A DNA stretch of 64,000 nucleotides from Pedobacter psychrophilus. Lineage in GTDB: Bacteria > Bacteroidota > Bacteroidia > Sphingobacteriales > Sphingobacteriaceae. The stretch lies in contig NZ_LWHJ01000022.1 in assembly GCF_001652725.1 (NCBI RefSeq), positions 620,001 through 684,000 of the forward strand. Reading direction: 5' to 3'. Shown here piece by piece: positions 1 to 64,000 of the stretch. How positions within the stretch are numbered: the first letter of the stretch is position 1; the number at the start of each line of letters is the position of its first letter. A program made the translations under genes and the position numbers. Under the pieces are notes generated by a model. The model was not told the DNA's origin. It saw only the letters and a program-made list of their open reading frames with translations, and made no database searches.

Positions 1-225
1 GCTAATACCATGCGTTCTGGAAATTACATTTCAGACCATGATCAAAAAATATCTCAAAAATTAGGTTATGTAATGTGTGGTGGCGATTTATCTGCTCCAA
101 CTTTGGTAACCGAACAATATTTATTGGATTTAGAAAGAGAGGCTTTTTTGAGTTTGTGTGGTGAGAAGAAGACGTTAGAGAGAATTCAGAGCATCATTAC
201 TAAAGGGAAACCGTTGCGTAATTAG
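1..225 (+). CDS. 3-hydroxyacyl-CoA dehydrogenase, C-terminal end (partial)
   Basis: Reading frame open at the left edge, so only the last 74 codons are present; the frame starts at base 1. The residues (ISDHDQKISQKLGYVMCGGD, then an acidic helix ending in KGKPLRN) resemble the C-terminus of Bacteroidota enoyl-CoA hydratase/3-hydroxyacyl-CoA dehydrogenase proteins, which carry out the second and third steps of fatty-acid beta-oxidation in the cytoplasm. The thiolase and acyl-CoA dehydrogenase that follow on the same strand strongly support this. The NAD-binding and hydratase domains lie outside the window, so one- or two-domain architecture cannot be told. A heptad array begins on the base right after the stop codon. 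Confidence 0.75.
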   Translation, partial: ANTMRSGNYISDHDQKISQKLGYVMCGGDLSAPTLVTEQYLLDLEREAFLSLCGEKKTLERIQSIITKGKPLRN

Positions 226-253
226 TATTGCGATATGAGTATTGGGTATTGAG
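226..253 (+). repeat. Period-7 boundary array L0 (TATTGAG type)
   Basis: Four contiguous heptamers start on the first base after the preceding stop: TATTGCG, ATATGAG, TATTGGG, TATTGAG. The same four-unit pattern recurs at 651-678 and, imperfectly, at 2036-2056 and (minus strand) at 48054-48081. Confidence 0.85.
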
Positions 254-288
254 AGCTTTTCAAACTTGATAAAAACAAGAATAAAAAT

Positions 289-642
289 ATGCATAACGTC
301 AAAGAACTAAAAATTTGGAATAAAGCAATGGATTTAGCAGTTCAAGTTTATCAACTATCTTCAAAATTTCCACCAGATGAAAGGTTTAACTTAATTTCTC
401 AGGTAAGAAGATGTGCTGTTTCTATTCCTTCTAATATTTCAGAAGGAGCAGGGAGAAATACAAAAGGAGAATTTAAACAATTCCTTGGAATAGCCAATGG
501 TTCATCTTATGAATTGCAAACTCAAATTATTATTGCAAATAAATTAAATTTTATTGATGAGAAATCTACAAATGAGATTTTAGAGGTCATCGATGAAATT
601 CAAAAAATGAATTATAAACTTCAATTATCATTAAGTAAATAA
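289..642 (+). CDS. Four helix bundle protein (S23 / 23S rRNA intervening-sequence protein family)
   Basis: 117 aa, normal length for the TIGR02436/S23 family. The order is typical: N-terminal VKELKIWNKAMDLAVQVY, central YQLSSKFPPDERFNLISQVRR, then AVSIPSNISEGAGR, a SYELQTQ segment and a C-terminal helix, giving four amphipathic helices. Family members are found in 23S rRNA intervening sequences and singly in Bacteroidota genomes; Avd of diversity-generating retroelements shares the fold. Its biochemical function is unknown. Here it sits between two beta-oxidation genes with no reverse transcriptase or template repeat in view. Matching heptad arrays flank it on both sides (226-253 and 651-678), which suggests insertion into a pre-existing repeat. 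No signal peptide or membrane segment. Confidence 0.9.
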   Translation: MHNVKELKIWNKAMDLAVQVYQLSSKFPPDERFNLISQVRRCAVSIPSNISEGAGRNTKGEFKQFLGIANGSSYELQTQIIIANKLNFIDEKSTNEILEVIDEIQKMNYKLQLSLSK

Positions 643-650
643 ATTGATAG

Positions 651-678
651 TATTTAGATGTGAGTATTGCGTATTGAG
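651..678 (+). repeat. Period-7 boundary array L1 (TATTGAG type)
   Basis: Heptamers TATTTAG, ATGTGAG, TATTGCG, TATTGAG, aligning unit for unit with the array at 226-253. It starts 8 nt after the stop of the S23 gene, so S23 is bracketed by direct copies of the same 28-nt pattern. Confidence 0.85.
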
Positions 679-722
679 AACTTATAAAACGTTTGAAAAT
701 AATTTCAAATGCAATAAATCAT

Positions 723-784
723 CTCATTACTCAATACGCCCTACTCAATACTAAAATAAAACCCTACTCAATACTAAAATAAAA
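723..784 (+). repeat. Period-7 boundary array R1 (CTCAATA type) with a 23-bp tandem duplication
   Basis: Heptamers CTCATTA, CTCAATA, CGCCCTA, CTCAATA, the inverted form of the L arrays, followed by A-rich sequence. A 23-bp unit starting CCCTACTCAATACTAA is present twice head to tail (739-761 and 762-784) without mismatch, showing local duplication. Confidence 0.8.
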
Positions 785-809
785 TTAAATAAGGACGTAA
801 GCAAGTCAT

Positions 810-844
810 CTCAATACTCAATACGCCCTACTCAATACTAATAA
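810..844 (+). repeat. Period-7 boundary array R1b abutting the fadA start
   Basis: Five heptamers, CTCAATA, CTCAATA, CGCCCTA, CTCAATA, CTAATAA, end 4 nt before the fadA ATG (849). The array matches the one before fadE (2106-2140) in unit order and phase. It therefore forms the translation initiation region of fadA, and no Shine-Dalgarno-like purine tract intervenes. Confidence 0.85.
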
Positions 845-848
845 GAAT

Positions 849-2024
849 ATGGAAGCATACATCATAGCAGGATACAGAACAGCAGTTGGAAAAGCTCCAC
901 GCGGAGTATTTCGTTTTACCAGAGCAGATGATTTGGCTGCAGAAGTAATTCGTGAATTGGTTGCGTCAGTTCCAAATTTGGATAAAGAGCAAATAGACGA
1001 TGTGATTGTCGGAAACGCTACACCAGAAGCGGAACAAGGTTTAAACATTGCCCGAATGGTTTCTTTAATGGGATTGGATACTGATAAAGTCCCAGGTGTT
1101 ACGGTAAATCGTTATTGTGCTTCAGGATTAGAAACCATCGCTACAGCAGTAGCAAAAATCAAAGCCGGTATGGCAGATTGCATTATTGCCGGTGGGGTAG
1201 AAGTAATGAGCGGAATGCCTTTTGGAGGATGGAAAATTGTTCCCAACCCAGAGGTGGCGATTAAAAATCCAGATTGGTATTGGGGCATGGGTTTAACTGC
1301 CGAAGCTGTTTCAAAAGAATATAATGTTAATCGAGAGGATCAAGATGAGTTTGCATTAAAATCTCATAAAAAAGCGATTGAAGCCATTAAAAATGGTCAT
1401 CTAAAAGATGGTGTTTTACCAATCACCGTTAAGGAAAATTACCTTGACGAGAACATGAAAAAGAAAACTCGCGAATATGTAGTTGATACAGATGAAGGTC
1501 CTAGAGCAGATACTTCAATATCGGCATTAGCCAAATTAAAACCTGTGTTTGCTGCTGACGGCTCTGTTACGGCAGGAAATTCTTCTCAAACATCAGACGG
1601 TGCAGCATTCGTTTTAGTAGTTTCAGAAAAAATGCTGAAGCAATTAAATGTGGAGCCAATTGCAAGATTAGTAAGCTATTCAGTTGCTGGCGTTCCACCA
1701 AGAATTATGGGAATTGGTCCAATCGAAGCAATTCCAAAAGCTTTAAAACAAGCCGATTTGAAATTGGAACAAATCGATTTGATTGAGCTAAATGAAGCTT
1801 TTGCATCACAATCTTTAGCAGTGATCAGAAAATTAGGTCTAGATACCGATAAAGTGAATGTAAACGGAGGTGCAATTGCACTTGGACATCCATTGGGTTG
1901 TACAGGAGCAAAACTTTCTGTTCAAATATTCAATGAATTAAAACGAAGAGATAAAAAATATGGCATGGTAACCATGTGCGTAGGCAGCGGACAAGGTGCA
2001 GCTGGGATTTTTGAAATGTTATAA
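849..2024 (+). CDS. fadA: Acetyl-CoA C-acyltransferase (3-ketoacyl-CoA thiolase)
   Basis: 391 aa, standard thiolase length. It releases acetyl-CoA from 3-ketoacyl-CoA in the last step of beta-oxidation, in the cytoplasm. Visible residues: acylated nucleophile Cys90 in NRYCASGL, the GGVEVMSGMPFGG loop, LIELNEAFAS, catalytic His347 in GGAIALGHPLG and proton-shuttling Cys377 in MCVGSGQGAAG. All three catalytic residues are intact. It lies between the hydroxyacyl-CoA dehydrogenase end and an acyl-CoA dehydrogenase, consistent with a fad operon interrupted by the S23 gene. The start is the ATG right after a heptad array; the N-terminus MEAYIIAGYRTAVGK matches the family. Confidence 0.95.
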   Translation: MEAYIIAGYRTAVGKAPRGVFRFTRADDLAAEVIRELVASVPNLDKEQIDDVIVGNATPEAEQGLNIARMVSLMGLDTDKVPGVTVNRYCASGLETIATAVAKIKAGMADCIIAGGVEVMSGMPFGGWKIVPNPEVAIKNPDWYWGMGLTAEAVSKEYNVNREDQDEFALKSHKKAIEAIKNGHLKDGVLPITVKENYLDENMKKKTREYVVDTDEGPRADTSISALAKLKPVFAADGSVTAGNSSQTSDGAAFVLVVSEKMLKQLNVEPIARLVSYSVAGVPPRIMGIGPIEAIPKALKQADLKLEQIDLIELNEAFASQSLAVIRKLGLDTDKVNVNGGAIALGHPLGCTGAKLSVQIFNELKRRDKKYGMVTMCVGSGQGAAGIFEML

Positions 2025-2025
2025 G

Positions 2026-2056
2026 TATTAATGAGTATTGCGATTTGAGTATTGCG
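2026..2056 (+). repeat. Period-7 boundary array L2 (TATTGCG type)
   Basis: Begins within 2 nt of the fadA stop. In-phase heptamers TATTGCG, ATTTGAG, TATTGCG occupy 2036-2056, preceded by a shifted TATTAATGAG. Confidence 0.8.
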
Positions 2057-2105
2057 ATACCTAACCAATTGATATATAGAGAAATGATAATAACTAGAGC
2101 AAGGT

Positions 2106-2140
2106 CTCAATACCCAATACGCTCTACTCAATACTGATAA
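2106..2140 (+). repeat. Period-7 boundary array R2 abutting the fadE start
   Basis: Heptamers CTCAATA, CCCAATA, CGCTCTA, CTCAATA, CTGATAA, ending 3 nt before the fadE ATG at 2144. Unit order is the same as at 810-844, with point differences only, so the two leaders are diverged copies. With the array at 2026-2056 it forms imperfect inverted arms around a loop of about 50 nt. Confidence 0.85.
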
Positions 2141-2143
2141 AAA

Positions 2144-3934
2144 ATGGAAACAACAGAGAAAACAACAACAAAAGGTGGAGAATTTATCATCTCCGACACG
2201 GATTTTAATGATGTATTTATCCCAGAAGAATTTGATGAAGAACAGTTAATGATTCAAAAAACATGTGAGGATTTCTTAACTGCTGAAGTTTTTCCAAATC
2301 TAGACAGAATAGATAAACAAGAAGAAGGTTTGATGGAATCCTTAATGGATAAAGCCGGAGAACTGGGTTTATTAGCTGTTTCTATTCCAGAAGAATATGG
2401 AGGTTTTGGTAAAAACTTTAACACTTCCATGTTAGTTACTGATGCCATTGGTGCCGGGCATTCATTTGCGGTGGCACTTTCTGCACATACAGGGATTGGT
2501 ACTTTGCCGATTCTATATTATGGTACTAAAGAACAAAAGGATAAATATATTCCAAAACTGGCTTCAGGTGAATGGAAAGCTTCCTATTGTTTAACTGAAC
2601 CAAATTCTGGCTCTGATGCAAATTCTGGAAAAACTAAAGCAATTTTAAATCCTGAGGGAACACATTATATCATTACTGGACAAAAAATGTGGATCACCAA
2701 TGGTGGTTTTGCCGATATTTTCATCGTGTTCGCAAAGATTGATGATGATAAAAACCTCTCTGCATTTATAGTAGAGAAAGATTTTGGAGGCATCACCATG
2801 AATCCCGAAGAGCATAAAATGGGAATTAAAGGCTCATCAACACGTCAGGTTTTCTTTAACGATTGCCCGGTTCCTAAGGAAAATTTGTTGTCAGAAAGAG
2901 AAAATGGATTTAAAATCGCAGTAAATATTTTAAATATTGGTCGTATTAAATTGGGTGCTGCTGCAATTGGTTCATCACGTAAAGTACTAGACCAAGCGAT
3001 TAATTATTCTAATGAAAGGGTTCAGTTTGGATTGAACATCTCAAAATTTGGAGCAATAAGATATAAACTTGCCGAAATGGCAACCCGTAATTTCGCTGTT
3101 GAAAGTGCAGCTTACAGGGCTGGTCAAAATATTGATGATGCTTACGATGCTTTGATAGAAGGTGGAATGGATAGCGGAAAAGCAAAGCTCAAATCGACAG
3201 AACAATTTGCTGTAGAATGCGCAATTATTAAGGTTTGGGGTTCTGAGGTTTTAGATTATATCGTTGATGAAGGCGTTCAGGTTTATGGCGGAATGGGTTA
3301 CAGTGCCGATGCGCCAATGGACAGAGCTTATCGCGATAGCCGTATCAACCGTATTTTTGAAGGAACAAATGAGATAAATCGTTTATTGATTGTTGATATG
3401 CTTTTGAAAAGAGCATTAAAAGGCGAGTTAGATTTAATGACTCCAGCCACTGCTGTTGCTGGTGAGTTAATGTCGATTCCTGAATTTGGCGACGAAGATG
3501 ATTCTTTATTTGCAGCAGAATTGAAAACCCTAAAGAACTTGAAGAAAGCAGGTTTAATGATTGCCGGAGCAACTGTTCAAAAACTGATGATGACGCTTTC
3601 TAAAGAGCAGGAAATTCTGATGAACATTGCTGATATTATAGGTTATGCTTATGTTGCAGAATCCACAATTTTAAGAGTGCAGAAATTGGTTTCGATGCGT
3701 GGCGAAGAAGCTTGTGCCGGTCAGTTGGATATGATGCGCATTTACTTACAAAAAGCAGTTGACCAAACAGCCTTGGCCGGTAAAGAAGCTTTAAACTCTT
3801 TCGCCGAAGGCGATGAATTAAATATGATGTTGATGGGCTTACGCCGATTTACAAAGGCGAAACCTTTTAATATTAAAGATGCTCGTCAGCGTGTTGCAAA
3901 GCAATTGATTGAAGCGAATAAATATTGTTATTAA
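2144..3934 (+). CDS. fadE: Acyl-CoA dehydrogenase, long form
   Basis: 596 aa flavoprotein that oxidises acyl-CoA to trans-2-enoyl-CoA, the first beta-oxidation step. Residues about 20-430 are the FAD-dependent core: YCLTEPNSGSDA and MWITNGGFADIF (substrate and FAD binding), GVQVYGGMGYSADAPMDR, and the catalytic base Glu406 in RIFEGTNEINR. About 170 extra C-terminal residues form the helical extension seen in VLCAD-like and Bacteroidota acyl-CoA dehydrogenases. The gene follows fadA by 119 nt of heptad-repeat spacer and ends at a pair of terminators. No signal peptide. The electron acceptor, presumably ETF, is not in the window. Confidence 0.93.
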   Translation: METTEKTTTKGGEFIISDTDFNDVFIPEEFDEEQLMIQKTCEDFLTAEVFPNLDRIDKQEEGLMESLMDKAGELGLLAVSIPEEYGGFGKNFNTSMLVTDAIGAGHSFAVALSAHTGIGTLPILYYGTKEQKDKYIPKLASGEWKASYCLTEPNSGSDANSGKTKAILNPEGTHYIITGQKMWITNGGFADIFIVFAKIDDDKNLSAFIVEKDFGGITMNPEEHKMGIKGSSTRQVFFNDCPVPKENLLSERENGFKIAVNILNIGRIKLGAAAIGSSRKVLDQAINYSNERVQFGLNISKFGAIRYKLAEMATRNFAVESAAYRAGQNIDDAYDALIEGGMDSGKAKLKSTEQFAVECAIIKVWGSEVLDYIVDEGVQVYGGMGYSADAPMDRAYRDSRINRIFEGTNEINRLLIVDMLLKRALKGELDLMTPATAVAGELMSIPEFGDEDDSLFAAELKTLKNLKKAGLMIAGATVQKLMMTLSKEQEILMNIADIIGYAYVAESTILRVQKLVSMRGEEACAGQLDMMRIYLQKAVDQTALAGKEALNSFAEGDELNMMLMGLRRFTKAKPFNIKDARQRVAKQLIEANKYCY

Positions 3935-3942
3935 TTTTAATC

Positions 3943-3975
3943 AGACTTACGAAGGTTCAAAAACTTCATAAGTCT
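3943..3975. repeat. 33-bp interspersed inverted repeat, copy 1
   Basis: Starts AGACTTACGAAGG and ends CTTCATAAGTCT, giving an imperfect hairpin just after fadE. A second copy of the same element, nearly identical, lies at 24401-24433. Confidence 0.8.
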
Positions 3976-3988
3976 TAAAAAAGTGAAA

Positions 3989-4019
3989 GCCATTCAAAGT
4001 TATTTTGAACGGCTTTTTT
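3989..4019 (+). terminator. Rho-independent terminator of the fad operon
   Basis: Stem GCCATTCAAA with TTTGAACGGC (one A-C mismatch) followed by a run of T. The hairpin is almost the same sequence as the terminator at 6786-6817 after the sulfatase gene, where the stem is perfect. Confidence 0.85.
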
Positions 4020-4028
4020 GTGTTTAAC

Positions 4029-4048
4029 GAGTTTGATAACTCTTTTTT
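4029..4048 (+). terminator. Second, short terminator in tandem
   Basis: GAGTT, loop TGAT, AACTC, then six T, 10 nt downstream of the first terminator. Confidence 0.5.
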
Positions 4049-4291
4049 ATCTTGTTAATCCGTAATCACGCTACGTTTAATGATACGAAACAGTTGGGGC
4101 TGTTGGATTCTTAGTCATGCAGCATATGACTGTATGTTTTTAGCGAAATTGAAAACTATTATTTATTAATCTCTAGTTAAACCTCGTTTAAAGTTCGTGA
4201 ATTGTTTAGTTTAAATTATTTGAAAAAATATTATTCTTAATAAATATATTTTCAGTTATTTTTATCTTTAAGAAAATTAATTTCAAATAGT

Positions 4292-4756
4292 ATGAAAAAG
4301 TCGATTTTAGCAATTGCCATTGCTATGGCTTTAAATGTAGTTACATTGGCCCAAACCGCTCCTGAAAAGGTTTCGGAGTGGAAGATTGTAACCGTTGTAG
4401 AATCCATAGTTCCTATGGGTGTAGGTAGATCTAGAATGATTGAAAACACCACAGAGGTTAACACCGATCAATTTCGTACTAACCGCACAGATGGTAAAAA
4501 ATCTGACCAAAGAAGTGTAAGTAGAAGCGAATTAAAAATAGAGAAATTTGATGAAGCTAAATTATTAAACTTTTTTAGTGCTGTAGGTATTAATTTTCAA
4601 AACATAGCATCTAATGATGCTATGATTGGTGCAAGAATTATGGAATTAGAAGGGCTTGGATATAAGTTAATTTATGTTACCAGTGGAGTAGAAAGTCATG
4701 CGGGAGGAGACGATCCAGGAGGTATTTTTATTACCAGAATGTTTTTTAAGAAATAA
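4292..4756 (+). CDS. Secreted protein of unknown function
   Basis: 154 aa. An N-terminal signal peptide (MKKSILAIAIAMALNVVTLA, cleavage probably after LAQ) sends it to the periplasm or beyond. The mature part begins with KVSEWKIVTVVESIVPMGVGRSRM and ends with GLGYKLIYVTSGVES followed by GGIFITRMFFKK, suggesting a small mixed alpha/beta fold. I do not recognise a family. It stands alone, with terminators upstream and a 581-nt spacer downstream. The initiating ATG is the first codon of a classical signal peptide, so the start is well supported. Confidence 0.75.
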   Translation: MKKSILAIAIAMALNVVTLAQTAPEKVSEWKIVTVVESIVPMGVGRSRMIENTTEVNTDQFRTNRTDGKKSDQRSVSRSELKIEKFDEAKLLNFFSAVGINFQNIASNDAMIGARIMELEGLGYKLIYVTSGVESHAGGDDPGGIFITRMFFKK

Positions 4757-4855
4757 GTTTCAAGTCCGACTTGGGCGTATTTTTAAAGGCGTGATGATTA
4801 CTGATTAACTGAAAGTTAGATTTTATGTGATTAATAGCTTGCAAGTGGTTTTTCC

Positions 4856-4879
4856 TCGGTCTGTGTCCTCACAGACCGA
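4856..4879. repeat. Perfect hairpin, 10-bp stem, 4-nt loop
   Basis: Arms TCGGTCTGTG and CACAGACCGA with loop TCCT. It is GC-rich for this genome and not followed by a T run on the plus strand, so it looks like an interspersed palindrome rather than a terminator. Confidence 0.75.
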
Positions 4880-5025
4880 AAACCTTACTATCCGTAGTCT
4901 TTAGCTTAGCATAAAATGTTTTTAATGATAAAAAAGAGTTTTTAAACTCACTAATAAAACTTAACCCAAAAACACCTCAGCCAGAATCCCAAGTTTTTGA
5001 TGCAAATTTTAGTAATTTTTAGTGT
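4880..5025. repeat. Diverged intergenic repeat, copy 1 (upstream of the sulfatase)
   Basis: Shares the core AAAAACACCTCA, then AATCCC, then GCAAATTTTAGTAAT, and looser flanking matches (CTTA-TATCCG, AACTTAA) with 8190-8345. Read on the minus strand it contains the fragments FASK and LGILAEVFLG-stop in two frames, which line up with an intact reading in the other copy. Confidence 0.65.
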
Positions 5026-5240
5026 AAAGGGCTTTTACCATTAACAGAGTATAAACATAGCTTTTACTACCAATCCATTTTATTAAATCTTTGTTTTTTA
5101 GACCCCCATATTCCATCATTTATTATACAGCTAAAGGGTTGGGTTTTAACCAACATTTCAAATTCCTTATAAACATTTCATATAATACAATTATTATAGT
5201 TTGTTAAACAAAAGTTTTAGCCAGTATAAGTTTGATAATT

Positions 5241-5248
5241 TATTTTTG
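5241..5248 (+). promoter_or_regulatory. Candidate -7 box for the sulfatase gene
   Basis: TATTTTTG fits the Bacteroidota TAnnTTTG -7 consensus. The upstream match to TTTG is weak (TTTA at 5216-5219). It would give a leader of about 80 nt. Confidence 0.35.
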
Positions 5249-5337
5249 TGAGATAAGAAATTAGTCAATAATTATCTTCAATAGATAAAATTAAACCATT
5301 ATAAACAAACACCGTCCTAGTAATAAAACCAATTTAA

Positions 5338-6765
5338 ATGAAAAAAATACTTTATATTTTATTATTACTGCCATTTTTAAGTTTCGCACAAACCAAGAAA
5401 CCCAACATCATCATCATACTAGCTGATGATCTTGGCTGGGGAGATGTTGGTTACCACGGTAGTACAATCAAGACTCCAAATATTGATAAACTTTCTAAAG
5501 ATGGAGTTATTCTTAACCGTTTTTATGCAGCGCCAATTTGCTCACCAACTCGGGCGGGACTTTTAATAGGCAGGTATCCAAATAGAGTAGGAATTCGTGA
5601 AACTACAATACCACCATGGAGTGATTTTGGTTTGGATACCGAAGAAGTGACCTTGCCAGACGTTTTAACTCAAGCGGGTTATACAAATAGAGCTATAATT
5701 GGTAAATGGCATTTAGGTCATAATACGCTTCAATATCATCCGATGAGGAGAGGTTTTACACACTTTTATGGACATTTAAATGGTGCAATTGATTATTTCA
5801 CACATAAACGTGAAGGAGAAGTTGATTGGCATAATGATTACGAACCATCAAAAGACAAGGGATATTCTACAAATTTATTGTCAGATGAAGCTGTGAAATG
5901 TATTAAACAATATTCTAAAGAATCTGCACCTTTCTTTATGTATTTAGCTTATAATGCACCTCATGGTCCGCTTCAAGCACCAGATGAGGATTTAATTCAG
6001 AATGGGTTTGATCCTGCTAAAGGGAGATTTTCTGGAACTGAAGGTGGTGATGAAAGCGCAGAGAGTGGAAATTTAGGTCATGGAAATACGCCAAAGCAAA
6101 CCTATGCTGCCATGGTTACAAACCTAGATAAAGGAATTGGAAGAGTATTAAAAACTTTAAAAGATCAAAAAATTGATGATAATACTTTAATTCTTTTTAT
6201 GAGTGATAACGGTGCTGCGGGTAATGGTGCTGTTAATTCTCACGGGGAGTTGCGTGGTTATAAATTTGAAGAGTGGGAGGGTGGAGTTCGTGTTCCTGCA
6301 ATCGTGAAATGGCCATCTGCTGGTTTAGTTGGGGGAAAACAAATAGAACAGGTAATGGGATATATAGATGTGTTACCAACATTTAAAGCAATCGCTGGTG
6401 TTACGGCTCCATCAAAATTACCACTTGATGGTATAAATATGTGGCCTGTATTAAGTGGAAAGACTAGTCATATTGATAGACAGTTTTATCTTGGACATGG
6501 AGCCATTATAGATGGAGATTGGAAGCTGATTAAAGATTTGGGAATTAAAAAGATGCGCATGACTGATGGTGATGTATTAAGTCATATACCTCCAGATTAT
6601 TCAGAAAAAGAAAATCTTCGAACTAGCAATCCCGAGATGTATAAAAAGCTTTTGAAAGAGGTTGCTCCGTATGAGGCAATAGAAGCAAAAGAAGAAATTC
6701 TTTCTAAAGGTCCTAAAAAAGGATTTAAAGCTCCTAAAGATTGGAAGATTACAAAAGAGAAATAA
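5338..6765 (+). CDS. Secreted sulfatase (arylsulfatase family S1)
   Basis: 475 aa with signal peptide MKKILYILLLLPFLSFAQ. The sulfatase core starts with PNIIIILADDLGWGDVGYHG (Asp pair for the Ca site). The maturation signature is Cys68 in CSPTRAG with Arg72, so Cys68 should become formylglycine, the nucleophile for sulfate-ester hydrolysis. GKWHLGH, APHGP and MSDNGAAGNG supply further active-site residues. Full length for the family. The substrate cannot be told; a role in removing sulfate from glycans is inferred from the secreted esterase gene 1.7 kb downstream. No formylglycine-generating enzyme or sulfatase maturase gene is in the window. A strong terminator follows. Confidence 0.92.
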   Translation: MKKILYILLLLPFLSFAQTKKPNIIIILADDLGWGDVGYHGSTIKTPNIDKLSKDGVILNRFYAAPICSPTRAGLLIGRYPNRVGIRETTIPPWSDFGLDTEEVTLPDVLTQAGYTNRAIIGKWHLGHNTLQYHPMRRGFTHFYGHLNGAIDYFTHKREGEVDWHNDYEPSKDKGYSTNLLSDEAVKCIKQYSKESAPFFMYLAYNAPHGPLQAPDEDLIQNGFDPAKGRFSGTEGGDESAESGNLGHGNTPKQTYAAMVTNLDKGIGRVLKTLKDQKIDDNTLILFMSDNGAAGNGAVNSHGELRGYKFEEWEGGVRVPAIVKWPSAGLVGGKQIEQVMGYIDVLPTFKAIAGVTAPSKLPLDGINMWPVLSGKTSHIDRQFYLGHGAIIDGDWKLIKDLGIKKMRMTDGDVLSHIPPDYSEKENLRTSNPEMYKKLLKEVAPYEAIEAKEEILSKGPKKGFKAPKDWKITKEK

Positions 6766-6785
6766 TAATCTATTAAAAATTGAAA

Positions 6786-6817
6786 GCCGTTCAAAGTTAT
6801 TTTGAACGGCTTTTTTG
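6786..6817 (+). terminator. Rho-independent terminator of the sulfatase gene
   Basis: Stem GCCGTTCAAA/TTTGAACGGC with a short loop, then TTTTTTG. It is the perfect-stem version of the terminator at 3989-4019, sharing loop and flanks, so the hairpin has been duplicated or conserved as a mobile terminator-like repeat. Confidence 0.9.
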
Positions 6818-6892
6818 TTAATTAGTGTTAAAAACATTCTCAAAATTCTTCTTAAGGTTCTTTTGCCTCTATATTTAATAAAATACATTACT

Positions 6893-8149
6893 ATGAAATT
6901 CAAAATCTTACTTTCGATTTTTCTTTTCTTATTTTTTTTTAAAAGTTCTTTTTCTCAAGATAAAGTTGATTTCCTGAAACAAAATGCAGTTCCTATTTCT
7001 ATCGATCCAAACAATGAAGATTTTTCTGACTTAGAGAAATTGAAAGATTATATAGGTGATACTCGTTTAGTTATGTTGGGCGAATCATCTCATGGAGATG
7101 GTACTGCATTTGAAACTAAAACTAGAATAATTAAATTTCTTCATGAAAAAATGGGATTTAATGTTATAGCTTTTGAAAGCAGTTTTTACAACGCTGAAAT
7201 AGGTTGGCAGGAGGCTCTTAAATCTAAAAATCCCTTAATTCCATTAAGAGAGTCGGTTTTTCAATTATGGGGACATTCCAATGAAGCGCAACCTTTATTT
7301 CAGTATATAGCTTCTGAAATGCCGAGTGAAAATCCATTAGTATTAACAGGGTTTGATTGTCAATTTAATTATGATGGAGTTTATATCAAGGAGTCAGGTA
7401 AAGAAGTTTCAAAATTCTTTGATGATAATAAAATTGTTTTTACTAATGAAAATGAAAAGCAAAATTTTTATGGTGTCTATAATAGATTAGTTTTCAAAAC
7501 TAAGGATAGTTTAAATAAGTTTGATTTACCATTGTTCAAGAAATCAATTGATAGAGTAATTAGTCAAATTGAAAAATTAAATACAATAGACAAACAATTT
7601 TGGCTACAACATTTTGTATCTTCTAAAAACGATATTAAAGGTCTTTTAGAACAGTTAGATGTCGCAGGTGTAAATAAACTTAGAGATTCTGTAATGGCTC
7701 AAAATGTTTTATGGTTGATAAACAAACAGCATCCAAACGATAAAATTATTATTTGGGCTCATAATTTTCACATTAGTAAATCTCAAATAGTTAATAACTT
7801 TAAAACAATGGGGCAATATATTACAGATAGTATTAGTTCGAAAAATATGTATAGTATAAGTCTTGTCGCTTTTGAAGGGGAATCCGCTTGGATTGATGGA
7901 TCTGATTTGATAAAAATACGAAGACCTGCACAAACATCGTTTGAAAACCTTTTTTATAAAACTAAAATTGATAATTTGTTTTTCGACTTAAGAAGTTTAA
8001 GTCAGAAGTCGGACGGATTATGGTTAAATGAGATAAGATCTTTACGCTGTAGAGATTATGTACCATATAGTAACAGTTGGCCCAAATTTTTTGATGCTAT
8101 AATTTATAATAAGGATATGAAAAGGTCAACAGCGATTAATAAGAATTAG
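6893..8149 (+). CDS. Secreted erythromycin-esterase-like protein
   Basis: 418 aa from the ATG at 6893, chosen because it begins a clean signal peptide (MKFKILLSIFLFLFFFKSSF, SQ) and because an upstream in-frame ATG at 6815 lies on the sulfatase terminator. The erythromycin esterase family (PF05139) is shown by VMLGESSHGDGTAFETKTR with Glu64 and His67, the FNVIAFESSFYNAE strand and IIIWAHNFHIS near the C-terminus. Family members include macrolide esterases EreA/EreB, but most are uncharacterised hydrolases, so resistance should not be assumed. Export would put it in the periplasm, unlike the cytoplasmic Ere enzymes. Confidence 0.85.
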   Translation: MKFKILLSIFLFLFFFKSSFSQDKVDFLKQNAVPISIDPNNEDFSDLEKLKDYIGDTRLVMLGESSHGDGTAFETKTRIIKFLHEKMGFNVIAFESSFYNAEIGWQEALKSKNPLIPLRESVFQLWGHSNEAQPLFQYIASEMPSENPLVLTGFDCQFNYDGVYIKESGKEVSKFFDDNKIVFTNENEKQNFYGVYNRLVFKTKDSLNKFDLPLFKKSIDRVISQIEKLNTIDKQFWLQHFVSSKNDIKGLLEQLDVAGVNKLRDSVMAQNVLWLINKQHPNDKIIIWAHNFHISKSQIVNNFKTMGQYITDSISSKNMYSISLVAFEGESAWIDGSDLIKIRRPAQTSFENLFYKTKIDNLFFDLRSLSQKSDGLWLNEIRSLRCRDYVPYSNSWPKFFDAIIYNKDMKRSTAINKN

Positions 8150-8153
8150 TCTG

Positions 8154-8180
8154 AAACTATTCTAAAATAGAAAATAGTTT
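8154..8180. repeat. Hairpin after the erythromycin-esterase-like gene
   Basis: AAACTATT and AATAGTTT arms around an 11-nt AT-rich loop, 4 nt after the stop. There is no strong T run, so it may be a weak terminator or an mRNA 3'-end structure. Confidence 0.4.
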
Positions 8181-8189
8181 TCAAACTCT

Positions 8190-8345
8190 CTTAAATCCTA
8201 CTTTCCGAAGAGTTAAGCGAAGCGTCTCATCGGATTAGCAAAAAATGAGTCTTCAAATTCTCTAACTTAAATCAATCCAAAAACACCTCATCCGTAATCC
8301 CCAATTTTGATACAAATTTTAGTAATCTTTCTCTATGGTCTACAT
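8190..8345. repeat. Diverged intergenic repeat, copy 2 (upstream of the sialate O-acetylesterase)
   Basis: Matches 4880-5025 through AAAAACACCTCA, AATCCC and ACAAATTTTAGTAAT. On the minus strand a 27-codon frame reads MCEDVDHRERLLKFVSKLGI then TDEVFLD-stop; the other copy has the same reading broken by a frame change. It could be a remnant of the 3' end of a gene or a repeat that happens to be open. Confidence 0.65.
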
Positions 8346-8480
8346 CTTCACACATTCAAACTAGAATTATTATTGTTCTTTTAAATAAAACTAAACAGTA
8401 GTTTGATTTTAGTCAATTAGTCCATATTTCAAAGTTAAATGGTTAGATTTATCGTAACCAATTATAACAATCCTTAAAAA

Positions 8481-9887
8481 ATGAGAAAAAAAATTAACCA
8501 TTTAATTCTGGCTTTTGTAATGATTTTTTGTGCTAGCCGATTAATGGCTCAAACAAAATTAGCTTCTTTGTTTGACGATCACATGGTTTTACAGCGCAAT
8601 GCTCAAATTGCAATTTTCGGTTTTGATAAGCCAAACGCTAAGGTGACCATTACAACCACATGGGGAGCGAAAGCAATGGCTACTACCAATGCGGACGGAA
8701 AATGGAAAACAACTTTAGTGACCAACAAAGAAGGAGGCCCTTATCAAATAAAAGTAACAGGAAGTTCTACTGTAAATATTAACGATGTTTTATTAGGGGA
8801 AGTTTGGCTTTGTTCTGGTCAATCTAATATGGAAATGCCTGTTAAAGGCTTCAGAGGTCAACCTATAGAATATAGCAATCAATTAATTTTAAAAAGTAAA
8901 AATAATCAAATCAGGTTATTTGATGTGGCAAATAAAATATCTAAAACCCCATTAGATAGCTGCAAAGGTAAATGGTTAAATGCTTCGCCAGAAACTACAC
9001 CAAATTTTAGTGCTGTGGCTTATATTTTTGGTAAAATATTGCATGAGAACTTAAACGTACCAATTGGGCTAGTAACCAGCGAATGGGGAGGTACTGTTGC
9101 ACAAGCCTGGACAGATAATCAAACCTTAAAAGATGGGTTTAGTGAAATTAAATTACCTGTAGATACTACTAAAAATGTAAATCAAAATACACCAACAGTA
9201 CTATTTAATGGCATGATTAATCCATTAATTCCTTTTACTTTTAAAGGTGTTATTTGGTATCAGGGAGAAGGTAATCGTAACAACGCTTTACAATATTCAA
9301 AGCTTTTTCCTGCTTTAATTAACAGTTGGCGAGCTAAATTTATACAAGAAAATATGCCTTTCTATTTTGTACAAATTGCACCTTATAGCTATAATAATAT
9401 CGGAAACTCAGCTTTTTTAAGAGAAGCGCAGCTAAAAACGATGCAAATTGTTAAAAACACAGGTATGGTTTCTCTTTTAGATATTGGCGCTAATAATTTT
9501 ATACACCCACCAAAGAAAATTGAAGTAAGCGAACGCTTAGCTTTATGGGCTTTAGCCAAAGATTATGGTTTTAAAGGGATTACTTACAGAGGACCAGTTT
9601 ATAAATCTATGCAGGTGGTAAAGAATAAAGCCATTATCACGTTTGATTATGCTGAAATGGGTTTAAGTTCTTTTAGTCAAGAGTTAACGGATTTTGAAAT
9701 TGCCGGTGTTGATAAGAAATTTTATCCAGCAAAAGCAGTTTTACCAAATGGTGTTTTAGAACTTACTGCTGATGAAGTGCCAAACCCAGTCGCAGTGCGT
9801 TATGGTTGGAAAAACTATGTTAAAGGATCTTTATTTAATACTGCAGGTTTACCAGCTTCATCATTTAGAACAGATGATTGGGATTAA
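8481..9887 (+). CDS. Sialate O-acetylesterase (SASA family), secreted
   Basis: 468 aa with signal peptide MRKKINHLILAFVMIFCASR, LMA, cleaved near AQ. The SASA/SGNH-type esterase domain (PF03629) shows GEVWLCSGQSNMEMPV with nucleophile Ser115, GVIWYQGEGNRNNA, and a late DIGANNFIHPPKKIEVSERL supplying the Asp/His pair. An N-terminal beta-sandwich of about 85 residues (LFDDHMVLQRNAQIAIFGF) precedes it, as usual for the family. It removes O-acetyl groups from sialic acid or other glycans; the exact substrate is unknown, since related enzymes act on xylan and pectin side chains. With the sulfatase upstream it suggests extracellular glycan trimming, though no glycoside hydrolase or SusCD pair is adjacent. 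Confidence 0.9.
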   Translation: MRKKINHLILAFVMIFCASRLMAQTKLASLFDDHMVLQRNAQIAIFGFDKPNAKVTITTTWGAKAMATTNADGKWKTTLVTNKEGGPYQIKVTGSSTVNINDVLLGEVWLCSGQSNMEMPVKGFRGQPIEYSNQLILKSKNNQIRLFDVANKISKTPLDSCKGKWLNASPETTPNFSAVAYIFGKILHENLNVPIGLVTSEWGGTVAQAWTDNQTLKDGFSEIKLPVDTTKNVNQNTPTVLFNGMINPLIPFTFKGVIWYQGEGNRNNALQYSKLFPALINSWRAKFIQENMPFYFVQIAPYSYNNIGNSAFLREAQLKTMQIVKNTGMVSLLDIGANNFIHPPKKIEVSERLALWALAKDYGFKGITYRGPVYKSMQVVKNKAIITFDYAEMGLSSFSQELTDFEIAGVDKKFYPAKAVLPNGVLELTADEVPNPVAVRYGWKNYVKGSLFNTAGLPASSFRTDDWD

Positions 9888-10186
9888 TTATAATAAGTTA
9901 AATTTTTCGGTATATGTATTCAAACAACTAATACATAATTAACAGTACTTTTTGTGATTACACTTAATATGGAAATTAATTTGTTTGACTATATATTTAT
10001 ATTAAAAACGCAGTTAAAATCATAATAGAGCACCCTTCTATCCCTTCTCAAAAATAATCGCAAATTTATTTAGGGTAAGCTAAGCATTAAACGGATATAA
10101 TTTAAAGCAATAAAATAAACTTAAATTTAAAAGTTTAAGTTTTAAATTGCTTCACTAAATATTTTTATCCTAAACTAAATGATAGC

Positions 10187-11245
10187 ATGAGAAAATTATT
10201 AATTGTAACAGCAATAATCTGTACTGTTTGTTTATTTCAGTTTTGCGCAAAAGATAATACTGCTATTAATACCGATAAATTAACGCCTACTTTGCCAACT
10301 TCATCATATAATTATATCGTTTCTTATCCAAACCATGTTGCTTCAGCTTTAGCGAGTACCGATAATACTCCTTTCAACAATCGCTTAACAAATGATGGTG
10401 CTACCTTGGGCAGGGTTTTATTTTATGACAAGCATCTGAGCCAGAACAATACGATAAGTTGCGCCAGTTGTCATAAACCTGAACTTTCTTTTGATGATAG
10501 TGAAATTTTAAGTATCGGATTTAATGGGGGTAAAACAAGTAGAAATTCTATGTCACTTTTAAATTTACGCTTTTACCAAAATGGTAAAATGTTTTGGGAT
10601 GAAAGAGCGAATTCTTTAGAGGCACAAGTTTTACAACCTATCCAAAATCACGTAGAAATGGGTTTAACATTAAATGAATTAGAAGCTAAAGTAAAATCGA
10701 TGGATTATTATCCAGATTTGTTTTTGAAAGCCTACGGTTCTACCAATATCGACTCTGTTAAAATATCGAAAGCTATTTCTCAGTATATCAGAAGTTTGGT
10801 TACTTATCAATCAAAGTACGATTTGATTAAAGACGGTAGATCGAATTTTACTGCTTCCGAGGCAAGAGGGGAACAATTATTCTTAAATGCAGGAGGTCCA
10901 GGTGTTCAAACTTGTGCCAGTTGCCATACTCCACCTATGTTTATTACCAGTAATCCAGGACAAGGATTTGGCTTAGCCGATAATAATGATTCAGGAATTA
11001 ATGGAACTAACCGTTTTAAATCAAGTAGTTTAAGGAATATTGTAAACCGTACAAATTTATTCCATAATGGAAGTATTTTAAATGTTCAAACTATGTTAAT
11101 GGCCGGTGCTCCAGGAACAAATTTAAGACCTATTCCTCAACACTCAATTGCACCTCAGGATATACAAGATATGATGAGTTTTCTAAATACCTTAACAGAT
11201 GAAACCATTAATACAGATCCTAAATTCTCGAATCCTTTTAAGTAG
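10187..11245 (+). CDS. Di-heme cytochrome c peroxidase / MauG family protein
   Basis: 352 aa. The N-terminus MRKLLIVTAIICTVCLFQFC has a lipobox-like LFQFC ending at Cys20, so it is probably a periplasm-facing lipoprotein. Two covalent heme sites are visible: CASCH at residues 92-96 (followed by KPELSFDD) and CASCH at 243-247 (followed by TPP). Spacing and GRVLFYDKHLSQNN match the CCP/MauG family, which reduces hydrogen peroxide with cytochrome electrons or oxidises partner proteins. Heme attachment would rely on the cytochrome c maturation genes at 25.5-28.4 kb. It stands alone between 299 nt of featureless spacer and the convergent AsmA-like gene, so the physiological partner is not indicated. 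Confidence 0.88.
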   Translation: MRKLLIVTAIICTVCLFQFCAKDNTAINTDKLTPTLPTSSYNYIVSYPNHVASALASTDNTPFNNRLTNDGATLGRVLFYDKHLSQNNTISCASCHKPELSFDDSEILSIGFNGGKTSRNSMSLLNLRFYQNGKMFWDERANSLEAQVLQPIQNHVEMGLTLNELEAKVKSMDYYPDLFLKAYGSTNIDSVKISKAISQYIRSLVTYQSKYDLIKDGRSNFTASEARGEQLFLNAGGPGVQTCASCHTPPMFITSNPGQGFGLADNNDSGINGTNRFKSSSLRNIVNRTNLFHNGSILNVQTMLMAGAPGTNLRPIPQHSIAPQDIQDMMSFLNTLTDETINTDPKFSNPFK

Positions 11246-11307
11246 AGCTTTACTATTTTTTGATATTTTGTAGATAAAACCAGTTTTGGGTTAGGTAAGA
11301 CGAAATA

Positions 11308-13140
11308 CTATTCTTGTTTCTCTAATTCTTTCTGCTTCTTTTTCTCTTCCCTTTTTAATTGTCTTTTCTCTTTTCTTTCTTTTAAAGCTTCTTTCACAGA
11401 AGAAAAAGCTTCTTTAGTTCCTGAAACAATTCCTCCAATTCTTTCAGCAGTATTTCTTAACTTTTCTTCTTTTTCTCGGCTTACGCCAACACTTTCTTTA
11501 ATTCCGGTAAATAAAGATTGCCATAGGTAATTAAAAAATGAAGCATAAGTTGGTCTTTGGTAATAAATACGACCAGTTGTAAATACTCCTTTTTTTGATG
11601 GGTTTTGAGTATTGATAATAAATCTATTCGCTAATGAAGATGCAAATCCCATGCTCTTTAGATTTCCATTATCCTCTCTGGTTAAAATGTTAACACTCAA
11701 ATCATCATAATAAAACTTTACTGTTCCATTTGCTTTATTCTGATTGGCAGTGGCATTAAAAATCATCTTTTTAATATTGGCAGATTTTATTTCTGCCATT
11801 CCTAAAGGTTTTACAATTTCATTCACTGCCTTTCCATTAAAAGCACCAATCACTCCGCCAAAATCAAAAGCACCAACTTTGCTCAACATATAAAATTTAA
11901 AGTTTAAATCTGCAGGGATAACACCAAAAACTTGGGTTTTTAAATTTGCTTTCATCACACTGTTTTTTGATAAAGAGGCACTATCATTAGTCACATTATA
12001 GATGGTTCCATTTACATTTTTAAAATCTATACGGCCCGTTTTTTTACTTTTAGCATCAAATTCAGAATAGCTAATTGCCACATTATTTAGATTTAATTTC
12101 GCAATTCGCATATCTAGCGCTAATTTTAAAAGTTGCTGATGAGGAAATTTACCTGTTTTATCTGATCTGTGTTTTGGATATGCGTTGTTGTTGTAAACAT
12201 CAACCCTAGCTTTATCAATAGATAAGGTTTGTGCAAAAAGCCTTTGCTGTTTTAAGAATAAATCAAAATCTATATCTTGAATGGTAATATTTTTGAAATC
12301 TAAATCAAACCTATCTTTTGCATAGCCAACTTTTTTATAAAATGGCACTTTATCTAAACGAGGTTCTAATTTTACATCCTTTAGTTGTAATTCATTCTTT
12401 AATGTAGAGAAGCTAAGGTTGTTCATCTTTACAAAATAAAGGCTATCAGGGGTGGCAATTTTATAATCCTTAATATCTATTAAAACGTTTTTTGTATAAT
12501 AAACCCTGCTGCTATCTTGGGAAGATAGTGAGTCGATTAGTAAGTCTGTAATTTCTATATTTAAGTTTTTAAGGGATGTTTTTTTTTCGGTTTTGTAGCT
12601 TTTATTTACAAAAGTAAAATCTATTTCTTGAAGTTTTATTGTATTGATTTTTAACTCTTTAAAAATATCTTTAATTAATTCGTAAGGATTTTTTCGTTCT
12701 TTATTACTAGTTTTTACCGTATCATTATAAGATTGCCTATCGTTAATAATTTTAAGCTGGGGATGGTTAATAATAATATTTGCTATGTTTAGTTTTTTAG
12801 TTTTAACGGCTTCTTTTGCGTTCGCATTTCTTATAACCAGGGCATCAACAGATAATTCGTATAAATTGTCAGGAGCTTTTTTTGCATCTTTTAACTTTTG
12901 GTAAATACTCATAACAGGAATTAGCTTAAAATCCACTAATTTTAAATTCCCATTTAAAGGATTCACATCTATATTTTTGTATTCTATTTTATACAAACTA
13001 TCTGTAGAATTAATAACCGCTTTTTTAAGCTGTTCTTCTAATAAAGGCTTCCAATTTTTTTGTAAATATTTGCTCCCTATGTATAAAGCTATTGCGAGAA
13101 CTAATACTATGCTGGTAAACCAGAGAAGAAATTTTTTCAT
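11308..13140 (-). CDS. AsmA-like / DUF748-type membrane-anchored protein
   Basis: 610 aa. One N-terminal transmembrane helix (MKKFLLWFTSIVLVLAIALY) is followed by a long beta-rich periplasmic region with repeated patterns of the kind LKLVDFKLIP, LNIANIIINHPQLKII and ITIQDIDFDLFLKQ, typical of AsmA/TamB-related repeat beta-groove proteins. The C-terminus is a very basic and acidic tail (about residues 560-610, mostly Lys, Glu and Arg). AsmA-like proteins are linked to lipid transport and envelope assembly; that role is inferred here. It is convergent with the peroxidase gene and divergent from ubiE, with 357 nt of intergenic DNA before ubiE. Confidence 0.72.
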   Translation of the reverse strand: MKKFLLWFTSIVLVLAIALYIGSKYLQKNWKPLLEEQLKKAVINSTDSLYKIEYKNIDVNPLNGNLKLVDFKLIPVMSIYQKLKDAKKAPDNLYELSVDALVIRNANAKEAVKTKKLNIANIIINHPQLKIINDRQSYNDTVKTSNKERKNPYELIKDIFKELKINTIKLQEIDFTFVNKSYKTEKKTSLKNLNIEITDLLIDSLSSQDSSRVYYTKNVLIDIKDYKIATPDSLYFVKMNNLSFSTLKNELQLKDVKLEPRLDKVPFYKKVGYAKDRFDLDFKNITIQDIDFDLFLKQQRLFAQTLSIDKARVDVYNNNAYPKHRSDKTGKFPHQQLLKLALDMRIAKLNLNNVAISYSEFDAKSKKTGRIDFKNVNGTIYNVTNDSASLSKNSVMKANLKTQVFGVIPADLNFKFYMLSKVGAFDFGGVIGAFNGKAVNEIVKPLGMAEIKSANIKKMIFNATANQNKANGTVKFYYDDLSVNILTREDNGNLKSMGFASSLANRFIINTQNPSKKGVFTTGRIYYQRPTYASFFNYLWQSLFTGIKESVGVSREKEEKLRNTAERIGGIVSGTKEAFSSVKEALKERKEKRQLKREEKKKQKELEKQE

Positions 13141-13497
13141 ATTTTTAATTTCTATTTTTATTCTATAATGATGCCCAATTTTTTAAAAACGAGAATAATA
13201 TTATGAATTAAATTTGTAATAAATATTATGATTTCTTTTTTATTAGTTTCATTCAAATTATGGTTTCTATTTAGAGTCATACAACAATGCTAACTTAATA
13301 TTAGCTGATGTCAAAAAATCACCATTTCTTATCATTAAAAGGCTATAAAATCGGTTTAAGGTTATAAACCAAATTTGTTGTTATCAAATTCTAAGTAGAA
13401 TTTAAGAACATAAAAAAACAATTTCTGTAGTAATACCTTTAAGCTTAAATATCCAAAATCTTCAAATCGATAACAAAAATATATCTTTGCGATAATC
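13141..13497. other. Divergent intergenic region between the AsmA-like gene and ubiE
   Basis: AT-rich, no reading frame. A small hairpin with GGTTTA/TAAACC arms lies at 13353-13370, and a -7 box for ubiE at 13482-13489. No clear promoter is visible for the minus-strand gene. Confidence 0.6.
13482..13489 (+). promoter_or_regulatory. Candidate -7 box for ubiE-porT
   Basis: TATCTTTG fits TAnnTTTG and ends 8 nt before the ubiE ATG, implying a leaderless or near-leaderless transcript. The -33 element is not clear. Confidence 0.5.
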
Positions 13498-14229
13498 ATG
13501 TCAGAAAACGTTACTCCATATAAAAACGAAGAGCTTACCAAGAAAGAACAGGTAGCTAATATGTTTAATAATATCTCTAAAACTTACGACTTTTTAAATC
13601 ACTTCTTATCTTTAGGTATTGATATTATTTGGAGAAAACAAGCAATTAATGAATTGGTAAAAGACCAACCCCAAACAATATTAGATGTTGCTACAGGTAC
13701 CGGAGATTTTGCTTTTGAAGCGCTGGAAAAATTAAAGCCTAAAAAAATTATAGGAGTTGATATTTCGCAAGGCATGTTAAATATAGCGGATGAAAAAATT
13801 ATTAAAAGAGGCAAAAGCGATGTTTTTGAGGTTAAATTAGGAGATTCTGAAAAACTTTTATTCGATAATGATTCTTTTGATGCAGTCACTGTAGCTTATG
13901 GAGTTAGAAATTTTGAAAATATAGAAAAGGGTATTGCAGATATGTTAAGAGTGTTAAAACCTAATGGAAAGGCAGTAATTTTGGAGTTTTCAAAACCTAA
14001 AGCATTTCCTGTTAAACAGCTTTATAATTTCTATTTTAATTATGTCACGCCAACAGTTGGTAAGGTTTTTTCTAAAGATGCAAGTGCATATTCTTATTTG
14101 CCAGAGTCTGTGGCAGCTTTTCCTGATGGCGAAAAGTTTACAGCTTTAATGGATAAAGTAGGCTATAAAAATACCAAATGTAAACCTTTGGCGTTTGGAA
14201 TTTGTTCTATTTACACAGGTACTAAATGA
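13498..14229 (+). CDS. ubiE: Demethylmenaquinone methyltransferase
   Basis: 243 aa SAM-dependent C-methyltransferase. It methylates demethylmenaquinone in the last step of menaquinone synthesis (also called menG). N-terminal KKEQVANMFNNISKTYDFLN is the UbiE signature; ILDVATGTGDFAFEAL (residues 61-76) is the SAM-binding motif I, followed by GVDISQGML and the second UbiE signature around VAYGVRNFENIEKGI and MLRVLKPNGKAVILEFSKP. Full length. Its stop overlaps the next start (ATGA, 4 nt), so ubiE and porT are translationally coupled, an arrangement known in Flavobacterium. Confidence 0.96.
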   Translation: MSENVTPYKNEELTKKEQVANMFNNISKTYDFLNHFLSLGIDIIWRKQAINELVKDQPQTILDVATGTGDFAFEALEKLKPKKIIGVDISQGMLNIADEKIIKRGKSDVFEVKLGDSEKLLFDNDSFDAVTVAYGVRNFENIEKGIADMLRVLKPNGKAVILEFSKPKAFPVKQLYNFYFNYVTPTVGKVFSKDASAYSYLPESVAAFPDGEKFTALMDKVGYKNTKCKPLAFGICSIYTGTK

Positions 14230-14987
14230 TTAAAACCAAAACGCTTTTAAGTTTTGTATTGTTTATTTTTTCTGTAAAAGCCTTTTCTCAAGGTAATTAT
14301 GGAGGCGGCGTAGATGAGAAAAATATACATTTTGGTTTTAGTTTTCAATACATCAGTTCAGAATATAAAATTCAAAAGTTTGAAGATTGGGAACTTCCTT
14401 ATTATGAAAATGGAGTTCAGGTTACCCAAGGTTTAAAAAGCATACGTTCTATACAAAATCCTGGCTTCGGGATTGGGTTTGTATTACCAGATATTTTTAT
14501 TACTCCAAATTTAAATTTTAGGATAACCCCAACTTTTATATTTACAGATCGCATTATTGATTATCAATTTAATGATGGTGCGTCTTATGATCGAGCGGAT
14601 TCTGAATCGCCAGATGGTTTTACCAGAAGAACAGTTACTTCCACTTCTTTAGAATTCCCAATCTCTTTAAAACTGAAATCTGACAGGCGTAAAGATTTTA
14701 GGGCTTATTTAATTGGCGGGGCAAAATACAGTTTGGGTATTAGTGGTAAAAAAGCTGATGACGTTGGTGATATCGCGATAGCCAAATTATTAAAAAATAA
14801 ACGCAATTTCCTTTCTTATGAAGCGGGCATTGGCTTCGATTTATACTTCGAGTATTTTAAACTCTCCCCAGAAATAAAATTAAGCAACAGCGTAAAAAGT
14901 ATTTTAAACAGAGAAGACCATCCATATTCTGCTCCAATAGACAAACTTTTTTTAAGAAATTTTGTCTTTAGTTTGTACTTTGAATAG
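14226..14987 (+). CDS. porT: PorT-like outer-membrane beta-barrel protein (type IX secretion)
   Basis: 253 aa with signal peptide MIKTKTLLSFVLFIFSVKAF, SQ. The mature protein has alternating hydrophobic beta strands (HFGFSFQYISSEYKIQ, FGIGFVLPDIFITPNLNFRI, SLEFPISLKLKSDRR, LSYEAGIGFDLYFEYFKLSP) and ends in an aromatic strand NFVFSLYFE, as expected of an 8-stranded barrel. Overlap with ubiE is the conserved position of porT/sprT, a type IX secretion system component required for export of CTD-bearing proteins and gliding adhesins. Assignment rests on context plus overall barrel pattern; direct similarity could not be computed. No CTD-bearing cargo was recognised in the window. Confidence 0.78.
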   Translation: MIKTKTLLSFVLFIFSVKAFSQGNYGGGVDEKNIHFGFSFQYISSEYKIQKFEDWELPYYENGVQVTQGLKSIRSIQNPGFGIGFVLPDIFITPNLNFRITPTFIFTDRIIDYQFNDGASYDRADSESPDGFTRRTVTSTSLEFPISLKLKSDRRKDFRAYLIGGAKYSLGISGKKADDVGDIAIAKLLKNKRNFLSYEAGIGFDLYFEYFKLSPEIKLSNSVKSILNREDHPYSAPIDKLFLRNFVFSLYFE

Positions 14988-15110
14988 TAATCTTGTGTAA
15001 GAACTAAAGATATTATATTAGATAAACCTATCATTAAAATAAAATTTCGTCTCTTATTTGCAGGTGAGATTTCCTTTTAATCACTCCCTAAAATGGCGAT
15101 TTGAAAGGTT

Positions 15111-15210
15111 GCGTTAGGGATTGGAACGGCATCCTTTTTATTTTTTATCCGGAACGAAGTGGAAGGAAGAAAAATAAAAAGATACAGTGTAAAGCCCGTT
15201 AAAACGCCCT
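15111..15210 (+). repeat. Structured intergenic element, copy A
   Basis: 100 nt, from GCGTTAGGGATTG to AACGCCCT. Outer arms GCGTT and AACGC pair. The middle arms ATCCTTTTTATTTTT and AAAAATAAAAAGAT form a long stem with one bulge, capped by TCC...GGA. It is one of four copies (40619-40711, 45503-45577 minus, 53482-53562). It lies 123 nt after porT and ends 56 nt before the SDR start, same strand as both genes. Confidence 0.88.
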
Positions 15211-15266
15211 AATATTTTTTAATTTTACAATTATTATTCTCTAAAATATTTAAAACAACAAACATC

Positions 15267-16034
15267 ATGTCAATTACAAATAAGATAGTTTTAATTACTG
15301 GAGCAACATCTGGCATTGGCCAAGCCTGTGCTGAATTATATGCAGCAAAGAATTTCGATTTGATTATCACCGGTAGGAGAGAAGAGAAATTGGCTAATTT
15401 AAAACTTAAGTTAGAAAATGACTTTAATATAAACGTAACAACATTATGTTTTGATGTTAGCAAAAAAAATGAGGTAGAAAAGCACCTTAATAATTTACCT
15501 ATAGCATTAAAAAAAGTCGCTATTTTAATTAATAATGCTGGTTTAAGTCAGGGTTTAGATCCAATTCAAGAAGGAAAAATTTCTGATTGGGATATCATGA
15601 TAGATACCAATGTTAAGGGCTTACTTTATGTTTCTAAAATTGTCTCAAATTGGATGATTGCTGAAGAATCCGGACATATTGTTAATATAGGATCAATTGC
15701 TGGAAAACAAGTTTACGCCAATGGAAATGTCTATTGCGCTACAAAACATGCAGTAGATGCTTTAAATCAGTCAATGAGAATTGATTTGTTAAAATATGGG
15801 ATAAAAGTTACAGGTATAAATCCAGGAGCAGTAGAAACAGAGTTTTCTGAAGTTCGTTTTCACGGAGATAAAGAAAAAGCTAAAAAAGTTTATGATGGTT
15901 TTGAACCTTTAAAAGCTTTAGATATTGCGGAAACTATTTATTTTGCAACAAGTCGCCCTTTTCATGTAAACATTAATGATTTAATTATTATGCCAACTGC
16001 TCAAGCTTCTCCGTATTATATGGTTAAAAATTAG
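15267..16034 (+). CDS. SDR family NAD(P)-dependent oxidoreductase (YdfG-like)
   Basis: 255 aa classical short-chain dehydrogenase. It has TGATSGIG at residues 11-18 (dinucleotide binding), ILINNAGLSQG at 87-96, and the catalytic triad Ser143, Tyr156, Lys160 (IGSIAG, then YCATK). INPGAVETEFSEVRFHG closes the pocket. Closest in layout to YdfG/malonic semialdehyde and 3-hydroxy acid dehydrogenases acting on small hydroxy acids; the substrate is not determined by sequence alone. The intergenic structured element copy A lies just upstream on the same strand. Starts with the ATG of MSITNKIVLITG, typical of the family. Confidence 0.9.
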   Translation: MSITNKIVLITGATSGIGQACAELYAAKNFDLIITGRREEKLANLKLKLENDFNINVTTLCFDVSKKNEVEKHLNNLPIALKKVAILINNAGLSQGLDPIQEGKISDWDIMIDTNVKGLLYVSKIVSNWMIAEESGHIVNIGSIAGKQVYANGNVYCATKHAVDALNQSMRIDLLKYGIKVTGINPGAVETEFSEVRFHGDKEKAKKVYDGFEPLKALDIAETIYFATSRPFHVNINDLIIMPTAQASPYYMVKN

Positions 16035-16114
16035 TTTAGTAGTTTTGTAGCTAAATGAGTTTTTAAAGATATAGGTTCATTAATCAAAATTCCTTAACTC
16101 ATTCTTTATTTTTA

Positions 16115-16151
16115 CTCATTCAAAATTCAATCATTCTCTCATTCAAAATTA
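16115..16151 (+). repeat. Degenerate short-word array before yqeY
   Basis: Units CTCATTC, AAAATTC, AATCATT, CTCATTC, AAAATTA occur back to back with one 2-nt slip, and another CTCATTC is at 16098-16104. The array ends 5 nt before the next ATG (16157). It resembles the position of the CTCAATA arrays but the periodicity is looser and the upstream arm is weak. Confidence 0.5.
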
Positions 16152-16156
16152 AAAAT

Positions 16157-16603
16157 ATGTTAGAAAATACCATAAATCAAGATATTAAAACGGCTATGTT
16201 AGCAAAAGATGAAACCTCATTAAGAAGTTTAAGGGCTATAAAATCCGCAATCCTTTTAGCAAAAACAGAGAAAGGAGCATCACAAGATATTACTGAAGAG
16301 GCAGAAATAAAAGTTTTACAACGTTTAGTAAAACAAAGAAAAGAGTCTGCAGATATTTACAAAGCACAAAACAGAGATGACCTTTATCAAATAGAAGCCG
16401 ATGAGATTGGGGTTATTGAGAGATATTTACCTCAGCAGCTCTCTCAGCAAGAATTAAACGACTATATAAAAGGGTTAATTGAAAAATTAAATGTTACTTC
16501 TGTAAAAGAAATGGGTAAAATTATGGGTGTAGCTAATAAAGAACTTTCTGGCAAAGCTGATGGTAAAGCAATCTCAGAAACCATTAAAAGTTTATTAGGA
16601 TAA
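16157..16603 (+). CDS. yqeY: GatB/YqeY domain-containing protein
   Basis: 148 aa, the normal size for stand-alone YqeY. It has an N-terminal helical region (MLENTINQDIKTAMLAKDE, LRSLRAIKSAILLAKTEKG), the EVIERYLPQQLS-like segment here as GVIERYLPQQLSQQELNDY, and GKIMGVANKELSGKADGKAI at the C-terminus. The domain is shared with the tail of GatB and is thought to bind tRNA; the function of the free protein is not established. Soluble, no signal peptide. It stands between the SDR gene and the hydrolase-nadK group. Confidence 0.93.
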   Translation: MLENTINQDIKTAMLAKDETSLRSLRAIKSAILLAKTEKGASQDITEEAEIKVLQRLVKQRKESADIYKAQNRDDLYQIEADEIGVIERYLPQQLSQQELNDYIKGLIEKLNVTSVKEMGKIMGVANKELSGKADGKAISETIKSLLG

Positions 16604-16726
16604 TTTTTGTTCTTTAACCAAGCTGTAAATCGTACTTTTACTGCAATTAATTTAGTTTTTATACTCAAATTAGAAATAGACTATTAATTTAGCATTACAA
16701 CCACACAATCATTTTGTGAACATTTT

Positions 16727-17488
16727 ATGGAGTATATAATTAAGGAAGAAAAAGGTTTTAAATATATTGAAGAGGGCAAAGGAGACGTATTACTTTTACT
16801 TCATGGTTTAATGGGAGCTTTAAGTAATTGGGAAAAAGTAATTGAGGAGTTTAAAGATAGATATACCATCGTAATACCTATGTTGCCAATTTACGATTTA
16901 CCGTTACTTACAACAGGTGTTAAAACTTTATCTAAATATGTTCATAAATTCATTAAGTTTAAAGACTATCAACAAGTAACTTTATTAGGTAATTCTTTGG
17001 GAGGTCATGTAGGTTTAATCTATACTTTATCCCATCAAGAGTATGTTAAGGCATTAGTTTTAACAGGAAGTTCTGGTTTATATGAAAATGCCTTTGGAGG
17101 TTCTTTTCCTAAAAGAGAGAGCTATGATTTTATTAAAGAAAAGGTACAATTCACATTTTATGATCCTGAAACGGCAACAAAAGAGTTAATTGATGATGTT
17201 TATGCAACAGTTAACGATAGACATAAAGTAATTAGGATTTTGGCTATGGCTAAATCTGCCATAAGGCACAATATGGGTAAAGATTTAAATAATATTAAAA
17301 TTCCAGTATCTTTAATATGGGGAAAAAATGATAAAATCACTCCGCCAGAAGTTGCTGTAGAATTTAATGAACTTTTGCCCAATTGCGAATTAAATTGGGT
17401 TGATAAATGTGGGCATGCACCAATGATGGAGCAACCAAAAGAATTTAATATCTTTCTAAATAAATTTTTGCAGAAAAACAATATTTAA
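16727..17488 (+). CDS. Alpha/beta hydrolase
   Basis: 253 aa cytoplasmic alpha/beta-hydrolase fold protein. Oxyanion motif LLLHGLMGALSNW (residues 22-35), nucleophile elbow GNSLGG with Ser90, an acid in the WGKNDKITPP loop and catalytic His230 in GHAPMMEQP are all present, so it should be active. The substrate is unknown; the sequence is in the broad MhpC/BioH-like group. The stop codon overlaps the next start by one base (TAATG), tying it to the CBS gene in an operon that continues to nadK and the envelope genes. Confidence 0.88.
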   Translation: MEYIIKEEKGFKYIEEGKGDVLLLLHGLMGALSNWEKVIEEFKDRYTIVIPMLPIYDLPLLTTGVKTLSKYVHKFIKFKDYQQVTLLGNSLGGHVGLIYTLSHQEYVKALVLTGSSGLYENAFGGSFPKRESYDFIKEKVQFTFYDPETATKELIDDVYATVNDRHKVIRILAMAKSAIRHNMGKDLNNIKIPVSLIWGKNDKITPPEVAVEFNELLPNCELNWVDKCGHAPMMEQPKEFNIFLNKFLQKNNI

Positions 17489-18150
17489 TGATTGCCAGCC
17501 AATTAATCTCATATGCAATACCAGAATTAAAAATTTCTGATCCTGTGCAGAAAGTTTTTGAGCGAATGGCTGAATTTAAAATAAGTCATTTGCCAATTGT
17601 AAATCAGCAGCAACTGTTAGGCTTAATTGCCGAAGACGACTTAATTGAGGTTGAAGATCAGAATACTGCAGTTGGGGATCTAAGCTTATCGCTCATCAAC
17701 TCTTTTATTTTACAAAACCAGCATATTTATGATGCCATCAGAATTTTTGCAGAGCAAAAGCTAACAGTTTTACCCGTATTGGATGATAAGCTTAACTATA
17801 TAGGCTTAATATCTATAAATACAATGGTAGAATATATGGCAAATATTACTTCTGTTTCTCAACCTGGAGGGATAATCCTTTTAGAAATAGGGACTAGAGA
17901 TAATTCTTTAGCTCATATCTCTCAAATTATAGAATCTGAAAATGCACAAGTACTTAGCTCTTATACAGACATACTCCCAGATTCTACAAAGATGGTGGTT
18001 ACATTGAAGATTAATAAAACAGACATCAGTCAAATTGTTGCCTCTTTTTTAAGATATAACTATACAATTTTGGCTACCTATAACTCTTCTATACAAAATG
18101 ATGGAAATTCTGACAGGTTTGACGCTTTGATGAATTATCTAAGTTTTTAA
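17488..18150 (+). CDS. CBS-domain protein with ACT-like C-terminus
   Basis: 220 aa. Two CBS motifs occupy about residues 1-60 (AEFKISHLPIVNQQQLLGLIAEDDLIE) and 65-120 (FAEQKLTVLPVLDDKLNYIGLIS). The remainder (GIILLEIGTRDNSLAHISQI and TKMVVTLKINKTDISQIV) resembles an ACT-like ligand-binding fold. CBS pairs usually sense adenine nucleotides. There is no fused catalytic domain, so a regulatory role, perhaps near NAD kinase whose gene follows by 9 nt, is inference. Conserved next to nadK in many Bacteroidota. Confidence 0.88.
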   Translation: MIASQLISYAIPELKISDPVQKVFERMAEFKISHLPIVNQQQLLGLIAEDDLIEVEDQNTAVGDLSLSLINSFILQNQHIYDAIRIFAEQKLTVLPVLDDKLNYIGLISINTMVEYMANITSVSQPGGIILLEIGTRDNSLAHISQIIESENAQVLSSYTDILPDSTKMVVTLKINKTDISQIVASFLRYNYTILATYNSSIQNDGNSDRFDALMNYLSF

Positions 18151-18159
18151 GATACTAAA

Positions 18160-19041
18160 ATGAAATTAGGCGTTTACGGCAGAAAGTTCAATAATTCAGT
18201 ATTACCTTACGTTCAGCAAGTGTTTGATTGTTTGGTAGAATGGGAAGTAGAAGTGCTCATTTATAGTGATTTCTACGATTTTCTAAAAGATAAACTCTTT
18301 TTACCAAAAGCTTTCAAATCCTTTAATAGCCATAAAGATTTAGTTGGAAATGTAGATGTAATGATAAGCCTTGGCGGCGATGGAACGATGCTGGATACCG
18401 TCACTTTAGTTCGTGATTCTGGAATTCCGATGATAGGTATCAACTTTGGCAGATTAGGTTTTTTAGCTAGTATCAATAAAGAAGGAATTAAAACAGCTAT
18501 TGATAGTCTTATACATAAAAAGTTCACTCTAGATACAAGAAGTTTATTAAAAGTAGAATCACAACCGGGTTTATTTGGCGATTTAAATTTTGCCCTTAAT
18601 GATTTTACCATATTAAAAAGAGACACATCTGCCATGATTTTAATCCATTGTTTTTTAAATGGAGAATTTTTAAATTCCTACTGGGCAGATGGGTTAATTG
18701 TTGCAACGCCAACAGGATCAACCGCATATTCTTTAAGCTGTGGTGGTCCTATTATTTTTCCCAGATCAGGTAATTTTGTAATTACGCCAATTTCTCCCCA
18801 TAACTTAAACGTAAGGCCAGTAATTTTATCTGATGAAAATGAGCTAACTTTTGAGATTGAAGGAAGAAGTTCTAAATATCTGGTAAGCTGCGATTCTAGG
18901 ACAGAGGTAATAGATGCGAATTTTAGACTTCATTTAAAACGAGCAAATTTTGATATAAATTTGGTAAGGTTAAACAATGAAACTTACCTCTCTACGTTAA
19001 GAAATAAATTGCTTTGGGGTATAGATACCAGAAATTACTAA
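18160..19041 (+). CDS. nadK: NAD kinase
   Basis: 293 aa. It phosphorylates NAD to NADP with ATP or polyphosphate, in the cytoplasm. Motifs: MISLGGDGTMLDTV with the GGDGT motif at residues 72-76 (catalytic Asp), GINFGRLGFLA, ALNDFTILKR, and the substrate-binding WADGLIVATPTGSTAYSLSCGGP. Length is normal. It lies in a tightly spaced operon, 9 nt after the CBS gene and 9 nt before the PorG-like gene. MKLGVYGRKF is the natural N-terminus. Confidence 0.96.
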   Translation: MKLGVYGRKFNNSVLPYVQQVFDCLVEWEVEVLIYSDFYDFLKDKLFLPKAFKSFNSHKDLVGNVDVMISLGGDGTMLDTVTLVRDSGIPMIGINFGRLGFLASINKEGIKTAIDSLIHKKFTLDTRSLLKVESQPGLFGDLNFALNDFTILKRDTSAMILIHCFLNGEFLNSYWADGLIVATPTGSTAYSLSCGGPIIFPRSGNFVITPISPHNLNVRPVILSDENELTFEIEGRSSKYLVSCDSRTEVIDANFRLHLKRANFDINLVRLNNETYLSTLRNKLLWGIDTRNY

Positions 19042-19050
19042 GCCTTCTTA

Positions 19051-19839
19051 ATGAATAAAATTTATAAAGTATTTATACTTTTTATACTTTCTATATCTTT
19101 TGCACAAGCACAAACTTGGGAGATTGGTGTAACAGGTGGTGGCATGGGCTATATTGGCGACTTAAATCAAAACAATTATCTTAAAATCACCGAGCCAGCA
19201 TTAGGCTTTCAAATCAAAAGAAATTTTGATAGCTATTGGTCTTTAAAACTTGCGGCGTTAAAAGGTAAAGTAAGCTACAACGATTCTAAATCAAAATATG
19301 CGCAAGAAGTAAACAGAAATCTAAGCTTTTACTCTCCAATATCAGAAGGTAATTTAACGGTAGAATTTAATTTTTTAGATTATGGATTTGAATTTATGCA
19401 AAAAAGAATCACTCCTTTCGTTTTTACTGGAGTAGCATTAACCTTATTTAATCCTAAAACAGATTATAATGGCAGTACTTACGAATTAAAATATTACGAT
19501 ACCGAAGGTTTTGATTATAAAACAACTACTTACTCTATTCCTTTTGGTGCTGGAGTTAAATATAATTTCGGGAAGTATTTTAATATTATTGGCGAGATTG
19601 GCTATAGAAACTTAAATACAGATTATTTAGATGATGTGAGTGGTTTATATGCAACAGCAGCCGAATTGCAAGAAAGTACTCCACAAAAAACAATCATAAG
19701 ACAATCTTTATCAGACCGCTCCGTCAATCAAAATGCAGTTCCTGGAAGTCAAAGAGGTGATTTTAGAAAAAAGGATGGATATGTGTTTGTGGGTATAACC
19801 TTATCTTATACCTTTGTGAGCCAAAATTGTTACTTTTAA
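19051..19839 (+). CDS. DUF6089 / PorG-like outer-membrane beta-barrel protein
   Basis: 262 aa with signal peptide MNKIYKVFILFILSISFAQA, Q. The mature part starts TWEIGVTGGGMGYIGDLNQN and has barrel-like strands (WSLKLAALKGKVSY, PFVFTGVALTLFNP, YSIPFGAGVKYNFGKYFNIIGEIGYR) ending GYVFVGITLSYTFV. Its place directly before uppS-bamA-ompH-ompH matches porG (PG0189) in Porphyromonas, an outer-membrane part of the type IX secretion machinery. The PorG assignment is from synteny and barrel features; a plain DUF6089 barrel is the cautious name. Transcription appears shared with nadK and uppS. Confidence 0.8.
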   Translation: MNKIYKVFILFILSISFAQAQTWEIGVTGGGMGYIGDLNQNNYLKITEPALGFQIKRNFDSYWSLKLAALKGKVSYNDSKSKYAQEVNRNLSFYSPISEGNLTVEFNFLDYGFEFMQKRITPFVFTGVALTLFNPKTDYNGSTYELKYYDTEGFDYKTTTYSIPFGAGVKYNFGKYFNIIGEIGYRNLNTDYLDDVSGLYATAAELQESTPQKTIIRQSLSDRSVNQNAVPGSQRGDFRKKDGYVFVGITLSYTFVSQNCYF

Positions 19840-19861
19840 ATTGGAATATCGATCAAATTAA

Positions 19862-20602
19862 ATGAGTTTTAGAGAAAAATTAAGCCTTGATAAATTACCT
19901 AAACATGTTGCTATCATTATGGATGGAAACGGAAGATGGGCAAAAGAAAAAGGCAAGATGAGGGTTTTTGGTCATAAAAATGGGGTATTGGCAGTACGTG
20001 ATACTGTAGAAGGTGCGGCTGAAATAGGGGTAGAAAATTTAACAATGTATGCTTTTTCTACAGAGAATTGGAACCGTCCAAAGTTAGAGGTTACTGCTTT
20101 AATGGAGCTTTTAGTAAGTACTATTAATAAAGAAACCAAAACATTGATGGATAACAATGTGCGCTTAAATGCCATTGGAGATTTGCAATCTTTACCATCA
20201 AGATGTTACAAAGAGTTGCAAGAAGCTATGGCGAAAACAGCTGGGAATACCCGTCTTACATTAACTTTAGCCCTTTCTTATAGTAGCAGATGGGAAATTT
20301 TAAATGCCACAAAACTATTGGCTGAGGACGCTGCAAGTGGTAAAATAAAACCAGATGATATTGATGAAAAATTATTCGAAAAATACCTCTCTACACATAA
20401 TTTGCCAGACCCAGAGTTAATGATAAGAACCAGCGGCGAGCATCGCATTAGTAACTATCTGTTGTGGCAGTTGGCTTACGCCGAATTATACTTTACATCT
20501 AAGCTATGGCCAGATTTTAGAAGAGAAGACCTATTTGAAGCAATATATAATTATCAACAAAGAGAACGCCGTTTTGGCCTAACAAGCGAGCAGCTAACCT
20601 AA
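19862..20602 (+). CDS. uppS: Isoprenyl transferase (undecaprenyl diphosphate synthase)
   Basis: 246 aa. It condenses isopentenyl diphosphates onto farnesyl diphosphate to make the undecaprenyl carrier lipid for peptidoglycan and O-antigen. HVAIIMDGNGRWAKEKG with catalytic Asp21, YAFSTENWNRP, and LPDPELMIRTSGEHRISNYLLWQLAYAEL followed by WPDF are the full cis-prenyltransferase signature. Cytoplasmic, acting at the inner membrane. It lies between the porG-like gene and bamA, an order conserved across Bacteroidota. Confidence 0.97.
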   Translation: MSFREKLSLDKLPKHVAIIMDGNGRWAKEKGKMRVFGHKNGVLAVRDTVEGAAEIGVENLTMYAFSTENWNRPKLEVTALMELLVSTINKETKTLMDNNVRLNAIGDLQSLPSRCYKELQEAMAKTAGNTRLTLTLALSYSSRWEILNATKLLAEDAASGKIKPDDIDEKLFEKYLSTHNLPDPELMIRTSGEHRISNYLLWQLAYAELYFTSKLWPDFRREDLFEAIYNYQQRERRFGLTSEQLT

Positions 20603-20662
20603 ATTTACTTTTAACAAAATTTAACAAAGAATAGAAGTAATTTAGCCGCCATAATTAAATAA

Positions 20663-23179
20663 ATGAAGAATTTTTTATTAATCATATTCCTTATTACGGT
20701 AAGCGTTAAAGGATTTGCACAATTTCCAGCATTAAGACCTAGTACTGAAAATAAATCTAAAGATTTAGATTATTTAAATCCTAAAGAATATACTATTGGT
20801 GGTATAGAGGTAAACGGCGTTAAATATCTGGATAAATCGGTTTTAATAACGATTACAAAATTAGCAATTGGCGATCGTATTTTGGTTCCTGGGGATGCAA
20901 CTTCCGGAGCAGTAAAAAATCTTTGGGCTCAAGGTTTATTTGATGATGTTTCTTTAGACGTTAATCATATTAGCGGAGATTCGATATTTTTTGATATTAA
21001 TTTAATAGAACGTCCAAGGGTATCTAGATTAGTTTTAAAAGGGTTAACAAAAAGTGAAACCACAGATATTCAAGAAAAGCTGAATAAACAAAAAGGTAAG
21101 ATTGTTAATGAAAATTTAAAAAATAACATTACAAGTATCATTACAAAGCATTTTTATGAAAAAGGATATTTATATACTACGGTTAAAATCGACCCTGTAA
21201 ATGATACTTCAGATGTAAATAGCAGAATTGTAAATGTTACCGTAGATAAGAAAAGCAAGGTAAAAGTTAATGCGATTAATATAGATGGCAATAAAGATTT
21301 TTCTGATGCCAAGCTGAAAAAGTTTCTTAAAAAGACACATGAAATGGCCTTCTACAAGGTTTTTGGTTCTGGGAAATTTTTAAGAGATAAATACGAAGAA
21401 GATAAAGAATCTATGATTGCCAAGATGAGAGAAAAAGGCTATCGTGATGCGGAGATTATTTCAGATTCTGTTTATAAATTTAATGACAAATCAGTAAATA
21501 TTGATATAAAATTACATGAAGGACCTAAATATTATTTTGGTAATATAACGTTTGCCGGTAATGCAAAATATCCTTCCACTTTATTAAAACAAATTCTTAA
21601 AATAGAAAAAGGAGAGGTTTTTAGCGAAGCTAAACTCGATAAAACCTTAAGAAGTAGTCCATCAAGTGATGACGTTTCTTCTGTTTATTTAAATGATGGT
21701 TATTTAACATTTAATGCAGATCCTGTTCAAACTCGTATTTATAATGATACTGTTGATTTAGAAATCAGGATTTATGAAGGCCCACAATACACCATCAATA
21801 AAATTATCTTAAAAGGTAATGATGTAACTAATGATAAAGTTGTTTTAAGAGAAATCAGAACTAAGCCAGGTCAAAAATTCTCTAAAGATTTATTGGTACG
21901 TTCACAAAGGCAAATCTCTCAATTAGGTAATTTTGATGAGCAAAAGATTGATATTAAACCAATTCCTAATCCCGCAGATGGAACAGTTGATATCCAATAT
22001 ACTGTTGTAGAAAAACCTTCCGATCAGATAGAACTTTCTGGTGGTTTTGGTGGTGGAAGAGTTGTAGGTACTTTAGGACTTACCTTTAATAATTTCTCTG
22101 CAAAAAATCTTTTCAATCTAAAAGAGTATAAGCCTTTGCCTAGGGGCGATGGACAGAAATTGAGTATTAGGGGTCAAACAAATGGTAAATTCTATCAGTC
22201 TTATAGTTTCTCTTTCTCTGAACCTTGGTTTGGAGGTAAAAAACCAATTTATTTTGGAATTAGTGCATTTACATCTTTGCAAAGTAATGGATTATCAAAA
22301 GGAGACCCAAACTTGAATAAGATTAGATTAAATGGTTTAACATTTAGTTTAGGTAAGCAACTAAAATGGCCTGATGATTATTTTAGAGTAGATTATGCTG
22401 CTAACTTACAACAGTTTAAGTTAAATAATTACCAAGGATATTTGTTTGAAAATGGAGATTCTTACGATTTAAGTTTAAGCCAGGTATTTAGCAGAGCTTC
22501 TACAGATCAACAAATTTTCCCAACAACAGGTTCAAATATTAAATTTACTGTTCAAGCAACTTTACCATATTCGGCTTTTAACGGTAAGAATTACAATAAT
22601 ATATCAACTTCAGATAAGTATAAGTTTGCAGAATATCATAAATGGAAATTTGAGTCTCAGTTTTTCCAAAGAGTATATGGTAAACTGATATTAAAAGCCC
22701 AAGCACAATTTGGATTTATTGGATACTATAACAAAGAAGTTGGACAAGCTCCCTTTGGTAGATTTAAATTAGGTGGTGATGGTTTACAAGGATTCGATTT
22801 TTTACAGGGATCTGAAGTGATAGGTTTAAGAGGCTATTCTAATAATTCAATTATACCAGAAGGTTCGATTACCACTGCAGGTAGTCCAATTTTTAACAAA
22901 TATGTTTTAGAATTAAGGCATCCAATTACATTAAATCAATCAGCAACTGTATTTGTTTTGGCTTTCGCCGAGGGTGGTAATACCTGGAATAAGTTTAGTG
23001 AATTTAATCCGTTTAATGTTAAAAGATCTGTGGGTGTTGGTGCTAGAATCTTCTTACCAATATTTGGTTTGCTAGGTATTGATTATGGGTATGGTTTTGA
23101 TGCTATCCCTGGAAATGCGGCTGCAAATAAAGGTCAGTTTCACTTTAGTATTGCACAACAGCTAGGCGGGTTTAATTAA
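20663..23179 (+). CDS. bamA: Outer-membrane protein assembly factor BamA
   Basis: 838 aa with signal peptide MKNFLLIIFLITVSVKGFAQ. About residues 40-440 hold successive POTRA domains (YTIGGIEVNGVKYLDKSVLI, PRVSRLVLKGLTKSETTDI, VKVNAINIDGNKDFSDAKL, YYFGNITFAGNAKYPSTLL, YTINKIILKGNDVTNDKVVL), so five are likely. The rest is the Omp85 barrel (surface antigen family), including the conserved lid motif GLRGYSNNS. It folds and inserts outer-membrane barrels, among them the PorT, PorG and TonB receptors of this window. The downstream Skp-like chaperones fit the same pathway. Confidence 0.96.
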   Translation: MKNFLLIIFLITVSVKGFAQFPALRPSTENKSKDLDYLNPKEYTIGGIEVNGVKYLDKSVLITITKLAIGDRILVPGDATSGAVKNLWAQGLFDDVSLDVNHISGDSIFFDINLIERPRVSRLVLKGLTKSETTDIQEKLNKQKGKIVNENLKNNITSIITKHFYEKGYLYTTVKIDPVNDTSDVNSRIVNVTVDKKSKVKVNAINIDGNKDFSDAKLKKFLKKTHEMAFYKVFGSGKFLRDKYEEDKESMIAKMREKGYRDAEIISDSVYKFNDKSVNIDIKLHEGPKYYFGNITFAGNAKYPSTLLKQILKIEKGEVFSEAKLDKTLRSSPSSDDVSSVYLNDGYLTFNADPVQTRIYNDTVDLEIRIYEGPQYTINKIILKGNDVTNDKVVLREIRTKPGQKFSKDLLVRSQRQISQLGNFDEQKIDIKPIPNPADGTVDIQYTVVEKPSDQIELSGGFGGGRVVGTLGLTFNNFSAKNLFNLKEYKPLPRGDGQKLSIRGQTNGKFYQSYSFSFSEPWFGGKKPIYFGISAFTSLQSNGLSKGDPNLNKIRLNGLTFSLGKQLKWPDDYFRVDYAANLQQFKLNNYQGYLFENGDSYDLSLSQVFSRASTDQQIFPTTGSNIKFTVQATLPYSAFNGKNYNNISTSDKYKFAEYHKWKFESQFFQRVYGKLILKAQAQFGFIGYYNKEVGQAPFGRFKLGGDGLQGFDFLQGSEVIGLRGYSNNSIIPEGSITTAGSPIFNKYVLELRHPITLNQSATVFVLAFAEGGNTWNKFSEFNPFNVKRSVGVGARIFLPIFGLLGIDYGYGFDAIPGNAAANKGQFHFSIAQQLGGFN

Positions 23180-23206
23180 ATACATCCACATCAAAATGTA
23201 AAAAAG

Positions 23207-23734
23207 ATGAAAAAGTGTATCAGTATTTGTATTTTTCTCGTTATTGCTAGCGTTACTGCAAAAGCACAACGTTTAGCCTTTGTAGATGCAGAATACGTTT
23301 TACAACATATTCCAGAGTATTCCTCAGCACAGAAACAGTTAAATGCAATGTCAGAAAAATGGCAAAGTGAGATTAACGATAAGTTTGCTGAAGTAGATAA
23401 AATGCAAAAAGAATATCAAGCCGATCAGGTTTTATTAACTCAAGATATGAGGAAAAAAAGAGAAGCAGATATCCTACAAAAAGAAAATGAGGCAAAGAAC
23501 CTACAGCAAGTTAAGTTTGGGTTTGAAGGAGAACTTTATAAGCAAAAGCTAAGATTAATAAAGCCGATTCAGGAAAGAGTTGGCAAAACAATTGAGGAAT
23601 ATGCAAATAAAGAGAATATTGATATGATATTAGATAAAAGCTCTGTAAATTTGCTTTTTGGTAGAGCTAACTTTAACGCTACCAATGATATCATTACAAA
23701 ATTGGGTTATAAGCCAGGAACATTTGCTAATTAG
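23207..23734 (+). CDS. OmpH family periplasmic chaperone (Skp-like), first copy
   Basis: 175 aa with signal peptide MKKCISICIFLVIASVTAKA, Q. The mature N-terminus RLAFVDAEYVLQHIPEYSSA is the Skp/OmpH beta-strand; residues about 45-130 are a long charged helix hairpin (the two tentacles), and the C-terminal strand DMILDKSSVNLLFG closes the trimerisation head. Skp binds unfolded outer-membrane proteins in the periplasm and hands them to BamA, whose gene is 27 nt upstream. Lys/Glu-rich composition is as expected. Confidence 0.93.
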   Translation: MKKCISICIFLVIASVTAKAQRLAFVDAEYVLQHIPEYSSAQKQLNAMSEKWQSEINDKFAEVDKMQKEYQADQVLLTQDMRKKREADILQKENEAKNLQQVKFGFEGELYKQKLRLIKPIQERVGKTIEEYANKENIDMILDKSSVNLLFGRANFNATNDIITKLGYKPGTFAN

Positions 23735-23786
23735 CAAAAAATATTTTAAAATAGTAAATCAAATTAAATACACACAATTAACGAAA

Positions 23787-24299
23787 ATGAAAAAATTATT
23801 TAAGATTGCATTAGTAGCTGGAGGATTATTATTTGCTGGTAATATAGTAAGTGCACAACAAAAAATTGCTCATATTAATTCTGCAGAATTAATTAAAGCT
23901 ATGCCAGAAGTGGTAAATGCTGATAAACAATTAGAAACTTTTAAAGCTTCTCTAGATGCAGATGGTAAAACGATGTATACAGAGTATCAAACAAAAGTAC
24001 AGGCTTTTCAAGGTGCAGAAAAAACTTTGAGTGATGCCTTAAAAGATGCTAAAGTAAAAGAAATACAAGATTTACAAAAGCGTATTGAAGAGTTTCAACA
24101 AAAAGCTGGTGAAGATTTTGAAAAGAAAAGAGGTGAGCTTTATGATCCAATTTTAAAGAAAGCAGAAGATGCGGTTAAAGTTGTAGCTAAAGAAAAAGGT
24201 TACGCTTATGTTTTTGATACAACTCAACCAGGTATTGTTTATTTTGACGGTGGTATCAACATTATGCCAGATGTTAAAATTAAATTAGGACTTAAATAA
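23787..24299 (+). CDS. OmpH family periplasmic chaperone (Skp-like), second copy
   Basis: 170 aa from the ATG at 23787, chosen over in-frame upstream codons because MKKLFKIALVAGGLLFAGNI, VSAQ is a complete signal peptide. The mature part QKIAHINSAELIKAMPEV matches the OmpH head strand, followed by a coiled-coil hairpin rich in Lys, Glu and Gln, then GYAYVFDTTQPGIVYFDGG. It is a paralogue of the preceding gene; two adjacent ompH genes after bamA are usual in Bacteroidota. A terminator and inverted heptad arms follow. Confidence 0.94.
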   Translation: MKKLFKIALVAGGLLFAGNIVSAQQKIAHINSAELIKAMPEVVNADKQLETFKASLDADGKTMYTEYQTKVQAFQGAEKTLSDALKDAKVKEIQDLQKRIEEFQQKAGEDFEKKRGELYDPILKKAEDAVKVVAKEKGYAYVFDTTQPGIVYFDGGINIMPDVKIKLGLK

Positions 24300-24306
24300 G
24301 CTATCA

Positions 24307-24327
24307 AAAAAGCATAAAGCTAAAAGC
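24307..24327 (+). repeat. Period-7 boundary array of a second word, left arm (nnAAAGC)
   Basis: Heptamers AAAAAGC, ATAAAGC, TAAAAGC, 7 nt after the ompH stop. The inverted partner lies at 24499-24519. Confidence 0.7.
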
Positions 24328-24339
24328 TAAAAAAAAGCT

Positions 24340-24375
24340 AATGCGAAGCAGATGAATAATCTATTTCGCATTTTT
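24340..24375 (+). terminator. Probable terminator of the bamA-ompH operon
   Basis: Stem ATGCGAA/TTCGCAT around a 17-nt loop, followed by TTTTT. Confidence 0.6.
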
Positions 24376-24400
24376 CATTTTTAGGCATGTTCGAATTCTC

Positions 24401-24433
24401 AGACTTACGAAGTTTTTAAAACTTCTTAAGTCT
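24401..24433. repeat. 33-bp interspersed inverted repeat, copy 2
   Basis: Starts AGACTTACGAAG and ends CTTCTTAAGTCT; hairpin arms enclose TTTTTAAAA. It is the partner of 3943-3975, both in spacers between a stop codon and the next start. Confidence 0.8.
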
Positions 24434-24498
24434 GGAGGATAAGTTCAAAAAAATATTGATAAATCAACTTCGATTTTAATCATTACTTTCGTTCAACA

Positions 24499-24519
24499 GC
24501 TTTAAGCTTTCCGCTTTTA
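24499..24519 (+). repeat. Period-7 boundary array of a second word, right arm (GCTTTnn)
   Basis: Heptamers GCTTTAA, GCTTTCC, GCTTTTA end 11 nt before the murI ATG. They are the reverse complement of the nnAAAGC units that follow the ompH stop. Confidence 0.7.
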
Positions 24520-24530
24520 CCAAATAAATA

Positions 24531-25337
24531 ATGCAAAGTCCAATAGGTATTTTCGATTCAGGAATTGGTGGTTTAACCGTAGCTAATGCAATACGCCAAG
24601 TTTTACCACATGAAAATTTGGTGTATTTCGGAGATACAGCTCATATGCCTTATGGTGATAAAAGTGCTGAAGCCATAAAATATTATAGCTTAAAAATTGG
24701 TAAGTTTTTACAAGCGCAAGGATGTAAGGCAATTGTTATTGCATGTAATACAGCCTCATCTTTAGGATACAATGATTTAAAAGAATTTTTAGGCGCTGAG
24801 TTACCAATTTTAAATGTGATTGATCCTGTTGTTTCTTTCTGTAAATCTCAACCTAATTTTAAGAGAATTGGGGTAATTGCTACAAAAGCTACCATTAAGT
24901 CGGACATTTATGCCAAAAAGTTAAAGGAAAGTATTCCTGGCATACAAGTGCAATCTTTAGCTACACCTTTATTAGCACCAATGATTGAGGAAGGTTTTTT
25001 CGAAAATAATATTAGTAAAACTATTATTAACGCTTATTTATCATCTCCAAAACTTAAAAAAATTGATTCACTTATTTTGGCTTGTACCCATTATCCACTT
25101 GTTAAAAATGAAATAAATGAATTTTTTAAAGGGAAAGTCGAAATTTTAAATACCGCAGAAATAGTTGCAGAAGATGTGAAACTTAAACTTTCTAATTTAA
25201 ATCTTTTAAATACTAATACTTCACCACCAAAGTATCAATTTTTCGTATCAGATAAAACAAGTGCTTTTGAAAATAGCACACAACTTTTTTTTGAAGATAA
25301 AATCAATTTAATACAAAAGAATATTTGGGATAGATAA
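24531..25337 (+). CDS. murI: Glutamate racemase
   Basis: 268 aa. It converts L-glutamate to D-glutamate for peptidoglycan. Motifs: IGIFDSGIGGLTVANAI, VYFGDTAHMPYGDK, the first catalytic Cys72 in VIACNTASSLGY and the second, Cys185, with His187 in LACTHYPL. Full length and intact. It is the last gene of the conserved nadK-to-murI group but is separated from ompH by a terminator and repeat-bordered 231-nt spacer, so it is probably transcribed on its own. Confidence 0.96.
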   Translation: MQSPIGIFDSGIGGLTVANAIRQVLPHENLVYFGDTAHMPYGDKSAEAIKYYSLKIGKFLQAQGCKAIVIACNTASSLGYNDLKEFLGAELPILNVIDPVVSFCKSQPNFKRIGVIATKATIKSDIYAKKLKESIPGIQVQSLATPLLAPMIEEGFFENNISKTIINAYLSSPKLKKIDSLILACTHYPLVKNEINEFFKGKVEILNTAEIVAEDVKLKLSNLNLLNTNTSPPKYQFFVSDKTSAFENSTQLFFEDKINLIQKNIWDR

Positions 25338-25493
25338 ATTTATTTTGAAAATTTAATCAAAAACCTCATCTTAAATAGGATTCTACCAACAACTTATTTA
25401 TTTAGATCAAAAAAATTTATTTTTAATAATTTTAAGGGAAATAATTTATTATTTAGAAGTTTTCTTAATAGATAACATTTTTGTTATAATTTA

Positions 25494-25521
25494 TTGTTAC
25501 CATTAGGGTTTCGTATTTTTG
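25494..25521 (+). promoter_or_regulatory. Candidate promoter for the ccmE-ccmF operon
   Basis: TATTTTTG at 25514-25521 fits the TAnnTTTG -7 box, with TTG at 25494-25496 upstream (17-nt spacer). It would give a leader of about 20 nt before the ATG at 25550. Confidence 0.5.
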
Positions 25522-25549
25522 TATAATTAAGTATCCAAGATAAACCATT

Positions 25550-25963
25550 ATGAAAAAAAGTTCAATTATTGGGATGATCATTATAGCTATAGCTATTGGA
25601 GTAATTGTGAGTACCTACGCTGATAGTAGTACTTATGGTTCTTTTTCTGAGGCCAAGGAAACCCAAAAAGAGCTACACATTGTAGGTAAGTTAAATAAGT
25701 CTAAAGAAATGGTTTATAATCCACAACAGGATGCCAACTATTTTTCTTTTTACATGATTGATAATAAAGGCAAAGAATGTAAAGTGGAATTTACAGGAAC
25801 TAAACCTCAGGATTTTGAAAAATCTGAACAAATAGTTTTAACCGGGCAAATGAGCGGTGGCTCTTTTCAGGCAAATAAAATTTTAATGAAATGCCCTTCT
25901 AAATACACTCAAGATAAAATTGAGGTCACAGAATTTAAAGCCAATAAACAGGCTAATATTTAA
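25550..25963 (+). CDS. ccmE: Cytochrome c maturation protein CcmE, CxxxY type
   Basis: 137 aa. An N-terminal membrane anchor (KSSIIGMIIIAIAIGVIVSTY) is followed by the OB-fold periplasmic heme chaperone domain (KELHIVGKLNKSKEMVYNPQ, FSFYMIDNKGKECKVEFTG, EQIVLTGQMSGGSFQANKIL). The classical heme-binding His (HxxxY) is replaced by Cys115, with Tyr119 conserved (KCPSKY). CxxxY CcmE forms are known from archaea and sulfate reducers and form a different heme bond. It delivers heme to the cytochrome c synthetase encoded 8 nt downstream. There is no His-rich C-terminal tail. Confidence 0.88.
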   Translation: MKKSSIIGMIIIAIAIGVIVSTYADSSTYGSFSEAKETQKELHIVGKLNKSKEMVYNPQQDANYFSFYMIDNKGKECKVEFTGTKPQDFEKSEQIVLTGQMSGGSFQANKILMKCPSKYTQDKIEVTEFKANKQANI

Positions 25964-25971
25964 TTTATTTA

Positions 25972-28416
25972 ATGGATATACAATTCGCAGGCGAACACCT
26001 GTTGCCGGGTAGAATCGGTCAGTTCTTCATTGTTCTTTCTTTTGGCACTTCTTTAATCGCTTTAATTAGTTACTATTTTGCAACGGTTACTAAAGATAAA
26101 CTAGATTTATCTTGGCATAATTTGGCTCGTTTTGCTTATCGTTTAAACTTGTTTGCGGTAATAGGTATTGGCGTTTGTTTGTTCTATATTATATACAGCC
26201 ATTATTTCGAGTATCATTATGCTTATGCACATTCCTCCAAAACTCTGCCTGTCTATTACATTATTTCTTGTTTTTGGGAAGGTCAGGAGGGAAGTTTTTG
26301 GTTATGGACATTTTGGCAAGGCGTTTTAGGTTGTATTCTAATTGTTAAAGCCAAATCTTGGGAAAATAGTGTAATGACAGTCATCTCATTATCTCAATTT
26401 TTTCTCACGACCATGTTACTTGGCGTCGAGATTTTGGGAGTCAAGATAGGATCCTCACCTTTCATATTGTTAAGACAAGCAATAGACATACCTATTTTCT
26501 CTAGAGCAGATTACTTGAGCTTAATACAAGATGGTAATGGTTTAAATCCGTTATTGCAAAATTATTGGATGGTGATACACCCACCAACTTTATTTTTGGG
26601 TTTTGCATCTATGGTTGTTCCGTTTTCTTATGGAATTGCTGCTTTATGGCAAAAAAGATATTCTGATTGGGTTAAACCAGCTTTACCATGGGCATTGTTT
26701 GCGGTAATGGTTTTAGGGACTGGAATTATTATGGGTTCTTTTTGGGCTTATGAAGCTTTAAACTTTGGCGGTTTTTGGGCTTGGGATCCAGTAGAGAATG
26801 CTTCTATTATTCCTTGGCTTACACTGATTGCGGGCGTACATGTAATGATCGCCTATAAAAACTCTGGCCATTCTTATTTTACAGCTATTTTCTTGATCAT
26901 CATTAGTTTTATTTTAGTGTTGTACGCTTCTTTTTTAACAAGAAGTGGAATTTTAGGTGATACTTCTGTACACGCTTTTACAGATTTAGGAATGAGTGGA
27001 CAGTTATTAATATACATGTTTGCTTTTATCATTTTAGCAACCGTACTCATCATCATCAACTGGAAAAAACTTCCCATTACAAAGAAAGATGAGGATACTT
27101 ACTCCAGGGAGTTTTGGTTATTTATAGGTGCTATTGTTTTAGTAGTTTCTTGTATCCAAATAATCGCAACTACTTCCATACCTGTTTATAACAAGATATT
27201 TGGTGCTTCAATTGCACCTCCAATCAATGTTATTCAGCACTACAATAAATGGCAAATTGCTTTTGCATTCGCGATAGCAACTATATCTGCTTTTTCACAA
27301 TTTTTAAAATATAAGAAAACTGATGTTCGTAAGTTTTTAATCAGCTTGGGAGTATCTTTCGTAATGGCTATTTTACTAACTGCAATTGTGGTTTACATTA
27401 CTCAAATTTATCAAAATGTAATGTATGTTTTGATGACTTGGGCCGCTATCTTTTCAATTTTATGTAATGCAAGATTATTAGGAGATGCTTTTAAAGGGAA
27501 ATGGAAACTATCAGGCTCTGCAGTAGCACATATTGGCTTTGCATTTATATTGATAGGAGCTTTAATTGCTGCGGCAAATAATAAAGTGATTTCTACAAAC
27601 AATACAGGAATAGGATTTGGAGATGAGTTTGCAAAGAATAATAATCCCCGTGAAAATATTATTTTATATAAAAACGAGCCGACTAAAATGGCTGAATATA
27701 CGGTTACTTATTTAGGAGATTCAACATCAGGAGTTAATACTTATTATAGAGTAAATTATAAGGTAATTAATCCCGAAGGAAAGGTAAAAGAGAATTTTAA
27801 TCTTTATCCAAATGCACAACAAAATGCCAAGATGAAGCAGATTATTGCCTCACCAGATACCAAGCATTATTTATTGCATGATGTTTATACTCACGTTAGT
27901 AGTGTTCCTTTAAAAGAAGATGAACATGATGATCATGAAGGACATTCTGATGATGAGAATTATCAAAAGCCAATTATTCATGAAGTTTCTGTTGGGGACA
28001 CAGTAAGGTTTAGACAGGGATTTTTAGTAGTTAAATCAATTAATAAAGATGCAACTATTAAGGATATTCCTTTAACAAAGGGAGATGTTGCAATAGGAAT
28101 GAATTTAGAAATAGAAGCTAATAATGCTAAATTCAAAGCGGAACCTATCTTTTTAATTAAAGGCAATACCAAAGTTGATTTTGGTAAAAAAGTAGATGAA
28201 GCTGGATTAAAGTTGCGATTTACAAATATTTTGCCCGAAAAAGATAAATTGGAACTTACAGTTTATGAAAAACCAAAAGAAGATAAAAGAGATTGGATTG
28301 TATTAAAAGCAATTACTTTTCCATATATCAATTTATTTTGGGGAGGAACTATTATTATGATTATTGGATTTTTGCTATCTATTTTTAGAAGGGCAAAAGA
28401 TGTTAAAACTGCATGA
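25972..28416 (+). CDS. ccmF: Cytochrome c biogenesis protein, CcmF/CcsA type
   Basis: 814 aa polytopic membrane protein with about a dozen hydrophobic helices between residues 15 and 510 and a last one near 790. The heme-handling WWD-type loop reads GGFWAWDPVENASIIPWL. Other family motifs: CFWEGQEGSFWLWTFWQG, MVIHPPTLFLGF and HVMIAYKNSGHSY. A periplasmic domain (about 550-780) contains a His-rich stretch EDEHDDHEGH. It ligates heme to CxxCH apocytochromes such as the di-heme peroxidase of this window. It overlaps the next gene by 4 nt. Confidence 0.92.
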   Translation: MDIQFAGEHLLPGRIGQFFIVLSFGTSLIALISYYFATVTKDKLDLSWHNLARFAYRLNLFAVIGIGVCLFYIIYSHYFEYHYAYAHSSKTLPVYYIISCFWEGQEGSFWLWTFWQGVLGCILIVKAKSWENSVMTVISLSQFFLTTMLLGVEILGVKIGSSPFILLRQAIDIPIFSRADYLSLIQDGNGLNPLLQNYWMVIHPPTLFLGFASMVVPFSYGIAALWQKRYSDWVKPALPWALFAVMVLGTGIIMGSFWAYEALNFGGFWAWDPVENASIIPWLTLIAGVHVMIAYKNSGHSYFTAIFLIIISFILVLYASFLTRSGILGDTSVHAFTDLGMSGQLLIYMFAFIILATVLIIINWKKLPITKKDEDTYSREFWLFIGAIVLVVSCIQIIATTSIPVYNKIFGASIAPPINVIQHYNKWQIAFAFAIATISAFSQFLKYKKTDVRKFLISLGVSFVMAILLTAIVVYITQIYQNVMYVLMTWAAIFSILCNARLLGDAFKGKWKLSGSAVAHIGFAFILIGALIAAANNKVISTNNTGIGFGDEFAKNNNPRENIILYKNEPTKMAEYTVTYLGDSTSGVNTYYRVNYKVINPEGKVKENFNLYPNAQQNAKMKQIIASPDTKHYLLHDVYTHVSSVPLKEDEHDDHEGHSDDENYQKPIIHEVSVGDTVRFRQGFLVVKSINKDATIKDIPLTKGDVAIGMNLEIEANNAKFKAEPIFLIKGNTKVDFGKKVDEAGLKLRFTNILPEKDKLELTVYEKPKEDKRDWIVLKAITFPYINLFWGGTIIMIIGFLLSIFRRAKDVKTA

Positions 28417-29204
28417 AAGTAGCAATTCTTGGTTCAGGGAATGTAGCTACGCATTTATCTAAGTCAATAATAAAAGCTGGTTATCCAATAAAGCAAGTTT
28501 GGAGTCGTAATCATAATAATGCAATTGATTTCGCTTTAGAGATTGGGGCAAATTCTATCCCTCAAATTGCTGACTTAAGCAATCAAATTGACGTAATTAT
28601 TCTTGCAGTTAGCGATGATGCGATTGAAAGTGTGGTAGCTCAGATTCCAATTTCCAATCAACAGCAATTAATATTACATACTTCAGGTTCTACGAGTATA
28701 TCTATTTTAGAGAAATACGCTCAAAACTGCGGGGTTTTATATCCACTACAGACATTTTCTAAACATCATAATCTTGATTTTTCTTCCATTCCTCTTTTGA
28801 TCGAAGCCAATCATTTGCAATCAGAGGAGCAACTGTTAATGATTGCTAAAAAGCTTTCCCAAAAAGTAGAAAAAGTAGATTCAGAAAATAGGATGCTAAT
28901 CCATATCTCAGCAGTTTTTGCTTGTAATTTTACCAATCATTTTTATGCCATTGCAGAAAAATTGGTTCAAGATTCTAATCTAAATTTTGATTTATTAAGA
29001 CCGTTGATTTTAGAAACAGCTCAAAAAGCGATGCTTAATTCACCAATTAAGATACAAACGGGTCCTGCTAAAAGAAACGATGCAATCACTATCAATAAAC
29101 ATTTACAATTACTTAGCACTTATCCCCAGCTCCAGAATATATATACTGTTGTAAGTCAAGACATAGTAAAAATGTATCAAGCTTCTAATTTGAGCCATAA
29201 ATAA
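28413..29204 (+). CDS. Rossmann-fold and DUF2520 domain protein
   Basis: 263 aa. N-terminal NAD(P)-binding fold with MKVAILGSGNVATHLSKSI (GSGNVA motif) and a DVIILAVSDDAIE strand; residues about 125-255 form the helical DUF2520 domain (HISAVFACNFTNHFYAIAEK, GPAKRNDAITINKHL). It resembles ProC and 6-phosphogluconate-type dehydrogenases, but the substrate is unknown. Translationally coupled to ccmF by ATGA overlap, although nothing suggests a direct role in heme chemistry. Confidence 0.9.
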   Translation: MKVAILGSGNVATHLSKSIIKAGYPIKQVWSRNHNNAIDFALEIGANSIPQIADLSNQIDVIILAVSDDAIESVVAQIPISNQQQLILHTSGSTSISILEKYAQNCGVLYPLQTFSKHHNLDFSSIPLLIEANHLQSEEQLLMIAKKLSQKVEKVDSENRMLIHISAVFACNFTNHFYAIAEKLVQDSNLNFDLLRPLILETAQKAMLNSPIKIQTGPAKRNDAITINKHLQLLSTYPQLQNIYTVVSQDIVKMYQASNLSHK

Positions 29205-29217
29205 ATTGCTATTTTTG
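29189..29217 (+). promoter_or_regulatory. Promoter of the ferredoxin-iscX pair
   Basis: TTTG (29189-29192), 17-nt spacer, TATTTTTG (29210-29217), ending 7 nt before the fdx ATG. The elements overlap the end of the previous gene. Confidence 0.55.
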
Positions 29218-29224
29218 CAATCGC

Positions 29225-29557
29225 ATGAATATTTATAAAGTAAAAATAAACTTTGAGGAAAAAGGTCATGAAACTATAGAACTTCCTGTTGCAGAAGGAG
29301 AGTCGGTTTTAGATGTTTGCCTTGATAATGGAATAGAATTACAGCATAATTGTGGAGGAGTTTGTGGATGCAGCACATGCCATGTTTATGTAAATAAAGG
29401 TGAAGAACACATTCAAGAGATTTCTGATAAGGAAGAGGATTTTATTGATAGAGCTATAAACCCACATATTACCTCAAGATTGGGTTGTCAATGTGTATTT
29501 ATAGATGGAGATTTAGAAATTACCATCCCAGATCAATCTCAATTCCTCGGACATTAA
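29225..29557 (+). CDS. fdx: [2Fe-2S] ferredoxin, adrenodoxin/Fdx type
   Basis: 110 aa. Cluster ligands Cys43, Cys49, Cys52 and Cys88 are in the ISC-ferredoxin pattern (HNCGGVCGCSTCHVYV, later RLGCQCVF). Two extra cysteines, 47 and 90, are also present. It donates electrons for Fe-S cluster assembly on IscU. The iscX gene follows by 10 nt, which supports an ISC role, although iscS-iscU-iscA are 18 kb away on the other strand. Confidence 0.93.
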   Translation: MNIYKVKINFEEKGHETIELPVAEGESVLDVCLDNGIELQHNCGGVCGCSTCHVYVNKGEEHIQEISDKEEDFIDRAINPHITSRLGCQCVFIDGDLEITIPDQSQFLGH

Positions 29558-29567
29558 ATAAAAAATT

Positions 29568-29810
29568 ATGAATCAAGATAAATTTGCACTTCCCATCCAT
29601 TGGAATGATTATGAAGATATTGCCATGGGTTTGTATGAAAAGATGGGTGATGAGTTTGGTGAATCTAAAATATATAGGGTTCGTTTTACAGAAATGATGG
29701 ATTGGGTTTTAACCTTGCCTCATTTTAAAGGAACAAAAGAAGAATGTAATGAAGGTCATCTGGAACAGATACAATCTGCTTGGGTTTACGAGTGGAGAGA
29801 CAATCAATAA
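29568..29810 (+). CDS. iscX: Fe-S assembly protein IscX
   Basis: 80 aa, close to the usual 66-80 for YfhJ/IscX. It is acidic, with the family pattern HWNDYEDIAMGLYEKMGDEF, RFTEMMDWVLTLPHF, and a C-terminal LEQIQSAWVYEWRDN. IscX binds IscS and iron and modulates cluster assembly. Preceded by fdx; a terminator follows 8 nt after the stop. Confidence 0.95.
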   Translation: MNQDKFALPIHWNDYEDIAMGLYEKMGDEFGESKIYRVRFTEMMDWVLTLPHFKGTKEECNEGHLEQIQSAWVYEWRDNQ

Positions 29811-29817
29811 AACATGA

Positions 29818-29846
29818 AGGGTTCAATAAAAATGAGCCCTTTTTTG
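29818..29846 (+). terminator. Terminator after iscX
   Basis: Stem GGGTTCA/TGAGCCC with one G-U pair, 7-nt loop, then six T. Confidence 0.8.
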
Positions 29847-29963
29847 TTATAATCATTTCCACAATTCATATCATCACGAAACGAAATATTTGAAAATTTT
29901 AGAATTGAATAAGTGTTTAGTACCAATTCAAACCATTGATTAAAATGTAGGTTATTTAAGGAT

Positions 29964-30935
29964 ATGGAACAATACGATATTTTAATTATTGGAGCAGGAC
30001 CCATTGGTTTAGTATGTGGAATAAAGGCAAATGCTGCTGGGCTTTCTTATATCATCATAGAAAAAGGTTGTTTAGTTAATTCACTTTACAATTACCCGCA
30101 AAATATGACTTTCTTTTCTACCTCTGAAAAGCTGGAGATTGGTGAAGTTCCTTTTGTTTCTAATAGCCCTAAACCTACCAGAGAAGAAGCTTTAGAATAT
30201 TATCGTAGAGTTGCCTTAAAATTTGAGTTAAATATCAATTTATTTGAAAGTGTAAATGGATTAGAAAATAAGAATGGTGAATATCTTGTAAAAACATCTA
30301 AAAAATCTTACCTCGTAAAAAATATCATTATCTCTACTGGTTTTTATGATTTACCTTCTCTAATGAATATTCCTGGAGAGGAATTGACGAAAGTAAAGCA
30401 CTATTATAAAAATCCACATTTCTATGCTATGCAGAAAGTTTTAGTAGTTGGGGCCAGTAATTCTTCAGTTGATGCTGCCTTAGAATGTTATAGGAAAGGG
30501 GCAGAGGTAACGATGGTGATACGAGGAGAAAAGATAAACGATCGGGTAAAATATTGGGTTCGCCCAGATATTATCAACAGAATTGAAGAGGGAAGTATTA
30601 AAGCATATTTTAATTCTTCATTATCGAAAGTGAGCGAACAAGAAGTGGAGATTGAAACCCCAGAGAATAAAATTATTTTAGATAATGATTTTGTGTTGGC
30701 ACTTACAGGCTATGAACCTAATTTTGATTTTCTTAAAAAAATGGGAGTGGCTTTAAGCGATGATGAATATAAATATCCAGAGCATAATCTCTTGACGATG
30801 GAAACCAATAGAAAAGGTATTTATTTAGCTGGTGTAGTTTGCGGCGGAATGGATACTCATTTATGGTTTATAGAAAACTCAAGAATCCATGCAGATTTGA
30901 TTATAGAAGATATTTTGAAAAAAGTTAAGAATTAA
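29964..30935 (+). CDS. ypdA: YpdA-like FAD/NAD(P) disulfide reductase
   Basis: 323 aa. Two nucleotide-binding motifs: IIGAGPIGLVCGIKANAAG near the N-terminus (FAD) and VLVVGASNSSVDAALECYRK (NADPH). No CxxC redox pair is visible, which fits YpdA, the putative bacillithiol disulfide reductase that lacks the thioredoxin-reductase cysteines. The segment NYPQNMTFFSTSEKLEIG is family-typical. Monocistronic, between a terminator and a convergent toxin-antitoxin pair whose end it overlaps by 11 nt. Confidence 0.88.
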   Translation: MEQYDILIIGAGPIGLVCGIKANAAGLSYIIIEKGCLVNSLYNYPQNMTFFSTSEKLEIGEVPFVSNSPKPTREEALEYYRRVALKFELNINLFESVNGLENKNGEYLVKTSKKSYLVKNIIISTGFYDLPSLMNIPGEELTKVKHYYKNPHFYAMQKVLVVGASNSSVDAALECYRKGAEVTMVIRGEKINDRVKYWVRPDIINRIEEGSIKAYFNSSLSKVSEQEVEIETPENKIILDNDFVLALTGYEPNFDFLKKMGVALSDDEYKYPEHNLLTMETNRKGIYLAGVVCGGMDTHLWFIENSRIHADLIIEDILKKVKN

Positions 30936-31269
30936 ATTCATTCTTTAATATTAATTGGATTTGAGTTTTAAGTTTTTCTAAATCTTTTGATGCGTAATAA
31001 ATCCTTTCCATTTTTACGCCGTGATATTCGTGAATAATAAAATTTCTGAAAGATTTTGGAATGTGCCAAGGATAATTGTATTTTTTTAAAATAGCATCAT
31101 CTATATATTTCGTGGCTTCGCCTATAACTAAGAATTGATATTGTATAGCACTCTGCAATTTTATATCTTCTATAAATTCAGGTTCGTCAATATTTAATAC
31201 AAAATCCTCAATTAAATGAATAGCTTTTAGAATATGGAGAATTCTTTGTTTATCTGATGGTTTATCCAT
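30925..31269 (-). CDS. hepT: HEPN-domain toxin (HepT, DUF86)
   Basis: 114 aa, all-helical HEPN protein. It has the RX4HXY motif at Arg75, His80, Tyr82 (RNFIIHEY), the RNase catalytic motif of HepT and, in studied MntA-HepT pairs, the site of antitoxin-catalysed AMPylation on the Tyr. LIEDFVLNIDEPEFIEDIKL and QYQFLVIGEATKYIDD match the DUF86 core. It overlaps the upstream antitoxin gene by 8 nt and is its second cistron. Its 3' end runs 11 nt into the convergent ypdA gene. Confidence 0.9.
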   Translation of the reverse strand: MDKPSDKQRILHILKAIHLIEDFVLNIDEPEFIEDIKLQSAIQYQFLVIGEATKYIDDAILKKYNYPWHIPKSFRNFIIHEYHGVKMERIYYASKDLEKLKTQIQLILKNEFNS

Positions 31270-31849
31270 AAATTTTTATCATATCTTTTTGTGCAGATTT
31301 TACAGAGAAATCTTTTAAAAAACCTTTTTCTACTAAATCAACTTTTCTATAAATGGATGTTGTTAAAAGGTATTCTAGGTCTAGAATATCGAACATAGAA
31401 TATTTTTTATCTTGATTAAGCTCAATTAATAAATCAATATCGCTTTCAAAATTTTCTTCCCCTCTTGCTAATGAACCAAACAGATACGCATTATTAACTC
31501 TTCCATCCGCTTTTAAAACAGACTTAATTGTTTCTATAAGATTTATTTTCCTCTTTGAACGAGTTATATAGTTCACTTTTTCTTCAGCTACTTTTAAAGC
31601 TTTTATTGCGTTATCTTCATCCTCCAACTCTAATGCAAGTTTATCAGACAACCAGGCAATAAGCAAATCATCTCTATTTATTCTAAAATAATCAGAAATT
31701 TTTATCACTAGTTCTCTATTTGCCTTCCTAATGTTTCTTTCAATTTTACTAAGAATTGCTTGGTCAATATTTAAATCGGTAGAAACTATCCTAAGCGGCA
31801 AATTTTTATTTTCTCTTAAGTTTTTAATTTTAGTTCCGAAACTTTCCAT
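31262..31849 (-). CDS. mntA: Fused XRE-type HTH and MNT nucleotidyltransferase antitoxin
   Basis: 195 aa. Residues 1-65 form an XRE/HTH_3 DNA-binding domain (FGTKIKNLRENKNLPLRIVS, QAILSKIERNIRKANRE). Residues 105-195 are a minimal nucleotidyltransferase: AYLFGSLARGEENFESDIDL with Gly125, Ser126 and the metal-binding Asp137 and Asp139. MntA antitoxins usually lack the HTH; the fusion supplies an autorepressor. It should AMPylate HepT (family knowledge) and repress its own promoter through the 39-bp inverted repeat 5 nt upstream (inference). The start ATG is the first after that operator. Confidence 0.9.
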   Translation of the reverse strand: MESFGTKIKNLRENKNLPLRIVSTDLNIDQAILSKIERNIRKANRELVIKISDYFRINRDDLLIAWLSDKLALELEDEDNAIKALKVAEEKVNYITRSKRKINLIETIKSVLKADGRVNNAYLFGSLARGEENFESDIDLLIELNQDKKYSMFDILDLEYLLTTSIYRKVDLVEKGFLKDFSVKSAQKDMIKIYG

Positions 31850-31853
31850 GGTG

Positions 31854-31892
31854 AAAAATTATTTTTGACAAAAATAGTCAAAAATAATTTTT
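31854..31892 (-). promoter_or_regulatory. Operator and promoter of the mntA-hepT operon
   Basis: Perfect inverted repeat with 16-bp arms (AAAAATTATTTTTGAC and its complement) and a 7-bp centre. On the minus strand TATTTTTG, a TAnnTTTG -7 box, occupies 31869-31876, that is, the centre of the palindrome, and a second TATTTTTG is at 31879-31886. Binding of the HTH antitoxin here would block RNA polymerase. Confidence 0.85.
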
Positions 31893-31927
31893 AAATCTTA
31901 GAGAAGATTGTTTAATTGGATTAACCT

Positions 31928-31977
31928 AAAAATCCTATCAAATAGAAGGTAAGATGCCTCTAATTAATAGGATTTTT
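31928..31977 (-). terminator. Terminator after lpdA (bidirectional shape)
   Basis: AAAAATCCTAT and ATAGGATTTTT arms, perfect over 11 bp, with a 28-nt loop. It lies 20 nt beyond the lpdA stop and isolates the toxin-antitoxin operon from it. Confidence 0.7.
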
Positions 31978-31996
31978 AATTTAATAAAAAGAAATA

Positions 31997-33384
31997 CTAT
32001 AAATGTATCACTTCGCCGTAAGCATCAGCGGCAGCTTCCATAATTGCTTCACTCATAGTTGGGTGTGGATGAACAGATTTAATGATCTCCATTCCTGTAG
32101 TTTCTAATTTACGGGCAACTACTAATTCTGCAATCATTTCAGTTACATTATTTCCAATCATGTGTGCACCTAGTAATTCACCATATTTTGCATCAAAAAT
32201 AAGTTTTACAAAACCATCTTTAGCTCCAGAAGCGCTCGCTTTACCTGATGCTGAAAAAGGGAATTTACCAATCTTTAATTCATAGCCAGCTTCTTTGGCT
32301 TTCTTTTCCGTCATACCAACAGAAGCAATTTCTGGGGAGCAATAAGTACAACCAGGAATGTTTCCATAGTTTAAAGGTTCTGGATGATGACCTGCAATTT
32401 TTTCCACACAAATTATTCCTTCTGCCGATGCAACGTGAGCTAAAGCTTGTCCACCTACAATATCGCCTATGGCATAAACACCATCCACATTAGTTTTATA
32501 ATAAGCATCGGTAACTACTCTTCCTTTATCTACTTTTATTCCTAATTCTTCTAAGCCTAAATTTTCCAAGTTTGGAGTATATCCAACTGCAGATAAAACT
32601 ATTTCTGCCTCTAAAACTTTTTCTCCCGCATCTGTTTTAACAGTTACTTTGCAAGTATCTCCAGTGCTATCAATTTTTTCAACAGATGATTTAGTCATGA
32701 TGTCGATACCCACTTTTTTGAAAGAACGATTCAGTTGTTTCGAACGTCTTCATCTTCCACAGGGACAATATTATCTAAAAATTCTACAATAGTTACTTTA
32801 GTTCCCATGGTTGCGTAGAAATAAGCAAACTCGACACCAATGGCGCCAGAACCCATTACAATCATTGATTTTGGAAGATTTGGTAAAGTCATTGCTTCTC
32901 TATAACCAATTACTTTTTTACCATCTTGTTTAATATGAGGTAATTCTCTAGATCGCCCACCAGTAGCTAAAATAATATTTTTAGCCTCATATTCTTTGGT
33001 GGTACCATCTTCTAATTTAACTTCTACCTGCCCACCTTTTTTGATTTTTCCAATACCCATGATCACATCGATCTTGTTTTTCTTCATCAAAAATTGAATT
33101 CCTTTACTCATTCCATCAGCTACACCTCTACTTCTCTTCACTACAGCACCAAAATCTGCAGAAGATTCACCAACATTGATACCATATTCGGTAGCATGAT
33201 GTATATACTCAAAAACCTGTGCGCTTTTTAATAATGCCTTAGTTGGGATACAACCCCAATTTAAACAAACACCACCTAAAGATTCTTTTTCTACAATAGC
33301 AGTTTTTAAACCTAATTGAGCCGCCCTAATTGCAGCAACGTAACCTCCTGGGCCGCTGCCAATAACTATTAAATCGTAATTCAT
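31997..33384 (-). pseudogene. lpdA: Dihydrolipoyl dehydrogenase with a one-base frameshift
   Basis: E3 subunit of 2-oxoacid dehydrogenase complexes, reoxidising dihydrolipoamide with NAD. The first part (start 33384) has MNYDLIVIGSGPGGYVAAIR and redox-active Cys40/Cys45 in GGVCLNWGCIPTK. It stops early after VPVEDEDVRNN. The second part continues in another frame with SFKKVGIDIMTKSSVEKID and ends with the catalytic His-Glu region HPHPTMSEAIMEAA. Restoring one A in the run at 32743-32744 (plus strand) gives a continuous protein of 462 aa reading EDVSKQLNRSFKKVGID, the usual length. So it is either a sequencing error or a recent inactivation; as an essential-type gene with otherwise perfect motifs, error is more likely. 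Confidence 0.93.
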
Positions 33385-33547
33385 GTGATTATATTTGAAT
33401 TGCGAATTTAATAAAATAATAGCTAACAAATATTAATTAACAAACATGTAATTAATGTCCACATTATTTTCTAAAAATGTTAATAATAACATGCAATTGT
33501 TAACATTAATTTAACATAGAATCTGATAATATATAACATTTGCTATT

Positions 33548-33555
33548 TACATTTG
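33548..33555 (+). promoter_or_regulatory. Candidate -7 box for the TonB receptor gene
   Basis: TACATTTG fits TAnnTTTG; the ATG is 28 nt downstream. The -33 element is poor (TCTG at 33522-33525). Confidence 0.5.
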
Positions 33556-33583
33556 TCCAAAATTCATTTTTCACTTAACACAC

Positions 33584-36500
33584 ATGAAAAGAAAATTACA
33601 AATTAATTTTATGTTATTGATAATGATGTTAATTGCAGGATTAACATCATTTGCTCAAGTAACAACGGGTAGTATGTCAGGTACAGTAAAAGATTCGAAA
33701 GAAACAATTATTGGCGCTACAGTAAAAGCAACCCACCTTCCTACTGGTACTGTATATGCAGCAAACACAAATTCAGAAGGAAGGTATAATTTATTAAATA
33801 TGAGACCTGGTGGTCCATACAAAGTAGAAATTACCTTTATTGGTTTACAACCAAAAACAGCAGAAGGCATCTATTTAACTTTAGGTGAACCCTTCGTTTT
33901 AAATGTAACGCTTTCTCAAACAAGTACACAATTAAATGAAGTTGTAGTTACTGCCGGTGGTAATTCTATACTAAGTTCTGATAGATCTGGTGCAGTGACT
34001 AATGTTGGTACTAGAGAAATTAACACTATACCAACAATTGGTAGAAGTATTAATGACATCACACGTGTTACTCCACAAGCACAAGGCCAATCAATTGGTG
34101 GTGGTAATTATCGCCAAAATAATATTACCGTTGATGGTGCAAACTTTAATAATAGTTTTGGTATTGGCGCTAATTTACCGGGAAATGGAGCTAATCCTAT
34201 TGTTTTAGACGCTCTTGCAGAGATTTCAATAAATGTTTCTCCTGTTGACGTAAGACAATCTGGTTTTATAGGTGGAGCAGTTAATGCAACTACTAGATCA
34301 GGAACTAACGAATTTTCTGGTTCTGCTTATACTTATTTTAGAAATCAAAATAATGTTGGAACTAAGGTAAAAGGATACGATGAATTAATTCCTAATCCTA
34401 ATGATGTTAAAATTTACGGGGCAAGAATTGGTGGACCTATAATTAAAGATAAATTATTTTTCTTTGGTAGTGTGGAGTCTGATAAACAGGCTAGACCCGG
34501 ACAAAGCAGAATAGCATCAATAGTTCCAACAGATTTTCCTTCAAATCCAAGGGCTAACAGGCCAACCAGAGCTGAACTTGATGAGATTAGCCAATATCTA
34601 AGAGACACTTATGGATATGAAACTGGTGCTTATGATGGTTATGGTTTTGAAAGTGAGCGATTAAACATTTTAGGTCGTTTAGATTGGAATATCAACAAAA
34701 ACAATAAATTTTCTGTAAGGTATAGCCAATTAGAAAGTAAAACTCCATCTTTCTTAAGTAATTCTACAAATCCATTACAAGGTAACGTATATCCAGTAAC
34801 TGGAAATAGAACTGATAATAATGCTTTAGCTTTCCAGAATTCAAATTATTTTACTGATAATAATTATTATTCCTTAGTAACAGAATTAAACACATCTTTT
34901 GGTGGTGGAAAATATTCTAATACATTTAGGGGTTCTTACTCAAATCAAAATGAACCTCGTACATCAGAAAGTTCTGAATTTCCATTAGTAGATATTTTAA
35001 AGGATGGTCGTCCATTTACTTCTTTTGGTTACGAACCATTCACATTTGGTAACCTTAGGGACGTAGAAGCTTACAATTTTATTGATTATATACAAACTAC
35101 TATTGGAAATCACAATTTGTTAGGTGGTGTAGAATTTGAAAGTACGGTTACTAAAAACGGTTTTCAACGTTTTGGTACTTCATATTATATTTATAATTCT
35201 TTTGAAGATTTTAAGTCGCTAGCAAATCCTCTTGCTTATGCAAAAACGTTTTCTTTAACACCTGGTTATGCACAAGCTTTCCCTACATTTAAAGATGCTA
35301 AATATTCAGTTTATGCACAGGATGATTTTACAGTAAATGATAAATTACGTTTATCTTTTGGTGTAAGGGGAGATTTATATACCTATACACAAGATTTGCT
35401 TTCTCATCCTTTAGTAACACCATTAACTTTTGCAAATGGAGAAAAGCTAGATACAGGAGTTTTACCATCATCCGCTCTTTTAGTTTCTCCAAGATTTGGA
35501 TTTAACTATGATATTAATGGTGATAGAACTTTACAATTTAGAGGTTCAACAGGAATTTATTCTGGCGGTATACCTAGAGTTTGGATCGTATCTCAAGCAG
35601 GAGATTCTGGATTATTACAATTTTCTCAAATAGAGCAAGGAACAAATTTTGGTGGTGTGCCCTTTCCATTTAATCCAGACCCTAATTTCTATTTACCAGC
35701 AACTCAACCATTAGCTGGAACTGCAGTACCTTCTGCAATTTCATTACTGAGTCCAAATGTTAAGTCACCACAAGTATTTAAAACAAGTTTAGCTATCGAT
35801 GCTAAATTACCATTAGGGCTTGTTGGAACTATTGAAGGTATTTACAATTATGATATCAATCAGGTTTTCTTTAGAAATCCTAATTTAGATCCAAATAAAG
35901 CAGCACCTTTAAATGTGGCAGGTTATCCTGATAATAGAATAATCTATCCAAATGCAAATGCTGATAAATTTATTAATAAGCTTTCTGGAACTGGAATACC
36001 TAGTACTACAGCAACAGGTGCTTTTAATACTTACGTTTTAGATAATGCAAGTGGTGGTTACAATTATTCAATCACTGCTAGTTTAAATAAACAGTTTAAT
36101 AATGGTTTATCTGCATTTTTAGCTTACACAAAACAAGAGGGTAAAAATTATTTTGATGGTGGTGGTGACCAACCATCAGGCTCTTGGTTAGGTAATGCAA
36201 CGGTAAATGGTTCTAATGCAAAAGAGTTAAGCAATAATGGTTTTTTACCTGATAGAGTTATTGCTGGTTTAACTTATAAAAAGGAATATTTAAAAAACCT
36301 TGGTACTACACTTTCATTTATTTACGAAGGTAGTTCTCAAGGAAGAGTTTCTTATACCTATTCTTTAGACATGAACAGAGATGGTGCTAATGCAGATTTG
36401 ATTTATGTGCCAAGAGATCCAAGTGAAATTACATTTACTCCGTTTACAGCAGGTACTGCGCCAAATGCAGTTACTTACACTGCACAGCAACAAAGTGATT

Positions 36501-36904
36501 TGTTTTTTAACTTGATCCAACAAGATGATTATTTAAACTCTAGAAGAGGAAAATATGCAGAACGTAATGGTGGACTTTTACCTTGGTTAGGTACAGTAGA
36601 TTTCAACTTATTGCAAGATTTATTTGTTAATGTTGGTAAAAAAAGAAATACTGTTCAATTCAATTTGACTGTTCAGAATTTAGGTAACTTAATTAGTAAA
36701 GAGTGGGGAGTTCGCCAATCATTAGTTAGAAGTCAGTTATTAGTTCCAACTAATCAAGCTTTATTAACTCCAGGCGGCGCAACAAAGCCAACGTATAGAT
36801 TACAATTTGATGGTAGTATACCAGCACCAACAATTTTAAGAGATAATGTTGGATTTGGTTCTACATACAGTATGCAATTTGGATTAAGATATATTTTTAA
36901 TTAA
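33584..36904 (+). CDS. TonB-dependent receptor with carboxypeptidase-regulatory-like N-domain (Oar type)
   Basis: 1106 aa with signal peptide MKRKLQINFMLLIMMLIAGL, TSFAQ. Residues about 28-115 form a CarboxypepD_reg-like domain (GSMSGTVKDSKETIIGATVK to LNEVVVTAG). The plug follows (INTIPTIGRSINDITRVTPQ, GGNYRQNNITVDGANFNNSF), then a 22-strand-type barrel ending in an aromatic strand (MQFGLRYIFN). Oar-like receptors import or export substrates through the outer membrane with TonB-ExbBD energy; the ligand is unknown. The stop overlaps the next start (TAATG), so it is translationally coupled to a DUF4394 lipoprotein instead of a SusD partner. Confidence 0.93.
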   Translation: MKRKLQINFMLLIMMLIAGLTSFAQVTTGSMSGTVKDSKETIIGATVKATHLPTGTVYAANTNSEGRYNLLNMRPGGPYKVEITFIGLQPKTAEGIYLTLGEPFVLNVTLSQTSTQLNEVVVTAGGNSILSSDRSGAVTNVGTREINTIPTIGRSINDITRVTPQAQGQSIGGGNYRQNNITVDGANFNNSFGIGANLPGNGANPIVLDALAEISINVSPVDVRQSGFIGGAVNATTRSGTNEFSGSAYTYFRNQNNVGTKVKGYDELIPNPNDVKIYGARIGGPIIKDKLFFFGSVESDKQARPGQSRIASIVPTDFPSNPRANRPTRAELDEISQYLRDTYGYETGAYDGYGFESERLNILGRLDWNINKNNKFSVRYSQLESKTPSFLSNSTNPLQGNVYPVTGNRTDNNALAFQNSNYFTDNNYYSLVTELNTSFGGGKYSNTFRGSYSNQNEPRTSESSEFPLVDILKDGRPFTSFGYEPFTFGNLRDVEAYNFIDYIQTTIGNHNLLGGVEFESTVTKNGFQRFGTSYYIYNSFEDFKSLANPLAYAKTFSLTPGYAQAFPTFKDAKYSVYAQDDFTVNDKLRLSFGVRGDLYTYTQDLLSHPLVTPLTFANGEKLDTGVLPSSALLVSPRFGFNYDINGDRTLQFRGSTGIYSGGIPRVWIVSQAGDSGLLQFSQIEQGTNFGGVPFPFNPDPNFYLPATQPLAGTAVPSAISLLSPNVKSPQVFKTSLAIDAKLPLGLVGTIEGIYNYDINQVFFRNPNLDPNKAAPLNVAGYPDNRIIYPNANADKFINKLSGTGIPSTTATGAFNTYVLDNASGGYNYSITASLNKQFNNGLSAFLAYTKQEGKNYFDGGGDQPSGSWLGNATVNGSNAKELSNNGFLPDRVIAGLTYKKEYLKNLGTTLSFIYEGSSQGRVSYTYSLDMNRDGANADLIYVPRDPSEITFTPFTAGTAPNAVTYTAQQQSDLFFNLIQQDDYLNSRRGKYAERNGGLLPWLGTVDFNLLQDLFVNVGKKRNTVQFNLTVQNLGNLISKEWGVRQSLVRSQLLVPTNQALLTPGGATKPTYRLQFDGSIPAPTILRDNVGFGSTYSMQFGLRYIFN

Positions 36905-38637
36905 TGTATCTACTTATTAATCAAAATAAAAAAATGAAAATGAGATTTTTAAATTCAAACATAAAAATGATGGGGCTCATAGCTCTAATCATTGGTTCTA
37001 TCACATCTTGTAAGCAAGATGATGACCTTTCAATTAATGCAACTGGTGTAAAACCTAACATTGCATTTGTTGGACTAACAAATACAAACACTGTAAGTAC
37101 AGGTGGTCAACTAATTAGATATAATGCAAATAATACTAACCAATTAGTTGGCGCTGCAGTTTCTATTACAGGGTTAATAACTGGCGAAAGCATTTTAGCT
37201 ATTGATTATCGTCCTGCAACTGGTATTTTATACGGAGTAAGTAGCCAAAGTAGGTTGTATATTTTAAATCCAATTACAGGAGTTGCAAAAGCAGTAAACG
37301 CAACAGCTTTTACACCAGCTATTTCTGGTGGTATTGCAGGCTTTGATTTTAACCCTACGGTAGATAGAATTAGATTAGTTACAAAATCTGGTCAAAATTT
37401 AAGGTTAAATCCTGAGGATGGAACTGTAGTTGCAACAGACGGTAACATTAATGGTGGCACCAATGCAGTGTTAGGAGAAGTAGCTTACACTAACAATACC
37501 AGTGGAGTAACTACCACAGAGTTGTTTGATGTAGATTTCAATTCTGGAAATTTATATAAGCAAGATGCTAATGTAGGTACTTTAACTTTAATAGGTTCTT
37601 TAGGTGTGCCAACTATTCCAGTAGCATTATCTACTTATTCTGCTGCTTATAATGCAAATATTACAAATAATCGTCCTGGTGGTTTTGATATTGCTCCAAC
37701 TGGTGAAGCTTTGGTTGTTTTTAATAATGCTTCTGTTCCTGCTATTCCTGTGGGAGGGATTGTAACTGGTCCTCCAGCAAATCCATCTTCGGCTGTGAAT
37801 GCTGTAGCTGGCACTCCAACTTTATTTCAAATTGATTTAACAACTGGTAAAGCGACAGATTTAGGTTTAATTCCATTCCCAACACCAAACAATGGGGTTG
37901 CAGCTACATCATTAATTGGAATAGCTATTGCACCAGCACCGGTTGCTTATGCAGTAAACGAAACTAATGGTTTAATGATATTTAACTTAACTAAACCAGA
38001 GCCAATTACTAAACCAATTACTGGTTTACAAACGGGTGAGAACATTGTAGGTTTAGATTTTAGACCATTAAATGGTCAATTATATGCTTTAGGTAGTACA
38101 AGTAGAATTTATACAATTAATCCATCAAGTGGAGTAGCTACAGCAGTAACTCCTTTACCATTAATTCCTTTATTATCGGGAACTAATTTTGGATTTGATT
38201 TTAATCCTACAGCTGACGCTATAAGAATTACTAGTAATACGGGTCAAAACTTAAGGTATGCAGTAGCTACTGGAGTTAACACTGCTGATGTTGCAATAAG
38301 TGGTGGTGATGTAGAACAAACAGCAGCAGCCTATAGTTATAATTCTTATCCAACAACTACAAGTACAACTTTATATACAATTAATGTTAAAACTGATAGT
38401 TTGTATAGATTAGCAACACCAAATGACGGAAAATTAACTAGAATTGGTAAATTAAGAGTAAATGCTGATGCATCTAATGGGTTTGATATTGGCGCAGTAA
38501 GTGGTGTTGGTTATGCTATATTAACAACAGGTATTACCACTAAAATATATACAATTAATTTATCTCTAGGTTCCGCAACTGAAGTTGGAGTTTTTCCTGT
38601 AAAAGTTAGAGCATTTACAGTTGGTTTAGGTTTCTAG
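36904..38637 (+). CDS. DUF4394 double-domain lipoprotein
   Basis: 577 aa as drawn; the in-frame ATG at 36934 is an equally good start because MKMRFLNSNIKMMGLIALII is the signal peptide, with lipobox GSITSC. The mature protein holds two tandem DUF4394 domains. The first (about 45-300) has NTNTVSTGGQLIRYN and SILAIDYRPATGILYGVSSQ; the second (about 345-577) has MIFNLTKPEPITKPITGL and NIVGLDFRPLNGQLYALGST. Repeated FDFNPT-DRIR motifs give a propeller-like repeat. The function of DUF4394 is not known. Overlap with the receptor gene suggests a surface or periplasmic partner of it. A strong terminator follows. Confidence 0.88.
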   Translation: MYLLINQNKKMKMRFLNSNIKMMGLIALIIGSITSCKQDDDLSINATGVKPNIAFVGLTNTNTVSTGGQLIRYNANNTNQLVGAAVSITGLITGESILAIDYRPATGILYGVSSQSRLYILNPITGVAKAVNATAFTPAISGGIAGFDFNPTVDRIRLVTKSGQNLRLNPEDGTVVATDGNINGGTNAVLGEVAYTNNTSGVTTTELFDVDFNSGNLYKQDANVGTLTLIGSLGVPTIPVALSTYSAAYNANITNNRPGGFDIAPTGEALVVFNNASVPAIPVGGIVTGPPANPSSAVNAVAGTPTLFQIDLTTGKATDLGLIPFPTPNNGVAATSLIGIAIAPAPVAYAVNETNGLMIFNLTKPEPITKPITGLQTGENIVGLDFRPLNGQLYALGSTSRIYTINPSSGVATAVTPLPLIPLLSGTNFGFDFNPTADAIRITSNTGQNLRYAVATGVNTADVAISGGDVEQTAAAYSYNSYPTTTSTTLYTINVKTDSLYRLATPNDGKLTRIGKLRVNADASNGFDIGAVSGVGYAILTTGITTKIYTINLSLGSATEVGVFPVKVRAFTVGLGF

Positions 38638-38666
38638 AATTTAGATTATAAAAAATTAATATTTTA

Positions 38667-38705
38667 AAAACCCTCTTAGCCATTTGCTAAGAGGGTTTTA
38701 TTTTT
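38667..38705. terminator. Bidirectional terminator between the DUF4394 gene and the convergent small gene
   Basis: AAAACCCTCTTAGC and GCTAAGAGGGTTTT arms, perfect over 14 bp with a 5-nt loop, T-rich on both strands. Confidence 0.92.
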
Positions 38706-38710
38706 AATAA

Positions 38711-38875
38711 CTATTTCAACTTTTTGTCTTCCTTCTCTTGTAAATCATCATCAACTTGCTTATAAATTGATTTGGGATGATTTGCTTCTTCTAAAGTCTC
38801 ATCATTTAGTTCTTCTCTTTTTTTTTTAACCTTTTCCCAATTTTTTCCTTTGTCTTTTCTGTCTTGAAATGTCAT
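38711..38875 (-). CDS. Small charged protein of unknown function
   Basis: 54 aa from the ATG at 38875 (MTFQDRKDKGKNWEKVKKKR); an upstream in-frame ATG at 38899 would add eight residues with no benefit. About half the residues are Lys, Glu or Asp, with no hydrophobic core, so it is probably disordered or helical. Small proteins of this kind are common in Bacteroidota but I cannot name a family. It shares orientation with the DUF4126-like gene 30-odd nt upstream, so co-transcription is likely. Confidence 0.6.
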   Translation of the reverse strand: MTFQDRKDKGKNWEKVKKKREELNDETLEEANHPKSIYKQVDDDLQEKEDKKLK

Positions 38876-38907
38876 AATAGTAAATTTAAAATTTATCAAT
38901 AAATCAG

Positions 38908-39369
38908 TTATTTAAGAACTTTGCCTGCGGTAAATGCTAAAGCATCTTCTGCCATGCCTAAAATTTTATCATTATGTGTTTTTTTTGCTAATGATTTTCT
39001 TAAATGAAAAAATATAAAAGTTGAAGCAACTGCAGATATTGCACCTATAACTGCACCATTTACCGGATTGCGAAATGAGGCTTTATAAATTGTTGCACCG
39101 ACAAATGCGCCTGACAAGGCTCTACCAATAACACCCATTGCTTCGGTTCTATCAGGAATATTTGGGTTTTTATCTCCTGCTAATTCACCTAAAGCAGCCA
39201 TATCCAATAAAGTAGAAACAACCCCTGTTTGGATAAAATTAAATTTAGAATTTTTGAGATTAATCTGCTTATTCTTATGGAAATTTGTGCTCATAATAGA
39301 GAGTGGAACCATAGTTCGCATTCCAGCACTCATTCCTAATACTAATGTTTTTATAAGTGGACTTTTCAT
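38908..39369 (-). CDS. DUF4126-like membrane protein
   Basis: 153 aa from the ATG at 39369 (MKSPLIKTLVLGMSAGMRTM); an alternative in-frame start at 39399 adds ten polar residues. Pattern: GMSAGMRTMVPLSIMS, then LAGDKNPNIPDRTEAMGVIGRALSGAFVGATIY, then a hydrophobic helix PVNGAVIGAISAVASTFIFF. These match DUF4126-type integral membrane proteins of unknown function. Three or four membrane segments are plausible. It is divergent from pyrD, with only 73 nt between them. Confidence 0.72.
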   Translation of the reverse strand: MKSPLIKTLVLGMSAGMRTMVPLSIMSTNFHKNKQINLKNSKFNFIQTGVVSTLLDMAALGELAGDKNPNIPDRTEAMGVIGRALSGAFVGATIYKASFRNPVNGAVIGAISAVASTFIFFHLRKSLAKKTHNDKILGMAEDALAFTAGKVLK

Positions 39370-39430
39370 ATCATCATGATGTTTTAACATCAAAATCAAA
39401 AACCTTACCCTTTTAATTGAAAATAGATTT

Positions 39431-39438
39431 TAAATTTG
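39431..39438 (+). promoter_or_regulatory. Candidate -7 box for pyrD
   Basis: TAAATTTG fits TAnnTTTG but ends only 4 nt before the pyrD ATG, so the transcript would be leaderless or the match is chance. Confidence 0.35.
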
Positions 39439-39442
39439 TTTC

Positions 39443-40465
39443 ATGTACAAACTCATCAAAAAAATACTTTTTAAATTTAATCCAGAAGGCATACACTATA
39501 CGGTAACTGATGCTTTAAAATTGATGCAGAAAGTATGGGGATTCCCTAAGTTGATGAAATCTGTATATGATCTTAAACATCCGTCATTAAAAAAAACTGT
39601 TTTTGGATTAGAGTTTAAAAATCCTGTCGGTTTAGCTGCTGGCTTTGATAAAAATGGGGAATTTATAGAAGAGTTTTCAAATTTTGGTTTTGGATTTATT
39701 GAGGTTGGTACAGTCACCCCTTTACCGCAACCGGGAAATGAAAAGCCAAGAATGTTTAGGCTTAAAGCCGATGATGCACTGATTAACAGAATGGGTTTTA
39801 ACAATAAAGGTGTAGAAGTTTTAGCTAGAAAATTAAAAACCGTTAAACGTGATGGATTAATAATTGGTGGAAACATAGGGAAGAATAAAAACACTCCAAA
39901 CCAAGATGCGGTAAATGACTATATTAAATGTTTTGATGTTTTATTTGATGTGGTAGATTATTTTGTAGTAAATGTAAGCTCGCCAAATACGCCTGGATTA
40001 AGGGATTTGCAAGAAAAAGAACCTTTAATGAACATTTTGAATACTTTGCAAAAGCGAAATCTAAAAAATAATATTTCTCGGCCAATATTATTGAAAATTG
40101 CTCCAGATTTAACGGATTCTCAATTGGATGATATCGTTGAAATTGTACAGGAAACAAAAATAGCCGGAGTTATAGCAACAAATACTACTATTTCTCGTGA
40201 TAATTTAATAGCGACAGATAAAGAAAAAAGTGAAATGGGAGGTTTAAGTGGTAAACCGTTGACTAAACGTTCTACAGAAGTAATTAAATACTTATCACAA
40301 AAATCAAATCATTCTTTTTCAATTATAGGGGTAGGAGGAATTCACTCTGCAAAAGACGCTCAGGAAAAATTGGATGCAGGAGCAAGTTTGATTCAAATAT
40401 ATACAGGCTTTGTATACGAAGGTCCTGGTTTGGTAAAAAAGATTTTAAAAAGCTTAATTCGATAA
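39443..40465 (+). CDS. pyrD: Dihydroorotate dehydrogenase (quinone), class 2
   Basis: 340 aa. It oxidises dihydroorotate to orotate in pyrimidine synthesis, passing electrons to (mena)quinone. The N-terminal amphipathic region [20 protein letters not shown] is the membrane-docking segment that marks class 2. FMN and substrate motifs: [44 protein letters not shown], catalytic Ser180 in [20 protein letters not shown] and IGVGGIHSA. Full length. Divergent from the DUF4126-like gene; followed by element copy B. Confidence 0.96.
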
Positions 40466-40618
40466 TCATTTAAATAACTATTGTCTAAAAAAGCGGTATG
40501 ATTTAAACCACACAAAAAGCAAAATAAAACACAAAATTTGATAATGTTAATGGATTTATTGAATCAATAAGAAATCCTTTTATCTTAAAAGGGAGCTAAT
40601 AAAGATTCAAACATTTTT

Positions 40619-40711
40619 GCGTTAGGGATTGAAATGGCATCCTTATTTTGCTTTTCTTACCATTATGAATATGCAAAAAAAAGATATAGTGTAAAGCCCG
40701 TATAAACGCCC
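40619..40711 (+). repeat. Structured intergenic element, copy B
   Basis: 93 nt, from GCGTTAGGGATTG to AACGCCC. Conserved blocks: GGCATCC, GATATAGTGTAAAGCCCG. Outer arms GCGTT/AACGC pair, and the inner stem ATCC-TATTTTGC with GCAAAA-AAGAT encloses a 19-nt loop with no relation to copy A. It lies 153 nt after pyrD and ends 40 nt before the next start, same strand as both. Confidence 0.88.
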
Positions 40712-40751
40712 AAAATATTATCAATTTAATTAAAATAGAATTCATCCTAAA

Positions 40752-41117
40752 TTGAAAAAGCAACATTTCGCAATTCTAATGGGCATTGTATATTTAATAG
40801 CAGGCATTAATCATTTTGTGATGCCGCAATTTTATATGAAAATAATGCCGCCATATTTGCCCTTTCCTTTAACTTTAATTTACTTAAGTGGGGTTTTAGA
40901 AATTATTTCAGGTATTTTATTAATAATTAATAAAACAAGAAAGGTTGGTGCTTGGTTAATAATTGGTTTACTAATTGCAGTGTTTCCTGCAAACATCCAG
41001 ATGAGTATAGACCAATATCAGTTTTTAAGATTGATGTTTTACTTATCTATTTTAAGATTGCCATTTCAATTTTTATTAATTTATTGGGCATACTTATTTA
41101 CTAAACAAACAATCTAA
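40752..41117 (+). CDS. DoxX-like membrane protein
   Basis: 121 aa from a TTG start at 40752 (KKQHFAILMGIVYLIAGINH follows); the first in-frame ATG at 40779 would cut into the first helix, so TTG is preferred though unproven. Four hydrophobic helices: ILMGIVYLIAGINHFV, LTLIYLSGVLEIISGILLII, GAWLIIGLLIAVFPANIQM, LPFQFLLIYWAYLF. DoxX-family proteins are small membrane proteins linked to respiratory or redox stress functions; the role here is unknown. Element copy B lies just upstream. Confidence 0.8.
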   Translation: MKKQHFAILMGIVYLIAGINHFVMPQFYMKIMPPYLPFPLTLIYLSGVLEIISGILLIINKTRKVGAWLIIGLLIAVFPANIQMSIDQYQFLRLMFYLSILRLPFQFLLIYWAYLFTKQTI

Positions 41118-41208
41118 TTATTAAATAAAGCGTTTAGTATTTGTAATGAAAATTGAGGAATAAAACCATAATATGAGTCTATTTATCGTTATTGTTTAGG
41201 TATATGCT

Positions 41209-41216
41209 TATATTTG
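41209..41216 (+). promoter_or_regulatory. Candidate -7 box for the acyl-ACP desaturase
   Basis: TATATTTG fits TAnnTTTG, 16 nt before the ATG. TTG at 41192-41194 is the nearest -33 candidate but sits too close (14 nt). Confidence 0.5.
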
Positions 41217-41232
41217 TACTTTAAAATTTTTT

Positions 41233-42216
41233 ATGATAGAAATACCTGTAGGATCGCGAAAAGAAGTAATGAGTTATTTAGAACCGTTTATGGTTAATGA
41301 AATGGCTGATTATTTAAAGCCAGTTGAAGAGATGTGGCAGCCAGCAGATTTTTTGCCAGATGCTAGTAAAGAAACTTTTTTTGATGAGGTTAGAGATTTA
41401 CAAGGAAGTACTAAAGAACTTTCTTACGATTTAATGGCTGTTTTGATTGGTGATACAATTACAGAAGAAGCTTTACCAACTTATGAATCTTGGTTGATGA
41501 TGGTGAATGATGTTTCTAGAAATGAGCAAGGCGGTTGGATGAAGTGGGTAAGAGCTTGGACAGCAGAAGAAAATCGTCATGGAGATTTGTTAAACAAGTA
41601 CCTATATCTTTCTGGTAGAGTAAATATGAGGGAAATGGAAGCATCTACCCAATATTTAATTCAAGATGGTTTTGACATTGGTACCGGACATGATCCTTAT
41701 AGAAACTTTATTTATACTTCTTTTCAAGAAATTGCAACCAATATTTCACATAGAAGAGTTGCCCAATTGGCTAAACAAAGCGGAGATAAATTATTATCAA
41801 AAATTTGTGGTTTAATTGCAGCGGACGAGGCGAGACACGCCAAAGCTTATAAAGCTTTTATAAGCAAAGCTTATGAAGTTGATGCTAATGAGGTGATGCT
41901 TGCTTTTGAAGATATGATGCGTAAAAAGATTGTAATGCCTGCTCATTTTTTACGTGAAATGGGGACTAAAATTGGTAGTGCTTTTGGACATTTTACAGAT
42001 GCAGCACAACGTTTAGGCGTTTATACGGCTGTTGATTATGTAGATATCCTTAGAAATTTAATTGAGGATTGGAATATAGAAAGTATGAAAGACTTGAACG
42101 AGTCTGGCGAGAAAGCAAGAGATTACATTGTTGCGCTTCCAGATCGTTTGATAAGAATAGCAGATAGAATTAAAGTTCCACAAATGGAATATAAGTTTAG
42201 TTGGATTTACGGTTAA
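41233..42216 (+). CDS. Acyl-ACP desaturase
   Basis: 327 aa soluble di-iron desaturase of the plant stearoyl-ACP type. It introduces a cis double bond into acyl chains for membrane unsaturation. Iron ligands are in AEENRHGDLL (Glu113, His116) and in ADEARHAKAY, with further Glu residues in DEVRDLQ and FQEIATNISHRR. WTAEENRHG and YTSFQEIAT are diagnostic. No transmembrane segments. The electron donor would be a ferredoxin; the nearest one in the window is the ISC-type fdx, which need not be its partner. A bidirectional terminator follows. Confidence 0.93.
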   Translation: MIEIPVGSRKEVMSYLEPFMVNEMADYLKPVEEMWQPADFLPDASKETFFDEVRDLQGSTKELSYDLMAVLIGDTITEEALPTYESWLMMVNDVSRNEQGGWMKWVRAWTAEENRHGDLLNKYLYLSGRVNMREMEASTQYLIQDGFDIGTGHDPYRNFIYTSFQEIATNISHRRVAQLAKQSGDKLLSKICGLIAADEARHAKAYKAFISKAYEVDANEVMLAFEDMMRKKIVMPAHFLREMGTKIGSAFGHFTDAAQRLGVYTAVDYVDILRNLIEDWNIESMKDLNESGEKARDYIVALPDRLIRIADRIKVPQMEYKFSWIYG

Positions 42217-42240
42217 ATCCATAATTAAAAATATATAGAA

Positions 42241-42272
42241 AAGCCCGAAAATAAATTTTCGGGCTTTTCTTG
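42241..42272. terminator. Bidirectional terminator between the desaturase and the convergent lipoprotein gene
   Basis: AAGCCCGAAAAT and ATTTTCGGGCTT arms with a 4-nt loop, followed by TTTTCTTG; A-rich on the opposite side. Confidence 0.9.
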
Positions 42273-42280
42273 TTTTACGA

Positions 42281-43027
42281 TTAATTGAAAATTGTCCCGC
42301 CAACATTAACCACAATTCCTAAAGTAAAAACAGAGTTTCCGGCCGTCATAAAATCTCTATTTTTTAAACCAAAATTACTTCCAGAAGTATACTGTAACTG
42401 AATGTTTTGGTTCAGTTTTAAACGTGTAAAAAATACAGGTTCTATAAAAATATTATCTTCAAATGGCTGATTGACATTATTCCTTTTAAAATCTGTCATG
42501 GTAAGATGACTAATTCTAAAAATTGTTCCATAGTTTAAGGGATACTTTTTAGAGAATAACGTTAAAGATTTTTGTTCTTTAGAGCTATAATTAACCTGAA
42601 AAAAAAGTTTATTAAAATTCAAATTTTGGATATCAGAAGTTGTAACTCCGTTTTTATCTGTACTGCGATAAATCCGTTCTGTACTTCCTCGGCCCAAGCC
42701 GCCATAAAATTCTAAAATTCTGCTGTTTTCCGGACCAAATGTGGTAAAATAACCTGCTCCTGCTTCCACTAAATCTTGCCTAAAATCTTTTCTATTTTTT
42801 TGTTGATTGATAAACGAACCATTAAATAAAACACCAACATGATCTGAAACAGCATAAGCCGTATTTATATTTACATTACCTTTTAATGAAATATGTCCCG
42901 AAGCATGAACCTCATTTTTTTTAGTAAGCATTGGGCTGTTTGGCACATTTGGCATATAAACTGAAGAGCAAGAGCTTATAGAAAAGGGAATGAGCAATAA
43001 AAGAAGCTTATAGATGTTAAATTGCAT
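42281..43027 (-). CDS. Putative outer-membrane lipoprotein of unknown function
   Basis: 248 aa. Lipoprotein signal MQFNIYKLLLLLIPFSISSC (lipobox ISSC, Cys20) then SSVYMPNVPNSPML. The mature part has alternating beta strands (EVHASGHISLKGNVNINTAY, VGVLFNGSFINQ, RILEFYGGLGRGSTERIY, LFFQVNYSS) and ends NSVFTLGIVVNVGGTIFN, suggesting a barrel-like outer-membrane protein. I do not recognise a named family. It converges on the desaturase gene and is divergent from the toxin-antitoxin pair. Confidence 0.75.
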   Translation of the reverse strand: MQFNIYKLLLLLIPFSISSCSSVYMPNVPNSPMLTKKNEVHASGHISLKGNVNINTAYAVSDHVGVLFNGSFINQQKNRKDFRQDLVEAGAGYFTTFGPENSRILEFYGGLGRGSTERIYRSTDKNGVTTSDIQNLNFNKLFFQVNYSSKEQKSLTLFSKKYPLNYGTIFRISHLTMTDFKRNNVNQPFEDNIFIEPVFFTRLKLNQNIQLQYTSGSNFGLKNRDFMTAGNSVFTLGIVVNVGGTIFN

Positions 43028-43103
43028 ATTGGCTAAAACGTATAATTTATAGGATATTGTTTTGAGGATTTTAAATGATTAAATTAGTTAAAATTTTAAC
43101 GCT

Positions 43104-43337
43104 ATGAATATTCAATTAGAAAAATTAGAGTTGTTGGAAACGATTGTAAATACAAAAGATCAATCTTTAATTTTAGAACTTCAATCTTTTTTAAATAGTA
43201 GGTCATTAGATTGGTTTGATGAATTAAATGAAGAGCAAAAAAAGGAAATAGCAGAAGGCATAAACGATGCAGATAACAATCAAACTATTTCCCACAAAGA
43301 AGCTATAAGATTATTTGAAAAATGGAATTTGAAATAA
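43104..43337 (+). CDS. Antitoxin-like partner of a RelE/ParE toxin
   Basis: 77 aa, helical and acidic. LEKLELLETIVNTKDQSLIL resembles the dimerisation part and DWFDELNEEQKKEIAEGIND the linker seen in addiction-module antitoxins of Bacteroidota; the C-terminus ISHKEAIRLFEKWNLK would wrap the toxin. It overlaps the toxin gene by 16 nt, the expected antitoxin-first order. There is no clear DNA-binding domain, so autoregulation is uncertain. Assignment rests mainly on size and context. Confidence 0.75.
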   Translation: MNIQLEKLELLETIVNTKDQSLILELQSFLNSRSLDWFDELNEEQKKEIAEGINDADNNQTISHKEAIRLFEKWNLK

Positions 43338-43624
43338 TTTGGACTAAAAAAGCTTTAACTACTTTTAATGATCGAATAGAATATTTACAAATTCATTTTA
43401 ATGAAAAAGAAATTTTCCATTTCACTCAAAGAGTGTCAAAAACTCTTAATACCATAAAATATAATCCTCTTATTTTTAGGAAATCTCAAATATTGAATAA
43501 TGTTTATAATGGCTTAATAATTAAACAAGTATCTGTTATTTATAGAGTTAAGGATGATTCAAACTTGATTGAACTGCTTGCATTTATAGATAATAGGCAA
43601 AAACCTAATAAACGGCTTTCCTAA
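43322..43624 (+). CDS. Type II toxin, RelE/ParE family
   Basis: 100 aa. FEIIWTKKALTTFNDRIEYL at the N-terminus, FTQRVSKTLNTIKYNPLIFR in the middle and the late strands LIIKQVSVIYRVKDDSNLIELLAFIDNRQKP match the RelE/ParE fold, which cleaves mRNA on the ribosome or poisons gyrase. Which branch applies cannot be told from these residues. Start overlaps the antitoxin gene. The stop codon overlaps the stop of the convergent yceH gene by 4 nt, so the module is wedged tightly against it. Confidence 0.85.
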   Translation: MEFEIIWTKKALTTFNDRIEYLQIHFNEKEIFHFTQRVSKTLNTIKYNPLIFRKSQILNNVYNGLIIKQVSVIYRVKDDSNLIELLAFIDNRQKPNKRLS

Positions 43625-44275
43625 CCCATCAACTCTTTCATCAATTGATCAAAATCAGCTTTAAGCTGTGTATAGTTCTCTTCTAAAATAGCTATTCTAT
43701 TTTCTAATTCAGAGACTGATTTTCTAGCGGGCTCTTGTGGTTCCTCATCATCTTCTATAGAAGGTTCACCAGCTAAAAGATGTGTAAATCTAGCTTCCTT
43801 TTGACCTGATTTTCTAGGTAACTGAACAATATAAGGCAGCTCAGGATTTAATAGTTGCTCTATAACTTCATTTACTTCATCTAAAGATTCAAACTCATAT
43901 AACCGACCAGAATTTGTATTAATTTCGCCTGGAGTTTGGGCACCTCTCAATAAAAGCAAACAGATGATTGACAATTGCGAGGGAACCAATGGAAATACGA
44001 TTGCAAAATTGTGTTTATATTTTACTACTCGGCTTCCACCACCTGTTGCAGTAGAAATCAATCCTTTTCTTCTTTAGAACATCTAAAGTTAATACCACAG
44101 TTTGCTCATCATATTCAACTACTGGTTTCCTTGAACTTTTTTGATTACAAGCTGCGGTTAAAGCATTTAATGTCATTGGATAATAATCTGGAGTGGTTTT
44201 GCTTTTCTCTATCAAACAACCTAAAACCCTTACTTCCTCTGCATTTAAAATTGGTAATTTTTTATTTTCTTCCAT
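43621..44275 (-). pseudogene. yceH: YceH family protein (DUF480) with a one-base frameshift
   Basis: The N-terminal part (start 44275) reads [40 protein letters not shown], then [12 protein letters not shown] and loses frame. The C-terminal part resumes with [40 protein letters not shown] and a coiled-coil tail. Removing one T from the run of four at 44065-44068 joins them as [14 protein letters not shown], 217 aa, close to the 215 aa of E. coli YceH. YceH is a two-winged-helix protein of unknown function. Either a sequencing error in a homopolymer or a true pseudogene. It lies 9 nt upstream of the MFS gene end and converges on the RelE/ParE toxin. Confidence 0.9.
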
Positions 44276-44284
44276 GATGTTAAA

Positions 44285-45424
44285 CTAGGATTTAATTTTA
44301 AACAAACTATTTGATACTGGTATAAACATTAATCCCGATAGGGCAAACAGTATAAATGCAATACGTAAATTAAAAAGATGAGAAATATAACCTATTAATG
44401 GCGGACCCAAAAGCATCCCAACAATAGAATATGTTGCAACAATTGAGATTCCCATTCCTGCAGAATATTTAGTTGACTTGCCTGCTAAGCCTAAAGTCAT
44501 AGGGAAAATTGAGGCTGTTCCCATTCCTGTTAATGCAAAACCTATCAATGCAATCCAGAAGTAAGGGAAAATTATTGATAATAAAACACCACTAATAATT
44601 AAGCAAGTACTTAAAATATAGGTGTTAGGAATTCCTATTTTGCTTATTACTTTGTCAGAAACGAAACGAAAAGAGGCCATAAAAACCAAGAAAGTAAAAT
44701 ATCCATAAGTAAATATGGGGGTATGTAGTACTTCTTTAAAATAAATCCCACTCCAATCAAACATACCTCCCTCGCAAATTGCAGCGAAAAAACCTAAGAA
44801 CCCTAATCGCATTATATATGGGTCTGGCTTGCCAAAAATTAGTTTGTTCCCTTTATCAGCTCTATCTTTTCCCAATAATTTACGATAAGAAATTGCAGCT
44901 CCGATAAATACAAATGCGGTAATAGCAAGGAAGTGATAAGAAATATCAATATTTAATGATAATAGCAAAGAGGTAATTCCGGCTCCTGCAATACCTCCCA
45001 TACTCCAAATGCCATGAAAGCTTCCAATTATAGGTTTAGCATAAAATTTTTGCAGATTAACAGATTGGGTATTTACCGCAATATTTATTAGCCTCATTGC
45101 AAACGCAAACAAAAAGAGAAAAATGCCCAAAATAAAAATGTTTTGTGCAAAGCCGATTCCTGTTAGAGCAATAGCTTGTAAAATACAAGATCCTAAAATT
45201 AATTCCTTGCTGTTAAATTTCGCAATAAGATAACCAGAAATTGGTAAACCAACTAAAGAACCTATTGGTAAAATAAACAAGAGACTTCCTAATTCAGCAT
45301 CATTTAAAGATAAAAGCCCTTTAATTGTAGGAATTCTTGAAGCCCAGGAAGCGAATAAAATCCCCGAAAGGAAGAAAAATATTTTAAGGTAAAATCTTTT
45401 TGATTGTAATGAGCCCAAATCCAT
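44285..45424 (-). CDS. MFS transporter, YbjJ-like
   Basis: 379 aa with 12 hydrophobic helices. The N-terminal FLSGILFASWASRIPTIKGL and the IGSLVGLPISGYLIAKFNSK loop are the MFS A-motif region; a repeat of the pattern follows residue 215 (YFTFLVFMASFRFVSDKVIS). This layout is like YbjJ/FucP-related transporters, many of which act on sugars or amino-sugar derivatives, but the substrate is unknown. It is 79 nt downstream of element copy C on the same strand and 9 nt upstream of yceH on the strand of transcription's far side. Confidence 0.85.
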   Translation of the reverse strand: MDLGSLQSKRFYLKIFFFLSGILFASWASRIPTIKGLLSLNDAELGSLLFILPIGSLVGLPISGYLIAKFNSKELILGSCILQAIALTGIGFAQNIFILGIFLFLFAFAMRLINIAVNTQSVNLQKFYAKPIIGSFHGIWSMGGIAGAGITSLLLSLNIDISYHFLAITAFVFIGAAISYRKLLGKDRADKGNKLIFGKPDPYIMRLGFLGFFAAICEGGMFDWSGIYFKEVLHTPIFTYGYFTFLVFMASFRFVSDKVISKIGIPNTYILSTCLIISGVLLSIIFPYFWIALIGFALTGMGTASIFPMTLGLAGKSTKYSAGMGISIVATYSIVGMLLGPPLIGYISHLFNLRIAFILFALSGLMFIPVSNSLFKIKS

Positions 45425-45502
45425 CTTGGCTGCAAATATCTTGTTTAAGATTTTATAAAAGAAGATAAATTTAAAAGAGATTTATTATTCAAATAATAAT
45501 TT

Positions 45503-45577
45503 GGGCGTTTTAACACGCTTTTCACTGTATCTTTTTTTATAAAAATAAAAAAAGGATGCCGTTTCAATCGTTAACGC
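45503..45577 (-). repeat. Structured intergenic element, copy C
   Basis: 75 nt, read on the minus strand from GCGTTAACGATTG through AAACGGCATCC, a T-run/A-run stem, GATACAGTG and ending AACGCCC. The shortest copy, lacking any extra apical loop. Outer arms GCGTT/AACGC intact. It lies 66 nt after the acyl-CoA ligase stop and 78 nt before the MFS start, same strand as both. Confidence 0.88.
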
Positions 45578-45643
45578 ATTCTTATTAAATTGAGAGATTC
45601 TTGATTTTGAGCAAATATAGTTAGTAAGCAGTTTTGATAAATA

Positions 45644-47557
45644 CTAATCAGCCTCAACGGCGCCCATATACATTTCTTCTATTTCTAAAACGTATTTCTT
45701 TTCAATAACTTTTCTTTTGGGTTTCATTGTCGGGGTCATTTCTCCGTCTTCGATAGTAAAAGGATTTCGTTTTATTTTGAAGGATTTAATGCGTTCAAAC
45801 TTTGCCAATTCGTGAGAGAATTTTTTAATATCTTCAGATATCCAAGCTAGAATTTGTTCGTCTTCTATAAACAAATCTGGTAAATCAAAAAACACATCTT
45901 TTAATTCAAAAGTTTCTTGTAATGTTTCTCTATTTGGAGTTACGATTGCTGTTACATACTCTTTTTTATCTCCAATTAAAAAAACGGCTTCTATTTTTTG
46001 ACTTTTTAAATAGGTGTTTTCTACAGGTGTTGGATAAATATTTTTGCCGTAAGCATTTACCAACATGTTTTTAATCCTATCAGTAATTTGTAAGTTTCCT
46101 TTAAAAAACCGACCCACATCGCCAGTATGAAACCAACCTTCACTATCTATTACTTCTGCAGTTTCTTCTGGTTTGTTCCAATATCCTTTCATTACACAAT
46201 GTCCACGAACGCAAATTTCACCTTCATCACAAGTAAAATTAGGATTAAATGTTTCATGAGTTTGTATGGAAACAAACTTTTTAGTCTCCACATCTTGTAT
46301 CCCAATTTCAATTCCTGGTATAACCCTTCCAACGGTTCCATAAACTTGTCGATGGTATTCTGTTACAGCCATTACCGGAGAAGTTTCTGTTAAACCAAAA
46401 CCTTCTAAAATTTTGATTCCTAAGTTGCCGAAGAATTCACCCACATTTTTTGGTAAAGCTGCACCGCCAGAAATCATGAATTTTAGTCTGCCACCAGTTT
46501 TTTCTTTTATTTTACTAAAAACTAATTTCTCTGCAATTGCATGTTGGGCATTTAATATAAATGAAGGATTTTTGCCGGCTTCTTTTATTTCTCGATGCTT
46601 TTGTCCAATCTCTAATGCCCATAAAAATATTTTGGCTTTAGTTCCTCCAGCCGCAGTTCCGCCTTTAATAGCTTTGTCATGAATTTTTTCTAATAATCTG
46701 GGTACACAAGACATTACAGTTGGTCTCACTTCTCCCATATTTTTCGCCAACAATTCTAAACTTTGTGCAAAAGCTATTTTACAGCCTTTAGTACAACAAA
46801 CATGATAAGTTGCGGTGCGTTCAAAAACATGAGATAATGGCAAAAATGAAAGAAAAGTATCGTTTTGGTCAATTACTGGTATTTGCTCAAGACAAACTTT
46901 AACATTCTCTACAAAGTTAGAATGAGTTAACATTACACCTTTTGGAACGCCTGTAGTTCCTGAAGTATAAATGAGTGCAGATATATCGGAAGGTAGAACT
47001 TGACTTCTTATTTGATTAATCTCATTGATAAAGCTTGGTAATTTCAAATTCCCTTCTTTAATAACGCTGTTCAAACTAACGATACCAGCATTTAATGCGG
47101 TTTTTTCAGTAATTTTTTCAAAATCTTCAAATACTGGAATGATGCGAATTAATTCTTCACAGCAATTAGCAATTTTTATGATCTTTTTTAATAAAAAAGG
47201 ACTACCAACTAAAATAGTTTTCGCACCAGAATCATTTAAAATATATTCTATTTCAGCTTCAGAAAGGGTAGGGTAGATGGAAGTATTAATTCCTCCAATT
47301 TGTTGTAATGCTTGATCGTAATAAACATATTCAACAGAATTTTCTATTATAAAAGCTAACCTATCACCTTTTTTAATTCCAATTTCTAAAAAATAGGATG
47401 AAATAGCATCGGCTTTAGCTAAAGTATCTTTATAAGAAATTTCTTCCCATTGTTCTTTTACCTTTCTAATCAAAAAAGTATCCGTTTCGGGATGTACATG
47501 TTTAATAACGTTTCGTAATAATTGCGGAACGGTAGTATGTTCGTTTATTAAACTCAT
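45644..47557 (-). CDS. fadD: Long-chain acyl-CoA synthetase (AMP-forming)
   Basis: 637 aa of the ANL superfamily. It activates fatty acids to acyl-CoA using ATP, feeding the beta-oxidation genes at the left of the window or lipid synthesis. The P-loop-like motif YTSGTTGVPKG is at residues 197-207, then FLSFLPLSHVFERTATY, the adenylate motif GFGLTETSPVM and the hinge GWFHTGDVGRF. The C-terminal KNPFTIEDGEMTPTMKPKRK holds the catalytic Lys region. Length matches FAA1/FACS-type ligases. Monocistronic on the minus strand. Confidence 0.93.
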   Translation of the reverse strand: MSLINEHTTVPQLLRNVIKHVHPETDTFLIRKVKEQWEEISYKDTLAKADAISSYFLEIGIKKGDRLAFIIENSVEYVYYDQALQQIGGINTSIYPTLSEAEIEYILNDSGAKTILVGSPFLLKKIIKIANCCEELIRIIPVFEDFEKITEKTALNAGIVSLNSVIKEGNLKLPSFINEINQIRSQVLPSDISALIYTSGTTGVPKGVMLTHSNFVENVKVCLEQIPVIDQNDTFLSFLPLSHVFERTATYHVCCTKGCKIAFAQSLELLAKNMGEVRPTVMSCVPRLLEKIHDKAIKGGTAAGGTKAKIFLWALEIGQKHREIKEAGKNPSFILNAQHAIAEKLVFSKIKEKTGGRLKFMISGGAALPKNVGEFFGNLGIKILEGFGLTETSPVMAVTEYHRQVYGTVGRVIPGIEIGIQDVETKKFVSIQTHETFNPNFTCDEGEICVRGHCVMKGYWNKPEETAEVIDSEGWFHTGDVGRFFKGNLQITDRIKNMLVNAYGKNIYPTPVENTYLKSQKIEAVFLIGDKKEYVTAIVTPNRETLQETFELKDVFFDLPDLFIEDEQILAWISEDIKKFSHELAKFERIKSFKIKRNPFTIEDGEMTPTMKPKRKVIEKKYVLEIEEMYMGAVEAD

Positions 47558-47624
47558 TCTATAATAACGTAAGAATTTATATTGGTCTTAGCTCACAATT
47601 ATAAACTATTTAAGCCTAAAACGC

Positions 47625-47652
47625 AAAAAAGGGTATCTAATTAAAGATACCC
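47625..47652 (-). terminator. Terminator of the isc operon
   Basis: On the minus strand GGGTATC, loop, GATACCC, then TTTTTT, 24 nt beyond the iscA stop. Confidence 0.88.
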
Positions 47653-47675
47653 TTTCTGATATATTTTTGTTTTTA

Positions 47676-48002
47676 TTAAACAGAGAAACTTTCTCCGCAA
47701 CCACAAGTACGTGATGCATTAGGATTGATAAAATTAAAACCTTTACCATTTAATCCGTCAGAAAAATCTAATTCTGTTCCTGCTAAATAAAGGAATGATT
47801 TCATGTCTAAAACAATTTTTAATCCTTTATCTTCAAAATCTTGATCACCTTTTTGGGTTTCATTATCAAAATCCATATTGTAAGACAATCCAGAACATCC
47901 ACCTCCCTTAACAGAAACACGAAGGAAATAAGATTCATCTAACCCCGAACCTGTCATTAACTCTTCTATTTTGCTTTTTGCTTTATCTGTTATTGTAACC
48001 AT
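47676..48002 (-). CDS. iscA: Iron-sulfur cluster assembly A-type protein
   Basis: 108 aa from the ATG at 48002; upstream in-frame codons to 48065 translate the heptad repeat array and should not be coding. A-type scaffold/carrier with the three conserved Cys at 36 (GGGCSGLSY), 100 and 102 (TCGCGESF). It delivers clusters to apoproteins. Last gene of the iscS-iscU-iscA operon; separated from iscU by inverted period-7 arrays. Confidence 0.95.
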   Translation of the reverse strand: MVTITDKAKSKIEELMTGSGLDESYFLRVSVKGGGCSGLSYNMDFDNETQKGDQDFEDKGLKIVLDMKSFLYLAGTELDFSDGLNGKGFNFINPNASRTCGCGESFSV

Positions 48003-48012
48003 AGTTTTAAAG

Positions 48013-48040
48013 TATTGAGATTTGCGTATAGTGTATTGAG
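48013..48040 (-). repeat. Period-7 boundary array R3 before iscA
   Basis: Plus-strand units TATTGAG, ATTTGCG, TATAGTG, TATTGAG. Read in the direction of transcription (minus) this is a CTCAATA array ending 10 nt before the iscA ATG. Partner arm at 48054-48081. Confidence 0.85.
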
Positions 48041-48053
48041 TAATTTCCAAAGT

Positions 48054-48081
48054 CGCAATACTCAATACTTACATCGCAATA
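48054..48081 (-). repeat. Period-7 boundary array L3 after iscU
   Basis: Plus-strand units CGCAATA, CTCAATA, CTTACAT, CGCAATA. In the direction of transcription it reads TATTGCG, ATGTAAG, TATTGAG, TATTGCG, starting 3 nt after the iscU stop. The two arms flank a 13-nt loop, making a complete compact stop-arm-loop-arm-start unit. Confidence 0.85.
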
Positions 48082-48084
48082 CAA

Positions 48085-48498
48085 TTAATGATGCGATTTC
48101 TCTAACTCAATAGCTTCCATTCCGTTTTTAACACGGTAATCGTTAATTGCAGATTTTATAGCATCTTCTGCTAACACTGAACAGTGAATTTTAACTGGTG
48201 GTAAAGCCAATTCTTCTACAATATCCATGTTATCGATAGTTAATGCATCATCAATAGATTTGCCTTTTAACCATTCTGTAGCTAAAGATGAAGAAGCAAT
48301 TGCAGAACCACAACCAAAGGTTTTAAACTTTGCATCTGTTATCATGTGATTTTCATCAACTTCAATTTGTAAACGCATTACGTCTCCACATTCTGGTGCA
48401 CCTACTAAACCAGTACCTACACTTTTTTTAGATTTATCTAGCGTTCCAACGTTTCTTGGATTACTATAATGATCAATTACTTTATCTGAATATGCCAT
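48085..48498 (-). CDS. iscU: Fe-S cluster scaffold protein
   Basis: 137 aa. Cluster ligands Cys37 (GAPECGDVM), Cys63 (FGCGSAIAS) and Cys106 (VKIHCSVLAEDAI), with LPPVKIHCSVLA as the HscA-binding region. It assembles [2Fe-2S] clusters from IscS sulfur. Lies between iscS and iscA on the minus strand. No hscA/hscB in the window. Confidence 0.97.
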   Translation of the reverse strand: MAYSDKVIDHYSNPRNVGTLDKSKKSVGTGLVGAPECGDVMRLQIEVDENHMITDAKFKTFGCGSAIASSSLATEWLKGKSIDDALTIDNMDIVEELALPPVKIHCSVLAEDAIKSAINDYRVKNGMEAIELEKSHH

Positions 48499-48631
48499 AA
48501 TTTTGTCCTTTTGTCTCCCTAAAGGGAGAACTATTTTAGTTTTAATTTTATTTTAACCTCCATTATGGAGAATTTATTTACGTTGTAAAAAACAACTTGT
48601 AAGTTGGTTTCCCCTTCAGGGGATTATGGGG
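48499..48631 (-). repeat. Hairpin mosaic between iscS and iscU
   Basis: 133 nt holding several short inverted repeats: TCTCCCT-AGGGAGA (48514-48529), CTCCATTATGGAG (48558-48570), GTTGT-ACAAC (48582-48596), CAACTTGTAAGTTG (48593-48606) and CCCCTTCAGGGG (48611-48622). The first and last lie close to the iscU start and iscS stop, the same stop-arm/arm-start layout as the heptad arrays but with different words. Confidence 0.7.
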
Positions 48632-49846
48632 CTAATGTTCTGCCCACTCAATAGAATCAAGATCTATGCCTTCCTTAAACATCTCCCAAAGTGGAGAAAG
48701 TTCTCTTAAATGATTTACAGCTTTCATAGTATTCTCAATTGCAAAATCTACTTCTTCTTCTGTGCTAAATCTTCCTAATCCAAAACGGATAGATGAATGA
48801 GCTAAATCATCAGACAAACCTAGGCTTTTTAATACATAAGAAGGTTCTAATGAAGCAGAAGTACAAGCAGAGCCAGAAGAAACTGCCATATCTTTCATAG
48901 CCATCATTAAGCCTTCACCCTCAACATATTTGAAAGAAATATTTGCAGTATGTGGTAAACGATGGTTTGCATTACCATTAACGTAAGATTCCTCTAAAAC
49001 GGTTAAGCTACTTTCTAATTTATCGCGTAAAGCAGATAATCTTACCGCTTCTTCTGCCATTTCATTATAACAAAGCTCACAAGCTTTACCTAAACCAACA
49101 ATACCTGGAACATTTAGCGTTCCTGAACGCATTCCACGCTCATGACCACCGCCATCCATTTGAGAAGTAACTTTAACCCTTGGATTTTTTCTTCTTACAT
49201 ATAATGCGCCTACACCTTTTGGTCCATACATTTTATGCGCAGAAAGTGCTAATAAATCAATTCCATCTGCAATAACATCTACTGGGATTTTTCCAACAGC
49301 TTGTACGGCATCGGTAAAGTATAAAGCACCATATTTATGTGCAATTGCAGAAATTTCTTTAACTGGCTGTATAACACCAATTTCATTATTTGCATACATA
49401 ATGGCAACCAAAATGGTTTGATCCGTCATGGCTGCCTCTAATTTATTTAAATCAACTAAACCATCAGACTCAACATCCAAATAAGTAATGTTTGCACCTA
49501 ACTTCTCTAAATGTTTACAAGCATCTAAAACAGCTTTATGCTCTGTAGTTAAGGTAATGATGTGATTACCTTTGTCTTTATACATTTCATAAACACCCTT
49601 TATAGCTAGATTATCAGATTCTGTTGCTCCAGAAGTGAAAATAATCTCTTTTTCAGTAGCACCTATTAATTTAGCAACTTGTTCACGAGCGTAATCCACA
49701 CCTTCTTCTGCAACCCAACCAAAAGGATGATTTCGGCTAGCTGCATTTCCAAATTTTTCAGTAAAATAAGGTAACATAGCTTCTAATACCCGTGGATCCA
49801 TTGGTGTAGTTGCATTGTTATCTAAGTATATTGGTGTTTTCAACAT
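48632..49846 (-). CDS. iscS: Cysteine desulfurase
   Basis: 404 aa PLP enzyme that removes sulfur from cysteine and hands persulfide to Isc[19 protein letters not shown] starts the fold; PLP Lys205 is in [11 protein letters not shown]; persulfide-forming Cys328 is in [14 protein letters not shown], within the long flexible loop of group I (IscS) enzymes. First gene of the isc operon; a -7 box lies 30 nt upstream. No IscR-like regulator gene adjoins it. Confidence 0.97.
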
Positions 49847-49875
49847 CTTATTTAGAATTGTTTTAATTAATACAA

Positions 49876-49883
49876 CAAAGATA
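49876..49883 (-). promoter_or_regulatory. Candidate -7 box of the isc operon
   Basis: Minus-strand TATCTTTG (plus-strand CAAAGATA), 29 nt upstream of the iscS ATG. No good -33 match. Confidence 0.5.
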
Positions 49884-49961
49884 CTAAAAAAGTTTTGGAG
49901 CAGTAATAGATTATGTCTACATAAGTATAGGTTTAACCGTCATTAAAATGCAATTTTGGGT

Positions 49962-50366
49962 ATGGTAAATAAGATTGAGCATATAGGTATTGCAGTAAAA
50001 AATCTGAATGAATCTTCAATAATTTATGAAAAAATTCTGGGTGTTAGGAGTTATAAAAAAGAAGAAGTTAGTTCAGAAAATGTTATTACAGAGTTTTTTA
50101 AGATAGGCAATTCTAAAATAGAGCTACTACAAGCAACTAATGAAGATAGTGCAATTGCTAAGTTTTTAGATAAAAAAGGAGAAGGGTTGCATCATATTGC
50201 ATTTGAAGTTGATGATATTTATAAAGAAATAGAACGTTTGAAATCTGAGGGTTTTAAAATGATAAATGAAACTCCTAAATTAGGTGCCGATAATAAGCTA
50301 ATTTGCTTTGTTCATCCTAAATCAACAAACGGAGTTTTAATAGAAATCTGTCAAGAAATTATTTAA
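49962..50366 (+). CDS. mce: Methylmalonyl-CoA epimerase
   Basis: 134 aa from the ATG at 49962 (MVNKIEHIGIAVKNL); a TTG six bases earlier is less likely. Vicinal-oxygen-chelate fold with two beta-alpha-beta-beta-beta repeats. Metal-ligand candidates are His7, His78 in GEGLHHIAFEVDD and the C-terminal Glu in GVLIEICQ. It interconverts (R)- and (S)-methylmalonyl-CoA for propionate metabolism; the mutase genes are not in the window. 5 nt separate it from the GAF gene. Confidence 0.92.
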   Translation: MVNKIEHIGIAVKNLNESSIIYEKILGVRSYKKEEVSSENVITEFFKIGNSKIELLQATNEDSAIAKFLDKKGEGLHHIAFEVDDIYKEIERLKSEGFKMINETPKLGADNKLICFVHPKSTNGVLIEICQEII

Positions 50367-50371
50367 TTAAA

Positions 50372-51058
50372 ATGAGTGATAACAAAGAGTTAGAGCGGCT
50401 GAAAGCTGTAAGCAAATATTTGATGTTTGATGTTAAAAAGGAAGTTGGGCAAATAGCTAAACTAGCTGCTGTGATAACAAAAAAGCCAATCGCATTAGTT
50501 ACTTTGATGGATAAAGACGAGCAGATTATTTTAGCAGGAGAAGGAATCAATTTAGAAAGGATGCAAAGGGCTACTTCCTTTTGTACTCATGCTTTAGAAA
50601 TTGATGACATTATTGTAGTAGAAGATGCCACAAAAGATATTCGCTTTAAAAATTTGCCTTCTGTAACCGGAGATTTTAATATTAGATTTTATGCCAGCGC
50701 AAATTTAAACTCTAACGATGGCTATAAAATTGGAACCTTATGTGTTTATGATATTAAGCCTAACCAATTTTCTGCAGAGGATAAAGGTTATTTAAAAATT
50801 TTAGCTGCTCAAGTAGATCATATTTTAGAGTTAAACAGACAATTAAGCTTATCCGTAAAGAAAAACAAAACATTAGCACAAGTTGCGTGGGTACACTCGC
50901 ACCATCTTAGAGGACCTTTAACATCAGTTTTGGGAATGATAGATTTGATAAAATTGGATAATTATAAATTTAATAAAGAATATTTGAGTCTATTAGAAAA
51001 ATCAGCAAATCAACTAGATGAAGTTATAAATCAGATAATAACTGACACTAGTAACTAA
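50372..51058 (+). CDS. GAF-domain protein with a histidine-kinase DHp helix but no ATPase domain
   Basis: 228 aa, soluble. Residues about 25-150 form a GAF sensor domain (IALVTLMDKDEQIILAGEGI, SFCTHALEIDDIIVVEDATK, YKIGTLCVYD). Residues 165-226 resemble a dimerisation/phosphoacceptor domain: AWVHSHHLRGPLTSVLGMID fits the H-box with His177. The protein stops there; there is no HATPase_c domain, and the next gene is rpmE. It may be a phosphorelay intermediate, a partner of another kinase, or a decayed kinase. Operon with mce by spacing. Confidence 0.85.
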   Translation: MSDNKELERLKAVSKYLMFDVKKEVGQIAKLAAVITKKPIALVTLMDKDEQIILAGEGINLERMQRATSFCTHALEIDDIIVVEDATKDIRFKNLPSVTGDFNIRFYASANLNSNDGYKIGTLCVYDIKPNQFSAEDKGYLKILAAQVDHILELNRQLSLSVKKNKTLAQVAWVHSHHLRGPLTSVLGMIDLIKLDNYKFNKEYLSLLEKSANQLDEVINQIITDTSN

Positions 51059-51070
51059 TTACTTAAAACT

Positions 51071-51101
51071 TTTGTAATCAATATTTTTTTATATACATTT
51101 G
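51071..51101 (+). promoter_or_regulatory. rpmE: Promoter of rpmE
   Basis: TTTG (51071-51074), 19-nt spacer, TACATTTG (51094-51101): a canonical Bacteroidota -33/-7 pair, predicting a leader of about 28 nt. This is one of the two clearest promoters in the window. Confidence 0.85.
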
Positions 51102-51135
51102 CACCTCTAAAAATTAGGGAAGAAAGATCATAATA

Positions 51136-51384
51136 ATGAAAAAAGAATTGCACCCATCAAATTATAGATTAGTTGTTTTTAAAGATATGTCTAACGATTA
51201 TGCTTTCATGACTAAATCTTGCATCAATACTAATGAAACTGTTAAATGGGAAGATGGTAACGAGTATCCACTTGTTAAATTAGAGATTTCTCATACTTCT
51301 CATCCATTTTACACTGGTAAAATGAAATTGGTTGATACTGCAGGACGTATTGATAAATTCAAAACTCGTTACGCTAAGAAATAA
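51136..51384 (+). CDS. rpmE: 50S ribosomal protein L31, type B
   Basis: 82 aa, basic. [60 protein letters not shown] and the lysine-rich end are type B L31. The zinc-binding CxxC of type A L31 is missing; the only Cys is in KSCINTN, so this is the zinc-independent paralogue form. Own promoter and strong terminator. Confidence 0.97.
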
Positions 51385-51410
51385 TCTTAACAGAATTGAA
51401 AATATTTTGA

Positions 51411-51440
51411 AGTCCCGTCTTAATAGTCGGGACTTTTTTT
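51411..51440 (+). terminator. Terminator of rpmE
   Basis: AGTCCCG, 10-nt loop, CGGGACT, then seven T. Confidence 0.93.
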
Positions 51441-51453
51441 GTTTTTTTGCACT

Positions 51454-52629
51454 ATGATAATCATTTTTTTTGATGATAAAAGCAGGGAAACTTTATATCC
51501 CTTAACATTTACCCGCCCAACTGCCGATTTACGCATCGGAATTTTAAAAATATCAGAGAAATGGCAGCATCATTTTAATGCAGAACCTGCCTATCAAACG
51601 GAAAAATACCTACAAAAAAAATTCCCTTTGAAAAATAGTGAGCAGCAATTATTTGTTAATGGTAGCATTTGCCCAAATCTGGATTTATTGAATGCTATTA
51701 CACAACTTAAGGATAATGAGATATTAGTTAAAGAGGATCTTTTTATAGCTGCAAAAACCAATCAAAAGACTTTCGATTTTGAAAATCCTGTAAGTTATCA
51801 TCAAGTTAAATTTAATGGAGATTTTACTAAAATTAACTTTCCAGAAGATATTTTTAAATTAAATGATTTTGAATTAAGAGCTGATTTTGATTTAATAACC
51901 AAGGGCAGAGTCTCTCAAAAATTAAGTGCAACAAATACTGTAATAGGTAATGATATTTTTGTTGAGGAAGGCGTAGAAGCAGAGTGCTGTACTTTCAATA
52001 CAAAATATGGACCTATTTATTTAGGCAAAAATGCTCAAGTATGGGAAGGTTCACATATTAGAGGAGCTTTTGCTCTTTGTAATGATGCCCAAGTGAAAAT
52101 GGGAGCAAAAATATATGGAGCAACTACTATAGGTCCAAACTGTAGAGTTGGCGGTGAAATTAATAACGCTGTGATGTGGGGCAACTCTGCAAAAGGGCAT
52201 GATGGTTATTTAGGTAATGCAGTTGTGGGAGAATGGTGCAATTTTGGCGCTGATTCTAACAATTCTAATTTAAAGAATAACTATGCCGAGGTTAAACTTT
52301 GGGATTATAAATCAGAAAGATTCAGGAAGACAGGATTACAATTTTGTGGATTAATTATGGGAGATCATGCTAAATGTGCAATTAATACCATGTTTAATAC
52401 AGGAACTGTAGTTGGAGTTGGCGCTAATGTTTTTGGAGCTGGTTTTCCTAGAAATTTTATTCCTGATTTTTCTTGGGGAGGCACACAAGGTTTAGAAGTT
52501 TATGCTTTAAATAAAATGTTTGACACTACACAAAAAGTTTTTGAAAGAAGAAATAAAGTTTTTGATGACATAGAAAAAGATATATTGTCAGAAATATTTG
52601 ACCAAACTAATAAACATAGAAGATTTTAA
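51454..52629 (+). CDS. Alternative GlmU-like sugar nucleotidyltransferase / acetyltransferase
   Basis: 391 aa from the ATG at 51454; an upstream TTG lies inside the rpmE terminator. The N-terminal part (MIIIFFDDKSRETLYPLTFT, RPTADLRIGILKISEKW) is the Bacteroidota GlmU-like type (TIGR03991). The C-terminal half is a left-handed beta helix with hexapeptide repeats (VIGNDIFVEEGVEAECCTFN, KMGAKIYGATTIGPNCRVGG, GDHAKCAINTMFNTGTVVGV). It probably makes or acetylates an activated amino sugar for cell-wall precursors; the exact reaction is inferred. Ends 10 nt before tpiA. Confidence 0.85.
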   Translation: MIIIFFDDKSRETLYPLTFTRPTADLRIGILKISEKWQHHFNAEPAYQTEKYLQKKFPLKNSEQQLFVNGSICPNLDLLNAITQLKDNEILVKEDLFIAAKTNQKTFDFENPVSYHQVKFNGDFTKINFPEDIFKLNDFELRADFDLITKGRVSQKLSATNTVIGNDIFVEEGVEAECCTFNTKYGPIYLGKNAQVWEGSHIRGAFALCNDAQVKMGAKIYGATTIGPNCRVGGEINNAVMWGNSAKGHDGYLGNAVVGEWCNFGADSNNSNLKNNYAEVKLWDYKSERFRKTGLQFCGLIMGDHAKCAINTMFNTGTVVGVGANVFGAGFPRNFIPDFSWGGTQGLEVYALNKMFDTTQKVFERRNKVFDDIEKDILSEIFDQTNKHRRF

Positions 52630-52639
52630 GAATAAGATT

Positions 52640-53410
52640 ATGAGAAAGAAAATTGTTGCAGGAAACTGGAAAATGAATAAGGATTTTAACGAAGGCGTAT
52701 CTTTGTTTTCTGAAGTGATTAATATGGTAAATGATGAAATAATTGGAAATCAACAAGTGGTTGTTTGTGCTCCATTTATACATTTAAATAGTTTATTTGG
52801 CTTAAAGAAAGGATATGATAAAGTAAGTGTTGGTGCACAAAATTCGCATCAAGAGGAATCTGGAGCTTATACAGGTGAGATTTCTGCTGTAATGTTAAAA
52901 TCTATTAATGTAGAATATGTGATTTTGGGCCATTCTGAAAGAAGACAATATTTTGGAGAGGATAATGCATTATTAGCTAAAAAAACTGACATAGCTTTAA
53001 AGCATGGATTAAAGCCAATTTTCTGTATAGGAGAAACTTTATCTGAAAGAGAAAGCGGTGAATATTTTAATATTGTAAAATCACAGTTAGCAGAAGGAAC
53101 TTTTCATTTATCTCCTGATGAGTTTTCGAAATTAGTGATTGCATATGAGCCAGTTTGGGCAATAGGTACAGGAGTAACAGCCTCATCAGCTCAAGCACAA
53201 GAAATACATGCTTTTATAAGAAAGGAAATTGCCGCAAAATACGGTCAAAGTGTAGCAGATGAAACAACAATTTTATATGGCGGTAGTTGCAATCCTAAAA
53301 ATGCTGATGAATTATTTTCTCAAGCAGATATTGATGGTGGTTTAATAGGAGGTGCATCATTAAAATCAAGAGATTTTGTAGATATAGCAAAAGCCTTCAA
53401 CAGTAAATAA
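52640..53410 (+). CDS. tpiA: Triosephosphate isomerase
   Basis: 256 aa. The start at 52640 gives MRKKIVAGNWKMNKD, the natural N-terminus; an upstream in-frame codon at 52598 falls in the previous gene. Active-site residues: Lys11, His98 in ILGHSERR, Glu170 in AYEPVWAIGTG; the phosphate loop is LYGGSCNPKN. Interconverts dihydroxyacetone phosphate and glyceraldehyde 3-phosphate in glycolysis. Followed by element copy D. Confidence 0.97.
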   Translation: MRKKIVAGNWKMNKDFNEGVSLFSEVINMVNDEIIGNQQVVVCAPFIHLNSLFGLKKGYDKVSVGAQNSHQEESGAYTGEISAVMLKSINVEYVILGHSERRQYFGEDNALLAKKTDIALKHGLKPIFCIGETLSERESGEYFNIVKSQLAEGTFHLSPDEFSKLVIAYEPVWAIGTGVTASSAQAQEIHAFIRKEIAAKYGQSVADETTILYGGSCNPKNADELFSQADIDGGLIGGASLKSRDFVDIAKAFNSK

Positions 53411-53481
53411 ATTTTCGGATTGTCAAAATTCGTTTTCGATTTATAGATAATTATACTTCTTAAATTTCACCCATTACAGGT

Positions 53482-53562
53482 GCATTAACGATTGAAGTGG
53501 CATCCTTTTTTTATTTAAAAAAAAGATATAACGGAATCCGCCAGCTGGCGGATAAAATGCCC
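53482..53562 (+). repeat. Structured intergenic element, copy D
   Basis: 81 nt, from GCATTAACGATTG to AATGCCC. Outer arms are GCATT and AATGC, a compensatory change from GCGTT/AACGC of the other copies. Conserved GGCATCC and AAAGATATA blocks. A perfect 14-nt palindrome CCGCCAGCTGGCGG replaces the short CCCG segment. It lies 71 nt after tpiA and 55 nt before prmA, same strand as both. Confidence 0.88.
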
Positions 53563-53617
53563 AAAATAATAAAAACAAGGCCTACCTATTATTTTAATAT
53601 ACTAAGTAATCTTAGCT

Positions 53618-54454
53618 ATGAATTATAAAGAATTAGTTTTCACAATCATTTCTGATCAGGATTATCATCAAGATTTATTAATTGCTGCTTTAGGAGAAAT
53701 TGGGTTTGATACTTTTGAGGAGACAGATTTCGGTTTTAAGGCTTACATAGGTTCTGATAAATTAGATGAAGGACAGATTACCAAAGTATTAAAACCATTT
53801 CACGAACAATTTTCTTTTTCTTATGAGATTAATCTGATACCTCAAAAAAACTGGAATGAGGTTTGGGAAAGCAATTTTGAGCCTATACAAATTAAAGATC
53901 AAGTTTATGTGAGGGCAAATTTTCATCAGCCAAAACCTGATTTTAAGTATGAAATTATAATTGATCCTAAGATGGCTTTTGGTACAGGGCATCATCAAAC
54001 AACCGCAATGATTATGGAATATCTTCTGGAAACAGATTTAAAAGACAAAACTGTGTTAGATATGGGTTGTGGAACTGGGATTTTGGGAATTTTATCTAGT
54101 AAATTAGGCGCAAAAAAATTGGTTGCAATTGATAATGATGATGTTTGTTACGATAGCACCTTAGAAAATTCTGCTATTAATAATATCAAAAACATAAAAG
54201 CTTTATGCGGGTCTAAAGAAGCAATTCCTGATGAAATTTATGACGTGATTTTGGCAAATATCAATAGAAATATTTTGGTTGACCAAATGGAAAGCTATGC
54301 GGAAGTTTTGAAAACTGATGGAGAGATTTTTTTTAGCGGTTTTTATGAAGAACCTGATTTAGATATTATTGAAACAGAAGCAGCAAAGTTTGATTTAAAA
54401 TACATTAGCCATAAAAAAACAGATTTATGGGTGGCGGCAAAATTTATTAAATAA
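53618..54454 (+). CDS. prmA: Ribosomal protein L11 methyltransferase
   Basis: 278 aa. N-terminal substrate-recognition domain (about 1-100, with IPQKNWNEVWESNFEPI), then the SAM domain: DPKMAFGTGHHQTTAMIMEY, VLDMGCGTGILGILSSKLGA, and DVILANINRNILVDQM, the catalytic motif of PrmA. Methylates L11 at several sites. Ends 6 nt before mpl. Confidence 0.95.
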   Translation: MNYKELVFTIISDQDYHQDLLIAALGEIGFDTFEETDFGFKAYIGSDKLDEGQITKVLKPFHEQFSFSYEINLIPQKNWNEVWESNFEPIQIKDQVYVRANFHQPKPDFKYEIIIDPKMAFGTGHHQTTAMIMEYLLETDLKDKTVLDMGCGTGILGILSSKLGAKKLVAIDNDDVCYDSTLENSAINNIKNIKALCGSKEAIPDEIYDVILANINRNILVDQMESYAEVLKTDGEIFFSGFYEEPDLDIIETEAAKFDLKYISHKKTDLWVAAKFIK

Positions 54455-54460
54455 AAAATA

Positions 54461-55825
54461 TTGAGGGTACATTTTATAGCTATTGGCGGTGCAGCTATGC
54501 ACAACTTAGCAATTGCATTGCATTTAAAAGGTTTTGAGATCACTGGGTCTGATGATGTGGTTTACGAGCCATCAAAAACTCGTTTAAAAAATCAAGGAAT
54601 ATTACCAAAACAAGAGGGTTGGCATCCAGAGAATATCACCCAAGAAATTGATGCTATTATTTTAGGTATGCATGCTAAGATTGACAATCCTGAATTGTTG
54701 AGGGCGCAAGAATTAGGGTTAAAGGTATATTCTTACCCAGAATATATTTACGAACAATCAAAGGATAAGATTAGAATTGTTATAGGAGGCAGTCATGGGA
54801 AAACCACTATAACTTCTATGATACTTCACGTTTTAAATTATTATAAAAAGGATTTCGATTATTTGGTTGGTGCACAGATTGCTGGTTTTGACACTATGGT
54901 TAAACTATCGGACGCACCTATAATTGTAATTGAAGGAGATGAATATTTGGCTTCGCCGATTGATAGACGCCCTAAATTTCATTTATATAAAGCAAATATT
55001 GGTGTGATAAGCGGTGTTGCCTGGGATCATATTAATGTTTTCCCAACTTTTGAAAATTATAAAGAGCAATTTAGTTTGTTTATAGATACTATTGAACCCA
55101 ACGGAACTTTGATTTATTGTGAAGAAGATGAAAGTTTGAAAAATCTGGTTGAAGATCATGATATAAAAAATCAATTGGAAATAATTCCTTATCAAACTCC
55201 TGATTATAGAATTGAAGATGGAAAGACTTATTTAAAAAATGTTCCTAAAGAATATAAAATTAACGTTTTTGGAAAACACAACTTAATGAATTTGAATGCT
55301 GCAAGATTAGTTTGTAATAAAATTGATGTAAGTAGTGAAGATTTTTATCAAGCAATAGCATCTTTCAAAGGGGCAGCAAAACGTTTAGAATTACTAGTAG
55401 AAACCAATAATTCGGCAGTTTTTAAGGATTTTGCGCACTCTCCCTCAAAATTACAAGCCACAATAAACGCAGTTAAAGAGCAATACCCAAATAGAAATTT
55501 AATTGCCTGTATAGAATTACATACGTTTAGTAGTTTAAATGAAGACTTTTTAAGTGAATATAAAAATACAATGAATGGCGCAGATATTGCTATTGTATTT
55601 ATTGATGAGAAAACTTTATTACAAAAAAGTTTAAAATCCTTCTCTAAGGAAAAAATTATTGAAGGATTTTGTACCGATAAATTAATGTTTTTTAATCAAT
55701 CAGAAAAAATAAAAACTTACTTAGAATCATTGTCTATGAAAAATACAAATTTATTGATGATGAGTTCAGGTACTTTTGGAGGCATTGATTTAATTTCATT
55801 AGCTAAATCAATACTAAAAATTTAA
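54461..55825 (+). CDS. mpl: Murein peptide ligase Mpl-like (UDP-MurNAc ligase family)
   Basis: 454 aa from a TTG start (RVHFIAIGGAAMHNLAIALH follows); the first in-frame ATG is inside the N-terminal glycine loop IAIGGAAMHN, so TTG is the only start that preserves the fold. ATP site GSHGKTT at residues 110-116, EGDEYLASPIDRRPKF, WDHINVFPT, and KDFAHSPSKLQATINAV match Mpl/MurC ligases; the Mpl subgroup is likely because MurC would lie in a dcw cluster. It recycles murein tripeptide by joining it to UDP-MurNAc. Confidence 0.88.
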   Translation: MRVHFIAIGGAAMHNLAIALHLKGFEITGSDDVVYEPSKTRLKNQGILPKQEGWHPENITQEIDAIILGMHAKIDNPELLRAQELGLKVYSYPEYIYEQSKDKIRIVIGGSHGKTTITSMILHVLNYYKKDFDYLVGAQIAGFDTMVKLSDAPIIVIEGDEYLASPIDRRPKFHLYKANIGVISGVAWDHINVFPTFENYKEQFSLFIDTIEPNGTLIYCEEDESLKNLVEDHDIKNQLEIIPYQTPDYRIEDGKTYLKNVPKEYKINVFGKHNLMNLNAARLVCNKIDVSSEDFYQAIASFKGAAKRLELLVETNNSAVFKDFAHSPSKLQATINAVKEQYPNRNLIACIELHTFSSLNEDFLSEYKNTMNGADIAIVFIDEKTLLQKSLKSFSKEKIIEGFCTDKLMFFNQSEKIKTYLESLSMKNTNLLMMSSGTFGGIDLISLAKSILKI

Positions 55826-55886
55826 TTTATTTTTTGATTTTTAACACATTAACTTGTGAATATTTAAACTATTAAAAAGTTAAGAG

Positions 55887-56228
55887 ATGAAATTTTTAGG
55901 AAAAAAAATTAGGCTATTAAGACATCAAAAAGGATGGAGCCAAGAAGATGTAGCAAAGCAACTAGATATTTCTATACCAGCATTCTCAAAAATTGAAACT
56001 GGTATTACAGATATTAATATATCAAGATTAGAGCAAATTTCTGCTTTATTTAATCTGAGTGTTGTTCAATTATTAACTTATAATGATCCTGAACAAGAGA
56101 TTAAAAATGCTTCTGATTTAGAAATGTTGACAATTAAACTCCATGAAAAAGATGTGGAAGTTATAGAATTACAGAAAAAAGTTATTGAACTTTACGAAGA
56201 GATAAGAAGCGTTAAAAGTTTTGTTTAA
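55887..56228 (+). CDS. XRE-family transcriptional regulator with C-terminal coiled coil
   Basis: 113 aa. HTH_3 domain at residues 3-60 (KKIRLLRHQKGWSQEDVAKQ, LDISIPAFSKIETGITDINI). The C-terminal half (about 75-110, MLTIKLHEKDVEVIELQKKV and onward) has a heptad hydrophobic pattern, so it probably dimerises as a coiled coil. Target genes are unknown. It is a single gene: weak RBS AGAG at 55880-55884 before ATG, terminator directly after the stop. Confidence 0.9.
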   Translation: MKFLGKKIRLLRHQKGWSQEDVAKQLDISIPAFSKIETGITDINISRLEQISALFNLSVVQLLTYNDPEQEIKNASDLEMLTIKLHEKDVEVIELQKKVIELYEEIRSVKSFV

Positions 56229-56232
56229 TAAG

Positions 56233-56259
56233 AAAGTCTTGAATTCTCAAGACTTTCTT
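56233..56259. terminator. Bidirectional terminator between the XRE gene and nfu
   Basis: AAAGTCTTGA, 4-nt loop ATTC, TCAAGACTTTC, T-rich tail; also A-rich on the left side. Confidence 0.85.
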
Positions 56260-56273
56260 TATTCTTTTTAAAT

Positions 56274-56825
56274 TTATAATGCCTCAGAAACTACTTCTTT
56301 AACTTCGGGAACCATTCTTTGTAATAAGCTTTGAATTCCTGATTTTAAAGTGATGGTAGAAGAAGGACAACCACTACAAGAACCTCTCAATTCTACTGTA
56401 ACAATCCCATCTGCAAAAGATCGGTAACTAATTGCTCCACCATCTTGCTCTACAGCTGGCCTAACATAGTCATTTAATATTTGCTGAATTTTAATTTCAG
56501 TTTCTGTACCTGTGAAATTCAAATTTTCTTCTTCCACATTTTCTTGAACAGCATATTCTGACTCAAGTGCTCCCTTAACAAATTCTTTTAATATAGGTTC
56601 TATATCTGCCCAAGTTGCATCTTCTGTTTTGGTAACAGTAACAAAGTTACTAGCAAAAAAAACTCCATTAACAAAATTGAATTTATATAATTCTGTTGCA
56701 AATTTAGAATGCTCTGCACTAGCTTTAGTAGGAAAATCCACACTTCCGTTTATCAACAATTTGTTTACAATAAACTTCATTGTTGACGGGTTTGGGGTAG
56801 ATTCTGTATATACTGTAATGTTCAT
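56274..56825 (-). CDS. nfu: NifU-like Fe-S carrier protein (Nfu)
   Basis: 183 aa. N-terminal Nfu_N domain (TESTPNPSTMKFIVNKLLIN to about residue 90), then the NifU_C scaffold domain with Cys150 and Cys153 in RGSCSGCPSSTITLKSGIQS, which bind a bridging cluster between two subunits. Third Fe-S locus in the window after fdx-iscX and iscS-iscU-iscA. Monocistronic; shares a bidirectional terminator with the XRE gene. Confidence 0.95.
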   Translation of the reverse strand: MNITVYTESTPNPSTMKFIVNKLLINGSVDFPTKASAEHSKFATELYKFNFVNGVFFASNFVTVTKTEDATWADIEPILKEFVKGALESEYAVQENVEEENLNFTGTETEIKIQQILNDYVRPAVEQDGGAISYRSFADGIVTVELRGSCSGCPSSTITLKSGIQSLLQRMVPEVKEVVSEAL

Positions 56826-56906
56826 ATCCTTAATTATTTTTTGTAAAAGTAATCATCAATAAACTAAGGTAGGCTTAGTGGTTTTGTTTTTACCTCAACA
56901 TGACTT

Positions 56907-58250
56907 TTAAATTCCTGTATAATTAGAAGGATTAATCGCTTTTAATTCTGTCTTTAGAATGTCGCTTATTTTTAAACCATCAATAAATTGCGCCATAGTG
57001 TTGCCATTAATTTCTGTATTAGTACGCGTTAAATCTTTTAAAGCTTCATAAGGGTTAGGATAATTTTCTCTTCTTAAAATTGTTTGGATTGCCTCCGCAA
57101 CTACCGCCCAATTGTTTTCTAAGTCTTTTTGAATCTCTTTTTGATTAAGCAATAATTTGTTTAGCCCTTTAACAGTAGATTTCATTGCAATTAAAGTATG
57201 AGCTAGTGGAACACCAATATTCCTCAAAACTGTAGAATCAGTTAAATCTCTTTGTAATCTACTTACAGGTAATTTTGCCGATAAATGTTCTAAAAGAGCA
57301 TTTGCAATTCCTATATTACCTTCAGAATTTTCAAAATCAATAGGATTAACTTTATGAGGCATTGCAGATGAACCAACCTCACCTTCCTTAATTTTTTGTT
57401 TAAAATAATTCATGGAAATATATGTCCAAAAATCTCTATTTAAATCAAGAATGATAGTATTGATACGTTTAATACCGTCAAACTGAGCGGCTAAATAATC
57501 ATAATGCTCTATCTGAGTTGTATTTTGTAAGCGTTTTAATTTCAACTTATTATTTACAAAATCATTACCAAATTTTTTCCAATTGATTAGAGGAAATGCA
57601 ACATGATGCGCATTAAAATTACCAGTCGCACCACCAAATTTAGCGCCGTAAGGGATAACTTTTAACAATTCTAGTTGATTTTCTATCCGCTCTACAAAAA
57701 CCATAATTTCTTTTCCTAACCTGGTAGGAGACGCTGGTTGACCATGAGTATGAGCTAACATAGAAATATGTTCCCATTCTTTGGCTAAATCTTTTAATAT
57801 ATTAATCAATTCCTGTAATTGAGGATAATAAACAACCATCATCCCTGCCTTAAAAGAATAAGGAATGGCGGTATTATTAATGTCTTGAGAGGTTAATCCA
57901 AAATGTATATATTCTTTGTATTGAGAAAGTTTTAATTGGTCAAATTTATCTTTAATAAAATATTCAACAGCTTTCACATCATGATTGGTGGTTTTTTCAA
58001 TCTCTTTAACTTTCATTACGTCATCATCGTTCATATTGATGATTTGAGATTTTATCGCATCTAGATTATAGGTGTTTAAACTTTTTAAAGCCGGAATGGG
58101 CAATTCACATAATGCTAAAAAATATTCCATTTCTACAAAAACCCTAAATTTTATTAGGGCCGCTTCAGAAAAATAAGGACGTAAATTTTCGGTTTGTTTA
58201 TGATATCTACCATCAATTGGAGAGATGGCATTTAAACTAGAATAATCCAT
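56907..58250 (-). CDS. purB: Adenylosuccinate lyase
   Basis: 447 aa from the ATG at 58250 (MDYSSLNAISPIDGRYHKQT); the in-frame extension to 58301 overlaps the promoter and is not used. Fumarase/aspartase superfamily: HFGLTSQDINNTAIP, MLAHTHGQPASPTRLGKEIM and the signature loop GSSAMPHKVNPIDFENSEGN. It acts twice in purine synthesis, on SAICAR and adenylosuccinate, releasing fumarate. Confidence 0.96.
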   Translation of the reverse strand: MDYSSLNAISPIDGRYHKQTENLRPYFSEAALIKFRVFVEMEYFLALCELPIPALKSLNTYNLDAIKSQIINMNDDDVMKVKEIEKTTNHDVKAVEYFIKDKFDQLKLSQYKEYIHFGLTSQDINNTAIPYSFKAGMMVVYYPQLQELINILKDLAKEWEHISMLAHTHGQPASPTRLGKEIMVFVERIENQLELLKVIPYGAKFGGATGNFNAHHVAFPLINWKKFGNDFVNNKLKLKRLQNTTQIEHYDYLAAQFDGIKRINTIILDLNRDFWTYISMNYFKQKIKEGEVGSSAMPHKVNPIDFENSEGNIGIANALLEHLSAKLPVSRLQRDLTDSTVLRNIGVPLAHTLIAMKSTVKGLNKLLLNQKEIQKDLENNWAVVAEAIQTILRRENYPNPYEALKDLTRTNTEINGNTMAQFIDGLKISDILKTELKAINPSNYTGI

Positions 58251-58266
58251 TTTTTTTGTTTTGCTG

Positions 58267-58274
58267 CAAAAATA
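58267..58274 (-). promoter_or_regulatory. Candidate -7 box of purB
   Basis: Minus-strand TATTTTTG, 16 nt before the purB ATG. The nearest upstream TTTG (58299-58302) is at a loose 24-nt spacing. Confidence 0.5.
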
Positions 58275-58379
58275 CAAAAATGAGTGGGTTAGCGTAATCA
58301 AATTTCTTTTTCCATCATTGTTTACAAAATGTCAGAAAAATGTATTAACCTAAAATTAACATAAAATTATTTTGGAAAC

Positions 58380-58410
58380 TTTGGAAATGACTAAAGTTTC
58401 CTTAGTTTTG
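58380..58410 (+). promoter_or_regulatory. Promoter of the TetR-RND efflux operon
   Basis: TTTG (58380-58383), 19-nt spacer, TAGTTTTG (58403-58410), the exact Bacteroidota arrangement. The ATG at 58426 is 15 nt downstream. It falls inside an upstream in-frame extension of the reading frame, which decides the TetR start. Confidence 0.8.
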
Positions 58411-58425
58411 CAATCGATTTTAGAT

Positions 58426-59046
58426 ATGGACAACGTGGAAGAATATATTTTAGAAGAAGCAGAGAAGCTTTTTATGAAATATGGTACAAGAAGTATTACA
58501 ATGGATGATATTGCCAAGCAATTGGGCATGTCTAAAAAAACTATTTATGCTAATTTTAAAGATAAGGATGAATTAGTTACCAAATTGATTATTAAAATGA
58601 TGCAACATGATGAATGTAGTATGGAAGAAAGAACCATTCAATCAGAAAATGCAGTACAGGAAATTTTTTTAATGATGGATTTCTTAAAGGAAATGCTATC
58701 AAATATCAATCCTGTTATATTTTACGATTTAGAGAAATATCATAATAAAGCCTATAAAATTATGATGGATTTTCATCAAACCCACATTTATGAGCATGTA
58801 AAAATTTGCTTGGATAGAGGAATAAAGGAAAATGTTTTTAGGGAAGATATTAATACTGAAATTTTATCACAAGCTAGAGTAGCGCAGATTAACTGGATTT
58901 TTGAATCTGATTTAATTAGAAGTGGCAAGCATAGCCTATATGAAGTTATACAAGAGCTATCTATTCATTTCCTATTCGGGATTTGTACTTTAAGCGGCCA
59001 CATTTTAATAAATAATTATACAAACAAAGTCAAACAAACCATATAA
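58426..59046 (+). CDS. TetR/AcrR-family transcriptional regulator
   Basis: 206 aa from the ATG at 58426 (MDNVEEYILEEAEKLFMKYG); earlier in-frame codons (58372 TTG, 58387 ATG) overlap the promoter. TetR_N helix-turn-helix: GTRSITMDDIAKQLGMSKKT, IYANFKDKDELVTKLI. The remaining 150 residues are the ligand-binding, dimerising helices, with no assigned ligand. Its stop overlaps the TolC start by one base, so it heads the efflux operon and probably represses it, relieved by a pump substrate. Confidence 0.92.
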   Translation: MDNVEEYILEEAEKLFMKYGTRSITMDDIAKQLGMSKKTIYANFKDKDELVTKLIIKMMQHDECSMEERTIQSENAVQEIFLMMDFLKEMLSNINPVIFYDLEKYHNKAYKIMMDFHQTHIYEHVKICLDRGIKENVFREDINTEILSQARVAQINWIFESDLIRSGKHSLYEVIQELSIHFLFGICTLSGHILINNYTNKVKQTI

Positions 59047-60386
59047 TGAAAACTAAAACAATGCTGATAACAGCTTTTTTAAGTTTAACAATTGGAAGTT
59101 TATGGGCACAAACAGATAGTGCAAAAACTTATAATTTTAACTTAGAACAGTCTATAGAATATGCTTACGGGCATCAAACAGCCTTATTAAATGCTGCTTT
59201 AGATCAAAAAATTGCAGATGCCAAGGTAAAAGAAACAATAGGAATTGGCTTACCACAAATAAATGGAACTGCAGATTTTAGGGACTTTTTAAAAGTGCCT
59301 ACTTCTCTTTTACCAGGTGAGTTTTTTAACCAACCAGGTACATTTATACCTGTTAAGTTTGGTGTAAAGTACAATTCTAGTGTAGGAGCATCCATTAATC
59401 AATTATTATTTGATGGTAGCTATATAGTAGGATTGCAAGCATCTAAAACATTTAAAGAACTATCTCAAAGGGCTTTTACCAGATCAAAAATTGAAACCAA
59501 CGTTGCTGTTACAAAGGCATTTTACATGGTATTAGTAAGTAATAAACAAGTAGAATTATTAGACGCAAACATTGCCCAATTGAAAGGGCAATTAGATCAA
59601 ACACAAGCTTTATTTGATAACGGCTTTGCCGAAAAGATTGACGCAGATAGATTGAGGGTTTTGTATAATAATTTAACAACAGAAAAAGAGAATGTATTGC
59701 GCTCTTTAGAGTTAGGGATAACCATGTTAAAGTTTCAGATGGGAATGCCAATTGAAAAAACTTTAACCTTAAATGGATCTATAGAAGAAGTCAAATTAGA
59801 TAAAACAAATATTGCTACAGATAGCACAGCTTATGCAAATAGAGTTGAGTATGCGTTATCAGAAACTCAGCTTAAGCTAAATCAATTAGATTTAAAAAGA
59901 TATAAAGCCCAGTTTTTGCCAAGTTTATCTGCTTTTGGTAATGGCTCTTATCAATATCAAAATGATAAATTTTCTAATTTATATGATCAAAGTTTCCCTA
60001 CTGTAGTTGTTGGTTTACAATTGAACGTACCAATTTTTAGTGGATTTCAAAAAATACAGAGGGTAAGACAAGCAGAATACACTGTTTTAAAATCAAAAAA
60101 TGATTTGTTCAATACCAAAAACTCTTTGAATTTGGATATTAAAAACAGCATTACAACTTATACCAATAGCATTAACTCTTTAGATAACCAACAAAGAAAC
60201 TTAGACTTAGCAAACGAGGTTTTGCGTGTTTCTAAAATTAAATATGAGCAAGGTGTAGGTTCGTCTATAGAAGTTACACAAGCGCAAACATCATTAAAAG
60301 AAGCAGAAAACAATTATATAAATGCTTTATATAATGCTTTAATAAGTAAAGTAGATACTGAAAGAGCAACAGGAAAAATTAATTAA
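59046..60386 (+). CDS. TolC-family outer-membrane efflux channel
   Basis: 446 aa with signal peptide MKTKTMLITAFLSLTIGSLW, AQ. Two OEP (PF02321) repeats: residues about 30-220 and 240-445, each a helix-strand-helix unit (FNLEQSIEYAYGHQTALLNA; YVLKSKNDLFNTKNSLNLDI). It forms the trimeric channel of a tripartite RND pump with the two genes that follow. Translationally coupled to the TetR gene (TAATG). Confidence 0.94.
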   Translation: MKTKTMLITAFLSLTIGSLWAQTDSAKTYNFNLEQSIEYAYGHQTALLNAALDQKIADAKVKETIGIGLPQINGTADFRDFLKVPTSLLPGEFFNQPGTFIPVKFGVKYNSSVGASINQLLFDGSYIVGLQASKTFKELSQRAFTRSKIETNVAVTKAFYMVLVSNKQVELLDANIAQLKGQLDQTQALFDNGFAEKIDADRLRVLYNNLTTEKENVLRSLELGITMLKFQMGMPIEKTLTLNGSIEEVKLDKTNIATDSTAYANRVEYALSETQLKLNQLDLKRYKAQFLPSLSAFGNGSYQYQNDKFSNLYDQSFPTVVVGLQLNVPIFSGFQKIQRVRQAEYTVLKSKNDLFNTKNSLNLDIKNSITTYTNSINSLDNQQRNLDLANEVLRVSKIKYEQGVGSSIEVTQAQTSLKEAENNYINALYNALISKVDTERATGKIN

Positions 60387-60412
60387 AAGCAAACCTTATC
60401 AAATATAAAATC

Positions 60413-61504
60413 ATGAAAAAATTATTAATCGCTTCGCTTGTTTTGTTTTTAGCAGCTTGTAGCAATAATCCGGAAAATAAACAAGAACAGTTAGCTCAAT
60501 TAAAAAAAGAACAAGCTGAATTAAGTTCTAAAATATCAAAATTAGAAAGCGAAATAGGTGCTAAAGAAGAATTCATCACCAAAGATGTTTCTATTTATGA
60601 AGTAAAAGCTTCAACTTTTAAAAACTATGTAGAAATACAGGGTAAGGTTGATGCGGAAGAAAATGTACAAGTAAATGCCGAAGCTGCTGGGGTTATAACC
60701 AGAGTTTACGTTTCTATAGGTCAAAGTGTATCAAAAGGACAAGTATTAGCACAAATTGATGATGCCGTATTGCGCCAAAATGTAGCCCAAATACAAACTC
60801 AATTAGACCTTGCAACTAATCTTTTTAAAAGACAGAAAAACTTGTGGGATCAAAAAATTGGTACAGAGGTTCAATATCTAAACGCAAAATCTCAGAAAGA
60901 AGGACTAGAAAAGCAAATGGCTGTTGTTAAGCAACAAGCAGATATGTATAAAATTAAATCGCCAATTTCTGGAACTATAGATCAAATGGATTATAAGGTT
61001 GGGCAAGCGGTACAGCCAGGTATACCTGGAATTAGAGTAATAAATGCTAGCAATTTGAAAGCGAAAGCTATGGTTTCTGAAACTTATGCAGGGAGAATTG
61101 ATAAAGGCGATGAAGTATTGGTTCTATTTCCAAATACTAACGACTCTTTAAAAACTAAACTTTCTTTTGCTTCTAAAACTATTGATCCTGCTTCTAGAAG
61201 TTTTAACATTGAAGTTAATTTACCAAGTAAGAAATCTTTCCAACCTAATATGTTGGCCATTTTAAAAATTGTTGATTATAAAAAAGAAAATGCTTTAACA
61301 GTTCCAATTAAAGCTATCCAAAAATCAGAAAAAGGCGATTACGTTTATATTTCTGAAGGTGGGAAAGCTAAAAGAGCAGTGATTAAAGTAGGGAATGTTT
61401 ATGATGGTAATGCAGAAATTTTAAGCGGAATAAAAGCTGGCGACCAAGTGGTTACAATGGGCTTTGGTGGTTTAAATGAAGGCGATTCGTTAAAAAAGAT
61501 TTAA
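60413..61504 (+). CDS. RND efflux periplasmic adaptor lipoprotein
   Basis: 363 aa. Lipobox LAAC with Cys16 (MKKLLIASLVLFLAACSNN). A short coiled-coil segment (about 20-55, QLAQLKKEQAELSSKISKL) is followed by the barrel-sandwich lipoyl domain (VQVNAEAAGVITRVYVSIGQ, SVSKGQVLAQIDDAVL), hairpin (QIQTQLDLATNLFKRQKNLW), and beta-barrel regions ending GDQVVTMGFGGLNEGDSLKK. It bridges the TolC channel and inner-membrane pump. 26 nt after tolC. Confidence 0.94.
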   Translation: MKKLLIASLVLFLAACSNNPENKQEQLAQLKKEQAELSSKISKLESEIGAKEEFITKDVSIYEVKASTFKNYVEIQGKVDAEENVQVNAEAAGVITRVYVSIGQSVSKGQVLAQIDDAVLRQNVAQIQTQLDLATNLFKRQKNLWDQKIGTEVQYLNAKSQKEGLEKQMAVVKQQADMYKIKSPISGTIDQMDYKVGQAVQPGIPGIRVINASNLKAKAMVSETYAGRIDKGDEVLVLFPNTNDSLKTKLSFASKTIDPASRSFNIEVNLPSKKSFQPNMLAILKIVDYKKENALTVPIKAIQKSEKGDYVYISEGGKAKRAVIKVGNVYDGNAEILSGIKAGDQVVTMGFGGLNEGDSLKKI

Positions 61505-61543
61505 TAAGAAATATAGTCATAAATATCATCAAAAAAATATAAG

Positions 61544-64000
61544 ATGAAAGACATAGAAAAAGAATTTAAACCATCTAGTTGGGCCATAGATAATAAAACA
61601 GCTATTTATGTGCTTACTGTAATGCTTTTGCTCATAGGATATTTTTCTTATGTAAGCTTACCAAAAGAAAATTTTCCGGAGATTAAAATATCTAAAATAT
61701 TTGTTTCTACCATATATCCTGGTACATCACCATCAAATATGGAAAATTTGGTAACCAAGCAATTAGAGAAAGAAATTAAAGGGGTACAGGGTTTAAAAAA
61801 AATAACGTCAAACTCTTATCAGGATTTCTCTTTCATCACTGCAGAGTTTAATTCGGGTATTGATTTAACAGATGCTAAGCAAAGAATTAAAGATGCGGTA
61901 GATAAAGCCAAACAAGATTTACCAAATGATTTACCCGATGACCCGAATGTGATGGATATTAATTTGGCCGATTTGCCAATTATGTATTTAAACCTTTCAG
62001 GTGATTATGATTTAAAAACTTTAAAAGGTTACGCGGATGATTTGCAAGAGAGAATAGAATCATTAACAGAAATATCTGGAGTTGATATTGTTGGTGCTTT
62101 AGATCCAGAAGTACAAATCAATGTTGATTTAAATAAAATGGCCGCTACGCAAATATCATTTGATGATATTGAAAGAGCTATTGGTTATGAAAACATATCG
62201 GCTTCTGGTGGTACTGTGCCAATTGATGGTGTTAGACGTACGCTAAACATTAAAAAAGATTTTAAATCTGCAGAAGAGATTTCAAACGTGGTAATTAATA
62301 ATCCAGTTGGAGCAGCAGTTTATTTAAGAGACATTGCAAACGTTGTAGATGGTTTTAAAGAGCAAGAATCATTTTCTACACTTTACGGTAAAAACGTAAT
62401 TACTTTAAATGTTAAAAAACGTTCTGGAGAAAACTTAATTGAGGCATCTGATAAAATCAGAGAAATTATTGCCGAAATGAAAGCTAAAGAATTTCCAAAA
62501 GGATTAGAGATAGTTACAACTGGAGATCAATCTGATCAAACCCGTACCACTTTACATGATTTAATCAATACCATCGTCATTGGTTTCGTTTTAGTAACCA
62601 TTATTTTGATGTTTTTTATGGGCGTAACCAACGCATTTTTTGTGGCGCTATCCGTTCCACTTTCTATGTGTATTGCGTTTATGATTATGCCAAGCATTGG
62701 TTTTACCATGAATATGATTGTGCTGTTTTCTTTCCTATTAGCATTAGGTATAGTAGTGGATGATGCCATTGTGGTAATTGAAAACACACACCGTATTTTT
62801 GATAATGGAAAGGTACCTATAAAAAAGGCAGCTAAAATGGCAGCAGGAGAGGTGTTTCTTCCCGTATTATCAGGAACATTAACCACATTAGCGCCATTTG
62901 TACCATTAGCGTTTTGGCCAGGTATTATTGGTGATTTTATGTTCTTTTTACCGATTACCTTAATCATTACCTTATTAGCTTCTTTACTAGTTGCATATAT
63001 TATCAACCCGGTTTTTGCCGTCGATTTTATGGAATCTCATGATGCTGATGAAGTATATGATCCGAAATTTGATAGAAAGGTGAAGAAGGTTTTGATGTAC
63101 ATGGGAGTTATTGCTGTTATTGCATATTTCATCAATTTCGGTTTAGGCAATTTTGTAGTTTTAGCAGCTCTATTGTATTTATTACAGCATTTCTTCTTAG
63201 AAAAAGTAATTAGAAAATTCCAAAAAAGTAGCTGGCCTAAATTTCAAGATAAGTATGGTAGATTTTTAGAGTGGGCTTTACATCGTCCTTACACAATGTT
63301 ATTAAGTACTTTGGGTTTATTAGTTTTTTCTGTCATTTTCACAATGATCAGGCAGCCAAAGTTTGTGTTTTTCCCAACAGCAGATCCTAATTTCGCTTAT
63401 GTTTATATCAATTTACCTGTAGGTACAGATCAGGCTTACACTTATGAGATAACCAAAAAGGTAGAAAAAACGGTTACTTCAGTAGTTAATAAAATTGGAG
63501 AGCAAAACGTATCATCTATTATTTCTAACGTAACAAAGGGTGTAACAGACCCACAAGATGAAGATCAAGGAGATTACCCAAATAGAGGGAAAGTAACCGT
63601 TGCTTTCGTTGAATTTGGTAAACGTAAAGACAAACCCTCAACCGTTTATTTAGAAGAGATAAGAAAAGCAGTTAAAGGTATTCCCGGAGCAGAAATTTCT
63701 GTAACTCAAGAACAAGGTGGCCCACCTACATCAAAACCAATTAGTATAGAAATTACAGGCGATGATTTAGATTCTTTAGTTTCTACATCAGAAAGGTTAA
63801 AAAGTTATCTGGTATCTAAAAAAATTGATGGTGTTGAAGAGTTAAAATCAGATTTTCAAAACAATAAGCCAGAGATTATTTTTGATATTGATAGAGAAAG
63901 AGCTAATAGAGAAGGAATTTCTAGTGGTCAGATTGCAATGTCTTTAAGGACGGCTTTATATGGTAAAGAAATTTCTAAGTTTAGAGATTTAGATGAAGAT
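61544..64000 (+). CDS. RND-family inner-membrane efflux permease (partial)
   Basis: 819 codons visible, frame open at the right edge. HAE-1/AcrB-type layout: first transmembrane helix (AIYVLTVMLLLIGYFSYVSL), porter domain (LPKENFPEIKISKIFVSTIY), then helices 2-6 including GIVVDDAIVVIEN with Asp406 and Asp407, the proton-relay pair, and LSGTLTTLAPFVPLAF. The second periplasmic half begins near PKFVFFPTADPNFAYVYINL and is cut before its helices. It pumps toxic compounds using the proton gradient; the substrate is unknown. Confidence 0.95.
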   Translation, partial: MKDIEKEFKPSSWAIDNKTAIYVLTVMLLLIGYFSYVSLPKENFPEIKISKIFVSTIYPGTSPSNMENLVTKQLEKEIKGVQGLKKITSNSYQDFSFITAEFNSGIDLTDAKQRIKDAVDKAKQDLPNDLPDDPNVMDINLADLPIMYLNLSGDYDLKTLKGYADDLQERIESLTEISGVDIVGALDPEVQINVDLNKMAATQISFDDIERAIGYENISASGGTVPIDGVRRTLNIKKDFKSAEEISNVVINNPVGAAVYLRDIANVVDGFKEQESFSTLYGKNVITLNVKKRSGENLIEASDKIREIIAEMKAKEFPKGLEIVTTGDQSDQTRTTLHDLINTIVIGFVLVTIILMFFMGVTNAFFVALSVPLSMCIAFMIMPSIGFTMNMIVLFSFLLALGIVVDDAIVVIENTHRIFDNGKVPIKKAAKMAAGEVFLPVLSGTLTTLAPFVPLAFWPGIIGDFMFFLPITLIITLLASLLVAYIINPVFAVDFMESHDADEVYDPKFDRKVKKVLMYMGVIAVIAYFINFGLGNFVVLAALLYLLQHFFLEKVIRKFQKSSWPKFQDKYGRFLEWALHRPYTMLLSTLGLLVFSVIFTMIRQPKFVFFPTADPNFAYVYINLPVGTDQAYTYEITKKVEKTVTSVVNKIGEQNVSSIISNVTKGVTDPQDEDQGDYPNRGKVTVAFVEFGKRKDKPSTVYLEEIRKAVKGIPGAEISVTQEQGGPPTSKPISIEITGDDLDSLVSTSERLKSYLVSKKIDGVEELKSDFQNNKPEIIFDIDRERANREGISSGQIAMSLRTALYGKEISKFRDLDED

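Follow-up and report, generated by a model that had tools for sequence, protein, structure and literature searches.

Heptanucleotide arms around an S23 gene in the fad region of Pedobacter psychrophilus: probable terminal repeats of an intervening-sequence-type element

The fad region of Pedobacter psychrophilus raises the question of why short arrays with a 7-nt period lie, in inverted orientation, exactly between the stop codon of one gene and the start codon of the next. We analysed a window of 64,000 nt (contig NZ_LWHJ01000022.1, positions 620,001 to 684,000 of the forward strand). A sequence-only reading of it had reported heptamers after the stop codons in three gaps and inverted heptamers before the fadA and fadE starts, and had suggested that the arms serve the host by protecting mRNA ends or spacing translation. 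In our assessment it is rather probable that the heptad arms are instead terminal inverted repeats that delimit small selfish elements of the intervening sequence (IVS) type, which carry a gene for an S23 or intervening-sequence protein (IVP; PF05635) and are situated between operon genes.

Heptad arms in the fad gaps

The heptamers can be read directly in the sequence where they had been reported. The 3' end of a fadJ-like gene (positions 1–225, plus strand; recognized by its reading frame, the gene name being that of the earlier reading) closes with a TAG stop at 223–225, and a tblastn search recovered the corresponding tail at 79 of 80 orthologous loci. The F1 arm (226–253, plus strand; heptads TATTGCG, ATATGAG, TATTGGG, TATTGAG) abuts this stop. 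It is followed by an ORF of 117 residues (289–642, plus strand) for an S23 / 23S rRNA intervening-sequence protein (PF05635, E 1.1e-39, 135.3 bits with a cut-off of 33.8; TIGR02436, E 1.1e-35; 2gsc_A, E 9.3e-21). S23 is a four-helix-bundle protein, and a solved relative is a pentamer. On the 3' side of the S23 stop (640–642) is the F2 arm (651–678, plus strand; TATTTAG, ATGTGAG, TATTGCG, TATTGAG), which by sequence and predicted fold forms an inner, S23-less hairpin with R1 (723–757, plus strand; CTCATTA, CTCAATA, CGCCCTA, CTCAATA, CTAAAAT). The R1 run has a partial second copy at 764–780 and had not been separated in the earlier reading. The R2 arm (810–844, plus strand; CTCAATA, CTCAATA, CGCCCTA, CTCAATA, CTAATAA) ends 4 nt before the fadA start codon (849) and appears to close the element around S23: in the predicted fold of 222–848, F1 pairs with R2 in a closing stem (z −5.3 relative to 20 shuffles) with S23 inside the loop. 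The window element thus has the PF05635 ORF of an S23/IVP element and terminal inverted repeats predicted to place that ORF in a loop, and its site is between fadJ and fadA, not inside 23S rRNA.

A second host gene, the fadA-like thiolase (849–2024, plus strand; PF00108/PF02803; stop 2022–2024), is followed by an S23-less hairpin made of F3 (2029–2056, plus strand; TAATGAG, TATTGCG, ATTTGAG, TATTGCG) and its partner R3 (2106–2140, plus strand; CTCAATA, CCCAATA, CGCTCTA, CTCAATA, CTGATAA). R3 ends 3 nt before the start codon (2144) of the fadE-like acyl-CoA dehydrogenase host gene (2144–3934, plus strand; NF058590). Overall, heptad arms begin 0–8 nt 3' of stops, and two inverted arms end 3–4 nt 5' of starts.

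Comparison with shuffled gap sequences, in which dinucleotides were preserved, bears out this arrangement of paired, inverted arms in 7-nt phase at gene borders. The best 28-nt inverted match was 22 in the S23/fadA gap and 21 in the fadA/fadE gap, equalled in neither case by any of 200 shuffles, and the best lag-7 window was 15/21 in both (equalled by 7/500 and 1/500 shuffles, respectively). Taken alone, the fadJ/S23 gap is weak (lag-7 12/21; 30/500 shuffles equal), the inverted partner of F1 being found only beyond the S23 gene. The predicted F3–R3 fold has a z of −3.3, which 0/200 shuffles equalled. A further S23-less hairpin with the same heptamer was recognized by sequence, fold and shuffles on the minus strand at 48013–48081 (F arm 48054–48081, R arm 48013–48040; 21/28 inverted, 0/200 shuffles equal; lag 7, 3/500; predicted fold z −2.5, 1/200 equal). 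The folds predicted for 222–848, the fadA/fadE gap and 48013–48081 agree with the earlier proposal that the arms can form hairpins.

In a scan of 400 kb of the organism's own genome, eight of 12 strong lag-7 sites were intergenic though crude ORF calling assigns 84% of the sequence to coding regions, as the proposed association with coding borders would have it; arms inside genes are exceptions that do exist, since the other four sites overlap ORFs. The pattern TATTGNGTATTGNG, with at most one mismatch and overlaps counted, has 61 matches in the organism's own genome, and the reversed pattern has 11. An Rfam search of window positions 1–4300 gave no match up to E 1.

Arms and S23 genes in other loci

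S23 matches numbered 151, of which 141 were unique and 135 passed length and flank filters, and 84 more came from a second set. These 219 loci, among which the window's own copy is not counted, were picked from listed matches, mostly those with the best E-values, and not at random. An inverted arm pair (28-nt match of at least 19) borders 177 of the 219 S23 ORFs and was obtained for 35/219 with swapped partners, a fair comparison because each arm pair was taken as the best-scoring match. The 42 ORFs without a pair at this cut-off include 8 of the 15 plasmid ORFs, and of the three S23 genes in the P. psychrophilus genome one (L144) scores just 17/28. The paired arms have a lag-7 identity of 0.61/0.64, compared with 0.24–0.30 at lags 3–6 and 8–13, and the peak is seen in the first, phylum and plasmid sets alike. 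Four to six units are present in 159/177 F arms and 156/177 R arms. The earlier treatment of S23 as a mere neighbour gene is not upheld, because the arms go with S23.

Two properties are common to arms of different sequence. The 5' arm is G-rich (G>C in 163/177, C>G in 9/177), and a register nAG(T)nnn recurs in unrelated heptamers: among 72 elements whose S23 proteins are less than 60% identical, it amounts to 2.11 bits, whereas 40 permuted sets gave 1.64 ± 0.03 with a maximum of 1.71. Sequence comparison establishes this register, together with the anatomy, period and inversion of the arms.

Arms accompany S23 in Bacteroidota, in Cyanobacteria, where S23 ORFs on plasmids are bordered by heptamer repeats such as GGGAACA and GGGAGTA, on one Gemmatimonadota plasmid and in one rRNA gene. 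The last of these (L266, the sole rRNA copy examined) is an S23 ORF within the LSU rRNA, Azospirillum 23S rRNA. Its arms match at 25/28 inverted positions (0/500 shuffles equal) with lag 7 at 16/21 on both sides (0/500); the score was 15/28 in the general search because the predicted ORF start is inside the F arm, so a separate search was used.

An unlikely but serious alternative is that the arms are quasi-palindromes kept alike passively, by 7-nt replication slippage and hairpin template switching, with S23 a bystander and nothing recognizing the arms. Polymerase slippage had already been proposed for 7-nt repeats, as cited in PMC4679880, and seven of the 177 F arms are strongly expanded, to between 13 and 43 units. 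The arms also diverge as one unit with the element, as this explanation would have it. It is likewise consistent with the base pairs, since same-strand arms contain 144 G-U pairs and 192 A-C mismatches, which is no G-U excess (binomial p 0.01, in the opposite direction), and the 21 G-U versus 16 A-C of antisense elements do not differ significantly; the arms thus give no sign of selection on an RNA stem, a point that also counts against the IVS-type reading, and upkeep at the DNA level would suffice. However, passive upkeep does not predict an AG register common to unrelated heptamers, nor the bias of the 5' arm towards G, nor the joint occurrence of arms and S23 in such distant settings. A bystander role also sits poorly with the S23 gene itself, which, as judged from codon substitutions, is under purifying selection (median dN/dS 0.068 over the 164 pairs, out of 213, whose dS is not saturated).

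Turnover of S23 at fixed gaps

The same two gaps were followed in 80 fad loci, with genome searches covering all of these but L082. By tblastn, S23 occupies gap1 in 24/78 loci and gap2 in 26/79, and on a FadA+FadE tree its presence changes at least 18 times in gap1 and at least 17 times in gap2. Among occupied loci with clear arms, the count being restricted to elements with an arm pair, the S23 lineage changes at least 7 times in 21 (gap1) and at least 9 times in 25 (gap2). In L042 and L097 the neighbouring gaps hold two S23 copies that are 94% and 93% identical, respectively. The heptamer, in sequence comparison, tracks S23 lineage rather than site: at the same gap1, S23 proteins of 40–50% identity have an arm similarity of 0.55 (84 pairs), whereas at different fad sites those of 80–90% identity have 0.87 (20 pairs). 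Repeated presence change and lineage change at fixed gaps, with arms and S23 inherited together, are thus established from these alignments. We infer that the presence changes would reflect insertions and not losses alone, so that the elements are probably mobile. Neither a target-site duplication nor an exact junction was seen by eye in the fad gap sequences.

The placement of the elements speaks for a regulatory device of the host, in which border hairpins would set mRNA stability or translational coupling and S23 would be an RNA-binding regulator. In 151 same-strand elements with an arm pair, the median distance is 3 nt from a stop to the start of the 28-nt F window and 6 nt from the end of the R window to the following ORF (ORFs crudely called), and the arms are predicted to fold. 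Flanking genes are co-directional in 81/86 cases in the family set, 59/63 in the phylum set (6 edge cases dropped) and 13/14 in the plasmid set (1 dropped), a preference that stands out from the baseline of 0.57–0.75 of ORF pairs in sampled stretches and that equally favours IVS-type elements between operon genes. S23 shares its strand with both neighbours in 179/212 cases; it is antisense to both in 22/212, and there S23 is not in sense on the host transcript, which counts against the IVS-type reading. Against such a device, the two fad gaps are not conserved among close relatives, unrelated S23 lineages interchange in them, and in 15 of 26 S23-free relatives both gaps measure merely 4–29 nt (up to 167 nt in the others). 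We therefore regard it as quite improbable: the protection of mRNA ends or spacing of translation proposed earlier is kept as a rival and gives way as the main reading, because the arms accompany S23 and S23 comes and goes in orthologous gaps.

Across genomes, S23 presence is associated with array counts (Mann-Whitney p 5e-10; all 26 S23-free genomes and 24 hand-chosen of the 53 S23-bearing ones). This count deserves little weight because 23 of the 26 S23-free genomes group in a single clade, which has an unstarred support of 92 and also contains L039 with one S23, and the link amounts to 5 changes on the tree; of three independent pairs, two agree, none disagrees and one has no difference. 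Fad loci without S23 in their gaps give a weak link (arms in 5/13 versus 2/26, p 0.03; L054 and L082 excluded), the two S23-free relatives with lag-7 arms being L043 and L074. One genome, G301, has 18 array matches and no S23 found.

REP-like spread by a Y1 (RAYT/TnpA) transposase is a very remote prospect, even though Y1 enzymes act on hairpins and PF01797 is found in 23/24 S23-bearing versus 2/26 S23-free genomes, since this is the same pattern as that of S23, a warning of the clade effect, and the Y1 loci inspected (20 of 28) have no heptad flanks, with lag-7 values of 10–15/28 that do not clearly exceed those at lags 5, 6, 8 and 9 (10–19) and with other palindromes visible by eye in many flanks. 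A reverse transcriptase was rejected as partner, RVT_1 occurring in 14/24 S23-bearing and 15/26 S23-free genomes.

Relation to known systems and a possible element class

The elements between operon genes would have the order F arm (typically 4–6 G-rich heptads), S23 ORF and inverse R arm, and would settle in operons between a stop codon and the start codon that follows, where an insertion would cost the host little. Once transcribed with the host genes, the arms would pair into a stem of about 28–35 bp with S23 inside its loop, as in 23S rRNA IVS, and RNase III would probably cut this stem and free the host reading frames. The S23-less hairpins (fadA/fadE, inner S23/fadA, 48013–48081) may be derivatives or passengers. 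S23 probably recognizes AG recurring every 7 nt and would be needed for the spread or upkeep of the arrays. The parts of this scheme that we infer are folding within the cell, cutting by RNase III, binding of the arms by S23, and the enzyme or route of insertion.

The closest known counterparts are the IVSs in 23S rRNA of Leptospira, Coxiella and Alphaproteobacteria, which likewise carry S23p/IVP in a loop closed by terminal inverted repeats, with a stem about as long; the elements here differ in being between protein genes, in many copies, with heptad-periodic arms and a common AG register. In Coxiella, S23 is in the loop of a 28-bp terminal stem that RNase III cuts in vitro, and the same paper (PMC4990558) credits S23 proteins with no known function. 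No description of between-gene S23 elements with heptad-periodic arms was found in the literature surveyed. A table in PMC5524665 has a four helix bundle gene between the guanylate kinase and nicotinate-nucleotide adenylyltransferase genes, an order that fits an insert between operon genes.

Heptanucleotide STRRs occur in cyanobacteria. The arms are made of the same kind of tandem 7-nt units, but whereas STRRs are direct repeats lacking an inverted partner, most arms here are paired. The earlier statement that such arrays were undescribed in Bacteroidota is not fully accurate: TAACTGA repeats were reported in 2015 from Beggiatoaceae, Cyanobacteria and five Bacteroidetes (PMC4679880). Those are also tandem, mostly intergenic, near start codons and patchily spread, but they are described as direct (one indirect) and with no linked gene; the words S23, four helix and intervening are all absent from that paper. 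Among the matches listed in the open PubMed Central literature, no paper tying S23 or four helix bundle genes to heptamer repeats was found, and no maker of heptanucleotide repeats was found in print.

REP/RAYT and MITE systems resemble the elements as many-copy intergenic hairpins with a gene-bearing parent; unlike REP/RAYT, no transposase is seen in the S23 element. The Avd protein of diversity-generating retroelements (DGR) is a distant four-helix-bundle relation, with matches below cut-off (bAvd, PF22296, E 1.4e-4; DivGenRetAVD, E 1.6e-6). Identification of S23 as a DGR Avd was rejected (28.4 bits with a cut-off of 80), and the S23 element has no reverse transcriptase. TRAP-type ring proteins bind NAG triplets at fixed spacing. 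TRAP offers an analogy in concept, with regularly spaced AG units read by a ring-shaped protein; its fold is a different one, and the spacing proposed for S23 is 7 nt.

Tentatively, a single class of protein-guided mobile element might underlie heptanucleotide repeats across phyla, in which an S23 pentamer would read AG every 7 nt on the G-rich arm (five subunits for about five heptads, compare TRAP and NAG) and the S23–heptad unit would appear as rRNA intervening sequence, operon insert and free STRR arrays. S23, with no known function, and the heptanucleotide repeats, with no known maker, would thereby be joined, each offering a test of the other, and a class of long-unexplained bacterial repeats would gain a likely source. 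The prediction is that many operon genes that carry the annotation four helix bundle protein are cargo of small selfish elements and not members of the operons in which they lie.

Heptad arms and the S23 gene of the fad region

The paired arms of 7-nt units (heptads) that a sequence-only reading had reported at gene borders in the fad region are present as described and were read directly from the sequence. The small gene at 289–642, between fadJ-like and fadA-like genes, was identified by profile search as S23/IVP (PF05635, E 1.1e-39), the protein of intervening sequences (IVS) in 23S rRNA, and it is the key to the arms. The inverted match was reached by 0/200 dinucleotide-preserving shuffles in each of three gaps (S23/fadA, fadA/fadE and 47995–48110), and the lag-7 score, based on identity of bases 7 nt apart, was equalled by 7/500, 1/500 and 3/500 such shuffles, respectively. 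The fadJ/S23 gap is weak alone (30/500 shuffles equal its lag-7 score) because, in the predicted fold of 222–848, its arm F1 (226–253) pairs with R2 (810–844) beyond S23. This fold, which places S23 in its loop and nests another hairpin, F2 (651–678) with R1 (723–757), inside, has a predicted energy of −135 kcal/mol, against an average of −100 for 20 shuffles (z −5.3). Hairpins lacking S23 are predicted in the fadA/fadE gap (F3 2029–2056, R3 2106–2140) and at 48013–48081; the latter, of TATTGAG type, is on the minus strand between two minus-strand genes, which resemble iscA and iscU.

Purifying selection acts on S23: the median dN/dS is 0.068 over 164 of 213 pairs, not independent of one another. 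Conservation in the alignment is 1.00 for Q38 and E52, 0.99 for R41, N49, G53, S72 and E75, and 0.90 for R56. A solved relative is 2gsc (XCC0516); S23p of Xanthomonas campestris is described in PMC4990558 as a homopentamer of four-helix bundles.

Inverted arms around S23 genes in other genomes

The design of S23 with inverted heptad arms is general. PF05635 was found in 70/101 family genomes and 157/198 phylum genomes (153 above the cut-off), and 219 S23 ORFs were examined: 49 from fad loci, 86 family, 69 phylum and 15 plasmid (13 cyanobacterial, one Gemmatimonadota and one Azospirillum). Arm pairs, defined as 28-nt windows with at least 19 inverted matches, flank 177 of the 219, versus 35 with swapped partners; by set the counts are 47/49, 73/86, 50/69 and 7/15, versus 11, 13, 10 and 1. 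Identity within paired arms is 0.61/0.64 at lag 7, 0.62/0.63 at lag 14 and 0.24–0.30 at lags 3–6 and 8–13, and the lag-7 peak stands out against control stretches from the same loci. Most arms hold 4–6 heptads (159/177 F arms, 5' of S23, and 156/177 R arms, 3' of it). Among 151 same-strand elements, the median distance is 3 nt from a stop codon to the start of the F window and 6 nt from the end of the R window to the following ORF. Neighbours are co-directional in 81/86 family, 59/63 phylum and 13/14 plasmid cases, versus a share of 0.57–0.75 among the ORF pairs of three sampled sets of stretches.

Arms on the 5' side are rich in G (G>C in 163/177, C>G in 9/177), and the heptamer type tracks S23 lineage, not site. 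Among 72 elements with S23s less than 60% identical, a common register n-A-G-(T)-n-n-n emerged (G 0.87, A 0.68), with 2.11 bits versus a maximum of 1.71 in 40 permuted sets. AG occurs in 143/170 Bacteroidota heptad consensuses, redundant elements included, versus a permutation mean of 92 and maximum of 110 (500 permutations), and in 7/7 of the very small and G-rich plasmid set, with a permuted mean of 6.0. By eye, F arms in L046 (fadJ/fadA gap), L104 (fadA/fadE gap) and the cyanobacterial L256 appear greatly expanded, and 7/177 F arms have at least 13 units; such expansion points to slippage in 7-nt steps.

The Azospirillum S23, a single case, sits within LSU rRNA; its arms have 25/28 inverted matches (0/500 shuffles as good) and lag-7 identity of 0.71, with lag-7 windows of 16/21 on each side (0/500 shuffles each). 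Repeats such as GGGAACA, GGGAGTA and GTCAGGA were seen by eye beside cyanobacterial plasmid S23 ORFs, only some as full inverted pairs. STRRs are a class of cyanobacterial heptanucleotide repeats, and S23 is a candidate for a protein linked to such repeats. Four cyanobacterial plasmid S23s (L253, L256, L261, L252) occupy cas6/cas4 (two), cas10/cmr3 and nrdB/nrdA gaps, the last in antisense; the other three lie within CRISPR operons (cas6/S23/cas4 twice, cas10/S23/cmr3).

S23 presence and absence in fad gaps, and arrays without S23

Among the matches listed, the closest relatives of fadA are from Pedobacter and related MAGs, at 93% protein identity or less. Across 80 orthologous fad loci, S23 is patchily present in both the fadJ/fadA gap (24/78 loci) and the fadA/fadE gap (26/79), requiring at least 18 and at least 17 changes on the FadA+FadE tree; where a locus is occupied and its arms are clear, the S23 lineage switches at least 7 times (21 loci) and at least 9 times (25 loci), respectively. 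Where neighbouring gaps both hold a usable copy, identity between the two is 94% in L042, 93% in L097 and 47–73% in the remaining six loci. By eye, the heptamers are very diverse (TATTGAG, TATCAAG, GATTTGA, AAGGAAC and AGTATTT types). Lag-7 arms occur in 2/26 loci of S23-free genomes versus 41/52 of S23-bearing genomes; both gaps measure 4–29 nt in 15/26 loci from genomes without detected S23, the remainder reaching 167 nt. Dispersed palindromes of other kinds were also seen by eye, CGTCATTGCGAGG...GAAGCAATC in L047, L048, L062, L065, L080, L094, L098 and L099, and CGTCACCCTGAATTTATTTCAGGGTC in L078, L084 and L093; several repeat families are therefore attracted to fad gaps.

A 400-kb sample of the own genome holds 12 strong lag-7 sites and a sample of equal length from other S23-bearing genomes 10, with none in 240 kb of S23-free genomes. 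Three NAGTATY in a row (one mismatch) gave 1186 matches in 24 of 53 S23-bearing genomes, and 28 over all 26 S23-free genomes, 18 of them in one. That genome (G301, locus L043) also has fad-gap arms, yet no S23 was found in it; arrays may outlive S23. On the tree, the association of arrays with S23 comes down to a handful of separate events: two of the three independent pairs agree, one shows no difference and none is opposite. Five lag-7 sites fall within long ORFs of a crude finder (L232 18181–18233, L241 1413–1465, L245 13379–13416, L321 6702–6752, L325 16585–16625) and may reflect gene-internal insertions, chance or errors in ORF calling.

Proposed mechanism

As inserting enzymes, reverse transcriptase and Y1 transposase were tested and are unsupported. 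Y1 genes occur in 23/24 S23-bearing versus 2/26 S23-free genomes, probably a clade effect; other palindromes were seen by eye in many flanks of the Y1 loci examined, which include L359–L366 of the own genome. An RNA-only view is counted against by G-U pairs, which are not in excess in arm stems. The proposal that the arms are hairpins protecting mRNA ends or spacing translation gives way to IVS-type S23 elements, which cover more facts.

The heptad-armed elements are most likely IVS-like selfish elements with transcripts folding round S23. In a host transcript the arms would pair and enclose S23, and RNase III would probably cut the stem, by analogy with the cleavage in Coxiella and other IVS given in PMC4990558. 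S23 itself may recognise the AG heptads, as shared register and co-inheritance suggest. On this reading, S23 elements of the IVS type lie between protein genes and have ends coded in heptads, which turns two old questions into testable ones.
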